Source of the DNA: Cliona cf. orientalis | Taxonomy: Eukaryota; Porifera; Demospongiae; Clionaida; Clionaidae | Length of the DNA stretch: 64,000 nucleotides | Direction of reading: 5' to 3' | Assembly (NCBI GenBank): GCA_963930775.1 | Contig: OZ005707.1 | Location: 5,022,001 to 5,086,000, forward strand | Part shown: positions 1 through 64,000 of the stretch, in pieces | Numbering within the stretch: position 1 is the first letter of the stretch | Layout of the letters: each line of letters opens with the position of its first letter | The notes under the pieces: generated by a model | Told to the model about the DNA's origin: nothing | The model's database searches: none | What the model saw: the letters and a program-made list of their open reading frames with translations, nothing else | Position numbers and translations under genes: made by a program

Positions 1-3000
1 ACTGACTGACTTGAGACTGAGTGACTGAGTGACCGAGGTGACAGAGAGGTGAGGTAACCCAGCCATATCGTTTCATGTCCAACTCTCAAGGACTCTCAAT
101 GGGAATTAACCCCTAGCCAGCAGCCTAGCCCTGGCATGTTGGTTGTGTTGGCATACATACCTTAAAGGGGACAGCTGACTTTTGTTAGTCGTTGCCCATT
201 TCATTTATGACTAAAAGGCGTAGCTATAATATTTTACACATGAGATATTATGTATATACTTACATACTGTGTGTGGAGAGCTACATGTGCGTACATATCA
301 ACTTGGCATGGCAACCATAAGTCAGTAGGCCCGATAGACAGTCTGTCTACTGAAAATATCTAAGACAACCATCATGGCTCTTGCCTCTCCCTCCCCCCTC
401 CCTCCCTCCCTCCCTCCCTCCCCCCCCTCCCTACTTCCATACACAGTACACAGTATTACGTAACAAAGTAGCTGGATAATACAATAATGGCTTTCAGTAT
501 AGCAAGGTGATAACAGGTCAAGCTTTTCCTAGACCATTAGAGTTCTCACGACCATATATATACACACACACAGAGTGATCTACATAGACAGCTTGTCTAT
601 GTTGCTATGGCACTATTTACTCCAATGGGAGTGCAGGCAGTCGAGCCTTTTGTGAGAGTCAACCACCCCTGATGAAAACTTGATCTCTTTTTTTCTCACA
701 CTTGCTGTTCCATAGCGTCACGCACTGTGTTCGTCTATCCGAGACGGGAGGGAGACGAGAGGTCTAAGGCATTTCTGTTACAAAACACCTTTACACGAGT
801 TTTCTAAACAAAGATTAGTGGCGAGCAGTAGTAGACCCCATGGTAGGATGTATTTACTCACGGACACAAGCTCTACAAGAGAAAAGGCGTCATGCCTCTC
901 TTATCTAAACATGATAGTCTTTGGGAGAAAAACTCAACAGCTAGTAGAGAGAATACTAAAAGTATGTTAGCTGTCGGTCTCACAATACTGTTTCCAAGCT
1001 ATGAGTTATATAATAGCACTACAGTACTTAAAGTAAGGCTTAGAAATAATAATTATGTACACTATTAACATGCGAAAATGGATTAATTCTATAATTGTGT
1101 CAAGTCCATAATATTATTACTTGCAGATCGATTTCATTTTGGACTCCACATCTTAGCATATTTACAAATTTTCTCACTCATCCTCTAATAGCTAATTTTA
1201 TACTACTATTTCATTAAGTGCATTAATAGGATAGGCAATCAGATTCTACATTGTACGCACATAATATGGCTATATAGCAAACGCCTGAGGGCATCTATCC
1301 TTCTCCAATACTCTTTCTCTATTTTTTTTTTTTTTCAATTCTTGCACGTTTTAATGAGTGCCAAATTAAATAGATCGGTGGCTAATGAGCAGTCTGCGGC
1401 TGGTGCTAATGAGACCTTTCACTGTATCGTCTTATCAGGGAATAGCTGACCCCAGTGGGAGGCGAACCAGGTATCCAACATGGACACGGGATTCAGTTGC
1501 ACCGAGAATTTTTAGCACGCTCTTTGGTTCTCCGGCTCTAGCTCTGAAACCATATACCCAAACACACAGTGAACTTTCTCCACTCAAAACACACAGCGGG
1601 CCTTCTCAAGTAATGCTAGAATGAATAAAATTAATACTCTTATATTATACAGAATCTGATGGAATCTTCCCCCTTGGAGCTATCCTATTTCATAAGTAGA
1701 CTACTACAAAACAAATAAAGGGTCAAGTGCTGATTTCTAGACGTTTTCCTACATAGGGGCTCCCATTTCTTGCAGCTGTATATCCAATAAAATTAATAGC
1801 TCTTAAGTAATAGTCCCACTGTTAAGATTTATGAGTACGGTAGACTATACAATGTCAATATAAGGAAGGTGCATTCACAGGGAGAGAGTCAAGAGCTACA
1901 GAAATAATTGTCTGGAATTCTTAGCCATGCAACAATGCAAGTGGGGAACTTTGTGTAGCCATTGTTCTCACGAAATAAATTATTGGTACATTAATAACTA
2001 TTCCTGCTAATTACTCACAGCCGGCCGGCCATACTGTTCCAATAATTATACAAGCAAACATGCATTTATAGCGTAGGCAGTAATGACACGCTATAATACT
2101 GTACAATAATATGTTATAATAAATATTATGCTATGTACGCGTGTGAATGTTGCAATGATAAGCATCTTGGCTTGCATACATACGCACAGACGTGCGTTTT
2201 TATACAGTGAAACGACGGGTACGGTATGCAACAGCACATTATGCAAAAATTGTGGCCGAGCTAGAGCAGCCACTAACGAGCTGAGGAATGAGGTCTGGAC
2301 CATTAACGTACAATAACAACAACATCACTCACTCGCTCTCTCACACACACACATACATACGGACATACATACATACATACATGCATACATACAAGCTGGC
2401 GGCCCAGACCATGCAACAGAGAGTAACTAGTGTTCTAGATCATAGAAAGTTAATCTTAGGTAATAGTATTGAATATTGAGCAAGGTACACAGAACGCTCT
2501 ACTACACGTAGTGTTCAGATAAGAGACGGCAAACACTTGTCCTCGTACATGACTTTGCTGTTGCTGTCCTATACTTGTTATTGTTATAAGAGTGGTGCTT
2601 AATAATACTGGACAGTCATGTATTATAAAAATATTATTATAGGTGCTAGATAATGGATGCATGCAGTGAGCAGGTGTGTGCCTAGCCTGGCCTGGTTGCC
2701 ATGCACAAAACATGCATGGGGTGTGACAGGTATCAAAATCAATACGCAGATCCTAGGCTATAATGCATATATGGATAGTAATTGAACATAATGTGAAATT
2801 GTCTCCATGCATGAAGGGCGGCATGATCTATTACAGCTGCTCATCTAAGCGAAGCAACTATTAATGATTATGAATTGGGCATATTATGCATGCTAGTGAT
2901 AGACAGTGCATGAGAATTATTAATGTCTCAGTGGAGCTACAGAATCAGGTACACACTATAGCTGCATGGAAGGCAAGTCAATAGAACAAGAAAAAGAAGC

Positions 3001-4755
3001 ACCTTGTCCTTGTTTCCACTAATGGTGGCTCGTATCAATACAAGAGTTGGCTTTATTGAACATGCAGCTGTCATGCCGCATGTCATAGCTACAGGACGGC
3101 CACTCTACTGCACCGGCTCTGTAGCATCACCCACTGGGAATATCAAACATTATGTATACACACGTAGATAGGGAAAGGCATTGGGATGGTTTCCCGGGAT
3201 TGGTTATGGAAGACAATCCTTCCAAATTTCATGCACATAGCATCCAGCAGAAGTAGATACATACTCCTGGCAGTAGCTATGCATTGCATGTATAATATAT
3301 AATATTATGCATGCATGATAGCTCCCTCTATAAACTTAAATACACCATAGAGTGAGATATACAGTCACACAGCGCTATGCACTAGCAGCCAATAATACCC
3401 ACACATACGAACACTAGACACATCTCCATTAATACAGTATCATAAGCACACTGAGCAACTCACTGGAGCATGTTAGTAGCAGGCTCTGTAGCACCAGCAC
3501 TGATAGCAAGACTCTACCAGTCTCTCCTGATCTCCAACAGCTGCAGCACAAGTTCATCTGCTGCCCTCTCACAGCAGTCAATCTATCTCTGCTTGTGAAA
3601 TCCATAATAATCCTCCTACAATTTCTTCAAACTTGCACAGACTTCTTGATATTTATAATAATATAATAATGTAGCGAACTCGGCTAGTATAACAGTAGTT
3701 GTCTCTCTTCATAAACTTATAACAATCTTCCGACTAGCATCTTTCTGTTCAACTCCACTCCGCCGCTCCGAGTAGCTCACTTTCAAGGTCACTCCTATTT
3801 ATATATCTCGAGATGGAGAGAGTTGCTTAGCCTCAGTCCAGTCCAAAGCGAAAGGTCACTTGACAACAGGATGGCGTGTTTACATGCAACGCTCGATAGT
3901 TGCGCGCGAGACTTCGATCTGAACTGTGTGTATTCACTGGTACGCTGTTCACCCTTATTAGAGCGCCTGAGCTAGCCACCACCGCGCTCAGCGTAAATAT
4001 ACACAATAGTAGCCAGCACGTCAGTCTCACCGGCGCTGCACAACAACGATACGTGCGGTGGAAGTGGACGGAGCCATCAAGACGTGGCGTCTGCTCCCAG
4101 ATAATTAATTGCTCGCTTACTGGCGCCAGTCAATTGACTCGGTAAGGGGTCGTCGATTCGCCATGCTCGCATGCAACATGCATACTTCATAGCACCATAG
4201 ATAATAGAGGGGGGATAGCACTAGGGACTAGGCATGATCTTTCTACTGCTCTTGTGTTGCAATTGTGACATAAATATTCCTATGTATAGGCCTTATTTGA
4301 TAATAATTTCCCAACTTAATTTGATGATAATTTCCCAACTTTGGTGCATGCGCATACTGGAAACCATGCATTGATTATGTAGTCCTGCATGGGGACGAGG
4401 CTAAAATAAACTGCACAATGCCATGTCTGCCTATAGCTATACAAGTATATTTTCCTGCACTAATGTCGACTAATGCTTATAATAATGTTTATTTTCACCA
4501 TGCATGCATGTATGCATTCTCAAGGTTGATACTTTGATGTGGTATAATATCGAAACACCTGAACATATAAAATAACACTAGAATCAGAAAAAATCAATCT
4601 ACCAATCTCTATGTATCTGGTAAAAAAATAAACGATTTCTGTTGCTCAACAGCGATGAAAGGTGATTGGGAGTTCATAAACTAAAGCTCTCTAGTACTGC
4701 AAATACAATAAAGTGGCTAGAGTTGATCTGATAAGGTTAGACTAACTGTCTCAGC
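1..4755. other. Left flank without a recognisable gene
   Basis: No reading frame here resembles a known family and no chain of splice-compatible exons could be built. It holds a CCCT-rich tract (about 380-430), a CA/CATA tract (about 2340-2395), a GT/G/GA-rich stretch (about 4838-4890, just past the end of the flank) and many ATTATAAT-type AT-rich patches. A tail-to-end AATAAA on the minus strand at 4488-4493 could be the poly(A) signal of the PDZ-LIM gene that ends at 4756. One weak exon candidate is listed separately at 3464-3557. Confidence 0.5.
3464..3557 (-). CDS. Possible first exon with a signal-anchor-like peptide
   Basis: A minus-strand ATG opens 31 codons (cysteine-rich start, then a hydrophobic run of Leu/Val) ending at a perfect GTGAGT donor in phase 1. 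No downstream exon towards lower coordinates could be linked to it. A second minus-strand frame at 3833-4030 starts with a signal-peptide-like stretch (RLTCWLLLCIFTLSAVVASS) but also has no partner exon. Either could be chance. Confidence 0.15.
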
Positions 4756-7700
4756 TCATGCACAATTCTTGCAGTAGGGCCGACCCAACTTAGCAAAGAA
4801 GGTAGAACCTTCAAGCGGATTTTTGCAAACCTGTGTGTGTGTGTGACGGGGGGAGGGGGGAGAGAAAGAAAGAGAGAGAGAGAGGAGAATTGAGTTTACA
4901 CCAGCAACATGCACTACACAAACAGGAAATTAACGTCAATTATCAACCTTGATAACAATCTACTAGCGATAATTATTAATCTTAGCAGTGGTCAACCGAT
5001 CCTGACCTCGCATCGGAAGCAGTTGGAGTGCCACTGGTGTTCCAGAGCCTCCACCCAGAGCTCATCACCACCAATCTTCTGGCCACAACCAAAGCAAGTG
5101 GCACCATACACAGCTCCAAAGCAATCGGCACAAAACAGCATGCCATTCTCCATGTTGAAACCCTCACCTAGAGCAGAGAGAGTGGACGGGGGGATGGAGG
5201 GAGAAGAAGGATCAAGGGACAGCAGGAGGGAGGGAGGGAGGGAGAGAAAGGGAAAGGGAGAGAAGGAGAGAGGGAAAGTCAGACAGCTGAGTCAGACATT
5301 CTGAAATCAGAGCTGGTCTCCTCTTACCAGTGGAGAGGTCAGCGTTGCACCTTGAGCAGCGGAAATGCTCCTTATGCCAATGCTGTCCCACAGCGCTGAT
5401 ACATGGCTACAGAGAAGAGAGAGAGAGAGAGAGAGGAAATACGATACAGTGTCACACGATGGAGGCTATACCCGCATAAAATTTCATTTTCGTATCATGT
5501 CAGCGGGTGTCAAATGATCTCCCTTGAGACAAACAAAGACGACATCGTGCAAAGAACAAACATGATTAATGATAATTGGCACGGTGGCCGTTGCCAGGAC
5601 AAACAGTCATGTGATCCATCATAACATATTAGCACAGCATCGCATTATCTTAATTAAGAGAGTGGGGTATCAAAAAAGTAATTTTCACACATGTATGTTG
5701 TGCGTGCACGGTTAAGTAGGATTTCAGTTGTGCATAAACATATTAACGTCATAGGTCACAGCTAGAGTGTGCACAATAATAATTATTTCATATTAGATTT
5801 GCAAATAAACAATTAGCAGTTTGTATTTATAATTATTAGGATATCAATCATGTGCATGGTTTAATCTCAAGCAGGAGCAAGGGCATAGGAAGCAATTAAT
5901 TAAGAAGTGGCAAGGCTAGGCAGCGAGGGGGCGTGGCAGCTCCAGTGGTGCGCAGGCATACGTCAAGAACATTTATTATGGTGATGGTCACCACAGTAAT
6001 TAATCGTACAACTGCAGCAGATAGCTCAATCTATCCAGTGAAGTAGCTACAAAACTCGCTATAACCATGAGGTGAATCATTAGAAAAGGTGGTACACCCT
6101 GACGCGTAGCAAATGTACTGCTTCTGACACCACTGAGGAGCCATGGGTTCAATTCTCAGCAGTTGCCCCAGGCCTGTTCTTCCTCTTTAAAATGGTTAAC
6201 TAACGTACGTAGATGAGATGGATGCTCAGTACAGTTCAGCTGCTATCAACACAGACATGACCGTGAAGGCCTCCATCCATATTAGAATTGTCAATACTCC
6301 AGGTATAATATTATGTTCAAAACCAATAACCAATTGATTAACATGTATGGATAAAAGTTTTCACACGGTGTAAAACTTCACAGTTTTCACAGATAGATCA
6401 GCTGCTGTGAAATAAGACCCACAAGAATTTAGATCTAATCATACACCTAGCCTCGTCCCAAGGCTCCCCAGTCTTTCCAATTTGAATTGAATAGCTAATA
6501 CTCAGAGACAGGAAGCTTGGGGGGGATAAGGCTGCGAAGTAAACATTTTCAAACTTAGGGGATGCCATCAATAATAATAAGATCACAATTGCCTACTCAT
6601 GATCGGGTGCAGTAATATTAACGTAATATTAACACCCTCTATCTACACACATGCCACTGTAGGACCTGAAGTAGCCACCAAGTCCCAGCGTTTCCATGTT
6701 ACACTAATATAAACAGGAGCAAGAGAGACTGAAAAGCTGGGGATGGTCCTGGGGACAGCAATATGATGGAAGAAAATACTTAAGAGTAACATACTTATTC
6801 TAAAAGAACACCGTGACATATATGAAAAACACATGTTTTTCTGGCATAAGCATTATTCTAAAAGAACACCGTGACATATATGAAAAACACGTTTTTCTGG
6901 CATAAGCATTATGAGAATTTGTAAAACGCTAGTTTCTTACATTAAATTGGATCACCGTTCCATTAGGTACGGTATATTATATTGATTTGGAAAAGGTGTC
7001 AATTAAAGCAACAGTAATGGAGGAGCATGGCTTAATTACCCCAAGGATAGGTTTCTTGCAGGAGTAGCAGGTCTGTGAGAAGTTGGTCTGGTAGCACGGC
7101 TCACAGAAGATCTTCTCATCTTCAAAGACGAAGGTGGTGTTCTGCAGTGTCTTGTGGCAAGAGCTGCACGCAAAGTGCTCAGGGTGCCACACCCTCCCCA
7201 TTGCACTCGCAAATGGACCTCTGCAGATTTAGTAAAAGTTTAAAATTTATCACAAATTATTATGGCAAGAATCAAAGAAATGCATCATTAATTTTGGAAT
7301 GTCGTTAGCAACCACACAAGTCAGATTCAATCTCTAGTGAAGCTAATATATACAGGTAGGTTAGAGCATCATGGTACATGTACATGTATGTACTTGTATT
7401 CAAGAGTTCACACTAATGAGAATAATATTTACATGTACATTATAGCAACGGCTTGGGATCTACAAGCCATTGATTGATTAATTAGGCAACTCTTATGTAC
7501 GTACGTACCGGATTGGTTGGTTGCAGGAGGCACAGACTCCCTGGCGATCCACTACCTTGCCACTCCCTCCTCCAGGCGCTGGGTGAGAGTGTGAGTGTAT
7601 AAAAATATTACTTGCATATTAGTAGTTCAAAAAGGAATGAAGGCAATTACAAAGATACATAGATATACTTAGAAATCGTTCCACTACTATATGTACAGTA

Positions 7701-10700
7701 CACGTTGTACAGTGGTAGCTAGTAAGCATGGGGAGAGGTCTACTGCTGCAGCTAACCCCTTATCTACTCCTGAGCTACCTTATCAGCAAAAAAATGCCAC
7801 CAGCACATGTAAACATGACTTCCTGCCATGGATACATAGCATCATCTTGTTCTCCAGTCTGTGAGGGAGCCCGGTATACCGCAGGCGTGGTGGGGGGGGG
7901 GGGGGGGGGGCCACCTAGAGGCTACAAGAATTAATATCTAGACCGAATGCTCAACTTAAAAAGGTCCTGCTATAATATGGCAGCTAGTAAACTCACCTAG
8001 ATCAGGTGAATTTTGGTGAGTTCACTAGAGTCAGAAGTTTTCTCTTACCACGATTTTCTGTCCTGTTTTGTGAATTAAGGTACAGTATAGGCTGTTTTTA
8101 TCTCATGACTTAGATCCCCATGGTTACTCACACCTTGTACATGTAAGTCTGGGTGCTGGTACATGGTGTAGTGTGGCGGGAAATACTATGTCATGTTACA
8201 CATGGAGAGGCAGGTGGCAGCTGCACATGTGCTCACAACGATGAAAATATGGAGTCTTCTCTATCATTCTGATATCGTTTTTGTAGACCATTGGTACAAG
8301 AAAACAGGGACCAACTATTCAAAGCATTGGTAAGCAAGCAATGATTCTGGACACTCCAGTACTCTAGGCACCTAACTGCAAGAGCTACAGGATGGACTCA
8401 ATCACACAGTTGTCTGTCTGCGTGCGTGCGTGTCTGTCAGTAACGGAGGGTCAGCGGAAGTGACTTTTGAGTGCAATAAACAAGATATCTCTGACCATTG
8501 GGTGATAGAAGCTGAAACTATACACAACTGTAGGTGATGTCCGTGGCACTATCTACAGACACGAACACTAGCTCCTTTGATGGACTGTACAAAAAGAGGT
8601 AACAATTAACGAACATTTGCCTGCAGTTAGCTAAGCAGCTTCGTTTTAATTTCAAGGCAAGATTTAGCAGGGCAGATCCAAAAATTTCACCAGGGAATCA
8701 CTTATACAACATGTACAGTATATGTATGCCACCCGGTACATGGTGGGGCTAGGGGTGGGGGCAGGCCTGGTTAGAAATGACAACCACCTATTGTGATACT
8801 GCATACAAATTGAAAGAAACATACAAATGTACATGTATGCATACAGTGTAGCTATAGTAGCATTGAAAGCATTGAAAGTAAAATGTGTATGCTCTGATCT
8901 GCTTGGGAGCGTGCGTGTGTTGGTGGCTCGCTGTGTGTGTCTGGATGAGTGAGGGGGTGGGGGTGGGGTGGAGAGGGAGGGGAGGATGCACTATCAGGAG
9001 ATTAAAGACACTAGTCCATACACACTGGCTGGGAAAATGACATTATTACAAATAAATATTATTATCAAGGATTTCCTCTCAGGTATTTGAAAGTTTGGAC
9101 TGCATATGCCGCCACTCAGATCTCTGAGCCCCCCATTCAATTCATTGTCGTGGGAGAAGATGCATCTACTACATGTAAGTACTGACTTTACAACCTCAAG
9201 CTCACCACCCAGGCTCCCTTATCTCTCTATGGATGTGTACACAAGAGAAGAGTTGATTCTCGATAAACAGCATGGGAATCATACAGGGATTAATACAGGG
9301 GGGACCCCAGGATTCCTGCCTCCTATATTTACTATATCTTCTAGGCATATTGTACAGATTTTCAAGGCCTATAGCAATACACTTAGCCCTGTTCCCAAGC
9401 CCTGTTCCAGCGTATGATATTTTTGTGTCCCAAGCCTAATTTTCCAGACCCTATTCCAGGGATTAATGCAGAATTTTTGTAGAGGGGGGGATCCCCTGGA
9501 AATTTCTGAAATTTACGACCTTGAGACTGTTTCATATTACACACGTACATGAATAAAAAGTTTTATCGCACTTTACAATAAGGGAATGGGAGAATTTAGT
9601 AATAGGAATGAAACTATGACTTTTGTATACAGTACTTAATCTAATACAACGTATATGGAAAAACAATAATTTCAAACGTGTGCTTTTCTGTTTTTCATCA
9701 CTCCATATATATGTACACACATTGTGAGAATTTGTAAAAATTATGCTAATTTCTTACATTGAATTGGATCATACGTTGACTACGGTAATTATTATTATGT
9801 GCTCACAGGTTGGCTGTTGCTGTCCTCCGACGTGCATGGTTGCGGTGGCAGGAGGGGGAGGTTTGGGGATCGGAGAGTCCTTGGCCACCTTCACTGTTGA
9901 CATGGTCACCTTGCTGGGAGTGTTGCTAGGAGCTGCAGGTGTGTGAGAATATGACATTGTCTGTTTCTTAGCCTGAGAGAGAGAGGGGAAGAGAGGGAGA
10001 GAGAGAGGTGGGGGAACATACGCTGGGGTCTCTGGGTGCTTTTCCTGACATTGGTGTCTTCGACAGTCATATGCTGAAACTGCTGAGTCGGCGGAGTAGC
10101 AGCTGGTCGACTGTATATAGCATTGATGGCAGAATAGCATAGTGAAACACACTACTGTGACGACCTTTACCAACTCACTTGAAAACACTTGGAGTAGGAG
10201 TGCTGTCGACAGTGATTCTCTTGAAGGCAGGAGACTGTTGAGTTGACGTACCCCCAGATTCCAGACCAGAACCAGGACTGGGAATGAGACTCAATATGAA
10301 TTCAAAATTTTTCATAATCATGAAATTTACACTTACACAAGCCCAGAATCCATATGCTGCACTGGATCAGGAGACACAGCTGCAGGTAAGGGAATAAAAA
10401 TATAATATAAGGAAAGAAGATTCTCGACTGGGGTATGATTAGGTAGAATACTTTTTTCTTCAGCCGAAGTACAGTCTAGGGGCACGACCTTGAATTTCAT
10501 TCAGGCCTAATTAATAAGGGCTAAGAGGTTCAATGGCTCAAATCCCTCATGGCAGAGAAGAGCACAGCTGGTGAGTAGTCAAACCAAGGAATCAGGTGAG
10601 TTGGCAAATTTTACTATTCTCTTGGGCCGTTTAGTGACTACCTCATGCCTGAAGTACATGTATACCAACTCTTTCCCCCCCCCCGACTATAGAAACTATT

Positions 10701-13700
10701 ATGCATATTATGCCACTATTAATAAACGAACAGGATGATCAATGCAGCAGCTTACGTTTCTTTGTTGTGGTTCTGATCGACACAGAGGAGACGGCCGGCT
10801 GGGGAGGGGGAGGGGCAGCAGTGGCATTGGCCGGGGGTGGAGGTGGGCGTGGCCTCTCTCCAGCGGGATGATCCGTCGTCTCTTCGTAGCTGCTGGCAAA
10901 TTTGGTGGAGACCTGGGGGCTCTTAGGGGGGTCATGGGACAGCTTGAGGATCAGGGTAACACCCGTAGTCTTTATGAGCATCATAGCATCAGAGTGGAGC
11001 AGGTTCTCTGTGGAGTCTCCATTGATCTCAAGGATGTAGTCATTGAACCTGAGGCCTCCCTTGGCAGCTTTGCCTCCAGGAGTGATCTGAGAGAAGGAGA
11101 AGAGGAATGTACACTCTGCCGAGCTAGGGTTCGTGGAGCATAAAGGGGAAGAGCACCACATGTCAGCAGCAGCTAAGACTACTTTTGAGGTTTATGATTG
11201 AATCATGAAATTTTTCGTTGATTATGAGCCCAAATCTGTGGATAATTTTCATTGCAATTCCAATTCCAATTAACTACTGAAATCAGATAGCCAAACTACA
11301 AAATGTCAAGTGGGGGGGGGGGGGGGGGGGGGTCTTGACAGTATCCTAAGCCATCAGGCATACAGATTTCCAGCTATAGTACATGTACATACAGCCTGTA
11401 CTTGCACAGTACCCATGATAAGCCTCGCATTACAAAAGGTCTAGCTACATGTACATGTACATGTATGATATAATGGTGACATGATGGTTTGAACTTCCTG
11501 TTGACAACGGCACTGGTTGCCCACGCTACACGGCAACCGCCCACCCAGCTGCCCGCCAACCCAGCCGCCCGCCTGTGTACAAGGCAGTCCATGGGAACAG
11601 ACAGGGACCCATTGCCAGGTATGCATGTTTTTCTCTTGTAGTACAGAAAAAAAGAGACAAGATGGCTTAATGGATGTATACTATACAACACACAAATTAT
11701 AATAGAGAATACATAACGGAGGAGGTCAATTATTAAACAGTACACATAATAACATACTACATGTAGTAGTTAATACAATGCATAATATAACTGTGAAATT
11801 GTGATCACGTATACATGTGCATATAGCCGTAGCCAGGAAATGGTGTGGGCTGGGGGCAAGGGGAGGGGGAGAGGGGGGCACTACAAAAATTTGCACAGTA
11901 GATGCATACATGTAGCTATCACAGTGGCATCTAACCCTTCATTTCATTGCACTGTGCAGGCCAGAGCTATAAGTGAATGTTAGTGTTCATGTACTAGACA
12001 CACACATATGCTCACACACGCACACAAACATACACAGCTGTACATACACGCTAGCTCATTGCCATATATGGTAAAAATGCCTCCCCTTGGCTCCCACCTG
12101 TGGCCTAGGGTCATTGCATATCCGTAACACACACACATGCCAGTGAGTCTGACACGCTAGCTAGGGGCCCGGCCGCCCAAAATGCAGCCACATTAAACAT
12201 GTACTGTACATGTACATACATGCCGGCATGCCGGAGACATTTATGCACCGCACACTGACCACAAGCGTCACAACCTACATTCCTGTGGCAATTGGAGCCA
12301 CCAATTTACATTCCAACCAATTCATCATGGCAAGGTATGCTCCGCTAGGCAGTGCAGGACAGTGAGGCTACATGTACTAGCTAGTAGTCATGTTGACTGT
12401 AATCTTTGTGCTTCAAATGTTGGGACGACAAATTTATGCTGATTACATTGCAGAGTTTGGAATGCATTCACAAAGCGATGCAAGCATTCAATACACGTAT
12501 GAGGAAGGTATTTCACATTCATGTTTGTAGCACTGAATCATTTCCTTGAAAGCGAGTTAGATAAGCTGATAAGCCATCTCTCTATTATGATGGTAAGATA
12601 TTTCTTACTCCACTGCTCCAGCACAAACAAACAGTATAATAATATTCTTATGCCAGTAGAAGTAGCCCTGTTAACTGGGGCAACTCATGATCACATTTTA
12701 GGAAATGAGAGTGCTTTAAGGAGATCGATATCCCGATACCTACACTATATGCATGGCCCCAGCTATGTATATTGTATATACAGAATTCCCCTTGAAATCG
12801 AACACTTTGGAACATCTCAAGGGTATCCGGAATAAAGAGGTCTAGGTTCTATCGTGCATGCTACATCCTAACATTGTAGGATCATTAAATTTTACGTTCT
12901 GTGCACGAGAGATATGGAGATTTGCAGGATCAGTATATACAATAACACAAATTTATTTCCGGCTATACGGTACACTAATCTTGCACCCCATGACGCAAAC
13001 ACAAGTCTCTAATTTTATAAATATGCGCACAATTTCTGTTTCAATTTGCCAGACTGGGAGCATAATAGCATATGTAGTTATTATGAATAACATCAACATG
13101 CACAATAGTTTTGGGATTAATTTGATTAACAAAGTACAGAGGAGAAATGGGAAATCAACCTTATCTTGATGAAAAAATGAACAGTACAAGCTAGTGCACT
13201 GTAAGTAGCCTCATCCCTAGCTCCCGGGGAGGGGGGGGGGCGGGGGGGGGGGGGGAGGGGGTGGAGGGGGTGTGGGGGGACAAGGCTATTGTATAGATAA
13301 AAGACAATGGAGTTACTACAAACATTTATCAATGATAGTATCACAGATGCATTTATGGCAATGGAAACAGCAACTCTGTCATTACTATTGTATATTGTGA
13401 TGATGCATCCGATGTTTGCCAAATGATGTCATTCAAGTAGTGAATATGAGTTGAACACACGCCGAGGGTAGTGTGTCTACTCTCTTCCAAAAAAGGCAAC
13501 ATTAAAGAGAAGCTAGCACACACACGTGCGTGTAACCCATACAATGCAGAAATCGCACACCGAAATGTTGTCAAGCATTTCTGAAATACCATCAGTAGAA
13601 TTTTGGTATTTAATTAACACGAGTTAGAGGGAAACAGGAGGAGGAAAGAGAAAGAAGAGAGAGAAGATAGAGAAAAAGAGAGGGAGGAAAGAGAAGGAAG

Positions 13701-14740
13701 AGAAGAGTGAGAGGGGAGAGAGGATAGAGAAAAAAGAGAGGGAATGAGAATGAGAGAGAGAGCGGGGAGGAGGAAGGGACAAACGGAGAGAGAAAGAGAG
13801 GGAATGCAAGAGGAAAGATACCTGTACAGTAGCTAAAACAACTGAAGTGTAGGTGGATCCATTAAGGCAACAAAAATCCTCACATCTACATGGAAGTCAC
13901 CAAGCAGCCCACATCAAACTCCATACCAGCATACCAGCATACACCCACACATCTTAACACTATAATATCATCATTCTGAAGGAACCGTGATTAATTTGTG
14001 TTGGTACACAACCAATAATCCACCCGTACAACTATAAAAGTCCAAAATTTGAGCCACAAGTGATTGTACTTATTTGAGCGACAGCTCATTAGACCTGAAG
14101 GTACATGCCATGGGCATAATTAACACACAAAAACGCACACATGGTGCATGCAAGTGGTATGTAGATGGAGATACAATTTCGCAGTCTAAATAACATTCCA
14201 TTCAGCACAGGTCCACCAAGTAAGGCAAGGAGAGGCCATGGCTTGGAATGAATATAAACAAGACAAGATGGTGGTGTACTTGACGGGGTACAAATTGCCT
14301 ACCAAGGACAATTCCATTATCGACAACTATTTCCTTGTGGTACTAGCGATCGATGCATCATAATAATATTATTATTAATATCACTGACATGATATGACAT
14401 CACACAGAGCTAGCCAGCAGGATCGGTATTAACAAGTACACAGAATGAGTTATCGCACTGGGAATTGTTACGTTGTTGACAGAGCACCCTGCATGCACCC
14501 ACAGTGGCCCCTTACACATAACACGATTACTATTATCGATCGATCGATCGATCAGGAGTACATTAGAGTGTGTGTGTGCATGTGTTCAGGAAATTATATT
14601 GTGTGTGTGTATGTACATGTATACTAGCAGGAGTACACACACATATCATTATAGCCTTCTCCCTATACATGTACATGTATATAGGTCCTGGCAACATTTC
14701 AGCATGCAAAAAAAATCTAGAAATGGGTTTGGAGAAATAC

Positions 14741-14771
<31 letters not shown>

Positions 14772-15550
14772 CAAACACGTACACACAAAGCAAGTGATAA
14801 CAGGTTGCACATCTTCACCTCATTAGAGCTGTCATTAATAAGAAGCTCATACCCCCATATTATGACCCCCATGTGGCTAACCACACAAAAGAGCTAGGCT
14901 AGATGGGTTAGCTACACACGATCCTGCTGTTTTTAGCTTTTTTTAGCATAGCAACTGTACAGGGACACACCCACAGTGACACGGATTGGTATGTGCAAAA
15001 GTCACGTGGAATATTAACAATTTCGTACCTCCTGTCCTCTGACTCTGGCTACTGGCTATTAACATCAAACAGGAAGGAAAAGGGACATCCCTAGCATTGA
15101 ACTATCAACAGAATCTGAAAGGTTTTCCATTATTCAATCAAGATTGTTGTTCCTAGACAGTGCCACTGATGGAATCTACAGCAGCCATGATGGATGCACT
15201 TGTTGACCTTACGATCATATAACACACGTAGTTATGAAACACAATAACAATAGGGGTTTACGGAAGGGGATGCATTAAGACACTCAAACCAGACTGGACT
15301 CACTCTCTAAATGACTCAACTAATCATAACACTTTATCCGAGACGGAGATATTAATAATACACTGGTCAATCAACGCACATAAACAGATGAAGTTTGTGC
15401 GATCAAGAAAGTAGGTCTGGAAGATCATATTACCAAAGTAAAGCACTACCTACCTACCTTGGAGACTTTGAGAGGTGCTCCAAAGTCCTTCCCTCCTGAG
15501 AGAGTGAAGCCCCATGGCCCTCCACCTGACAGGGTGATCTCTCTAGCCAT
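4756..15550 (-). CDS. PDZ and triple-LIM domain protein (ALP/Enigma/ZASP family)
   Basis: Eleven exons close one frame of 452 aa: 15458-15550, 10756-11086, 10337-10379, 10179-10277, 10050-10110, 9807-9972, 7509-7578, 7040-7220, 5328-5406, 5007-5167, 4756-4830. The N-terminal PDZ (about residues 1-80) has the family signature GPWGFTLSGGKDF and a ITPGGKA strand. A Pro/Ser/Thr-rich linker follows. Three C-terminal LIM domains start at Cys280, Cys339 and about Cys398; LIM1 shows C280/C283/H300/H303 and C306/C309/C327/C330. The protein ends directly after LIM3 (RPYCKNCA), as in Enigma and ZASP. Family members tether kinases and alpha-actinin to actin structures; that role here is inferred. Intron 1 is 4.4 kb. 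Exon 5 must use a GTCAGG donor to keep frame; a stronger-looking GTATGT donor 28 bp downstream would break it. Minus-strand AATAAA at 4488-4493. Confidence 0.92.
6798..6912. repeat. Tandem duplication, about 58-bp unit, two copies
   Basis: The block from TTCTAAAAGAACACCGTGAC through CTGGCATAAGCATTA occurs twice head-to-tail, the second copy lacking only an AT pair. It lies in the PDZ-LIM intron between the exons at 5328-5406 and 7040-7220. Directly after it, a stretch beginning GAGAATTTGTAAAA is repeated in diverged form at about 9724-9775, so this is probably part of a dispersed element. Confidence 0.85.
7892..7910. repeat. Poly-G tract (19 G)
   Basis: Uninterrupted run of G on the plus strand. 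Similar runs sit at 11312-11332, 35064-35083 and 41511-41526, with a poly-C run at 48981-48996 and an interrupted G tract at about 13230-13280. They are potential quadruplex sites and assembly-error hot spots. Confidence 0.95.
13624..13815. repeat. Purine-rich (GA) low-complexity tract
   Basis: Almost pure A/G on the plus strand for about 190 bp inside PDZ-LIM intron 1. It produces a spurious Ser/Leu/Phe-rich reading frame on the minus strand. Confidence 0.9.
14740..14790. repeat. CA microsatellite
   Basis: Uninterrupted CA dinucleotides for about 28 bp followed by degenerate CA/ACA, within PDZ-LIM intron 1. Related TG/CA-rich sequence precedes it at about 14570-14640. Confidence 0.85.
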
Positions 15551-16278
15551 AATTTAGTGCTCAGCACAAAATAAACCTGATTAATAGCGCATATATGGCG
15601 TTAGAATTATAATATTATGTATAATAATAATATTATTAAAGTGAAGTGATTAATATAGTATGCGTATAAGGTTCCTAGCTAAATCATAATTAAAAGCAAG
15701 TTGATGCATCACATCAAATCAAAACAGAGATGTGATACTGATATGCAGCGCTATAATTAGCCCACTACAGGACAAATTGATGAATTTTCTTAGCTATAGA
15801 TGTTCAATAGTTCCTAGATATTTAGCTAGGGAATTATGGCTACGCAGTAGTACCATCGAGCCAGCTTACCCAACGACAGTAGTTGAATTGTCCAGTGGCA
15901 GACAGATGCTCCTCAGCTCCTCGAACTTCTACTGCTAGTCAGCTTGTCACCCCTACGTGTGTACTCGTGGGTCATTAGCCATTCCCCCCAGGTGTTAGGC
16001 CTCGACCCTACATGGATATGGCACGCCATCCGACCCCCAAGATACTAGAAAGCGATGGTCCCGCGGACATTAATTAACAGCTAGCGCGCGCCGCACATAG
16101 GCGCTAGGCTAGTAAACACGTCACGTGATAATTGTTGCTACGAAACGTAAATAAAAATGTGCCACTCCCCCTACTTTGGACACGTTCACCGATCAAAAGC
16201 TGGAAGGACTCTACGCGGTGTAATGAATCGATCTCTCTGTCTCTCCCTTTCTCTTTCTAACTGAATAGTCGTAACATC
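15551..16278. promoter_or_regulatory. Divergent promoter interval, PDZ-LIM and FAM13-like genes
   Basis: The start codons of the PDZ-LIM gene (15550, minus) and the FAM13-like gene (16279, plus) face away from each other across 728 bp. The right half (about 15950-16160) is distinctly richer in GC and CpG (for example GCTAGCGCGCGCCG near 16082) than the surrounding introns, as expected for a shared or paired promoter. No TATA box is evident in a fixed position; transcription starts are not known. Confidence 0.45.
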
Positions 16279-19200
16279 ATGAAGAATGCTTCCTCAGCGG
16301 AGGTAAGTCGTTGAGTTATGTGAATCGTCCCGCGCCCGCGCCCTTGCCCGATATTATTACACCTGCAAGTACTTGGTAGTTCAAACCATCAAGTGTGCAT
16401 AAATTATCATAGGATCCTGGAAGAGGGGGTGGGACTGTTTACACATTGACCACACATCTAAGTTGAAGAACATACGGGGGGAAGTTCAAAGTAGTTAGTT
16501 ACTGCATAGATATAATCTATGGTTACTGTGGCATCACTTTTTACTGCATATAACCATTCATTATAATTATCATAATTTGGCTGTCTTGCTAATAAGCAAT
16601 AACAATGACACTTATCGACATTTTTCCCACTTTGCCTGATTATTACTTACACCCTTGTACACTTGCATTACCACCTGCTAACCACTCTGAGCTGACTAAT
16701 CATTGATCCCTCCCATGCTCAGAGGTTGTCCAGTACAACCGGCAACGGTGGCTCCAGTCCAACTGACTTGGCTCGACGAGTAAAGAACTTGTTCACCAGC
16801 AGCAGTCCACTCAACAAGAAGAGATCCATGTCGCTGGATGAACTCGACTCAAAACCTGGTGAGACTATGTATGGTTATGGGAAAACTCTGCTCTCATGCA
16901 TGGGTCATACAAGAGCATTTTCCACTAAAAATGCATTTCCACTGTGTTTATGATCACACTACTCCAACTGAGTATATATGTCCCTTTGTATAATATATGA
17001 CCGTAGAAATGATCTTCCCCCTCAGAGAGGAGCGGGTGGTGGAAAGGAAGCTAAAGGCTTGTTTGCAGTGGCCTTATAGCTGCATTATGTGTGTATTATA
17101 CACAAATTCAATGTGTATCCTCGTAGCTATAATATATTGTCATGTATTAGGGTATAGGTGTTACAGTACAGCGGTAAAATGGCTCAGTAGGAATTATAAT
17201 ATTATGTTGCAATGCATAGACAGCTGGTGTGCTTGGGTCATCAGCAGGAGTGCCAGTGTTTATGGTGGGTTATAAAAGCTGGATGATTTGAGACCTTTTG
17301 AATGGCCAATGAGGCAGACATAGTTATCCAAACTCGTGCAATAAGATAGCAGCAACTCTCCTGCATGTTGAGTTGCATTCCGCATTCCAACATATGCTAT
17401 TCTGTAAGCTGTCTAGATACACAGTATGTATAGTAGTTTTGTTACAATGGCGACAAGATGACTTTGAACACATGATTTTCCCTCAAGAAATCATCAGTCA
17501 GATCGATGCTGATTCAGCAGGGTGGGGTGGGGGCTGGTTAATAGGATTTGGATCTATCATAATAATGGTAGGAGTACTCCTGATAATGGTGATAAAAGAA
17601 AAGGATGGTTGCCTCCTCCTCTGCTTATGACTGAAGTGAGGACCTTTTAAAGATTTTATCTCTCTCTTTCTCTCCCTCTCCCCCTTTCTCTGAGCAGCTG
17701 CCTCAGTGATGTTTGGTGTTCCTCTGACTGATCTCTGCCAGCGAGAGAGCAGTGCAGTTCCATTTCTAGTTCGGCGGATTGTGAAGCATATTGAAGATGT
17801 GGGGCTGGACCAGGAGGGCATCTATCGCATCAACGGCAACACAAGAATCATCGATAAGCTCAAAATGGACTTTAATAGAGGTGAATATTGAAACACTGGG
17901 AGTTGGTCTCGGAAGCTATAATGACCCTAACTTTTCCATTAATTTCCTTTGCAGATGGCAATGCTAACTTTGGAGATGTTGAAATTCATGCAATCAGTAG
18001 TCTACTGAAGCTATTTCTGGTAATTTATTGTTTAGTTATAGGCGTATATATATATATATGCACCACAGATTTTATTATTGAGTAGATGTATACTATCCAC
18101 CAATGAGAGATGAATATTATCATCAGTACATTATTCTAATACTCTAGCGAGAGCTTCCCGATGGAGTTGTCCCACGAGATTTTGTTCCTCACTTTGCCGG
18201 TGTTCAACAGAGCTACCCGAGCGAGGCATCACCCGAAGCCCTCAACAAACTCAAGGGGAGGATCAGACTCCTACCCACAACCAACTACAACATGCTCAAC
18301 TACCTCATCCAGCACCTGACCAGGGTAGCCAAGCACTCAGACAGGAACAAGATGACATCTGTCTCCCTCTCCATCGTATTTGGTCCAAACATCTTCCCCT
18401 GTGGGTCGGGTATTGAGGCCCTCAAGACGCAGGGGTACTGCAATGCGACGACTTGCAGGCTGATACAGAACTATCGGACGCTCTTTGATCGAAGGAGGGG
18501 TCAGAAAAGAGAGCCACCAGAGAAACCAGTGCCCTATGTTGAACACAAAAGACAGAAAACGGTATTGTATACAACTAAAATTTGGTGGGAATTGAATTTA
18601 ATTGGCAGTTGGGGACCAAATTGCCTTTTGCAAGGGATTTTAATTTGATGATTCGGCTTAAGGGGTATATTATTATTATAATATGTGACCAACTGTGAGA
18701 AAAGGGACCATTTGAGACTTTGTGTTTGTCGTATGTAGCTTGTACTAGTATGCATAGAGTATAATGTATATTCTGTAGGTGTATCCGCTGTATGTTGTTG
18801 TCAATACGCTGATACAAGTATACTTACTACTACATTAAACTTTGTAGAAAGCAAGTTGAATATTGTCATGATAAAAATTAATCTTGTTTCATACTAACAT
18901 GAATGGTCCCTTTTCTCATAGCAGGTCACATACATGTATATGCAAGTGGGAAATATTGGTAGATCTTAATTTGATGATTGAGAGGGTAGACTGCCAAACC
19001 ATTAATTCCCCGCAAAACTCTTTCTGGTCATATGATTTTCCATGTATTTGAATGGATACAGGAAGCACCCAGTGCAGAGCCTGCAGATACTGCAACTGGC
19101 TCCACTCATGATCTGGAGGCCTCCCACTCTGAGCGCAGCATCGATGAAGCCATTGAAAGAAGCAGTGGAACACTATCTCCACTGAGCCCCACACCAATGC

Positions 19201-22200
19201 CAGTCGGTGAGTAGTTTCTAAAAAAAAGAGAGAATGAGCTGATCGGGAAGGGGTGGGGGTGGGGGTGGGGGAAGTGGTGTTACTAGGATCCCTACCTCTT
19301 TATTAATTTTGTCAGATCAGCTGCTGAAAATGTATGCAATTTCTAAACTGCATGACTCAAATCTCTTTCCTTCAGAGGAGGTAAAGCCCAAAGCTAGTCC
19401 ACCTCCTCCTCCTGCCTCTCCTCCCAAATCAGCCTCACCTCTGATGCTCAAACCCTACCAGGGAGATGGGAGAGTAAAGAAACTGTCCCTGGGAAGATCA
19501 AAGTCACTCGACTCCGGTAGCTCTGACGAGGCACTAGTGGCTAGTTCTGACGAAGCCAACACCAATACGGGAGGAGTTGAGCAGTCATTCCATCGTCAGT
19601 ACGCCAAGCGAGGCATGAGGTTCAAGGCAAGGCTCTCGGAGGGTAGTATAAGCCAACGGCCGCCTTTGGGCAGTCCCGGTGCAGGAGGAGACCAGGTGGT
19701 GGTCCTCAGACATCCTCACCTCAACGTGCTCAATTCAAGAGAGGAGGAGGTGATGCGTACTCCCTCACCTTACTCATGGCAGAGCAGCCCCGGCACCAGC
19801 CCTCCTACCTCACCCGTCCTCACTCCAAGGTCATCAAGGTAAATTTTTATTAATATTTATGAAGGATTGAAAAGTGTACTCCTTCAAATTTTTTTATGAT
19901 AGAGTTGTGAGCTTAGTGATTGAGGATACCATCAAGAACTTCCTCTTCCAACCTTCAGAATCTTCGAATAAAAATCAGCATGAAGGTTCACCTGACAAAA
20001 TCAAAGACAAAAGCAAGGTAAACATGCATACACAATATTTACTGTAGAGTTTCACTATAATGCTGGCAATTATTTTTAGACACCCAAAGCTGATGTGTAT
20101 GGCCTGCTTCTGCCAGAAGCAGACACTTCAGTTCAGAAGGAGGTGCAGTCTAAGCCAGCTACTGGTAAACCTGTGCAACGACGACACACCGTGACTGGTG
20201 ATTCAGAGGTTATAATGAGGCGAACCAAAAAGACCAGGAATCGTAAGAGTGCCGTATATGGTGAAAGTGATGATGTCACCAACAACAGCAACACCGAAGC
20301 AGCTGCTACAGGAAGCACCGATAAGACCAAAAGCCCCGTACATGATATGAAGGTGAAGCTGGTGAGCTTTAGTCCGGAGAATTCTATCGACAATGGAGAT
20401 GAATCTTCCGACGGTGTGCTGGAGACAAGACAGGGAAAAGTATCAGACCTTGTGAAGCAGTTTGAAGAGGAAGAGAAGGCTACAGAAGCAAAGCAGCAGA
20501 GCAATGGCAGCACTGGTGGGGAAAATAGTGTAAAGGAGGCAAAGAATGATGAGAGTGAGGAGAAAGTGAAAGGGAAGAAAAAGAGACCAACTAGCAAGGC
20601 ATTTGATATGTTTGAAAAGAGTGGAATGATCATGGGAATGGTAAGCTCTTTGTTTAATATGTGCTGCATGAAGCAGAGTCACTGCAGTCATTCAGGCGAG
20701 ACTTGTATTTCTACTGCAGGGAGGACCATCTTCTCACTCCAAAGCAAGAGCAGTATCCTTCGCCTTGGAAGTCAGGACCATCCCTGCAAGTACCTCCTCC
20801 TCTACAACCTCAATGAGCCAGACCCCAGAGGAGAGCAGAGATAGTCCTCAAACCATGGATGGGACCAGAGATAGTCCTAGAGCTGCAGATGGGAGCAGAG
20901 GGAGTTCTAGGGCCACAGAGGGAAGCAGAGGTAGTTCCAGGGCCACACTGACCACCCTTGGATCAACCATATCTGGCAGTGAGGACCTCACCACCGCCTC
21001 AAAGGACTTCCTCTCTGTCAGCACTTGTGATGAAGTAAGCAGCATTGTTTTTATACCTTGGAAGTTACTATAGTTTTGCCACTCGAGTCTCTAAATCATG
21101 CTACAGTAGTCCATACTAACCATTGTGGGTGGATCATAGATACTGGTAGCTAGCTAATTCTCACTATAATATAACAAAATCAAGGTTACAAAATTTAAAC
21201 AATCATTCAACATTGATAATAATATCTCACATACAGGATGTATTCACCTCTCCCAACCACTCCCAGCGGACTAGCACATCATCTTCAGTGTCTCCCAGCC
21301 ATGGAAAGCAGCAACAGAGAGATCATCTGTCTACCACTGCGTCTGACGATGTCTTTGTCTCACCAGTCCATGCCGCCGCAAACCAGTCAACAGCTACAGA
21401 ATCAACAGATGGAGGAAGTAGTGAACTGGACACAGTAAAGAGGTCGGAAAGCACTCTAGAACATGTGAGTGCAGAAAATTGTCTGTTATTTGTTCTCAAG
21501 ATTATGTTTGTGTTACTGCCATTGTTCAGTGTTTTCTCCAGTAACATTTTTGCTTGTGATCTTTCATTATAGCTGACACTGAGTAGACCAAGAGGTCCTG
21601 TAGCACGCAAGAAGCCAAGACGAGCATCTGCACCCATTAGCAGCCAAGCCACAGGTACCCCTGCCACATCATCAAACACTACTACTGCAGCTACAACCAC
21701 CAAAGGGGAGGTGAAGGTACTGATTACCAGTGTGGAGCAGACTCGAGAGGAAAGCATCAAGGAGGCCGCTTTACCTAAGGACAATGATGTGAAGAGTCAA
21801 CTGGTGGTACAAAATATGACTCCCTCTAGTGCAACTGTTGGCCGAGTGGCTCAACCTGAACAAGAGGATGAGAGAACCAAAGTCGAAAGAACAAGAACTA
21901 AGTCAGCACCAGAGGTAAATGAAAAAGTGGATTCATCCCAGGATCAACCGACTGACAGCAAGAAGTCTGCTAAGAACATACCTCTTAATATTGGAGAAGA
22001 TACAACTGATGGAGGGGAACAGAGAAAGAGAAGGAGCTCACAAAAGGATGGAAGATCTGGAATTTTGAAGGTATGTCCATACAAGGTACACAAATAGTGT
22101 ATTCACTGCGTTTATTCTTAATTCTTACGTGCAAATCATTGAATTGATCACAGGAAAGTGGCAGTACATCGAAACAGAAAAGAAAGCGTCATACAGTAGC

Positions 22201-24533
22201 TGATACTGAACAGCTGAGAACTTCAGACACTGGAGGAGTGGAAGTTACTCCAGGAGCAGCGCCAGCAATCATGTCCAAGATGCCACTGATTGACTTGACA
22301 TCGCTGGCACCAGAGAAACAGCAAGCTGTCAGTCAGGTCACCGAAGGTTGGAAAGAGAAGGAGGGCACTACAACTACAGCGAAGCCAATAGCAACAAGCT
22401 CTCTCAGAGATACTGTTCAAAGGATTCATGGTACATGCAATAGGAAAATCATGCATTTTTTGTTGGCCCTCAACGATTGAAATCTTTTTGTGTAGAGTTG
22501 AAGAGTGAAATACGTAAATTTGAGGAGGATTTTACATCCAAGCATGGTCACAAGGTTAGAATATCAACCAATTCCGATTTCTCATTCCACCCGTCATTCA
22601 CGTATTACCTTGACTGCAGCCTTCTAGCACTGAAAAGTCACCCGTCAGAACACAGCTGGAGGAGTTGAGTAGACTTAGAAAGAAGTACAAAGGTAGGTTA
22701 TTATTCATAAGGCCACCTTTTAGTCCTAGTATTAAGATCAGTAGCTACACAAAACGAAGGACTAGGGGAAAAGTAGACTGTTTAACTTTGCCATAATTCA
22801 TACAGAACTAAAGGAAAAAGAGAAAGTCAGTGAAGGAAGTGCCAAGGATGAACCTGATCACGCAGTCATAACAGTAGCTTCCCTACAAACTGACATTGGC
22901 AGTGAAGTAGTTTCACCTAAACTGCAGGGGAGTCAAGCTACAAGCAATGATAGTGGCACCGTTGATCGAAATCCAACTACAGCCAGTGTGGTAGGTGGCA
23001 GTAGACCGAGAGCTGCAACAATTGGTGCACTTCCCAGCAGCAAAGAGTCAGCAGAGAAGCCACGAGACACCACCAAATCTGCCTCACTACAACAAAACCT
23101 TGACAAGATCATGACAAGTCTTGATACAAGAAGGAAGTCAGCCGGGAGGCCAGACGACATGACAGTGAGAAACTTACCATATCACGTATTAGGTAATTGA
23201 GTGAGTATTGTTTGAACTGTGCAGCTAATGACCAAGCAACAAGCTCTCCAAGAGAAGCAGATGATTCAGAAAGCATTGCTCAGTTTTGAGAAGACATTCG
23301 GAAGACCTGTAAGTAGAGAGATAGCTATCATGCATTTATAAGGAGTGGTTGTGAGATGTAGAAACTGAGTACTATTATTCTCTCTCCAGCAAACGAAATC
23401 AGACAAAGAGGTGATGAAGCCACTCTATGATAGATATCGGCAAATAAAGAAGCTCTGCAGTGGAGACTTTCAAAAGGTAGGATATGCTGAGTGAATGATT
23501 ATTCAAATAATAGTATTATCATTGAAATGAATGGCATTCAGGAGTCTCATGATTCTGTCTCAACACTCACGCCTCGATTATCACTTCCCGGTGCATTGGA
23601 GTCTACCAGTGACAGCCTGCCATCAGTCACTCTCTTACAGCAATCCACCATGGCAAAGTCTTTGCCCTCAGTAAGCATCGAGTAGAGCTGTACGTCTAGC
23701 AGTTGCTGCCTTATCCTCTCAGTAGTTTTCTCTCTTCACCTTTCACATGGTGATGTGGGGAGGAGGATCTAGGGCATAGCTACTGCTAGTCTCGTTGACC
23801 AGACCACTCCCTTTGTGCAGTGCTGGATGTAATGCATCACCAGCACGCTGCATGGAGGGAGTGATCTGGTCAACGATTACTGGATGACAGATGTTATTAT
23901 ATATAGAATTATAATATGTTATTTTTACTACTGTTGTTTTGTGTAGGCTCCCTCTGGCTACACGAACCCTGACGAGCCCCACTCTAAATCTGCATTTGAT
24001 CTTCTAAAATCTCCATCAACGGCTGAACCACGGAGGGCAACTATTTCAGCTCACCCCACAGAACTATTGATGGGTGACAAACAACTACAGTCAGCTTCAA
24101 TGTAAGGCTTCTATAGAATGTTCAAACACATAATAATTATTATTATGGTACTGCTTTAATATAGAGAAGAGATGAAGCATCAGAAAGAGCTGCTGTTGGC
24201 CAGAAAGAAAGAGTTGAGGATAATACTCAAAGAGTTTGAATCAACATTTGTGGGACACCACGGAAGGTACACTCACTTGCCATAATATTATTATGCATGC
24301 ATCATAATCATCAAAGTCTCTATTTTCCCTATGACATGTATTTTAGAAGTGTGACGAGGGCTGATCGTAAGCCAATGCAGAGTGAATATGATGAGTACAA
24401 AGTATGTCAATCTGACACTGTCCAGCCATATTAAATGTTACTACACAATATCTCTTGCTTGCAGAGCATTAAGACAAGACTTTTGACCGTTGATGATCTG
24501 CTCAAAAAGGCAAATCCACAGAAAACTATTTAA
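16279..24533 (+). CDS. FAM13: FAM13-like RhoGAP protein
   Basis: Twenty-three exons: 16279-16302, 16723-16858, 17698-17880, 17955-18019, 18148-18561, 19062-19206, 19316-19838, 19903-20017, 20080-20640, 20720-21034, 21237-21464, 21573-22070, 22154-22430, 22496-22554, 22620-22692, 22806-23164, 23225-23308, 23390-23476, 23542-23670, 23947-24101, 24165-24266, 24348-24401, 24465-24533. About 1,550 aa, longer than vertebrate FAM13A. RhoGAP (about residues 59-250) carries the arginine finger R97 in GIYRINGN and the SIVFGPN motif, so it should stimulate GTP hydrolysis by a Rho-family GTPase. A long Ser/Thr-rich disordered middle follows, with an imperfect decapeptide repeat (GSRGSSRATE) in exon 10. 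The C-terminus has the repeated FAM13 coiled segments (FEEDFTSKHGHK, FEKTFGRP, FESTFVGHHGR, ADRKPMQSEYDEYK). Exons 21 and 22 differ by one base in phase: either a lesion or an assembly error. Confidence 0.9.
18684..18930. mobile_element. MITE-like element in FAM13-like intron 5
   Basis: Termini are near-perfect inverted repeats of about 28 bp: TGTGACCAACTGTGAGAAAA on the left, and the right end read on the minus strand is TGTGACCTGCTATGAGAAAA. A TA dinucleotide flanks both ends (18682-18683 and 18931-18932), matching a TA target-site duplication typical of Tc1/mariner-type non-autonomous elements. The 247-bp body has no coding capacity. Confidence 0.75.
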
Positions 24534-24728
24534 TTTATTTTCCAGGTGGCAAATAATAATATTTTTTATCTCTCAATTCGCTGGCCTTGCGATGCACTAT
24601 TCAGCACATGCACATTCAAGCTAGTGGGTGGGGCTGCGCACGCGCACATGCTCTCCACGCGCTACTATACTACCGTACTGAATCTGATTCAACTTCTCAT
24701 TTTCTTGCGTTCACACTGTAGCTTCAAA
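24534..24728 (+). promoter_or_regulatory. Promoter interval of the CRT-like gene with a GC box
   Basis: Only 195 bp separate the FAM13-like stop from the CRT-like start. The 12-mer GTGGGTGGGGCT at 24624-24635 lies about 94 bp before the start codon and matches a box found ahead of several other genes here. It is followed by CpG-rich GCGCACGCGC. The FAM13-like 3' end must fit into the same space. Confidence 0.4.
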
Positions 24729-27700
24729 ATGTTTTTCGAAAAGCATGGAACACTGCTGCTCAGTATTTTCTTTGCCGCTCTGACTGTTGTCGGTCAAGTC
24801 GGTCAAAATGTCAGCCTACCGCTGTGGACAGGCTATACGGACTTTCTACGCAGCATGGACTGCGCAAAGGGAACAGCCAGCGCTGAAGATAATCACACCA
24901 GAAATGGCACCTGGTCGCGGATTGTTCCCGATCCTTCTGGGCCAGTGATGGATCCCTACTTCGTAGTAAGCGCCGCATCGTTTTCGTTCGTAGTGATTTT
25001 CGGTATCGTCACGTTGGTGACTGTGCTGGTTCAAACCATCCTGAACAAGACTCACTTTCTCGATAAGCGCTACGACTTCATCACATTGGAGCGGGACATA
25101 AAGTTTCCCCAGTGGCAGCTCATGCTGGTCGGTGTCTTTGACGCTCTCAACGGGATTCTCGTGGTGTTTGCATCGCCTCCCACCAGGACGGCACCTTTCT
25201 TGCAAGCAATACTAGGGAATTTCCTCATTCCTCTCACAATAACTTTCAGGTAAGTGTTTCAGTGTTTGTGTTAGTGAAGATTCCTTCCCCCTTTCATATA
25301 ATTATGTACTCTTGCTAAAATTGTCAATAATGTAGGTCTACTTGCCTGACTACATTCACTATTGCAATTTCATCCTGGATTTCATCCTGGATTTCATCAT
25401 CCATGGCATATTAATAATATGATGTACCAAAATTTAATAAGGGAATGAACATGTGACTTTAATATTAGCCAGCCCACTCAGTTGAAGCATGAGAAGGACT
25501 GATCTAGTACCATAGTGTATTGGGCAAGCGCCCATGTACCACATTTCAGTAGCAGCTTATATACAAATGTATACAATTTATATCTCAGGTAAGCGCCCTT
25601 GCAGGCCAAAAAAGTTACGTTTAAGCACCCATGGGCACTTATCCTGGACATTACGGTACTAATAACTGTGTCCCCCAGTCAAGAATCTTCTACAATTACT
25701 TTGATTATGTCCACAGTTGAGAATCTTCTCTCTTACTAATTAATGTGATTGTTGTTAGGTTTGTCATTCTTCGTAAGCGTCCCACTGCCCTCAAGATGAT
25801 CTGTGCGGCTGTTGTATTCATTGGTCTGATCTTTTCCCTGATCCCGACCATCACTGGCCTTGACAAGGGAGCTGAAGATGCCAAGGAACAGTACCTGCTC
25901 CAGCCAAAGTCACACCAGATTCTCTGGCCACTCATCTTCATGTTCGGCTTTGTAAGTAGCAGTATGCATACATGTGATGCACGTTCTAGTATATTATAAT
26001 GGCTATCCTCTAATAGGCTTGATCTCTTGCCTAATTATAAACGCAATCATTAAACCACACAATTACCGTAATAATTATTATAGCCGAAATTTTTCTATGG
26101 ACAGGAATTAATTTTATGAAGCCTAATTACAACATTAAAAATTTGGTGGAATGGGATGAGGCATACAAAACTGAGTTTTATGTATCTGTGGTACTATCAA
26201 TATTATGTAGATTCCTGCTGCCCTCATGAACGTCATCGAGGAGAAGAGTCTGAAGGACACACGTTCAATCAACCTCTTCTACTTCCTCTTTTGGACCTCC
26301 CTCTACCAACTGATCACAATAGGAGTGTTCTTTTGGGTCGACATCATCCCCTTCTATGGCTTCGCCAACGGCATCAAGAGTTTTGGAGAAAAGTGAGTTA
26401 GAGAATTAGTGACTAACAGCGTACCGAGGTGTTTTGATTAAGGGGTCCCCCCAAAAGTCTAAGTGATTTACATGAGCTGTGTGTGTACTGAGTAGTAGTG
26501 ACGCATGGTAAAACTTCATGTATGCACCAGCACCGTACCCGGTGTATCCATACTTCTCATTCCATTAGCTTACAAGAGAGGAAGATAAAGACAAAATATA
26601 ATAAATGGCCCAGCATTAAAGAAAGCAACCAATATGATGTTGATGGTAGTAGTAGTCGAGATATACTACTAGAATATTACATTACATGCATGTACAGACA
26701 TGTTGTCTAACATGACAGTAAACCTTGAAACTAGCTACCGTTTTCACAGCATGTGACCTACTACAATAATTGTTGGGAAATTCTCGTGTAACCCACTAGC
26801 TACAATGATGAATGTTAGTAGTAATAATTTTCTCTTGTTTACAGTTACAAGTTTGCTATTCAGTGCTTCTTTGGTTCTGCTGGCTGTGACTATGTTCCCG
26901 GACTGCGCGGCTCTGTCTTCATTGCTATGTATGTCATCAGCTATGTTGGCAGTGGACTTCTGATCAGATATGACGAGGGGGCTACATACCTTGCAGTAGT
27001 GCAGGTAAGCACTATATATACTAAAATTTTTTGGGAAGTTCAATACTAATAGAGCATCACATCATTTGTGTAGCCCTGTCCCCAGGCCACTCCCACATTT
27101 TCAATATTACACGCAGAAAATAAGAAAGTAACATTGAAACGTGGGAGTGGCCTGGGGACGAGGCTATTGTTTGTGTATATTATGTCCTCAGTAGCAATTT
27201 ACTTTTTTTGCGGTTATTAGGTAATTATACAATGTTAAATTTATGAGGTCAGGTACGTATGCCATTAACATTAAAATTTTAGTTCTACTATCATAATAGA
27301 GGCGAGGGCCAGAAACATTGATCCTTAAGTGTAATCAAAATAGTATTCATGAAGCAGTATTCGAATTCATTAATCAATCACTTAATAATATATTTTAGAA
27401 TGGTAGATAATTAAATTTCTGGTTAGGACATGTGACAGTTTGTATCAACTGTAGTGCTGTACTGCTATCACTACAGGTACATGCATGTATATATATACAT
27501 GTTTGGCTGTACATGCATGTGCACTGCACATGCTCAATATAGTGTCTATTGTGGTAATGATCTTCACTTTCTCATTTCCTCCCCACAAACCCACATTATC
27601 ATGATGTAAGGCTTTGGTCACTCCGCTGGGAGCTCTCTTTTGGACCCTGTTTGATGATCCCAGCTGTGGAGTGTTTGAGTGGCTCCCCCACACCAATGCC

Positions 27701-28823
27701 ACCGTCTACTTCAGCATTGGTGGCATTATCATGATGGCACCGGCAATCTTCCTCTACAACATCGGGTATGTACCCTAGCATTATGATGTAATCATGTTCT
27801 TATGTCGTTAGTCTACCTTACTGACACACAGTGATCCATATGACGTCTTATAACAAGTATTGTTCATAACAGTGTGCGTCTAGCAACTAGAGCTCATAGA
27901 GCACATACCCTGCGTGCCACAGCAATATCACCCATGGCCATGCCTCTTCTTAGAGACCTCTATTCTTTGGAGTTTAATCTCTTGCTACTCACAAACTTTC
28001 TCGTTCCCTTCTGAGATCCATGATCACAAATGACATTAATATAATTGTGCTAGAAGCATGCTGTAGAGAAGCTCAAGCATGCACAGTGGACTCCCCCTAT
28101 AGTGGAGCAGCTCGAGCATGCGTAATAGACTTCATGAGGTACTATATAGGTGAGCATGTCCAATGTAGGCATGTCCGACATACTCGCACAATTTGTGGCT
28201 TCCTTTGGTATTGCCTAGGGTTAAGAATGAGACAGAAGGTGTTTTTTTTTCGCTGTCGTACACCATTTATTGACCCTACTTTTGCTAAAATGTTGAGATT
28301 TGCTGATTTTTATGCTGACAGATAACAGACGATAGACACGCAGGGTACTAAATTGTTAGAGTATGCACGAGTGACTCAATCTGTGCACATATTCCCAGAA
28401 TCGGAGTCATAAGGTCTTGTTAAATTAGTGTGTTAGGGTTACAGGCACATACATCACAACATTCACTTGAAGTGGCTGGGACAGTTTTGAGGGGTCAAAT
28501 TTAATTGCTGTGTATGCATGGTACATGATAGAGACATGGAACAAGAGTATCAATGTGATACAACTAAAATTAATATTAAACTGGCCATGGGAAGCAAGAT
28601 TGGTAAAAATAATATTATGATAGATTCCTAATACCTTATCCACTAGCTTTTTTTAAACTAATAATATGCATATCTACTTCTTTACCTGTGCAGAACGTTT
28701 AAGGAGCTGAAGAGGTTGTTGCTTTGCCGGCCCCGCTATGCCCCCGGAATCGTGGATCCCAACATTCAGAGGATGCCAGACGAGAAGGCACCACTGCTTC
28801 TGGCCGTGTCACCTTCCCAATGA
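24729..28823 (+). CDS. CRT-like (chloroquine-resistance-transporter-like) drug/metabolite transporter
   Basis: Six exons give 446 aa: 24729-25249, 25759-25951, 26211-26392, 26845-27004, 27611-27765, 28694-28823, with all phases consistent. The start is chosen at the ATG before FFEKHGTLLLSIFFAA; the upstream open frame is 5' flank. About ten hydrophobic helices are visible, with a lumenal loop after helix 1 bearing N-glycosylation sites (NVS, NHT, NGT). Motifs shared with CRT/CRT-like proteins of the DMT superfamily include the long helix-connecting segment DKRYDFITLERDIKFPQWQL, a QAILGNF turn in helix 4 and the VTPLGALFWTLFD stretch late in the protein. Family members sit in lysosome/vacuole-type membranes and export small peptides or amines; substrate here is unknown. 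A C-terminal acidic di-leucine-like motif (DEKAPLLL) would suit lysosomal sorting. Confidence 0.85.
25506..25660. mobile_element. MITE-like inverted repeat in CRT-like intron 1
   Basis: The left end AGTACCATAGTGTATTGGGC and the right end read on the minus strand (AGTACCGTAATGTCCAGGAT) are diverged inverted repeats continuing into AAG-GCCCATG on both sides. About 155 bp, non-coding. Confidence 0.5.
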
Positions 28824-29384
28824 CTATATGACCAGCATATTATTGGTCAGAGAGTGGACTATACATGTGTTAATGACATTATTTTAGTAGATCTAGGAGT
28901 GTTTCTTAGGGTAGGACTGTGCCACTTGCACGATATTATTAGGATAAGAACGAGCAGAACTTCAAAGCTCATGTTTTCTTTTTGTAGGTCTAGTTTGAGG
29001 TGTGCACTATAATAATGTTAATACTCACGTACCTATCTATTAAAAGATATGGTAAAGGGTCACTACTATGATTACAGCTATAATTTAATTTTCCAAGTTG
29101 GTATTACTTGAAAGTGAAATGGTTTACTAGATCTATGTCCTTGCCAAATTAAATTTTCACAATTAAAAATTTAATGAGGAAGCTCCACTTGAAGAGACAA
29201 TAATTATATTATTGAGACAGACAACTGTACAATCATGCATACACACATACATACACTGGTGAAACATAAGTACGGCTGTGTATAGTTAGACAGCTCTAAT
29301 AGTGTTCACTTGGATCTTTCAAAGTAGTATCGATCCTTTGATGGAGGAAAAGAGTAATGAATTATTACAGTTGATCATCATCAT
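28824..29384. other. Convergent 3' intergenic region
   Basis: Lies between the stop of the CRT-like gene (plus) and the stop of the intact scramblase gene (minus). It is AT-rich, holds several ATTTTA/TTAATTTT patches suited to 3' ends, and shows no exon or repeat that I can support. Confidence 0.6.
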
Positions 29385-32337
29385 CTATTCAATTAATTGT
29401 GTACCAGAGCAACTTACAATGATAACTGCCGCTAGTATCATTACAGCTTTCATTTTGACATCAAGATCCATTGGGACTGCAAGTCCAGAAGCAAAATCAA
29501 ATGAATATTCAGTTTATGCTAACATCTATACTACAATTATCCAAAAACATCAAGAATTTTTCTGAAGGGACATGGTGTTCAGATAGCAGTACCATAAACT
29601 ACTGAACTGCTGGACCATTAATAGTTATTGAATTGATGACAATGTTTTAACAATTGACAAGTCCTCCATATACCGATTGGTCAGCTTGCACTACACTACC
29701 ATTAATCTTGACAGTATAGCTATAAATATTATAGCTTACAGCTAATTCCAAATGTATGGCGAGCTTCAAAGTTGAAGAAAGTCTCAAAGAGACCAGGCCA
29801 CTGTCTTGTGATCACGCCCACTTCCTGGTTCCCATCACTGGACAGGATCTGGATAAAATTAATAATAATATTATGGTGGCTATGCCACAATTAATTATTA
29901 CATCGTGCACATGTAGCATTACCCCCATGCATGGCACGCAGCCCCTATCAGCCTTTTAGCAACATTGGTAAGGGAGTCCCCCTATTTTCACTTGGTTGTG
30001 GTCATAACTTCACATAGAATATGAGCAAAGGATATGTACACCAGAGCAATCAATAGTCCATCATTTCCTAAACACTTCAATACTATTGCTTGAAATTTAC
30101 CTCACGGACTACTTCATGACTACCTCATGATTAGCCTATTTGGGACTCTGGGAGTAACTATGTGCCATTGCATGTTCAACAGTATTCATAATCACCGTAC
30201 ATGTGGGTAGAGTAGTTCGGGAAGAACTACAGTAGTGTTGATTTTAGCTAATGCTGACACTGTGATTGCACTATTACAACACTGTTGCTATTCTTTCAAA
30301 GGCATCTTAAAACCAAAACACATGAAATTCAGTAGGTCTATCTTACTACCAATCCTAAACCTAAGAGGAAACTTTTATAAACTGTCAGTTGGTTATAGTT
30401 TAGCTATAATTCAGTCCTGGTATCACTATCATGCTGTATATACCTTAAAGTCCACTTCTGGTGAGAAGAAGTTTCCCATACTCTTGGTAATTTTGAGCTG
30501 GGTCTGTCCCTCGGCATTGACAACAGAGAACCACTGTTGAAAGGCAAAGAGGTAGTCCTGATGCACACCTCCAATGGTGTTGCCTGGAGGGGCCTCCACA
30601 TGCATATCGCTCATGGCATTGGACAGGCCAAGACAGCCCACTGAACCACCAGCAACAAACTGGGCAACCTGTAGAGAATAGAATTTCGAATTGTATAATA
30701 GTAGCTCCAGGTACCTTAGTCCAGATTGCTCAATTAACAATAATATAATATTTTCAAGTGCTTATAGAACTCCAATCAGGCATTGGATCATTGCATAATG
30801 ATGGTTTATTTCGATTCCTGTCGTGGTTAGAGCACAGGAAAAGGATTACTTAAGACTAGACATGGGATCCCCATACACAAGCCCTAGACAGTTTCTATTG
30901 TCAGGCAACTGATTTTTCCAGACCCCTGCTCTTTCCTCGCGTGCATGGCAGGGATTAGGGCTAGGCTGCCAATCTCTAACTTGGTTGTATCAATGATGAC
31001 CTTTACCCACTGTCGACTATTCAGGTATTTGACAGCAGTAATAATACAGATTGGAGCAATATTAATTTTAATGTATCAGCTTACCTGTCTTTGGTAGCAG
31101 TCGGTGACAGTTAATGAGTAAGGACTGTCACACGTGCAGGTGGGATCTGAACGAGAGGAACAATAAGAGATATTCAATCTCAGACCTAGTCAAACATCCA
31201 TCATCTATTTATGGTGTTCTACGGTTATTTGAAAACGTGAAATTGATGTTCTTTGCTAATAATAATTGCCTTGGTATAGATTAGATCATCAATAATAATA
31301 ATATATTATTATCGGGGGATAAGGCCACTGTTAGTAGTAAAAGTGTTTCTGGTCCACAAATTCCCCTCCACTACATGCAGGCGGTCGGTCATTATTAGCC
31401 ATCATGCCATTATTACGACGTCATATCCTGTTCAATTTCCTCATTAATTTTAATAATTAAATTTACAACTGACCACAAACATTAACACTCTGCGCGAGAT
31501 CGTACTGAGAGACGGCAGGGTTTATAGACTTCAGCTGCGTATCGTACATCTCTTGAAACGTCAGAGTAGGAGGGTGCAGCGGAGAAGTCTGCCATGGCAG
31601 CAAGGTACGCTTCGTTTTTAAGCTAAAAACGGTCAGATTCACAATGCTCATGACGACTAGTGCCACCAACATGAAAAAGACAAACTTTCTGCCAGCCATG
31701 TGCGAACGCTTTCTAGCAATGTGGGCGGGGCTACATGCAATAATGGCATACGTCATCGATAATGGCGAAATTCACGCGGGGCCAAATATTGACGCAGGCG
31801 GGTGAGCAGAAACTCGTTTACTACAAACAGTGGCCTAATACATATACTATATAGATTTTTAAACATTAATTAGGATTCTGACTACTAGCTATAGTCTAGC
31901 TTACTTTCTTCAACGTAATAGACGTCTTGTCCTTGTGCATTTCGAACCCTATAAGTTCTGGTAGGCTGAAAGAAACCTATTTATCAACAGAAATGGATAT
32001 TGCACAGGATCATGGTTGGTATCAATATGGGTCAAATTATAATACGAAATATTTAATACCTTCTAGAAATCTACTGACCAGTAGTCGGTCTATCTGCACT
32101 AGATACTCCAGTCCAGTAGGGCAATCTGGAACTGCCGTTTGAGGGGCAGGCATCCAGTTGAAATTATTGCCTGCTGCTGAGCCAGAACCAACTGTAAAAG
32201 AAGACAATTTTCTTGACTCGTCACCAGGAGATACTAATCTCCATTTCAACCCATCAAAGCACTGTATTTATTACAAGTAGAATCTAAAATTATGTATCAA
32301 ACGTACGCAATGGTGAGTTTTCCTTCGGTGCTGCCAT
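29385..32337 (-). CDS. PLSCR: Phospholipid scramblase, intact copy
   Basis: Seven exons close a 240-aa frame: 32307-32337, 32060-32191, 31905-31976, 31085-31146, 30444-30668, 29740-29848, 29385-29476. Hallmarks in order: PDCPTGLEYLVQIDRLLV, YRVRNAQGQDVYYVEE, SPYSLTVTDCYQRQ, MHVEAPPGNTIGG, the SPEVDFK strand, EVGVITRQWPG, and the C-terminal FPMDLDVKMKAVMIL leading into a hydrophobic end. Scramblases bind the inner plasma-membrane leaflet and are linked to calcium-driven lipid scrambling and signalling. Odd points: the Pro-rich N-terminus of vertebrate PLSCR1 is missing, the palmitoylated Cys cluster is reduced to a lone Cys in GGSVGCLG, and the calcium loop before FPMD reads EARHTFGIS, lacking the usual DADNF acidic residues. 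Calcium dependence is therefore doubtful. Confidence 0.88.
31474..31699 (-). CDS. Alternative first exon with a transmembrane segment (scramblase locus)
   Basis: Located inside intron 3 of the intact scramblase. An ATG at 31699 opens 75 codons: AGRK, a 20-residue hydrophobic segment (VFFMLVALVVMSIVNLTVF), then KTKR and a polar stretch. It ends at a GTCAGT donor in phase 1, exactly the phase of the normal exon 3, so it can splice to the exon at 31085-31146 and give a 237-aa protein with the scramblase C-terminal part only. A GTGGGCGGGGCT box (plus strand) lies at 31721-31732, 22 bp ahead of its ATG, suggesting its own promoter. Basic residues on both sides of the membrane segment leave topology open. 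It could instead be the start of an unrelated nested gene. Confidence 0.5.
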
Positions 32338-32440
32338 GACGCATAGATCTAGGCCACCCAACCCGAGAGTACAAAAGCACAGTCTAGTCTTCCGGATGTC
32401 GTAACCTTTAAACCTAGTACCTCGCCAAAAATGCATGGCC

Positions 32441-32452
32441 AGCCCCGCCCAC
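32441..32452 (-). promoter_or_regulatory. GC box upstream of the intact scramblase
   Basis: On the minus strand the sequence is GTGGGCGGGGCT, about 104 bp before the start codon at 32337. It is identical to the copies at 31721-31732 and 35659-35670. Sp/KLF-type factors bind such boxes in animals; binding here is inferred. Confidence 0.4.
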
Positions 32453-33463
32453 CTGCAACACTGGATATGTACGCATGCGTAAAATTGTGCTGCTCGTGCT
32501 ATCAGATGGTCTAAGACTATCATGCTACATAATTATTATGTTCACTACTATGATAAAAATTAATAATCATGAATCAGTATCATACAGTACAAAGCTGCCT
32601 ATCTACAAATACAAACATTCATGCAGCATTGAGTTCAATCTGAAGAAGTGAAATAATGACCATCCTATATTATTGAAGGGAAACATTAAACTTAAAGGTA
32701 TCCATGACTACACTATAATGACTTACAATGATTATAGCTGCCAATATCATCACTACTTTCATCTTCACATCAAGATCCATTGGAACTGACAGAGTAAATC
32801 ATGGTAAGCAGTCAAACACATACCGTAATAAGTATTGCTTACAAGTAACTGCAAATGTGTGCACTCCTTCAGCATTAAATACTGATTTGATAAACCCAAG
32901 CCACTTTCTTGTTATTACACCAACTTCATTCGCACAGTCAGCTGATAAAATCTGCTCAGAATAATCACTTATACCGTAATAATTATTATTATTATATACA
33001 ATTTAACCATTGCAACATCAAGACCTTAAAGTCCACTTCAGGTGAAAGGAAATTCCGAATTGCCCAGCACCTTTAATACTGTTTCACCATCACCATTTAT
33101 GACGGAGAAGCTTTGCGACAAGAATTTAAATTCAGCTTTAATGCCCCCTATGGTAGTGCCAGGGGGTGCTTCAACACTCATGTTGCTATAACTTTGCCTT
33201 GATGTGCAGGAGGTACCATTATACACAAACTGAGCCACCTACATGCATGTAGAGGTATAGTAGTGAATCTAGCTAAAAGTTATAGTATTATAATATCTGC
33301 CTATAGCTAGCTTCTGATTTCCAGGCCTCACTTGATTTCAATACTTGCATTGACAAAATGAAGATGTGGATGTAGGTTAGCCTAGTCCATACATAAGGAT
33401 GTCGACATTGTATGCTACATAATATCTGCCTATAGCTTCTGATTTCCAATTAAAAAAACAGTC

Positions 33464-33541
33464 GGGATACATGGCATTTATTGCCCTCAACCCTTGGGCA
33501 CAAGGTCCTCAGGCTTCAGTGCAATAAATGCCATACATCCC
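33464..33541. repeat. Short perfect-looking hairpin
   Basis: Arms of 21 bp (33464-33484 and 33521-33541) are complementary with two mismatches around GGCATTTATTGC, separated by 36 bp. It lies in the intron of the broken scramblase, next to a duplicated phrase ATATCTGCCTATAGC (33290 and 33421). It may be a tiny MITE remnant; a structured RNA cannot be excluded. Confidence 0.5.
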
Positions 33542-34244
33542 TTGCACCCGTGATTAACTATTACATAGCCTACCTGTCTTTGGTAGCCATCAACGACAAT
33601 GAATGGGACATCAGGTGGTGTACATGCACAAGGGCACCCATTATCAGGGAAAAGCATTCATAAGATGATATTCATCAAAACATACCATACTTAGTGTACT
33701 AAATTGAATACAAAGTATATAACACCTTTAGCGCCTGCGCAAGGGTTAGTAACTTGCAACAGTAACTGTTACTGTTACTATAACAGCTAATCATTAATTC
33801 TGTCCGTCTGTGTGCCTATTATCATGCTCGGAGCCTCATGCCTGCACAGGTTCTCGCGATCGGACAAGGCATCCCAAATGGAAGTGCATGACATGCTTCA
33901 TTTGAAAGTTGAAACTGCTATATACACATAATATTATGATAAGAAACCCTTAGAATTTTTAACAATCAAATCTAATATAAGGAAGTGCAGTATTCAATGT
34001 CGGAATCATCAATGAGCCATTACTATTAATATCCATTACCATACATATTTGGCCTCATCATTGTACCTTAAGGACACTTTTGTTTGTGGGTACTAAATTT
34101 AGCAAAATTAGCGATTTATCCAATTTCACTAAAAATTATACCACGAATTCAAATAAATAGAATATTAATTTTGAAAATGTGTACCCACTATTTCCAAAAT
34201 CCGCTAAAATTTGTACTCGCAAATAATCGTAGCCCTAATTAAGG

Positions 34245-34455
34245 TATCGTATAGCGGGAAACTTTTGAGGGAGAAAACTTCCACGAATTTCACGATTTTT
34301 CAGCCGTCCGCGAAAGTTTTCTCCAGAAATTCTAGGCATGCCACACCACATTATGTGACCAGTTTTAACATTTCACGAAAGTTTTCTCCGCGAAATGCTC
34401 CTTTCCTACCGATCCGTGAAAGTTTTCTCCCTCAAAAATTTCCCGCTATATGGTA
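34245..34455. mobile_element. MITE with TACCGTATAGCGGG-type ends, copy 1
   Basis: Left end TATCGTATAGCGGGAAAC and right end, read on the minus strand, TACCATATAGCGGGAAAT are inverted repeats extending through GAGGGAGAAAACTT. About 211 bp, non-coding, in the large intron of the broken scramblase. Internal GTGAAAGTTTTCTCC blocks are also repeated. Confidence 0.75.
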
Positions 34456-34510
34456 GTCTAACCAATCATGCCACATTGGCTCTGATTCAGCCTAAGCTGT
34501 GTCATAGATA

Positions 34511-34948
34511 TACAGTATGGCGGGTAATTTTCGTGGGTGCTAATTTTCATGAAAAGTTCGAAAAGGCCCTCAAAATTAATTTTCGTTTTTAATTTCATGA
34601 CAGCAACCAGTCCAGGAGCGTGGCACTGAACAAGCGATGATGTAATCGATACACTCGCACAATCTTCTTTGTTACTAAGCTATAGCTACCTACAGAGACT
34701 TGGATAAATAGCTAGCATGAGACTCAGATAGAAGAATATTAGTGTCAAAGACGCTATCAGCTGGGTGACAGTGGCTACTGTTGCTTGCTAACACTGGGAA
34801 GTATTGGCCGCGCTACCACGATGTTTGTGGCCATGATGAACTCGCATTATCATCGTAGGCATTAATTCTCGTGGAATTTCGTGACTGCCAAGTCAACCAC
34901 GAAAATAACAAAAATCAGCACCCCATGAAAATTACCCGCCATACGGTA
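34511..34948. mobile_element. MITE with TACCGTATGGCGGG-type ends, copy 2
   Basis: Left TACAGTATGGCGGGTAATTT and right (minus strand) TACCGTATGGCGGGTAATTT, continuing TTCGTGGG / TTCATGGG. About 438 bp, non-coding. The outermost bases match the elements at 34245-34455 and 53327-53548, so they form one family by their ends although the bodies differ. Confidence 0.75.
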
Positions 34949-35514
34949 GCTAGCTAAATCTACAGCCACTTTTGCACAACAATGGGACTGGGCATGTGTA
35001 ATGAGGTTTCTATTAATCTACTTAGTGGACACTTCCAAACTATTAACTTCATTATGACACTAAGGGGGGGGGGGGGGGGGGGGAGTCAGGGCCATGGCCA
35101 TGGTGCAAATTTTTGAAATATACTTTGGCCTTGTGCTAGATTATCCTACATGTAGCTGTATTCATTACTATCTTCAAGTCCGGGTATAACTATAATGAAA
35201 CTAAGAAGGGAGGGGGTTCAACACTTAACATCATATGACGTTCTTTTTATTAAAATTTGGACGTGTCCCCTTAATTACTTGATAGATCAACAGAGTAGAT
35301 ATCAAGACCCTCTGAATTTCGAACTCGATATCCATTCGTACCTAACCATATCATTAAAATAGGAAAAATTATTATGCAGCTACGTTATCACGCTATGAAT
35401 TTATGACACCTCTTAGGCTGACTATGAATCTGTCAATCTGGTATTCCAGCCCAGGTGGACAATCTGGCACAAAGATCTGCGCTGGAGCAGGCACGTACTG
35501 CATCCGCTCTATTT

Positions 35515-35913
35515 CTGCACGTACAAAAATCAATAGATAAGTCGCATGAAGACAGTAAACGGTACATAGGTGCATCGGAGCCGACCTGGTTTCACCATTG
35601 GGTGAGCCTATGGTACATGGTGCCGGTGAGCCCCGCCCGACGCGACCGGAACGTGATGAGCCCCGCCCACTTCAAAATATGACATGATATGCATGACGCA
35701 GAATGCAAAATCACGTGACTACATGTACATGCATGCCATCTTCCGCCCGCGCCCGATCGGCGCGGCAGTTCAGACACACAAGAGATAAACTTGGCGAGTG
35801 CCCGTCTTTCTCTCTTTGGCGCTAGATTGACAGCCCGCGGTGAACGTCGCTCGTGCACTGGCTGGTTCCAGGGTCGTATCGCTCAGTCAACATAGGAGTT
35901 CGAAGGCAGAAAA
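35515..35913. promoter_or_regulatory. Divergent promoter interval, broken scramblase and epsin
   Basis: A GC- and CpG-rich island in AT-rich surroundings. It contains GC boxes AGCCCCGCCCGA (35629-35640) and AGCCCCGCCCAC (35659-35670, the reverse complement of GTGGGCGGGGCT) and CGCCCGCGCCCGATCGGCGC near 35744. The epsin start is at 35914 (plus) and the scramblase runs the other way. Confidence 0.55.
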
Positions 35914-38900
35914 ATGAGCAAGTTCAGGAGAGAATTGTAAGTGAGAAGACTGAATTGTTACTGTTGCTAGGGCTGCCTCGACCACACATAATAGTTGTGT
36001 GTTTATCAGACCATAAGATAACTTTCTAACACAACGTATAAAACCAGTGGTGTGTTTAATTTTAATGAGGGGATTGCTTTGTATGCCACTCACATAATTT
36101 TGCTGGTTCAACACATGTTTAAATTAATTGACCATCTCTCATACTTTGATACTCACACACATGTGGATGCAGAAAGAGTTATTTAGTGTAGTTAAGTACA
36201 GTGATGTAAACAACATGACTACGTCAATAGCTCTGTTCAATATTCTTATCTTCAGCAATGAAGCAAGCATAAAAAAAAACAATACTTGGTAAATTTTGGC
36301 ACTTGCGATTCGAGTACGGTAGTGGAACCTGTCTATAATCGTCACCCACGGGCCAAAAATCAGCGAGTAATAATTATTATAGAGGTGGCTACTTTAAAGA
36401 GGTGTATGATGTATCAAGCTTTGCCACTTGGAGCTTGAAGAAGTGGCTGCTTTTCACTGTCAATGGCCACTATACACAGGTTCGACTGTATTTATTAAAA
36501 ATTAAATGGTACTGTCCAACTGATCTTGACCACACTTGCCGTGTAGACGCTACTCGCGTGTGTACCCTGTGAGGTGTGAACTATGCTACCACCAACTCGA
36601 CTACCCTTTTGGTTTTAGTATAGTAGGCTTAATAGTATGGACTGGCTTCCATGTTGGGCAATGGTATACCAAAACATCACTGCCTGGTATAGGAATTTCA
36701 TACTGGAAACACAGTCACAGCACTGATGAGAGCTATGACCTTGTTTGTACGCTGTGGTGGCTAATAGGTTGGCTGACTGAAACGCAAGGAAACCACTAAC
36801 CTCCTCTCAACTCTCTCTCTCCCTCCCTCCCTCCCTCTCCCTTCTCCCTTCCTCCCCCACGTGATATAGTAGACTGTATGTGTGTCCTTCCTGGCCTTTC
36901 TTTATTCATGCCTCAGTCCCAATATGGTATCCATCTCCTTAAGTGTTGACAGATAGTGTTATACATGAGAGCTCTCTGTAAATAGCCTCGAGTGTGTCAG
37001 GTATTTGTGGCCATGGTTCACTGAATAGAAGTATCGGGGGTACTCCTGCTGAATGTCCTCATCACCTTATCCCAGTATTGGCCATCACTTTCTCTCACGC
37101 ACATGGTGAATGCTAATAGCTTTGCTATTTTTAAAATTTGATGAAGATTTTTGAGAGGGCTACCCAGAGACCTATCAGCACCAGTCCCTCGATCATAACA
37201 GAAGCTAAAAAGCCTCGTAAACCAGGCATCATGCTGTGCCACAGGCTAGCTTAGACAGTAGGTGAGCTGCATGGGCGTGGTCTCGCAGCCCTAGCATACG
37301 AAAATTAAAACATAAATTTATTCAGTGGACTTTTCGTGCCAGATATACAAAAATTTCCTACTGTACTGTACCATGTACATGCATCAGGTATGCGTAACTT
37401 CCTCTGTCATCACAGCCTGCTACATGACTGTACCCTAAGCTAATGGAGACCCACGGCACCGTTCCGGCCTTGTTGGACTGACTGGTATAGTATGACTAGC
37501 TGCCTCTGTATCTTATCTGATATACCAGGCATTGATATGTGATGAATGCATTGTGTGCCGTAGTGAGTACCAACAATGCGACACTCGCCCACTGTCTAGT
37601 AAACCATCTGTGCGCTGTGTCATGGTGTGTCTAATAAACAGCACCACTAGTTAATTATAGAGAATATCTTCCCTAAATGTGTAAAGATTTCATGCATTCT
37701 AATCATCTAATAGCATGGAATATCGAGAGAGGTGGTAAGATTAGACTAGTGCTCACAGCGCAGTCTTCCATGGTTGATAGGCATCACCGATGAAAAAGTA
37801 TAATCAATAGCGTTTGTTGCCACAGAAACAAAGACATGTCACTTTTTCACCATTTCCAGCCTTCATAATACTATAATATTGGCCTAGGTACCAAGACTGC
37901 ATAATTTTTGTATGGATGACAAGTCGTCAACAACAATGTACCTATGATTACCCCGCATGCCCATTCTCCTTGCATGTGCAAGGCGTTGTCACCATGTGAG
38001 AGTGCTTTGTTTCCCATAATGATGTATAAAGCTGACAATGATTTACATCACCCTGTTGTGAACTGAAAAAAAAAAACTTTGTCAAGTAGACTCACGCTCT
38101 CCCAATGGGGAAAGAGGAGCCTTTCAAAAATTATGCACAAACCTGTTGTCCAGGTTGTGCATTCAGGAAGGATTAACACCTCTGAATGTGGCCTGTCAAG
38201 AGGGCTGGGAGTGGGTGGGTCCCACGTGTGTATATATACCATACCTGCCCACCTAGCACTTGTGGGTTGCAGCCAAGAATGGGGTTTCCTGACCATCAGT
38301 GTACATATGTACATACCATTGTGGGACCACCACTCCGGACCAGAACACAACCCATAAGCTACTGGTGCATGTTTGTGTACTACATGTACATACTCAAAGA
38401 TATGCAGTATACCCTCAAATGACCTAACAGTGTCCATAAACGTATAGGTACACACACACGCTCATAGTAGTTACGTGACATTAATTGGGGGCACTTAAAT
38501 GTAACTCACTATTCAGCCTGTATGGACACTTAACCGGGATATAAATAGCCTTAGGCTGCTACATTGACTGAAATGCAGTACATGGGGGCTTTCCAGGGAG
38601 TGGGCACTTGCCCGGACACTATGGTACATACAATGTACATGTACATTGCTCACAAACTCGTGAACACAATGCCATGCACACACTGTAGAAAGAACGTCGT
38701 GTACAACTACTCTGATGCGGAGGCCAAAGTTCGTGAGGCGACCTCCAATGACCCCTGGGGTCCCAGCAGTGCCCTGATGGGTGAGCTCTCGGAGTACACA
38801 TACCACGTCCAGGCGTACGGCCTGGTCATGGGGATGCTCTGGAAGAGACTGAATGACCATGGCAAAAACTGGAGACATGTCTATAAGGTTGGCGCTACCT

Positions 38901-41900
38901 ACCTGCTTTATTTGTGAATAGCCTGTAGTGAAAGAGGAATTAGTAGTGTATCATGTATGTTAGGTTAGGCGAAGGGCTAGGTATTGCACATGTAGGTAGA
39001 ATCTACTAGATTGCATCACAATATTAAATTTTATTGTCTGTTAACCTCAGAAACCTTAGAGTGGCCTGGGGTTAAGGATGACTGTACAAGTTTAATTTCC
39101 ACTTACAGTATATCATGTTTCTGGACGGTCATTTTGATCATTGGTTGCTCTGAGCGTGCCCCGTCCACTCACCGGGGTGCCCTAATTAGGCATTTCTGAG
39201 CTGTAGGTTGTGTACACGGACACCATAGGATGGTCTTATCGCGCGTGTCTACAAGACGTTTACATGTCTGGGACAAATGTTTGTGGTGGTAGTAGTTTAT
39301 AAATGGGTATACAATCTCTCAATGGAAGGCCTACCAATAGGGAATCTCTCAGTATGCTAGCTATACACACACACATGCCAGTTTTGGAGATACATTGTGT
39401 ACATACACTCACACACATACTGTATATGTAGCCAAAAATTTCACTAAAACAGAAATTTCGCCAAGTTCATTAACAGAATTTGCGGGGTAATAATTTCATC
39501 AATGAGAGCAAGTGACGAAAATTTCTCCTGGCAAATTTCTAGCTATAGAATATTATATGGTACACATACATGTATATACATATCACAACGCTTACAGCGC
39601 TTGGAACTAAAACATATACATGTACGTGTGTATTAGACTAACGTTTCCCCCCATTTCAGTCATTGGTTGTATTGGAGTACCTGATCAAGACTGGCTCTGA
39701 GCGAGTCTCCCAGCAGTGCAAGGACAACCTCTTCTCCATTCAGACGCTCAAGGACTTCCAGTACATCGACAAAGATGGCAAGGACCAGGGAGCAAATAGT
39801 GAGTGAAACAGAGCACAGCTAGTTTGTTTAATTATAGGGGTTCCCGAAGCTCATAAATCTTGTAGCCGTTTCGCAACTATATTACTGACATTAAAAGAAG
39901 GTTACATAGGAAGTAACAAATTGGCTACTCAGTCCAGGGACTAGTAGCCAAAGTAAAAAGATAGAGTAGCAAATGGCTATTTTGGCTAGTGTGTATGAGA
40001 ACCCCTGTGTTGCTGTATGGCGTGGTAGGTTCATATAGAAAGCTAACATTTTCCTGTTACAGTTAGCTTACCATCAGCTTTTATGGCACTGTTTTGAGTC
40101 TTTTCACATACGATATTTATTTACTAACAAGATAAATCTACAGTATCCGATGTTAGGGGATGTGGTACATGTTACAAGTTCTGCCATGAGATACAGCAAT
40201 AGAAATGGGACTGACCCACAACATCACTAGTGCTGATAGTACGCTAATTGTAGCATAATGGCTGACAATTGTATCTCGTGGCACATAACGTGTACCATAT
40301 CCCCTAACGTCGGATACTGTAGATGTAGGCATTTATCTTATTAGTAAATAAATGCAGTGTTTGAAAAGACGTGCCACAAAAGCTGACATGACAGTAAGCT
40401 ACATGAGTAACAGGAGAATATTAGTTTTTTTATGTACCTACAAGCACTATCATAACTGTACAGCAACAGTTGTTGATGATTATTATCAAGAAACTAATGC
40501 AGTGTATCAGGCTTCATACTATACATGCACAATGTGTGCGACGTGTGAATCGGGGACACTTCCCTCACGTCATTGGAAAGTGTGCTTTAATTTGAATCCT
40601 GTACTACAATGTAGACACATGACATTGTACATTGTGCTCCTACAACTGTGAAAGTCCTTTCAGTATCTTCTGTAATTGAAGATACATTGTAAATATGTTT
40701 TTGCACAACATTGAATATGCTAAACGTAGCATACTCTAACGGTATTGTATGTGTAACCTTGCCCACAGTCCGAGAGAAGGCTAAGCAGCTGGTCTCCCTC
40801 TTGAAGGATGAGGAGAGATTGAAGGACGAGAGAAGAAGAGGTCAACAGGCTCGGGCCAGACATGCGGCCATCTCAAGCAATGCAGAGGACACCCCACCAG
40901 CCAACAAGAAGAAGTGAGTTGCCACTAGTCTAGATCTCGCAAGCCAGATCCTCCTACCTACGAAATAATTGATTTATTATAGGAGGGTCTGGCTTGCATG
41001 CCATAGCTATTCTTTGATCATGCATCCACCAAACTTGATCTTTTGAGGTAGTTATATTAATGTGTGTTTCTCTCTATCTTCGTCTATTGTAGGGTGCAGT
41101 TCAGTGGTGATACAGGCAGTCCATCTAGAGAGTAAGTGGTACATGTAATTCTTAGTACATGTACGTAGTATTGTATAGTTGATCCACCCCACAGTTGTAT
41201 CATATAAAGAGGGAGAGAGAGGGAGGGAGAGAGAGGGAGGGAGAGAGAGAGAGTGGAGAGGAATGGAGGAATTATTATTTATTTAAGAACGGACCCCTTG
41301 TCTGTTCCCCCATTACATCCTCCACGTCTCTCCAGGGATGGTGCGACTGGAACTTTTGAGCAGGATGTTGAGCAGGCCCGCCCCACTGATACCAGTGAGG
41401 AGGAGATGCAGCTGAAGCTGGCTCTCCAGCTCTCCAAGCAGCAGGCGGATGAGGAAGAGAAGCTAAAGTGAGCAAAATCACATGCTATCTACATGTAGCA
41501 CAAACTTTGTGGGGGGGGGGGGGGGGTAACTTCACAGTTTTGCTCAAAAACCAAATTTTGCACCAGATAAACTTTAACCCGCATACATGTAGTCCATAAA
41601 AGGTTTCAGCCTCGAAAGAAAAATCTGTATACCCATATTCCTAGTTGGGCCTAGTACAGTATAGAATTTTCATGAGTAAAAGTGGAGATAGTTTTATACA
41701 CTGTAAGTTGGGATTGATACGTACTGTAAAGTGCTCTACAACAAAATTACATTGAGAAGACTTTCAGTGATACACGCAGTATAGTAACTGTGACCTACCA
41801 GGTTGGCCACCTGACAGTACCATTTCACATAGTGATAGCAGTATACCACATCAGTGTTTTGCCTAAGCTAACTATTTGTTGATATGGAAAGCGCTATGAT

Positions 41901-44821
41901 GACACAGTGTGCTAAAAGTCAACGCTCTAAGTCTCTTAGCTCCGTATGCTGTATATATTTCACTGCAAACATCTGTCTATACAGCATAAGAACACATTGT
42001 GAGTTGGTATATACATCCATGTATGCAGCATTGGAGTTACCTTAATATCGGTACATGGTTCTACATGATAGTTAGATGCTAGTTTTGCATATTCTATGAA
42101 GCAGCGAAGCCGCCAGCATAATTGCAAAATCAGCATCTAAACTATTTTGGTAGCAGTCACTACTGACTCGTAACATACTAATGACTATCACCTCTAACTA
42201 CCCCACAATTTGTGGTTGAAAATTACGTTGCTATGGTAGCTGCTACCAAATGTACATAGCCTAGAGAATAAAATATAATAGTAGGAGTGATACATACACT
42301 GGCATAGGAAGCATGGGTGCACCGGGTGCTGGTGCACCCATGAAATTTCTGAGTGGAACACACACAAAGTCATACTTTGCTCTGAAGTATTTATGTTCAG
42401 ATTGATTTAGTGTACATATAGCCTGGTATCAGAGCACCCATTTACCAACTCATCTTCCTACGCCTATGACATATTGTCACTGTGAAGGTGAACTCTTTTT
42501 TAAACCTCCATAGGAGTCAAGAGGAGGAGTCACTTCGTGCGGCCATTGCTCTCTCGAAGCAGGATACCTTACAGGAGGATGAAGGAGAGACAAGTGAGGA
42601 ACCACCCACAACTAATGGAGAACCTAACCTACTACTAGACTTTAGCAGCACTGGTGAGTCAGCTATATAGACCTCTAGTTACATGTACCTTACTCAAAGG
42701 AAAGTGTTTGTACATATTGTAGGCTATTAGATTACATTTCCCATCTTATTAACCCTCGGTGCATGCGCGAGGGTTACTGTAGTCGTTCTGTGTGTGTGTG
42801 TGTGTGTCTGTCTGTCTGTTACCACGCTAACTGCTACATACCTCGTTTGCGAGTCCAAATTTCGATGTTATAAGGTTCCTTGTGGCATTCCAAACTCATG
42901 ATTTGTGTGGATTTCGTAGAGAACGCTTTGTTCACTAGTTTTGGAGTCATTTGCTGATTCTAAGCTTCTTGACTTCTCCGATCCCGGCCAGCTAACTTTC
43001 GTATAAATAGAACGCTGGGTGTGTCGCACTATATACGGCATAGGCCTAATAGTTATACGCATGCGCGAGGGTTACGAAGGCGGGGTCAGGGGCCATATGG
43101 ATGACGTTGGCAAGAAACGGCATCCAGCAGCGTTGAGCTGGGTTGGCTGAGCGGACTAGGGCTAGGACTGACGGAGCGGTGGTCATGAGTTCGAATCCTG
43201 CTTGATCTTTAGATTTTTTCTTCCACTTTCGAAGCTTTTTTGGCGGGCTAGTTTGCCGGTACTCAATAGCTACCTGCGTAGTATAATATCATTGCTATAA
43301 GTCTGACAGCGCCGAGGGTTTAGCACCAATGGTGTTCATTTTGTTTGGCACTAGCTTACAAAGCTGAGATTGTATGTGTACATGACGTAGCTGCATGGTT
43401 TCATCTATCTACATGTGTAGTTGCCTGAAAATATACATTAAACTTCGTCATGTTCATATATTGCCCTTAGCATTGGCTGATCCGTGGGGAGCCAGCAACA
43501 AGACTGAAGAATCCGAGGCCCTGCCCTCCTACGATGACATCACCAGCGGGGCCATCGGCGACCCCTGGGGGCCAGGAGGGGGGTCAACTGCCGTACCCCC
43601 TCAGCAGGCTCGAATGCCGGCACCACAGCAGCCCACCCAGCCAGTACCACTGGTCGATCCATGGGGATTCTCGCCCTCTGCTGGTGTTACCTCGGCTCCT
43701 CCTCCATCTGGACCTGCAGTTCCTCCCACCCAACCTCAGGCAAATCCCGAGTAAGTAGACCGTAGAACATTGATTTCGTGTGCACTCTGTCTGTTTTTTC
43801 GCTGTTACGGAAAATTATTTGGCCCTTTTACTATAATAATTATTACTGAACAACTGTACGTGTACAACAGTGTGTGTACATTTATGGTACAGTATAGAAC
43901 TCTGATGTATATTTCTTTTCTTTCAGTCCATGGGGTCTAAATTCCACAGCGGGTCCTGTCCAGCCTGATCCTTTTGACCTGTCATCCCTCAACCTTCCTC
44001 CCATCGATCCCTCCACCACAGTCCAACCAGTCAAGGTGACTCATAAAAACTTAGATAATAGATACATACACGTCTTCTAAGTGCACATGAGGATCATTAG
44101 CTTTTGTCTAGGCACTTTGTAGCTCTACTGTATTTGGAAGAAGCATAGGCTAAGCCTTGCATGATATGTGCATGATATATGTGAACATAATATCTTCCAC
44201 CAAATTTAGCCCTGCGATCGTGATCATGTACATATACACTGTAGCCTATAAGTACTGGCACCCTACGTCATTACTATTTCTCGCAGTCTGACAGAATAGA
44301 GGACCAATTTCTCGGTGACCTTGGTCAGCTGGTGAACCTTGACCTCCTATCGGGCCCGCCCCCTCCGAAGATGGGTGGTGGGCCGTCGCCAGCGAACCCC
44401 TTCGGGACTGCTTCGTCCAACCTCCAGCAGTCGCTTAACCCCTTTGAAGCCAACAAGCCACCTGCTCCAAGTCTCAACCAGATTGCTGCCAACAAACAAC
44501 CCTATGGGGGACCGAGTGAGTAGAGTTGGTAGTTAAATTTTAAGGAGGTTATGTAATAGAGGATGCATGATACTTTTCTACATGTATACTGTAATTAGCC
44601 ATGTATTGTGGAGTTGCCAGTCTGTTTCATATCTTATTCTTACTCTTTCATTCTCCTCTCCCTTCCTCTCTTTCTCCCTGTCTCTCTCCCCCTCCCTCCC
44701 TCCTCTCTCTCTAGACCTTCCCCCTCCCCTTGTCCCCACAGGTGGGTCCCAGGGCAGTTCCCCCATCCTCCCTCGCCACCAACAACCTAGTCCTAATCAG
44801 TCCTACAACCCCTTCAGCTGA
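35914..44821 (+). CDS. EPN: Epsin (ENTH-domain endocytic adaptor)
   Basis: Eleven exons give 513 aa: 35914-35936, 38689-38887, 39660-39798, 40769-40913, 41093-41131, 41336-41467, 42514-42653, 43471-43750, 43927-44035, 44287-44515, 44715-44821. The tiny first exon (MSKFRREL) was found by phase and similarity to the epsin N-terminus, across a 2.75-kb intron. The ENTH domain (about 1-145) is strongly conserved (KVREATSNDPWGPSS, WKRLNDHGKNWRHVYK, IKTGSERVSQQC, LKDFQYIDKDGKDQG), binding PtdIns(4,5)P2 at coated pits. Then come two ubiquitin-interacting motifs (LKLALQLSKQQ; EEESLRAAIALSKQ), a clathrin box LLLDF and a second LVNLDLL, four DPW motifs plus DPF for AP-2, and three NPF motifs for EH-domain partners, the last at the C-terminus. 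All canonical epsin parts are present and intact. Confidence 0.95.
40052..40414. mobile_element. Long foldback element in epsin intron 3
   Basis: Two arms of about 140 bp (40052-40192 and 40271-40414) are inverted copies, for example ACAGTATCCGATGTTAGGGG left and ACAGTATCCGACGTTAGGGG from the right arm's minus strand, separated by 78 bp. A transcript would form a long imperfect hairpin. No coding capacity. Confidence 0.8.
42751..43320. mobile_element. Non-autonomous element with 12-bp inverted ends and a tRNA-like core
   Basis: Ends AACCCTCGGTGC (42751-42762) and GCGCCGAGGGTT (43309-43320) are inverted with one mismatch. The element includes a TG microsatellite (about 42792-42810), a second copy of the motif GCATGCGCGAGGGTTAC (about 43052), and a tRNA-like segment at about 43138-43206. 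Sits in epsin intron 7. A diverged relative of the left end may be present near 33730. Confidence 0.5.
43138..43206 (+). repeat. tRNA-derived (SINE-like) segment
   Basis: Shows a Leu/Ser-tRNA-like A box (TGGCTGAGCGGACTAGG) and a B box (GAGTTCGAATCC) at the right spacing for a polymerase III internal promoter. The acceptor-stem ends do not pair (5' GCTGGG against 3' CTTGATC), so it is not a functional tRNA gene; a SINE head or a co-opted promoter is more likely. A T run follows at 43214-43219. Confidence 0.5.
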
Positions 44822-45210
44822 GAGAGACACACACACACATAGATATCACTGTCTACTCTTTTGCAGTGAATTTTATTTTAAACGGATGTTGAGTCAATAT
44901 TGTCATGCAGTGTTATTTGTACACCCCACATTACAGAATGTTCATAATAATTATTATAATGTTATACTAGGCAAATTTATGTGAATTATATGATCAGTTT
45001 GCTTGGTGCATTTTTAGGTACATTATTATTATTTCAATCTTTCTTTTTGGCATAATGTGTGCTATATTACCAGTATAAAGTTTATGTGTAAGGTTCTATA
45101 ATATTATAATATATTATCATACTGGAGCCAATAGGCCACAATGTTATTATGTTAGTACTACACATACTACCAGCTTTCTAGTTGTTTTATTCAACTAGTT
45201 TAATTATAAC
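44822..45210. other. Convergent 3' region after epsin
   Basis: AT-rich, with CACACACACA just after the epsin stop and several ATTATTAT patches; holds the epsin 3' UTR. No gene seen. Confidence 0.6.
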
Positions 45211-46540
45211 CTAGCTCTTGTACACCACATGGGAAGGCAGGATCACTGGTATAATCATCAGCTGAAGACTCGATAGCTGAATCCCACAAGTCAGAGGTCG
45301 TTGAAGTATTCTCATCTGGATGGGCCATCTCAGTGGATGGGCTAGGAGGGCCAGGGCCTGTTGAAGTGCTAGTGACTTGGGTGGGTGCACTAGAAACTGG
45401 CCAGAGAACTGCAACTGTTTTTGATGGGTTCCCATAATGGACCAAAATAGAGCAGTGTACTTTTCTGGTGGGACGGAACCAAAACGATGGTATCTCGGCA
45501 TTGGAGGCTGGATGTCTCCTGCATCTTGTAGTTTAATACTGATTGTCCCGCTATTACAGATTAAACAAAGATACACCCCTGTTGAGGAAATTCGTCAAAA
45601 CTTCCAATCCAATACAATGAATGATTAATCTGTGCAAGTAGTACCCCCAATAAAGTACCATGCATTTTAGGCACAGGATCGTCACTTGAACACGCGCAGC
45701 TTGGTTTTCTGACGACCCTGTACCTACTACTATATGGAGCTAGTCCACTGAACCAGAAAATGCACTAACTTTAAAAAGCATCTAAGCTACAATTCCACAC
45801 AAACAAAGACCCCATATATAGGTTTGTACCAGACGTAAGTTACCCAGAACTTTTTGCCTAGCCTATCGCCTGGCGTCTATGGGTGTGCATTATTTAGAGC
45901 TCGAGTTACAAACTGTCCCCCATGCATGCACTACATTATGCACAGTATATGGTTACAAAATAGCACACGGTATTACCTGAAGTCTCTTTCTTTTTTTTTC
46001 AGGAGACTGACTAAATCGACTGTGTTTGCTTCAGTACAAGTTATGTGGCCCTTGAAACCAGGGTCACTTCCTCCCACAGCATGTTCGTGGTTTGCAAAGG
46101 TACTCCATGTGGTTGTGTACACGTACGTGTAGGAAACGTGGGGCAGTGGGAGCGCTTGCCCCACTGGCTGCAAGTAGTGGGGGGCATTGCCCCCACAACC
46201 AGAGCCATCCAGTATTTGTTGTATTAGCCCCGGCAATTGGTTCACCACATGAAATTCATGAACAAGTGTAGCTACAAGGTATGCTCTACTTATCTTACTA
46301 CTTAATACTTCTCACTGAATCTCAGTCACTACAGCCAGAAACACTTGCCTGCCTCCCCTACTAGTATACTGCCATGCCCCGATAGTGCAACAATGGGGTA
46401 GTACCGCAGCTGTTATCAAAAAGTCCACACCATTGGTCGGTGTAATCACATGACTTAGCTTGCGCGCGCCTCTTATATGGGCTGGCTGGCCTAGTGGCAG
46501 AGCTAGTGGCAATTTCGGAGCGGACACATCATGCATGGCT
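45211..46540 (-). CDS. Unrecognised minus-strand exons
   Basis: Three open segments carry splice signals: one ending at a GTGAGA donor at 46316, one ending at a GTAATA donor at 45977 in phase 2, and a 113-codon terminal one beginning after TAG at 45550 in the matching phase (about KKKERDF-SGTISIKLQDAGDIQPP). The joined peptide (YHRFGSVPPEKYTALFWSIM and so on) matches nothing I know. In the last exon the original frame stays open to a stop at 45211, but another frame there reads a more natural acidic Ser/Thr-rich tail ending QELGYN, so a frameshift is possible. The joint from the first segment to the second was not resolved. It may be a gene fragment or pseudogene. Confidence 0.3.
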
Positions 46541-46559
46541 ATTAACTACGTGCGGGAGG

Positions 46560-47740
46560 AAGAGTGGCAGAAAAAGAAGACTCAAGGAGGACGTGTGAAT
46601 ACTGGGTGGGCTAAGGAAGAGAGGAAGAAAAAAGAATCGAGGATGTGTACTGGGACGGTGGGTTACTAGGTTTATAAGGAAAAGAGGCAAAAAAATAAAG
46701 AATTAAGAGTCAAGAGATGTATGAAGGTACTGTGTGGGCTACTAGGTTATGGAAGAGCGGCAAACAGAGGAGGAAACATTTGAGGGGGGTGTGTGAGGGT
46801 ACTGGGCAGGCTACTAGGCTAAGGAAGAGTGGCAAAAAGAGGGGACGTGTGAGGGTACTGGGATAGTGGGCTACTAGGTTATGGAAGAGAGGCAAAAAGA
46901 AGCGTCGAAGGACATGTGAGGGTACCGGGTGGGCTACTAGGTTAAGGAAGAGAGGCAAAAAAATGAAAAAAAAAGAAGTCGAGGGGGACGTGTGAGGGTA
47001 CTGGGTGGGCTACTAGGTTAAGGAAGAGAGGCAAAAAAATGAAGAAAAAAAAGAAGTCGAGGGGGACGTGTGAGGGTACTGGGTGGGCTACTAGGTTAAG
47101 GAAGAGAGGCCAAAGAAAGAGAGAAGATTGAGGGGGATGTATGAGGGTACTGGGCAGGCTACTAGGTTAAGGAAGAGAGGCCAAAGAAAGAGAGAAGACT
47201 GAGGGGGATGTATGAGGGTACTGGGCAGGCTACTAGGTTAAGAAAGAGAGGCAAAAAATGAAAAAAAAAAACAGGAAGAGTCGAGGGGGGCATGTGAGGG
47301 TACTGGGTGGGCTACTAGGTTATGGAAGAGAGGCAAAAAGAAGCGTCGAGGGACGTGTGAGGGTACCGGGTGGGTTACTAGGTTAAGGAAGAGAGGCTAA
47401 AAAATGAAAAAAAAAACCAGGAAGAGTCGAGGGGGATGTATGAGGGTACTGGGTGGGCTACTAGGTTAAGGAAGAGAGGCAAAAAAATGAAAAAAAACAG
47501 GAAGAGTCGAGGGGGACGTGTGAGGGTACTGGGCGGGTTACTAGGTTAAGGAAGAGTGGCAAAAAGAAAATTTGAGGGGGGACGTGTGAGGGTACTGGGA
47601 TGGTGGGCTACTAGATTCTACATTATGGAAGAGAAGCAACAAAGGGGAAAAAAGGAGAGTCGAGGGATGTGTGAGAGTACTGCATGGGCTACTATATATA
47701 TATAGGTTAAGAAAAAGTGGCAGAAAAAAGGATGTGTGAG
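46560..47740. repeat. Minisatellite, unit about 70-78 bp
   Basis: More than a dozen tandem copies of a unit built from GAGGGTACTGGGTGGGCTAC, TAGGTTAAGGAAGAGAGGC, an A-rich stretch and GAGGGGGACGTGTG. Copies vary in the A-run length and by point changes; the ends are more diverged than the middle. Confidence 0.92.
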
Positions 47741-48129
47741 TGTAAATAAAACAAACAGATGAAGCAATATTGAAATGTGGGAGTATTATTTAGTATGTTA
47801 CAACACTAGAGATCAGGTGTAGGCAAAGGTAAATAGATTCAGTGACATACAATGGTCATACTGGAATAATTAATGATAGATGGGGTTGAGAAGTAAGCTG
47901 CTGATGTATACAGGGATGAAATGAAGCAGTAAGGTAGTTGTAATTATACCATACCAAGTGCTTATTAAGCTGTCGTATGTAGCGAGAGGGCATGTAACCT
48001 GCATAATACTAACATAGACGGTGAAATTCTAATAGTTATATACTAAGAATAGCAAAACGTTTGCTTAGTATAGGCAACAGTACCTGGTTTTATAGCGACC
48101 TACTTCCATGCTAAGGCTTTGTTGGTAGC

Positions 48130-48720
48130 ACCAAAGATCCAGAAGGCAACACCGATCATGGAGACAAGTGAAAATGAGGCTATATTCAAGTCAATCATAG
48201 ACGGTGGCGGTGACAAACAACTCTGAGCTGACAAAATGCCATCACACTGTATAAGACTAAGCTGGGGTCATGAGACGTCGAAGGTCTTCATTCTAAGCTA
48301 GTCTTCGATGAAACAACAAAACCAGAAGCATTCCCCATCGCTTCTGTCTCCGTAAAGTGAATGGGAGCTTTACACTGCTGGAGACTCAGACTCGGCTCAA
48401 TTTTGTTACTGACACTTGGCAGCGTTGAGAACCATCTGAAAGGACCATGATAGTCTCTCTTTTAAGTCAAATCTCAAAAAGAATGGGCTGACAAGCCGTC
48501 AAACAAAATTTCATAGCTAATCAAAAATCCATTGTTAGTAACATGTAAGATTTCGCCGTCTACGTATGTTACATGCCCTCTCACCGCCGAACGGCTTGAT
48601 GACCATATACTTATCAATGAGGATAGTCTCTTGTGATTCTCTCAACATTGGGCTCCAGATACATTGCTCGATACTTCTTTTTGTACTATAGCCTGTACCA
48701 TAGTATCCCAGTGGCACTTA
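48130..48720 (-). CDS. Possible exon remnants, unrecognised
   Basis: A minus-strand open stretch entering from 48717 (GTGYSTKRSIEQC...DKYMVIKPFG) reaches a good GTGAGA donor; in phase, the next AG leads to DGSQRCQVSVTKLSRV and a stop. A separate hydrophobic C-terminal frame ends FWIFGATNKALAWK at about 48110. Composition looks protein-like, but family and exon order are unknown. Just beyond 48717, plus-strand sequence (CCTGTATAGGTACTTAGCC) resembles 38517-38570, so a repeated element is nearby. Confidence 0.2.
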
Positions 48721-49414
48721 TTCGGCCTGTATAGGTACTTAGCCAGGATATAACTTGCACGTTTGTACAGTAGCTGCTGCATTGACCTCATGGGAACTTA
48801 CCTGGCCATGGAGTCTCTACGTATACTGTGATCTATAAGTATGGTATGTAATAATGATTGTTTGCTGGTTCTCTGTAATTGTTTGCCTTGGTCTTTCATC
48901 AGAAACTAGACAACAGTCAAGATACAGTATGATCTTTGTGGCCAACTTCATGAGAAGTGGCATGGTCCATTGCCCTCCCTCCCCCCCCCCCCCCCCACAC
49001 ACACACACACATTCAATATTGATCATCGTACAGTATGTTGCCACTGGAAATGAGTCGAAAGTTGCCTCAGTTACTCAAAGCACACCTGACTCTCAAATCA
49101 GCAGGAATAGTGAATCAGCTCAAGGAACGCTCTGTGACATGCACTTATGTGGAGTATAAAACGAACATTTATACTAAAAGACACAACACAAAATAATTTT
49201 ATTTATCTAGCTGCTAAATGTGTAGAATAGTATTATTTCTACTCTGTGACATGCAGTTCATGATTTTATGTACAATGTCATGTATCTCTTATCCTATAAT
49301 AATTACATGTATACCAACAGATGTGCAAGTATTATTTTTTCTAATAGGTGGGTGGTGGGTGGGGAAGTCTTTTTGTATAGGTAGGGGTTGGTATAAAAAC
49401 AATTGAATAATTGC

Positions 49415-50500
49415 TAAGTATGTGTTGCCATATAGAAGTATTGTGTTGCCCGTGTTGCCATATAGAAGTATTGTGTTGCTCTAGCTAAGTATGTGTTGCC
49501 ATATAGAAGTATTGTGTTGCCCGTGTTGCCATATAGAAGTATTGTGTTGCTCTAGCTAAGTATGTGTTGCCATATAGAAGTATTGTGTTGTCCTAGCTAA
49601 GTATTGTGTTGCCCTAGCTAAGTATTGTGTTGCCCGTGTGGCTCTAGCTAAGTATTGTGTTGCCCGTGTTGCTCTAGCTAAGTATGTGTTGCCCCGTGTT
49701 GCCATTTACAAGTGTTGTGTTGCCCGTGTTGCCATATAGAAGTATTGTGTTGCCCGTGTTGCTCTAGCTAAGTATGTGTTGCCCCGTGTTGCCATTTACA
49801 AGTGTTGTGTTGCCCGTGTTGCCCTAGCTAAGTATTGCGTTGCCCCGTGTTGCCATATAGAAGTATTGTGTTGCCCGTGTTGCTCTAGCTAAGTATGTGT
49901 TGCCCCGTGTTGCCATATACAAGTGTTGTGTTGCCCGTGTTGCCCTAGCTAAGTATTGTGTTGCCCGTGTTGCTCTAGCTAAGTATGTGTTGCCCCGTGT
50001 TGCCATTTACAAGTGTTGTGTTGCCCGTGTTGCCCTAGCTAAGTATTGTGTTGCCCCGTGTTGCCATATAGAAGTATTGTGTTGCCCGTGTTGCTCTAGC
50101 TAAGTATGTGTTGCCCCGTGTTGCCATATACAAGTATTGTGTTGCCCGTGTTGTCCTAGCTAAGTATTGTGTTGCCCGTGTTGCCATATAGAAGTATTGT
50201 GTTGCCCGTGTTGCTCTAGCTAAGTATGTGTTGCCCCGTGTTGCCATATACAAGTGTTGTGTTGCCCGTGTTGCCCTAGCTAAGTATTGTGTTGCCCGTG
50301 TTGCCATATAGAAGTTGTGTTGCCCGTGTTGCTCTATAGCTAAGCATGTGTTGCCATATAGAAGTATTGTGTTGCCCGTGTTGCTCTAGCTAAGTATGTG
50401 TTGTCCTAGCTAAGTATTGCGTTGCCCCGTGTTGCCATATAGCTAAGTATGGTGTTGCCATAATAGAAGTATTGTGTTGCCCATGTTGCCATGGCTAAGT
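49415..50500. repeat. Minisatellite, nested units about 28-30 bp
   Basis: About 1.1 kb built from two alternating phrases, TGTTGCCATATAGAAGTATT and TTGCTCTAGCTAAGTATGTG, linked by GTGTTGCCCGTG. Higher-order units of about 110-120 bp recur in the centre. Because units lack stops, long repetitive frames stay open on both strands (for example ATRATQYLAR on the minus strand), which I do not regard as genes. Confidence 0.93.
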
Positions 50501-51300
50501 CTGGTTTTGATATATATATATATATATTTGTCACGTGACCTGACCAATCAGATCCTTACTTTGATAGGTAGTCATATGACCCTATTTTGGGGCTGTTGCG
50601 GACCAATAGCGTTGACTCTTTGATAGGAGCTGCGGGATACCTCACAATGGGCGTGGTTTGAAAGTAATGTAGGTGTGGTCAAAAAATTCGCGCGCTACGC
50701 GCGCATCTGCCCCCACAATCTGTAGCATCTTCCTACGCCTGTGGTACATACTGGTAGCAAAATAAACTGCATTATTTTAGTGAAGCTGGAGCCAGACAAA
50801 CCACAGCTGTATTTAGCTACATGCAGTAGAGTCGAGTGGTACGATGAAATGACAGTCAATGCAGGAATTGTGTGTTATCTAGAGCACTACTATGCAACTT
50901 ATACTCTTCCTGCTAAATATTACTTTACTGAGGTGATTGAATCATCACTAGCCAAATTGAAAAAATGGCAGCTAGGCAACGGGCCAATGGCCAATAAAAT
51001 AATTTATAGCCTAACCACACTCAAAACTGTATCATGCTTTTCCACACTGCATGCATGGACTAGGACCAATGCATAGTGAACTCATAATACAATAGGAACA
51101 CTAACAAAGATATTTATCACATGATCACAACAAAGAGTACCTGACTCAATATTATAAAAAAAAAACACACATGATAAGTCTACCTGTATTTGCAGAATGA
51201 AAGACCAGTTGAGTTTTACAGAAGAAAATTGAGACAATGAAGGAGAGAGAGAGAAGTAGATGGTGTAGTAGCTTTGGAGCACTGATGGTCGGTAGTCCAG

Positions 51301-54300
51301 CTAGTGTCCTTTATAAACTGGGTACTTCACTGGCTCTTTGGCCAATGGGATCTTTTCTTCTGGCATTGTCTTAGGTAAGATCCTTCTCCGACTATGATGT
51401 ATTATTAAATAGGATGTAAATCACTTGCTAACATTAGCAAACGAAGTATTATGTGTCTCTCTGATTAATAATTAATGACCCATCTAGCCATGAAGATTAA
51501 ATGTGAATGCACTCACTCTCACAATCCATTGCCAGAAAGCTTCAAGGGGAAATTGAAAATTAATTTGGTCGTTTAGTGGTCTATCTTTGCAATCGCCTAC
51601 TTAAAATCCACCAAAATATCTAAGAAATTCACCTCTATTTGACGATTAATTTTGGCCCCAATCACCAAACCAACCAGCACTCATAATTCATTTATATGGG
51701 TACATTAATTATTAAAATTATTATGGTAATTTGTATACACGGTTGGCTTTGCAACTTACTAGATGTGACAGTAGATTGCCACGATCGCTACAGCTACCGC
51801 CAGCACCACAACTGTGAACGGTCAAGGACAAAAAAGGATCATACCACCAATTAGAGTAGTTACGGCTATCATTACTAACTTACAAAAAAAGATGAGAATA
51901 ATCATGACCACAAAGATTGTCTTAGGTACACATTTCTGTACGTGCATGCATGGAGATTATACCAGTAATAATAATATTATTATTAATATTAGAATACCTC
52001 TTTTGAATCGCTATACTCAAACAAATTTTGGCAGAAGATGGGAGCAGTACTTCCCTCTGGACACTTGGCTCCATCGGGACAGTCCACTTTCTCTGCTGGT
52101 GTGGGACAGTAGAAATCTTCAGGGCAAACGTTGCACTCCTCTTGACCGTTTTCCTCCTGGTACTGACCAGGAGGGCACTCCTTACAGAAAAGACCATCAC
52201 CTGCTTTCCTGTATTTGCCTGAAATGGGATAAGACCTGGTATATAAAAGGATGAAGTGTGTGTAGCCTCTAATGATCAATGGGTATGTTCCAGTACTTCA
52301 CTGATAGCAGCTATAATTATATGAGCTCAGAATGCAGTACTGTGTGAGCATCTAGTAAACGGGATATTGAAAATAACCAATAACTGGAAGGAAGCTATGT
52401 CCTCATATTATCCATACAGGCCTATTTGCAGCATTTTAATGTAGCACTTTCAACACTGAAAAGCTGGCTGGAGATATGAGGCTACATTAAATTATTCATG
52501 ACATGTCAACATTGTGTAGTTATCATTCTCACCAACATGACATGCTTCACAGGCAGTCACACTGTGTCCATTTTGAGGCTGATATCCGCCAGGGCAAGCA
52601 TCGCACTCATGACAGCCAAGCGTACTAACAGAATAATAATATTGTATAATAGTATTATGCAAATTATAAATAACCATTTTACTCGCATATCAGTCCTGGG
52701 CTGCATGATTCACATGGAAATCCTTCTTTAGGGGAGTGCGTTCCTTTATAATTAGTGAAAAGTGAAAGAAAATTAGTAGATTTAGTACTCTAGGTATTTG
52801 TAATAATTAATTTTGATCTTACCAAATGCACACGGCTCACAAACTGTTCTGTTATCCGAAGACGATTGACCAATGGGACAAGGCGTACATGTGGTGCAAC
52901 CACTCTCCCTGCAATTAACATTAATAAGGGCATGTATGTACACGTATGAGGAATACAGGGTTTAGCGTCGTTGATGTTATGTCCTTAAGCATAATAACAC
53001 ACGTGCATCACAAACACCATTGAGTGCTAGCTACAGAGTATGTGTGTGGAGGATGAATCGGGTGATAATTGTTCATGCTTTTGAGAGATCTAGACGATGG
53101 CAATATGGCATTTGGTGCCCCACCTACATCAATGACCTGATAGCTACATCGTACCTAGCTACTAAGACAGAGAAATTGGACAAAAATTAGATTATGGTGA
53201 CAGTCGCTTAGTCGCTAGTGGCAAAGCCATCCCCATCGACAGTCTGGCAGATAATATCAGCTGGATAATAAAATTTATGCTGGAATCTGTGGTAAACTTA
53301 GCGTAGGTCAGGTATAATAATACACATACCGTATAGCCGGAAAATTTGGCGGGGAATTAAATTTGGCGGTTTGGCGGTTCTATATTACAACCGCCAAATT
53401 AAAATCCGCCAAAATTTCCTGCTCACATATATACATATGGCGATCCCGTACCAAACCGCCAAATTTAAATCCGCCAATATTCTTATAATAGCGATTTTGG
53501 GCTCAACCGCCAACTTTAATTCCCGCCAATATTTCCGGCTATACGGTAGCTGGGTGCATGCACCTTAGACTTGAAAGCAACGGTGCGCCTGGGTCTCCCT
53601 CATGTATTAATTTCATTTAATGAGTCAAATAATGGACCCTAGAACGATCATTCTGGTCATCAATGACCGGTTAGTTAACTTACCCACAGTGGTATCCTAG
53701 TGGGCAGAGAGAACACTCCTTCGCTCCAGGGTGGCTGGCGTTGGTACCTGTGGTACGTAGAGGAATAACCATACTGGCCATGGATCCTTCAGAACTCCAT
53801 GCAGCTGGTAATATTATCATTGTTCTTACTTTGCTAGTGTGCATTGTTTATGCATGACATATTGTAGCCCTGAATGTTGAATAACTCATGTAGACCATAT
53901 TACTGGGAATTTATCTACGGTGCTTTTCGTGCTACACATAGATGTACATGTATTGCATTGTGTGCCCACAATTGCAACAATGCATCACTCATCATAAACC
54001 TTGTATGGACCCTCAAATTCCACATCTGCATGCTTGTGTATCATACCTCAGTTTCACACCCATAATGATTATTATCATGCAGTAGTTTGACATACCTGGT
54101 TCACATTCACTGCACTCATTCTGTCCAGTCTCATTTGCATACATACCTGCAGTACAGTTGGTGCAATTCACAGCACCATAGTTCCTAGTCAAGGAAAGCA
54201 AGAAGTATTATATACAAGCAATCAAACATTGCAACAGCAGTATCATGCATGTGTAATAGTTGCACAACCAATTAACTTTCAGCATGTCATGTGACACCAT

Positions 54301-55558
54301 TAAAGCAAGTACAGTTGGTTGAAGCAATGGAAATTGCCTGCTGTTGAGCTGTATGGCTTCTGTGTTCACACACAGCTTCCTCAATCATAATGATATAGCA
54401 ATAATATCATGCAAGCAGCATGCATGCACCATCACAGCTTGAATCAATCAATGTTAGGCACACACTGATCTTGCAATGCCTGACTTGTCAATAGAAAGAA
54501 GCATTACTCACTCCATTAACAGTTCACTACTCCACTAACCCACATGCACCGAACTCATTCTATCGCTATTTGGATGCCAGGAGGTAGCTGTAGGCTGCCT
54601 AATCCATCTGGAAGTTCCTCCCTGACCACACCCAGGCCCCACCTACCCCTAAGCCATATCCATTGGCTGTCCAACTATATTATACCACTCCCCTGGAATC
54701 CCCTGGTTCGCCGTTTAGCCCCTAACCATAACCACCCCTTACCCATTAAGTCCGTTCCTGTTGAACCCTATTGGGTTGCATTATGTAGTATAGATATACT
54801 AGTACACATACATACTTGGAAAACATTCCAAGAGGACATTCTTTACAGGTAATCGATGCGTTTTTGTCAGCATGGTATCCTGGCTCGCAGACTGTACAGG
54901 AAGAGTTGGACTCACAGTAGCCAGAGCAGCTACAGTGGGGATCAGTGTGCGGGCATTCACAGTGGGTGCAGTTGCACAACTCCTCGTCTGTGTATACATC
55001 ATGGGGTCAATAGTTATCACCAATAGTAGCGTAAGTTTATAAGGATCATGCTCGCATGTGAAAATTAGGTTGTTAACAGATGCTAGATACGGTAGTTTAT
55101 CCTTTGGTCAAGTTGTGTGGTTATCGATCAACTTACTATCTGCATGGGAGCCAGCAGGACAGGCAACACAAGTCTCCACTTCACCAGTGAAGGGGTTGTC
55201 TGTGAGTAAAACAACAAAACCACATCACACCCCACATTGCACCACTGGGTGGTTAGCAGAGCGCGTTATGGCGAGTAGTCCTAATTGAGTTAGGACCCAT
55301 CAAACTAGGTATACATGCAGTTTATGTGATAAACAAAAATCAGCTTTTTGGAATGAAAAGGGATGCAGTGCAGAAGCAAAATACGATCAGCTTCCACCCC
55401 CTTTTAGCAATCGGTCGGGACCGCAAAAGCGATCGTTCTACACTATATTTATCACTCAACTTACCAGAGGCGCGTATGGCTGCAAAGAGCGCGGCGTATG
55501 CGTAGACGGCTAGCAGTAGTGCCTTGGAAGTGTGTCTCAAAATCATCATTGTCCACAT
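51301..55558 (-). CDS. Cysteine-rich single-pass receptor (GCC2/GCC3 or TNFR-like ectodomain)
   Basis: Twelve exons in consistent phase give 373 aa: 55465-55558, 55137-55199, 54816-54987, 54096-54184, 53684-53747, 52823-52908, 52683-52743, 52533-52624, 51998-52218, 51884-51920, 51760-51811, 51301-51391. A signal peptide (ALLLAVYAYAALFAAIRAS) is followed by about 280 residues of short Cys repeats of the form C-x2-C-x-G-x(n)-C-x2-C (VACPAGSHAD, CEPGYHAD, CPIGQSSS, CPGGYQPQNG, CPPGQYQEENG), typical of ephrin-receptor-like GCC2/GCC3 and TNFR modules. A transmembrane helix at about 315-343 is split over two small exons. The about 30-residue tail starts with RRR and ends KEPVKYPVYKGH; it has no death domain or kinase. 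Start could also be the Met 3 or 4 codons later. Ligand and pathway unknown. Confidence 0.8.
53327..53548. mobile_element. MITE with TACCGTATAGCCGG ends, copy 3
   Basis: Perfect 14-bp inverted ends (TACCGTATAGCCGG at 53327-53340 and CCGGCTATACGGTA at 53535-53548), continuing as AAATTTGGCGGGGAATTAAA and its near-complement. Internal CCGCCAAATT blocks repeat in both orientations. In an intron of the cysteine-rich receptor. Confidence 0.85.
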
Positions 55559-55699
55559 AGATTCGTTGCTGCACGTATTCTGAACGAGCAATGATGCATC
55601 AGCTCAGCTCGACGTGGGCGTGGCTCGTCATATGATGCCTCGTGCAAACATAACCCCTTTGCGGCTAAATTCCGTACCTTATGACATCACTCGTTAGAT
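55559..55699. promoter_or_regulatory. Bidirectional promoter, receptor and URM1
   Basis: Only 141 bp separate the two divergent start codons. It contains GTGGGCGTGGCT at 55614-55625, one base different from the GC box ahead of the scramblase genes, about 75 bp before the URM1 start. Confidence 0.5.
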
Positions 55700-56005
55700 T
55701 TGAGGATGAAGGTGCACCTAGAATTTGCTGGAGGAGCTGAGCTTCTGTTCAACAAAGTCAAGCAGCATGACATTGATCTTCCTGTCCAGCCCAATTCCAA
55801 ACGATGGACACTCAAGAACCTCATTGCTTGGATCAGAGACAATTTACTTCAAGAGCGGCCTGAACTCTTTGTTCTCGGAGAGACAATTCGACCTGGTATC
55901 CTCGTCCTAGTGAACAATACCGACTGGGAAATACTGGGAGAGCTAGAGTATGAACTACAGGAAGGAGACAATGTAGTTTTCATTTCAACTCTACATGGCG
56001 GGTAA
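55700..56005 (+). CDS. URM1: URM1 ubiquitin-related modifier
   Basis: Single-exon frame of 101 aa, or 99 if the second Met (55706, [15 protein letters not shown]) is used; the second start is closer to the family. Conserved positions run throughout: GGAELLF, a [10 protein letters not shown] helix, [20 protein letters not shown], and the terminal FISTLHGG. The C-terminal Gly-Gly is the residue pair activated as thiocarboxylate by the MOCS3/Uba4 enzyme, for tRNA wobble-uridine 2-thiolation and protein conjugation. Length equals that of human URM1 (101 aa). It is divergent from the receptor gene across a short shared promoter. Confidence 0.96.
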
Positions 56006-56367
56006 CGTCACTTGTTTATGTAGATGTAATCATCTATTTTACATTGTTTCTAACATTCCAGCCATATTTTTGCTTAATTGCCATGTAATGTGGGGATCTG
56101 TCCCATTATAATCATGTATACTGATACTATGATTCAACTCAAAATTCATGCAGATTCCATATGAGCAGCATAACTACACATATTTTAAGTAGCCTCGAAT
56201 TAGCCTCACCCCCTATGCATGTGTGTGACACTGAATAGGGGAAGGCAGGCTATGTAGTGCATAAGCACAGTTATAAATCTCATAATTTCATTAAAATTGA
56301 CTAGCAAAGCATTCAGTTGTCAATATACAGAGAGACACAAAACGTAAAAGGTAATGAGTTAATGTAG
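56006..56367. other. URM1 to CARD-array 3' spacer
   Basis: Convergent interval between the URM1 stop and the stop of the first CARD gene. AT-rich, no exon or repeat that I can support. Confidence 0.6.
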
Positions 56368-57816
56368 TCACTGTACACAGCAACGTATACGTACTTTAGC
56401 CTGAGAAGGTGTACTCGACTCTTCAGGTCTATCGTCCTCTGCAGTAGGTATGCGACTTCTATCCCTTAATGCTCTATCCAGAATTTTGACGAGATCTCTA
56501 TGTCCCACGTGTTCCCTCTCGTTTTTCAGGCACTTATAGAGTCGTCTGTAGGCTTGTCTGCCTTTTCGAGGCAAGATTTGCATATATAAATGGTTACCTC
56601 TCTCCATGTCAGATTGCATGCTTGTAAGTGTTTCGTAGTCATTCGAATTCACAAGTTTTCTGGAGTACAGATGTGAAAAAAGTGTGCTGAAGTCTGAATG
56701 TTTGATGAATGTGGGCGTTTCACAGCAAACTGACTCACCCAAGATGATCTCGTCGGCGTAGTTCAATTTTGTCAAGCTTGTATCACCACTCTGTGGTGGA
56801 TGTCTGTCTTTTAAAGCCTTATCAAGAATATTGACAAGGTCTGCATGTCCACAGTGTTCTTTTTCACCTTCCAAGCACTCATATAGCAGCCTGTAAGCGT
56901 GTTCACCTTTATGTGGTAATATTTGCATGTACAGATGATTTCCTCTTTGTACGTTGGACGGCATACTGTTAAGTGTTTCGTAGTCACTCGGATGCAACAG
57001 GCTTCTGGAATACATGTGTGAAACAAGCGCCTTACAATCTGTGTTGTTGACGAATCTTGGCATTTCATGGCGAACTGTGTTACGCAAAATCCTTTCATCA
57101 GCACTGGTCATTTCTGCTGAGCTGGACTTTTGTTGTTCAGCATCTTGCTGCCGGTTTTCATCAAGCTGTTTTGAAATGTTTTGCTCCTTGGATTCGGCAG
57201 TAGATTGGACTGGTGTCGATGATCTTGTGCTTCCAGGAGTGCTTACATCACTGGAATAATATGATGACGATGTGCTGGTTTTGCGACTGCGATGTGGCTC
57301 TTGTACATAATCATTGGGTGAGAGTAGTTGGGAAGTTTGCCCCTTGGGTTTGCTAGTAGATTGGTCAGACAGCAATGCTTTTGTGCTACCCGGAGTGCTT
57401 GGGTCACTGGAGCAGCAAGACGGTGCATTACTCCCTGTGCTGATTTTACGAATGCAATGTGGCCCTTGTACGTAATCATGGGGTGACAGTAGATGATGAT
57501 CTTGTCCCCTAGATTTGGTGGTGGACTTATCCGATAGCAGTGGTTTTGTGCTACCTGGAGTGCTTACATCGCTGGAATACGATGATACGTTGCTCCCTGT
57601 GCTGCTTGCACGATGTCGTTCATGTTCATTATCGTAAAGGGAGGGTAGAGTGAGGCTCTGAGGTGGATTCACAACTTCTTTACTTCTCTCAGTCGTATCT
57701 TTATTAGCCAAATCATCATTCTCGTGTAAAATGTTCGACTTGCTTTGCTTTTTGCTGTCATAACCAGAGTCCGTAGACGTAACACTCACTTTTGGCACTG
57801 ATAGATGTGTAGTCAT
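56368..57816 (-). CDS. CARD-CARD protein with C-terminal CAAX box (array member A)
   Basis: Intronless, 482 aa. Residues 1-235 are Ser/Thr-rich and disordered, with TDSGYDS at 15-21 and three copies of a phrase like SSDVSTPGSTKPLLSDKST (about 80-98, 136-154, 188-206). Two CARD-like death-fold domains follow (about 238-338 and 352-453), each with the six-helix CARD pattern: start helix, L.SHLYSRKL, DYETL, NHLYMQILPRKG, AYRRLYKCL, H.DLV.IL. The ILPRKG turn is a classic CARD feature. The last residues, RIRCCVQ, form a CAAX box (C479-C480-V-Q) predicting farnesylation, with basic residues and an extra Cys just before. The inferred role is a membrane-anchored CARD scaffold; partners are unknown. 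The two CARDs are closer to each other and to members B and C than to any CARD I can name. Confidence 0.8.
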   Translation of the reverse strand: MTTHLSVPKVSVTSTDSGYDSKKQSKSNILHENDDLANKDTTERSKEVVNPPQSLTLPSLYDNEHERHRASSTGSNVSSYSSDVSTPGSTKPLLSDKSTTKSRGQDHHLLSPHDYVQGPHCIRKISTGSNAPSCCSSDPSTPGSTKALLSDQSTSKPKGQTSQLLSPNDYVQEPHRSRKTSTSSSYYSSDVSTPGSTRSSTPVQSTAESKEQNISKQLDENRQQDAEQQKSSSAEMTSADERILRNTVRHEMPRFVNNTDCKALVSHMYSRSLLHPSDYETLNSMPSNVQRGNHLYMQILPHKGEHAYRLLYECLEGEKEHCGHADLVNILDKALKDRHPPQSGDTSLTKLNYADEIILGESVCCETPTFIKHSDFSTLFSHLYSRKLVNSNDYETLTSMQSDMERGNHLYMQILPRKGRQAYRRLYKCLKNEREHVGHRDLVKILDRALRDRSRIPTAEDDRPEESSTPSQAKVRIRCCVQ

Positions 57817-59510
57817 GATTGAATATCAAGTAAGTAGTGGGTACCTATCACAGGAGGTAAATTTTAATTGTACACTGAATTATAATATGTTTGTAGCAGT
57901 GCATGAACAAATTCAATGCATGCAGTCGAAGTCGATACATGTACGTAGCTACTGTAGTTATGTAGTGGACATTCAATGTTTGTCTAGCTATAATATTATG
58001 TAAATAGCTAAATCTTCTCGGGATGATCAGATAGATGCATGTGGCTAACTAATAACAACAACTATTGTTGAGAATGACCACAAACAGCGATAATCAACCG
58101 CAAATGCTTAATACGGGGCTTACCGTATAATATTATATCGATCCAGCAGCACTCGAGGCCGTTGCAAACGTACGTCCTCTTTGTTTCTCAGCGAATGTCT
58201 TTCTTTCTTCTTTTCTTTCTTTCTTTCTTGCATGTAGCTGCTTCGTTCGGTAAGCTATCATCAGCAGCAGCTACCATGCATGGGATTGGCTCAGCTGGCT
58301 CTAGCAAATCATCCTACGGCTACGTGTACAGGGCCATGGACTGAGGGAATTTTTCTATGACGTGTTTACGCAGCTTAGCTATTTGCGTAGCATAACGATA
58401 TTCACTGTTTCCTCCATTCCACTAAAGAAAATCATCATCATTTTTTTATATAACGGAGTGTGAAAGCAATTGAACTTTTAAGATAATCATCATCACATGA
58501 TTTCAGACAACAGAGCATGAAAACAATTGCACGATTTTGTCCAGCTGACATCATTCTTGTGCATGCTATTTCCCTATCATAAGATTATGCTCTATACTCT
58601 ATACACCATGCAACTATGGCACATTTTCATAATATTATACATTTGTGCATTTTTGCATGTAGCAGATCATGCAACATTTAATACTCTTTCTACGTGATAG
58701 AATCTCTTAAGTTGATCATTCCAGCCGAGAATACACAATATCATCCACTCTTGATCTAGAAGACAGACATTTTTATTGGTCCAGTATAGCTGCAAGCCTT
58801 TGTTTGCTGAGTCAAATGCTGACACAACAGCTGTAGCTGTAGCTATATATGTAATCGCAAAGTTTGGATTGTTAATGAGATTGCTGGGGGAGTGAACAAT
58901 TTCACCGACGCACTATTTCAAGTAATAATTTTGGCATATGGCACACCACAAATGAATAATCATGGTGCAGTGCTAGTACCCTCAGCTAATATACATTGCA
59001 CTGTACGCTTGCAACAATAATTATGAACATATTAAAATACATTGACATACCAAGTATCCTCCCTTATAATAATTTCTGTCAAAACAAATCACTATTTGAC
59101 GTCATCTTAGATTCTCTGGATCCATCTATGCGCAGCCTCTATCATCACTGAGAGATCAGATCTCCCACACTCTCAGGCTGGCACAAAGAATTCCCCTGCT
59201 ACTAATTACTTTCAATCTATTAAAGCCACAGGTGATCATTGCCATCACTAGTACAGCATGCACAGTACACGATAGGTATGTGTATCTAGTATACTGTAAA
59301 TTTATCACAACATTAATTTGAAGTATTAGCAGTTGCTCAGTCACTAGAGGTCTATCATGCACACCCCACGTTTAACTATCCATGTCAGTAGCTATTCCTC
59401 TCCTTATGTACATGAGTGGTAAAAGATGTGCAACTTCATTCCATGCAATAAATTTAGTAAAGTTAAACAAGAAAAGAGGGTGGGGTATGCATGCTCAGTG
59501 GTCTGCTAGA
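57817..59510. other. Spacer between CARD genes A and B
   Basis: Upstream region of gene A and downstream region of gene B. AT-rich. A TTCT microsatellite (about 58198-58233) gives a short plus-strand frame (from 58186) that mimics a signal peptide followed by GKLSSAAATMHGIGSAGSSK; I do not count it as a gene. Nothing else supported. Confidence 0.6.
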
Positions 59511-60353
59511 TCACTGTACAGTGCAACATATTACAGTGCAACATAGTTTAGCCTTTGAGTGTGTGTGCATTTTGTCGGACTGACTGTTCTCTGTAGTAGG
59601 GCTGCTATCAGCACTGCTGTGTGGTGAATTTCTGTCCTTTAATGCTTTATCCAAAATTTCGACGAGGTCTCTATGTCCAGCATGTTCCGTCTCATTCCTT
59701 AGGCACTCATAGAGTTGTCTGTACGTGTGTCTGCCTTTGCTTGGCAAGATTTCCATGTACAAACGGTTTCTCCTTTCCTTATCTGATAACATATTCGTAA
59801 GTGTTGTGTAGTCACTTGTATGCAGAAGTTTTCTTGAGTATAGATAAGCGCAAATAGAGTCAAAATCTGTATAAGTAACAAACATGGGCATTTCACGGCG
59901 AACTGTGTCACGTAAGATGATCTCATCAGCATAATTCAGTTTTGCTCGGTTTGGTTGCACCTTTGGTGCTTGCTTCTCAGCTTCCAGACCACAGAAATCG
60001 TCCCTTAGATTTAAAGTGAGACTATTTCTCCTGGATTGATCCAATAGCGGTCTTGTGCTAACAGGAGTGCTTGCAAAACTGGAACAAGATGGATTACTTT
60101 CAGCACTACCTCTGCGTGTATCTTGTACACCAGGATGCATAAATGTAAGTGGATGGAAATTATTTTTGTAGTAGAGACCAGCAGCATTTTCAGAATCTGA
60201 AATTATTCTTGGTTCTTCTAATAATTCTTCAATTGGAAAAATACTGGTAGATCTGCTACCTTCGCTCAAAATATGCATGTGAATGTCCACCCTGCTTGAT
60301 GTTTGGCTCTCATAGCCAGACTCAGTGCTATTCTTATGATCCATGGCACACAA
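59511..60353 (-). CDS. CARD protein with C-terminal CAAX box (array member B)
   Basis: Intronless, 280 aa (277 if the Met at 60344, which has better start context, is used). Residues 10-16 are TESGYES, the counterpart of TDSGYDS in A. The middle carries one copy of the STPVSTRPLLDQS phrase. A single CARD at about 141-240 (LNYADEIILRDTVRREMP ... LYMEILPSKGRHTYRQLYECL ... HRDLVEILDKAL) is very close to both CARDs of A. After a Ser-rich linker (SSPTTENSQSD, shared with C) the protein ends CCTVICCTVQ: a CTVQ CAAX box predicting farnesylation, preceded by further cysteines that could be palmitoylated. Confidence 0.8.
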   Translation of the reverse strand: MCAMDHKNSTESGYESQTSSRVDIHMHILSEGSRSTSIFPIEELLEEPRIISDSENAAGLYYKNNFHPLTFMHPGVQDTRRGSAESNPSCSSFASTPVSTRPLLDQSRRNSLTLNLRDDFCGLEAEKQAPKVQPNRAKLNYADEIILRDTVRREMPMFVTYTDFDSICAYLYSRKLLHTSDYTTLTNMLSDKERRNRLYMEILPSKGRHTYRQLYECLRNETEHAGHRDLVEILDKALKDRNSPHSSADSSPTTENSQSDKMHTHSKAKLCCTVICCTVQ

Positions 60354-61156
60354 TATTTAATTATAGAGCAGCTTGAATCTGGAATGCATGTATGATGTAA
60401 TACCACAATGAAAACTACTGTAGCAAGCTAGTATGCATACGCCAGTACAGACAGTTGTGTCGTCTAACCATTCTAGGTACGTAATTCCCTATCTTCACAC
60501 ACAGTTTGTAATAACTTTGAGTGTGAACATTAATAATTCTCAACCCTACAAAGTGATTTTCATAAATAACTTACTAATAGATAACTACATAGCCAGATAT
60601 AATATTATTATAATTAGTGTTCTCAGTTGTTAAAATAGTCTATTAAGCTGTGGCAAATACAGCTATAGTTGTACAAGAATAGCTGAAAATTCTGTGTTAA
60701 CTTTATATTATTACTTCAATCAGTCTTGCAGCTGGGTAGCTGCATTTTTATAGCTTACCAATTAGCTCCACCTGCCTCCAATTGTTGCTTCTGTGCTTGA
60801 GATAGTTCTGCCAATTATTGCATCACTGGTCAAGGCTTTAACAATAATACCTCCTTTACTTCTGAGCATGGCATTGTAGACTAAGCATCGATAATGCTGT
60901 GAGGTTGTGTTGTCTGCAGGCATGACGTCAGGTTTAGGGGATTTTGCCGGTCCATTATAATTATATTCACAAAGTCATTTCCTACATTCTTTCTGTGGTG
61001 GGTGTAGATGAAAGTCGCTGCCCTTTGCCTGAGATCATAACTATGAATTAGTTTCTCCAACCTATATATAGCACATTAATTTTATACAATGCATATTAAA
61101 TGGATCTACTTTACAATAGTATTTAACATTGATTGAAGCGGGTTTACATGCAAGAA
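60354..61156. other. Spacer between CARD genes B and C
   Basis: AT-rich intergenic DNA with no exon, RNA gene or repeat that I can support. Confidence 0.6.
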
Positions 61157-62353
61157 CTAGAGAATAGTGCAGCATGATCCGTTTGTTCTCCCATTTCTGT
61201 TTGCAGCTTTATGGCTACTTTGACTGGACGGCAGAGCCTCTTTTGAGCAGTTTGGATCTCTCTTGACTTCATCACTGATAATATCGATAAGCTGGCTGTG
61301 TATGTACGTGCATGGAGGGCTGTGAACAATATGCATGGGACAACCATCATCACCTTTAAAAGAAAGTTTCTCATTACCACAGAGAGTATCATCAAATGAC
61401 GATCTGTTTACGTCAGCTTTCAAAGATGAAGGAGGGTTGCTACAGTCACTCAGTCTATGGAAAGTTCCTTGCTCAGTTTCGGAATTATTTTCAGTTGTGG
61501 GGCTGCTATCTGGGCTGCTCTGAGGTGAGTGTTCCCCTCTTAGGGCTCTTTCAAGCACCTCTACCAAATCTTTGTGGCCTAGGTGCTGGGTCTCTCTCTT
61601 CAGACACTTGTAAAGCCGTCTATAAGCACGTGCACCTTTACGTGGCAGTATAATTGTGTAAAAATGGTTTGCCTTTTCTTGGTGTGATGGCAGTTTTTCT
61701 AAATCTTCACATTCCCCAGAATGTAACAGTTCTTTTTCAAACAAATGTGGCACAAGACTCACAAAGTTTGTACGCTCAGTAAATAGATGTGTTTTATTCA
61801 CTACAGCTTTCTTCAAGATACATTCTTGCTCAGCTGTCGAGCTTATAGAGTGACTAGACTTAGCTGTCGAGTGACTAGACTTGGCTGGCTGTGATTGACT
61901 CTCTCCCGAAGAAGTAAGTGTAATATGCAGTATACTCTTTTGTGATTGAGACCCAGATGACGATAGAGTAACTGAGATTGGAAGGTGACTCTCATTGAAG
62001 TGCATAATACTTGGTTGTGATGCCTCACTCGATGCTAGTCTTTGATAATCTGGGATATTGGTAAATTGTAATCCAGTTGGAGTTTCCGATCTGACAATGG
62101 CTTCACCTTCTGTAATACTAGCAAGAGAGCTGGACATAATATTATGTAAGGAGGACAGTCTTTGTGATAAGTTTCCACTTCTTTCCTTCATTTCTTCTAT
62201 AGTTGGCAAGTCTGAGCTCTTTCTTAGTAGAGAAGCACTTATTTCTCTGCTTGGAGCATAGCCAGAGTCAACAGACCCTGCCTCAGATGTCTTTCTTGGT
62301 GATGGTACACCTAGCAAGTTAGAATCTGATGAAGACATTTTCTCTTGGTCCAT
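61157..62353 (-). CDS. CARD protein with C-terminal CAAX box (array member C)
   Basis: Intronless, 398 aa, the most diverged member. SVDSGYAPS at 27-35 replaces the degron-like motif of A and B. A Ser-rich region follows (two SSSG.SQSQ-type phrases and SSHSTAKSSHS). The single CARD is at about 173-273 (ECILKKAVVNKTHLFTE ... FYTIILPRKGARAYRRLYKCL ... HKDLVEVLERAL). The linker SPQSSPDSSPTTENN is shared with B, then a unique about 100-residue extension. It ends NGSCCTIL; with Leu last, the CTIL box predicts geranylgeranylation rather than farnesylation. Start context: first Met of MDQEKMSSSDSN. Confidence 0.8.
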   Translation of the reverse strand: MDQEKMSSSDSNLLGVPSPRKTSEAGSVDSGYAPSREISASLLRKSSDLPTIEEMKERSGNLSQRLSSLHNIMSSSLASITEGEAIVRSETPTGLQFTNIPDYQRLASSEASQPSIMHFNESHLPISVTLSSSGSQSQKSILHITLTSSGESQSQPAKSSHSTAKSSHSISSTAEQECILKKAVVNKTHLFTERTNFVSLVPHLFEKELLHSGECEDLEKLPSHQEKANHFYTIILPRKGARAYRRLYKCLKRETQHLGHKDLVEVLERALRGEHSPQSSPDSSPTTENNSETEQGTFHRLSDCSNPPSSLKADVNRSSFDDTLCGNEKLSFKGDDGCPMHIVHSPPCTYIHSQLIDIISDEVKRDPNCSKEALPSSQSSHKAANRNGRTNGSCCTIL

Positions 62354-63819
62354 ATTCTGCCCGGCACCCGAGAATCAGTTTATCACCAGCTCAGTACTGT
62401 AGAGATTTGATTGGCGTTTAATGATGGGGGAGTCAAAGTTCAGTCATGGGTATAAATTGTGTGACGCATGATAGGATGCCATGACGGGCCACATATACAT
62501 AGCTGAGATTCTATAACCAGGGCATAATATAGTACTGAGCAGCAAATGACGTATACTACTGACACTGCCTACACAAATCAGAGCATGCAGTACGTTTGTC
62601 ACGTCACACACCTGATCAAACAGCTGTAATATTATAACTGACCCCATTTAATGAAGTGGGGGTGGACGGGTTCATGGTTGAGTACATTTTGCCATGTGAC
62701 ATAATGATGCCGTGACCAAATTAATGATCTATAATCAGGGCTTACATAATAATAGTAATAATTATTATTATTGCTAACATACATGTAATTATATAATATC
62801 AATGCGCCATACACACTGACACTGCCTACACAAACCATAGTTGGATATGTAGTCAAAAGCTGGAATCTATTATTATACCCAGTACATGCACGGCTGAATC
62901 CCTTTTGAGGTTGATCGCACGTGTTCATGCTATATATTGGCATGAGTACGGCCATAGTGTATGGATTATATACCATTATTATTATTATTCTCTGAGTGCA
63001 AGTACCCCTAGCAATATGTTGCCTGGTGTTGATTAATTCTGAGTGCATGTGAAGTTAAGATTATAGCGATCGGTAGATCATCCATGCCTGCATGCATGTC
63101 TTCTGACCTGCACAATAATAATTTTATTAGGAATCAGAACTATAATTATATCAGTAAATTAAAATTGTTACTGCTATAATATACACAGTGGAAAGAGTCT
63201 TGAGTCCAAGTGCCATGTGTACGTCGCTGGTAGTTGTCTGTATTATGTCTCAAGAATTCTGGGGGTGTGTACATGCATGTACACGTAGTAACAAGCCACT
63301 CCCGCTATAGTACAGGATGGTGATGCATTGCAGCCTAGCTATAGCTGGAGGATCTAGACTCTAGTGACTGGTACTATTATAGCTGTTAATTACACATTGC
63401 AGATCCATGTTTACTGCATGCAGTAGTCTTCTAAAGTGGATGTCACTTGGTATTAAAGTTCACCGACAATCATAATTGTTTTTACCGTAATATGATCCGG
63501 CATACCGTGGTATGATCTTCAACCTCTCTTATAAAAACAATGGCCGGTATGATGATGTCATGTATGACAGGACATCCAGCTGTTTATTCCTTTGGGCTCC
63601 CAAAAAAATTCTGTGGTCAGCGTGGTCAGACCATCCCACACTTGCCATGAATCCCCTTGGCCCTATTTTAAATTTATAAGTAGCTACGTGTAGTCTCTCG
63701 TATTGAATTTCTATGTCAGAATTAGATAGAATTACTGATAGCTGCAGAAGATTTTGAAGTGCTTTTTTTTTGGCAAATTATTTGGTGCATTCTGGAATTT
63801 CAGTTAGCTAGCTACCAGT
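62354..63819. other. Right intergenic region
   Basis: AT-rich with ATTATTATT tracts (about 62754-62774, 62967-62992). A phrase containing ACTGACACTGCCTACACAAA occurs twice (about 62559 and 62816), marking a diverged duplication of about 250 bp. TACCGTAATATGATCC and CATACCGTGGTATGATC near 63484-63513 resemble MITE ends but were not paired. No gene seen. Confidence 0.5.
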
Positions 63820-64000
63820 ATGAGTAAGAAGCTTGCACATTCACACTCATTGCGGCGAAGGTGTTTCGCAAAATCAGATCTCCTCCTTCCTGACTCCTGC
63901 AATGCATCTGGCGGAGCAGATCAAGATCCCAGTACACCAAAGACTCCTGACGATCACACTCCAGCCGCCCTCATTACTATTGAGGATGCAGACAACAGCA
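63820..64000 (+). CDS. Partial frame running off the window
   Basis: An ATG at 63820 opens 60 codons without a stop to the window edge: MSKKLAHSHSLRRRCFAKSD, then LLLPDSCNASGGADQDPSTP and a Pro/Thr/Asp-rich stretch. Composition suits a disordered N-terminus of a real protein on the plus strand, divergent from the CARD array. Not identifiable from this fragment. Confidence 0.4.
   Translation, partial: MSKKLAHSHSLRRRCFAKSDLLLPDSCNASGGADQDPSTPKTPDDHTPAALITIEDADNS

Follow-up and report, generated by a model that had tools for sequence, protein, structure and literature searches.

Conserved CAAX boxes in demosponge CARD proteins suggest a family of lipid-anchored adaptors with a degron-like motif

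Three neighbouring genes of the demosponge Cliona cf. orientalis, denoted here as A, B, and C, encode proteins that combine a Ser/Thr-rich N-terminus and one or two CARDs with a C-terminal CAAX box, and this box is conserved among their relatives. A second conserved element, located close to the N-terminus, resembles the phosphodegron of IkappaB. We consider it reasonably probable that all three proteins are CARD adaptors anchored by lipid, in which CARD assembly would take place at a membrane and turnover would be driven by beta-TrCP.

Gene organization and CARD domains

The window analysed here comprises 64,000 nucleotides and is part of a 7.2-Mb contig; the genome searched is the 216.8-Mb assembly of 149 contigs. 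A, B, and C, with all their features described below, lie on the minus strand. The first-pass annotation had described them as three intronless neighbours on one strand, and each appears intronless in that it forms one uninterrupted open frame. The features that it had described as shared, namely the Ser/Thr-rich N-terminus, the CARD or CARDs, and the CAAX boxes CCVQ, CTVQ, and CTIL, were all seen. Gene A (56368..57816; open frame, Pfam, and family profile) encodes 482 residues with two CARDs, the first spanning residues 238–337 (56806..57105; family profile) and the second residues 353–452 (56461..56760; Pfam and family profile), and ends in RIRCCVQ, with the CAAX box CCVQ at 56371..56382. 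Gene B (59511..60344; open frame, Pfam, profile, and model) encodes 277 residues from an ATG at 60344, the frame as listed opening at a TTG at 60353. It has one CARD (residues 138–237, 59634..59933; family profile and structure model) and ends in ICCTVQ, with the CAAX box CTVQ at 59514..59525. Gene C (61157..62353; open frame, Pfam, and profile) encodes 398 residues with one CARD (residues 174–273, 61535..61834; Pfam and family profile) followed by a long tail, and ends in GSCCTIL, with the CAAX box CTIL at 61160..61171.

The CARD assignment was examined with Pfam PF00619, whose curated cut-off is 23.9 bits. A (1.1e-8, two stretches, 35.4 bits) and C (1e-5, 25.9 bits) scored over this cut-off and B under it (0.0045, 17.4 bits); 24 of 33 family members matched PF00619 at E ≤ 0.01. 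A family profile built from eight B-type CARDs detected two CARDs in A, one in B, and one in C. The structure model of B is a predicted six-helix bundle with the two-part helix 1 of the death fold, and in alignments with its Foldseek matches it agrees with CARDs of solved structure. The first-pass annotation had called for profile and structure comparison and had regarded a fold other than the death fold as refuting its reading; the scores of A and C, together with the CARD-like model of B, point the opposite way. Pairwise identity is 59–63% among the CARDs of A and B and 40–47% between these and the CARD of C. When the B protein was compared with the genome, 28 matches were obtained at E ≤ 1, among which the high-scoring ones were A, B, and C only, followed by a fourth CARD gene and weaker CARDs. 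A hydropathy scan, which is not a trained predictor, detected no transmembrane-like stretch in A, B, or C, the top 19-residue means being 0.61, 0.56, and 0.67, respectively. These values are too low for a transmembrane tail anchor as in MAVS, and this possibility was rejected.

The fourth CARD gene is arranged head-to-head with C on the plus strand, its first part occupying 63820..64000, beyond which it leaves the window and continues to L041:3559, with three exons predicted by eye. Its CARD is 34–38% identical to those of the family. The gene carries DSGVGLS and DSGITDESTRLL stretches, so that a Ser/Thr-rich layout with a DSG may predate the CAAX box. The predicted spliced protein has no CAAX box and ends in HALS, and it serves as a negative control. 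The uninterrupted genes A, B, and C may have originated from a retrocopy that subsequently spread in tandem.

As a separate observation on this genome, cathepsin-L-like exons in which Ser replaces the catalytic Cys (CGASYAFS) were found in L066 and L070. Compared with the PDB, the L070 exon matched silicatein alpha best (3.6e-26), followed by cathsilicatein (1.1e-19) and the best cathepsin (4.2e-19). As silicatein is characteristic of demosponges, these exons by themselves point to a demosponge as the most likely host.

Conservation of the CAAX box

Three protein searches yielded P0001–P0033, of which P0008 is A and P0020 is a shorter C; the family thus has 34 members, comprising A, B, C, and 31 relatives. 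P0001 and P0023, whose contig has the same length as that of P0008 (1,395,072), probably represent alleles of B and C. B contains a 15-bp in-frame duplication (59517..59545) that doubles CCTV ahead of the CAAX end and gives the tail CCTVICCTVQ; P0001 has the same duplication and P0002 is without it. A profile search to E = 10 returned 29 proteins, all of them family members at E 3.5e-60 or better; this search scored the 7993 candidates sharing most words and missed P0010, P0012, P0013, and P0017, so that more distant relatives are possible.

The cysteine at position −4 is present in 33 of the 34 family members, and the exception, P0032, is a truncated protein. The PS00294 pattern is matched by 32/34 and C-x-[VIM]-[QL] by 31/34; the intact tails outside these patterns, CCAW in P0019 and CCVK in P0006, belong to close A-type proteins. 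Among the 33 intact tails, Cys occupies position −4 in all and position −5 in 27. Position −2 is V in 19, I in 12, and M and A in one each, and position −1 is Q in 17, L in 14, and K and W in one each, with positions −3 and −6 to −14 variable. As read from the sequences, this pattern of conservation follows the rules of a CAAX box.

The possibility that CAAX-like ends arose by chance on unrelated CARD genes derives some support from the window itself, where 4 of the 259 ATG frames of at least 40 residues end in PS00294, that is, A, B, C, and one other; Cys at −4 occurs in 12 of these frames, A, B, and C included. Among the best 30 of 90 matches to other CARD frames in the genome, many of which are exons and not the ends of genes, neither a PS00294 end (0/30) nor Cys at −4 (0/30) was found. 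The retention of the cysteine in nearly the whole family, within the C clade of the tree described below as well as among its A/B rows, argues so strongly against chance that we reject this explanation as having a negligible probability. The first-pass annotation had already argued against chance from three paralogues and had named orthologues lacking the cysteine as the observation that would overturn its reading; the family-wide conservation strengthens that argument, and the only tail without the cysteine is the truncated one.

It is also conceivable that the cysteine remains unprenylated, the cysteines near the end being used solely for S-acylation, for binding a metal, or for forming disulphides. 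The additional Cys at −5 in most intact tails and the CC at −4/−3 in A are compatible with such roles. However, the restriction of position −2 to V/I/M (32/33) and of position −1 to Q/L (31/33), with −3 left free, would be needed by a CAAX reader and not for the other uses, and the cysteine is placed exactly fourth from the end in every intact tail. We therefore regard this explanation as quite improbable and retain prenylation as the preferred reading.

According to the usual CAAX rule, Gln at the terminal position X directs farnesylation and Leu directs geranylgeranylation. X is Gln in 6/8 A-type and 8/9 B-type members (14/17 together), whereas it is Leu in 13/16 C-type members. Because of this difference, A and B are probably farnesylated and C is probably geranylgeranylated. 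In a maximum-likelihood tree of 41 CARDs, from which P0032 and P0033 were left out, the C-type proteins form a clade of 15 rows (support 98/94) apart from the A/B rows; the tree is rooted on the long branch of the fourth gene, and this rooting is uncertain. Given its occurrence in both groups, the CAAX box probably predates the split between C and A/B. Several relatives occur on contigs of equal size (P0007 and P0022, 18,623; P0006, P0014, and P0024, 21,495; P0010 and P0028, 477,815; P0012 and P0033, 12,083), and this equality of length, on which the comparison is based, suggests that C-type genes occur together with A-type or with B-type genes in other genomes too.

A degron-like N-terminal motif and a possible mechanism

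The N-termini contain a conserved motif, [DE]SG[YF]x(1-3)S, which the first-pass annotation had missed. It appears as DSGYDS in A (57754..57771), ESGYES in B (60306..60323), and DSGYAPS in C (62249..62269), each identified by column conservation among relatives. As a plain pattern, it is found in 30/34 family members; of the four others, P0029 and P0030 apparently begin past the site, P0016 has DSGS, and none was seen in P0033. Across 31 aligned N-termini (P0029 and P0030 are without the stretch, and P0033 was left out), D/E, S, G, the following S, and a further S are each present in 31 and Y/F in 30. When residues 1–139 of each of the three proteins were shuffled, the pattern fell within the first 45 residues in 0.055–0.11% of trials. 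The rest of the Ser/Thr-rich N-terminus is poorly conserved. A further element, STP-x-ST[RK]-x-LL or a sequence close to it, recurs in most A- and B-type proteins, as in STPGSTKPLL of A (57535..57564, with a second copy at 57370-57399) and STPVSTRPLL of B (60042..60071).

The degron-like motif is similar to DSGXXS, the beta-TrCP phosphodegron of IkappaB, which is likewise close to the N-terminus (PMC6027159). As a sequence pattern, it conforms to the DSG-phi-x-S form of beta-TrCP substrates. The genome contains a beta-TrCP gene (D domain, 8.1e-17) and a Rel-domain gene. No NF-kappaB-like pattern was found near A, B, and C; the window contains 11 such matches against 3.77 expected, and the last of them is at 38594. 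Alternatively, the motif might serve for docking of, or phosphorylation by, a different protein, such as a kinase or 14-3-3, a reading that would leave the proposed anchor unaffected. The further serine that follows after three residues in 29/34 members, beyond the classic DSGXXS, and the C-type motif, in which Y and S stand one or two residues further apart, are in its favour; the close fit to DSG-phi-x-S, the IkappaB-like position, and the presence of a beta-TrCP gene speak against it. On balance, we consider this alternative somewhat unlikely and proceed with the degron.

These observations lead us to propose the following mechanism. FTase would farnesylate A and B through their terminal Gln, GGTase-I would geranylgeranylate C through its terminal Leu, and ICMT would finish the tail. 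Genes for FTase-beta and GGTase-I-beta are present in the genome, together with an ICMT-family gene, a family that also matches in 5/14 control prokaryotes. Where present, the Cys at −5 would receive a palmitoyl group, an arrangement known from RhoB with its CC-x-V-L end. With their tails lipidated in this manner, A, B, and C would be held at the cytosolic face of a membrane, their CARDs facing outward. A CARD receptor or caspase, once activated, would then seed CARD assembly on that surface, and the signal would thereby form at the membrane, as for MAVS. Subsequently, kinases would phosphorylate the DSG serines and beta-TrCP would mark the adaptor for degradation, removing the platform in the way described for BCL10. 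The core of this proposal, lipid-anchored death-fold signalling, was suggested in the first-pass annotation and has gained support from the CARD sequences of A and C, the modelled CARD fold of B, the conserved CAAX box, and the two prenyltransferase genes; prenylation itself we infer.

The main rival explanation holds that the same proteins are membrane-tethered decoys, whose CARDs cap those of receptors or caspases and keep them inactive at the membrane. Phosphorylation of the DSG motif would then destroy the decoy and free its partner, constituting an IkappaB-like switch. However, the two CARDs of A may fit bridging better than capping, and no feature separating an activator from an inhibitor was found. 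We judge the decoy function unlikely and favour the adaptor function. Beyond this, we tentatively propose, with less than even confidence, that the family represents CARD platforms of the demosponges' own, outside the MAVS and CARMA–BCL10–MALT1 lineages. In such platforms, a CAAX lipid would take the place of a transmembrane tail, an IkappaB-type phosphodegron in the same protein would make the assembly self-terminating, and farnesylated (A, B) and geranylgeranylated (C) paralogues would occupy different membranes.

Comparison with known CARD and CAAX proteins

The individual parts of these proteins are known already, and the conserved combination of CARD and CAAX box appears to be new. No CARD protein with a CAAX box is described in the titles and abstract starts of the open-licence literature searched, and the main text of a 2026 paper on sponge NLRs contains, by term count, neither "caax" nor "prenyl" (PMC12909245). 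The site at which a death fold assembles in the cell helps to decide its function. The proposed concentration of CARDs at a membrane is shared with MAVS, which achieves it by a transmembrane tail, whereas A, B, and C would use a CAAX lipid. MAVS carries its CARD at the N-terminus; in contrast, the CARDs of A, B, and C lie in the middle or C-terminal half. In the zebrafish GBP-NLRP1-like CARD protein (4irl), the CARD is presumably at the C-terminus, and therefore no CAAX box is expected there.

BCL10 shares with A, B, and C the combination of a CARD and a Ser/Thr-rich region, but the order is reversed: BCL10 has an N-terminal CARD followed by a Ser/Thr-rich tail, whereas the CARDs of A, B, and C begin at residues 238, 138, and 174. 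To our knowledge, BCL10 has no CAAX box. Following the action of IKKbeta, it is reported to be ubiquitinated by beta-TrCP and c-IAP2 and degraded (PMC6237847). NOD1 and NOD2 are lipidated membrane CARD proteins, as proposed for A, B, and C, but they are large NACHT-LRR receptors palmitoylated by ZDHHC5. We know of no CAAX box in either of them. NOD2 signalling is reported to require S-acylation, an example of lipidation bringing a CARD protein to membranes (PMC12005342).

Like A, B, and C, the innate immune proteins OAS1 p46 and GBP1/2/5 carry a CAAX box, but they are a nucleotidyltransferase and GTPases without a CARD. The end of OAS1 p46, CTIL, is the same as that of C. Use of the CAAX box in immunity has been reported for OAS1 p46 (PMC10854198) and for some GBPs (PMC12071787). 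The CINCCKVL tail of RhoB, whose CC-x-V-L end bears both prenyl and palmitoyl groups, reportedly targets proteins to endolysosomal membranes in cells ranging from human to fungal, and this targeting is lost on replacement of the CAAX cysteine or inhibition of isoprenoid synthesis (PMC4160200). The cysteines of this tail at −5 and −4 are shared by 27 of the 33 intact family tails, but RhoB is a GTPase, and 14 of the 17 A- and B-type members end in Gln and are expected to be farnesylated.

If the proposed mechanism is true, the location and stability of these proteins should be controlled by one cysteine and two serines, and membrane-tethered CARD adaptors with regulated turnover would seem to have arisen more than once. 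The pairing of a lipid tail with a built-in destruction tag would be unusual for immune-adaptor-like proteins. The membrane CARD proteins compared here rely either on a transmembrane helix, as MAVS does, or on palmitoylation, as NOD1/2 do. A conserved CARD family with CAAX boxes would represent a third way of reaching the membrane, in an early-branching animal.

Repeated motif and terminal duplication

The motif STP-x-ST[RK]-x-LL recurs in the products of genes A and B, two of the three minus-strand CARD genes with CAAX boxes (window 57370–57399 and 57535–57564 in A, 60042–60071 in B), and is found in most of their A-type and B-type relatives. The extreme end of B carries an in-frame 15-bp duplication (CCTVI-CCTVQ; 59517–59545), which is common to the relative P0001, probably an allele of B, and missing in the relative P0002. 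The CAAX end is retained.

Other CARD frames and neighboring features

A fourth CARD gene lies head-to-head with the third gene, C, on the plus strand (63820–64000, continuing into L041 to 3559). Its predicted three-exon product contains two DSG stretches and one STR-x-L-type stretch, and lacks a CAAX box. At another locus (L012, 1408–1779, minus strand), an open frame of 123 aa encodes only a CARD and terminates in CGILL, placing the cysteine at −5 rather than −4. The Urm1 ubiquitin-like modifier gene (55700–56005, plus strand; Pfam 3.5e-38) adjoins the CARD array.

A purine-rich minisatellite array (46791–47599; periods 63–146 bp) lies within a region with a GC skew of 0.41 (46001–48000), and a second minisatellite comprises GTGTTGCC units (49413–50500; reported periods 20–211 bp). 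Scanning the window for the NF-kappaB-like pattern GGGRNWYYCC yielded no match near the CARD genes and 11 matches within 9299–38594, against 3.77 expected.

Death-fold repertoire of the genome

The death-fold repertoire of the genome is large: raw tallies, prior to exon and copy corrections, comprise 90 CARD matches at E<=1, including A, B, and C, at least 150 Death matches, for which 150 out of a pool of 1292 candidates were scored, and 65 DED matches.
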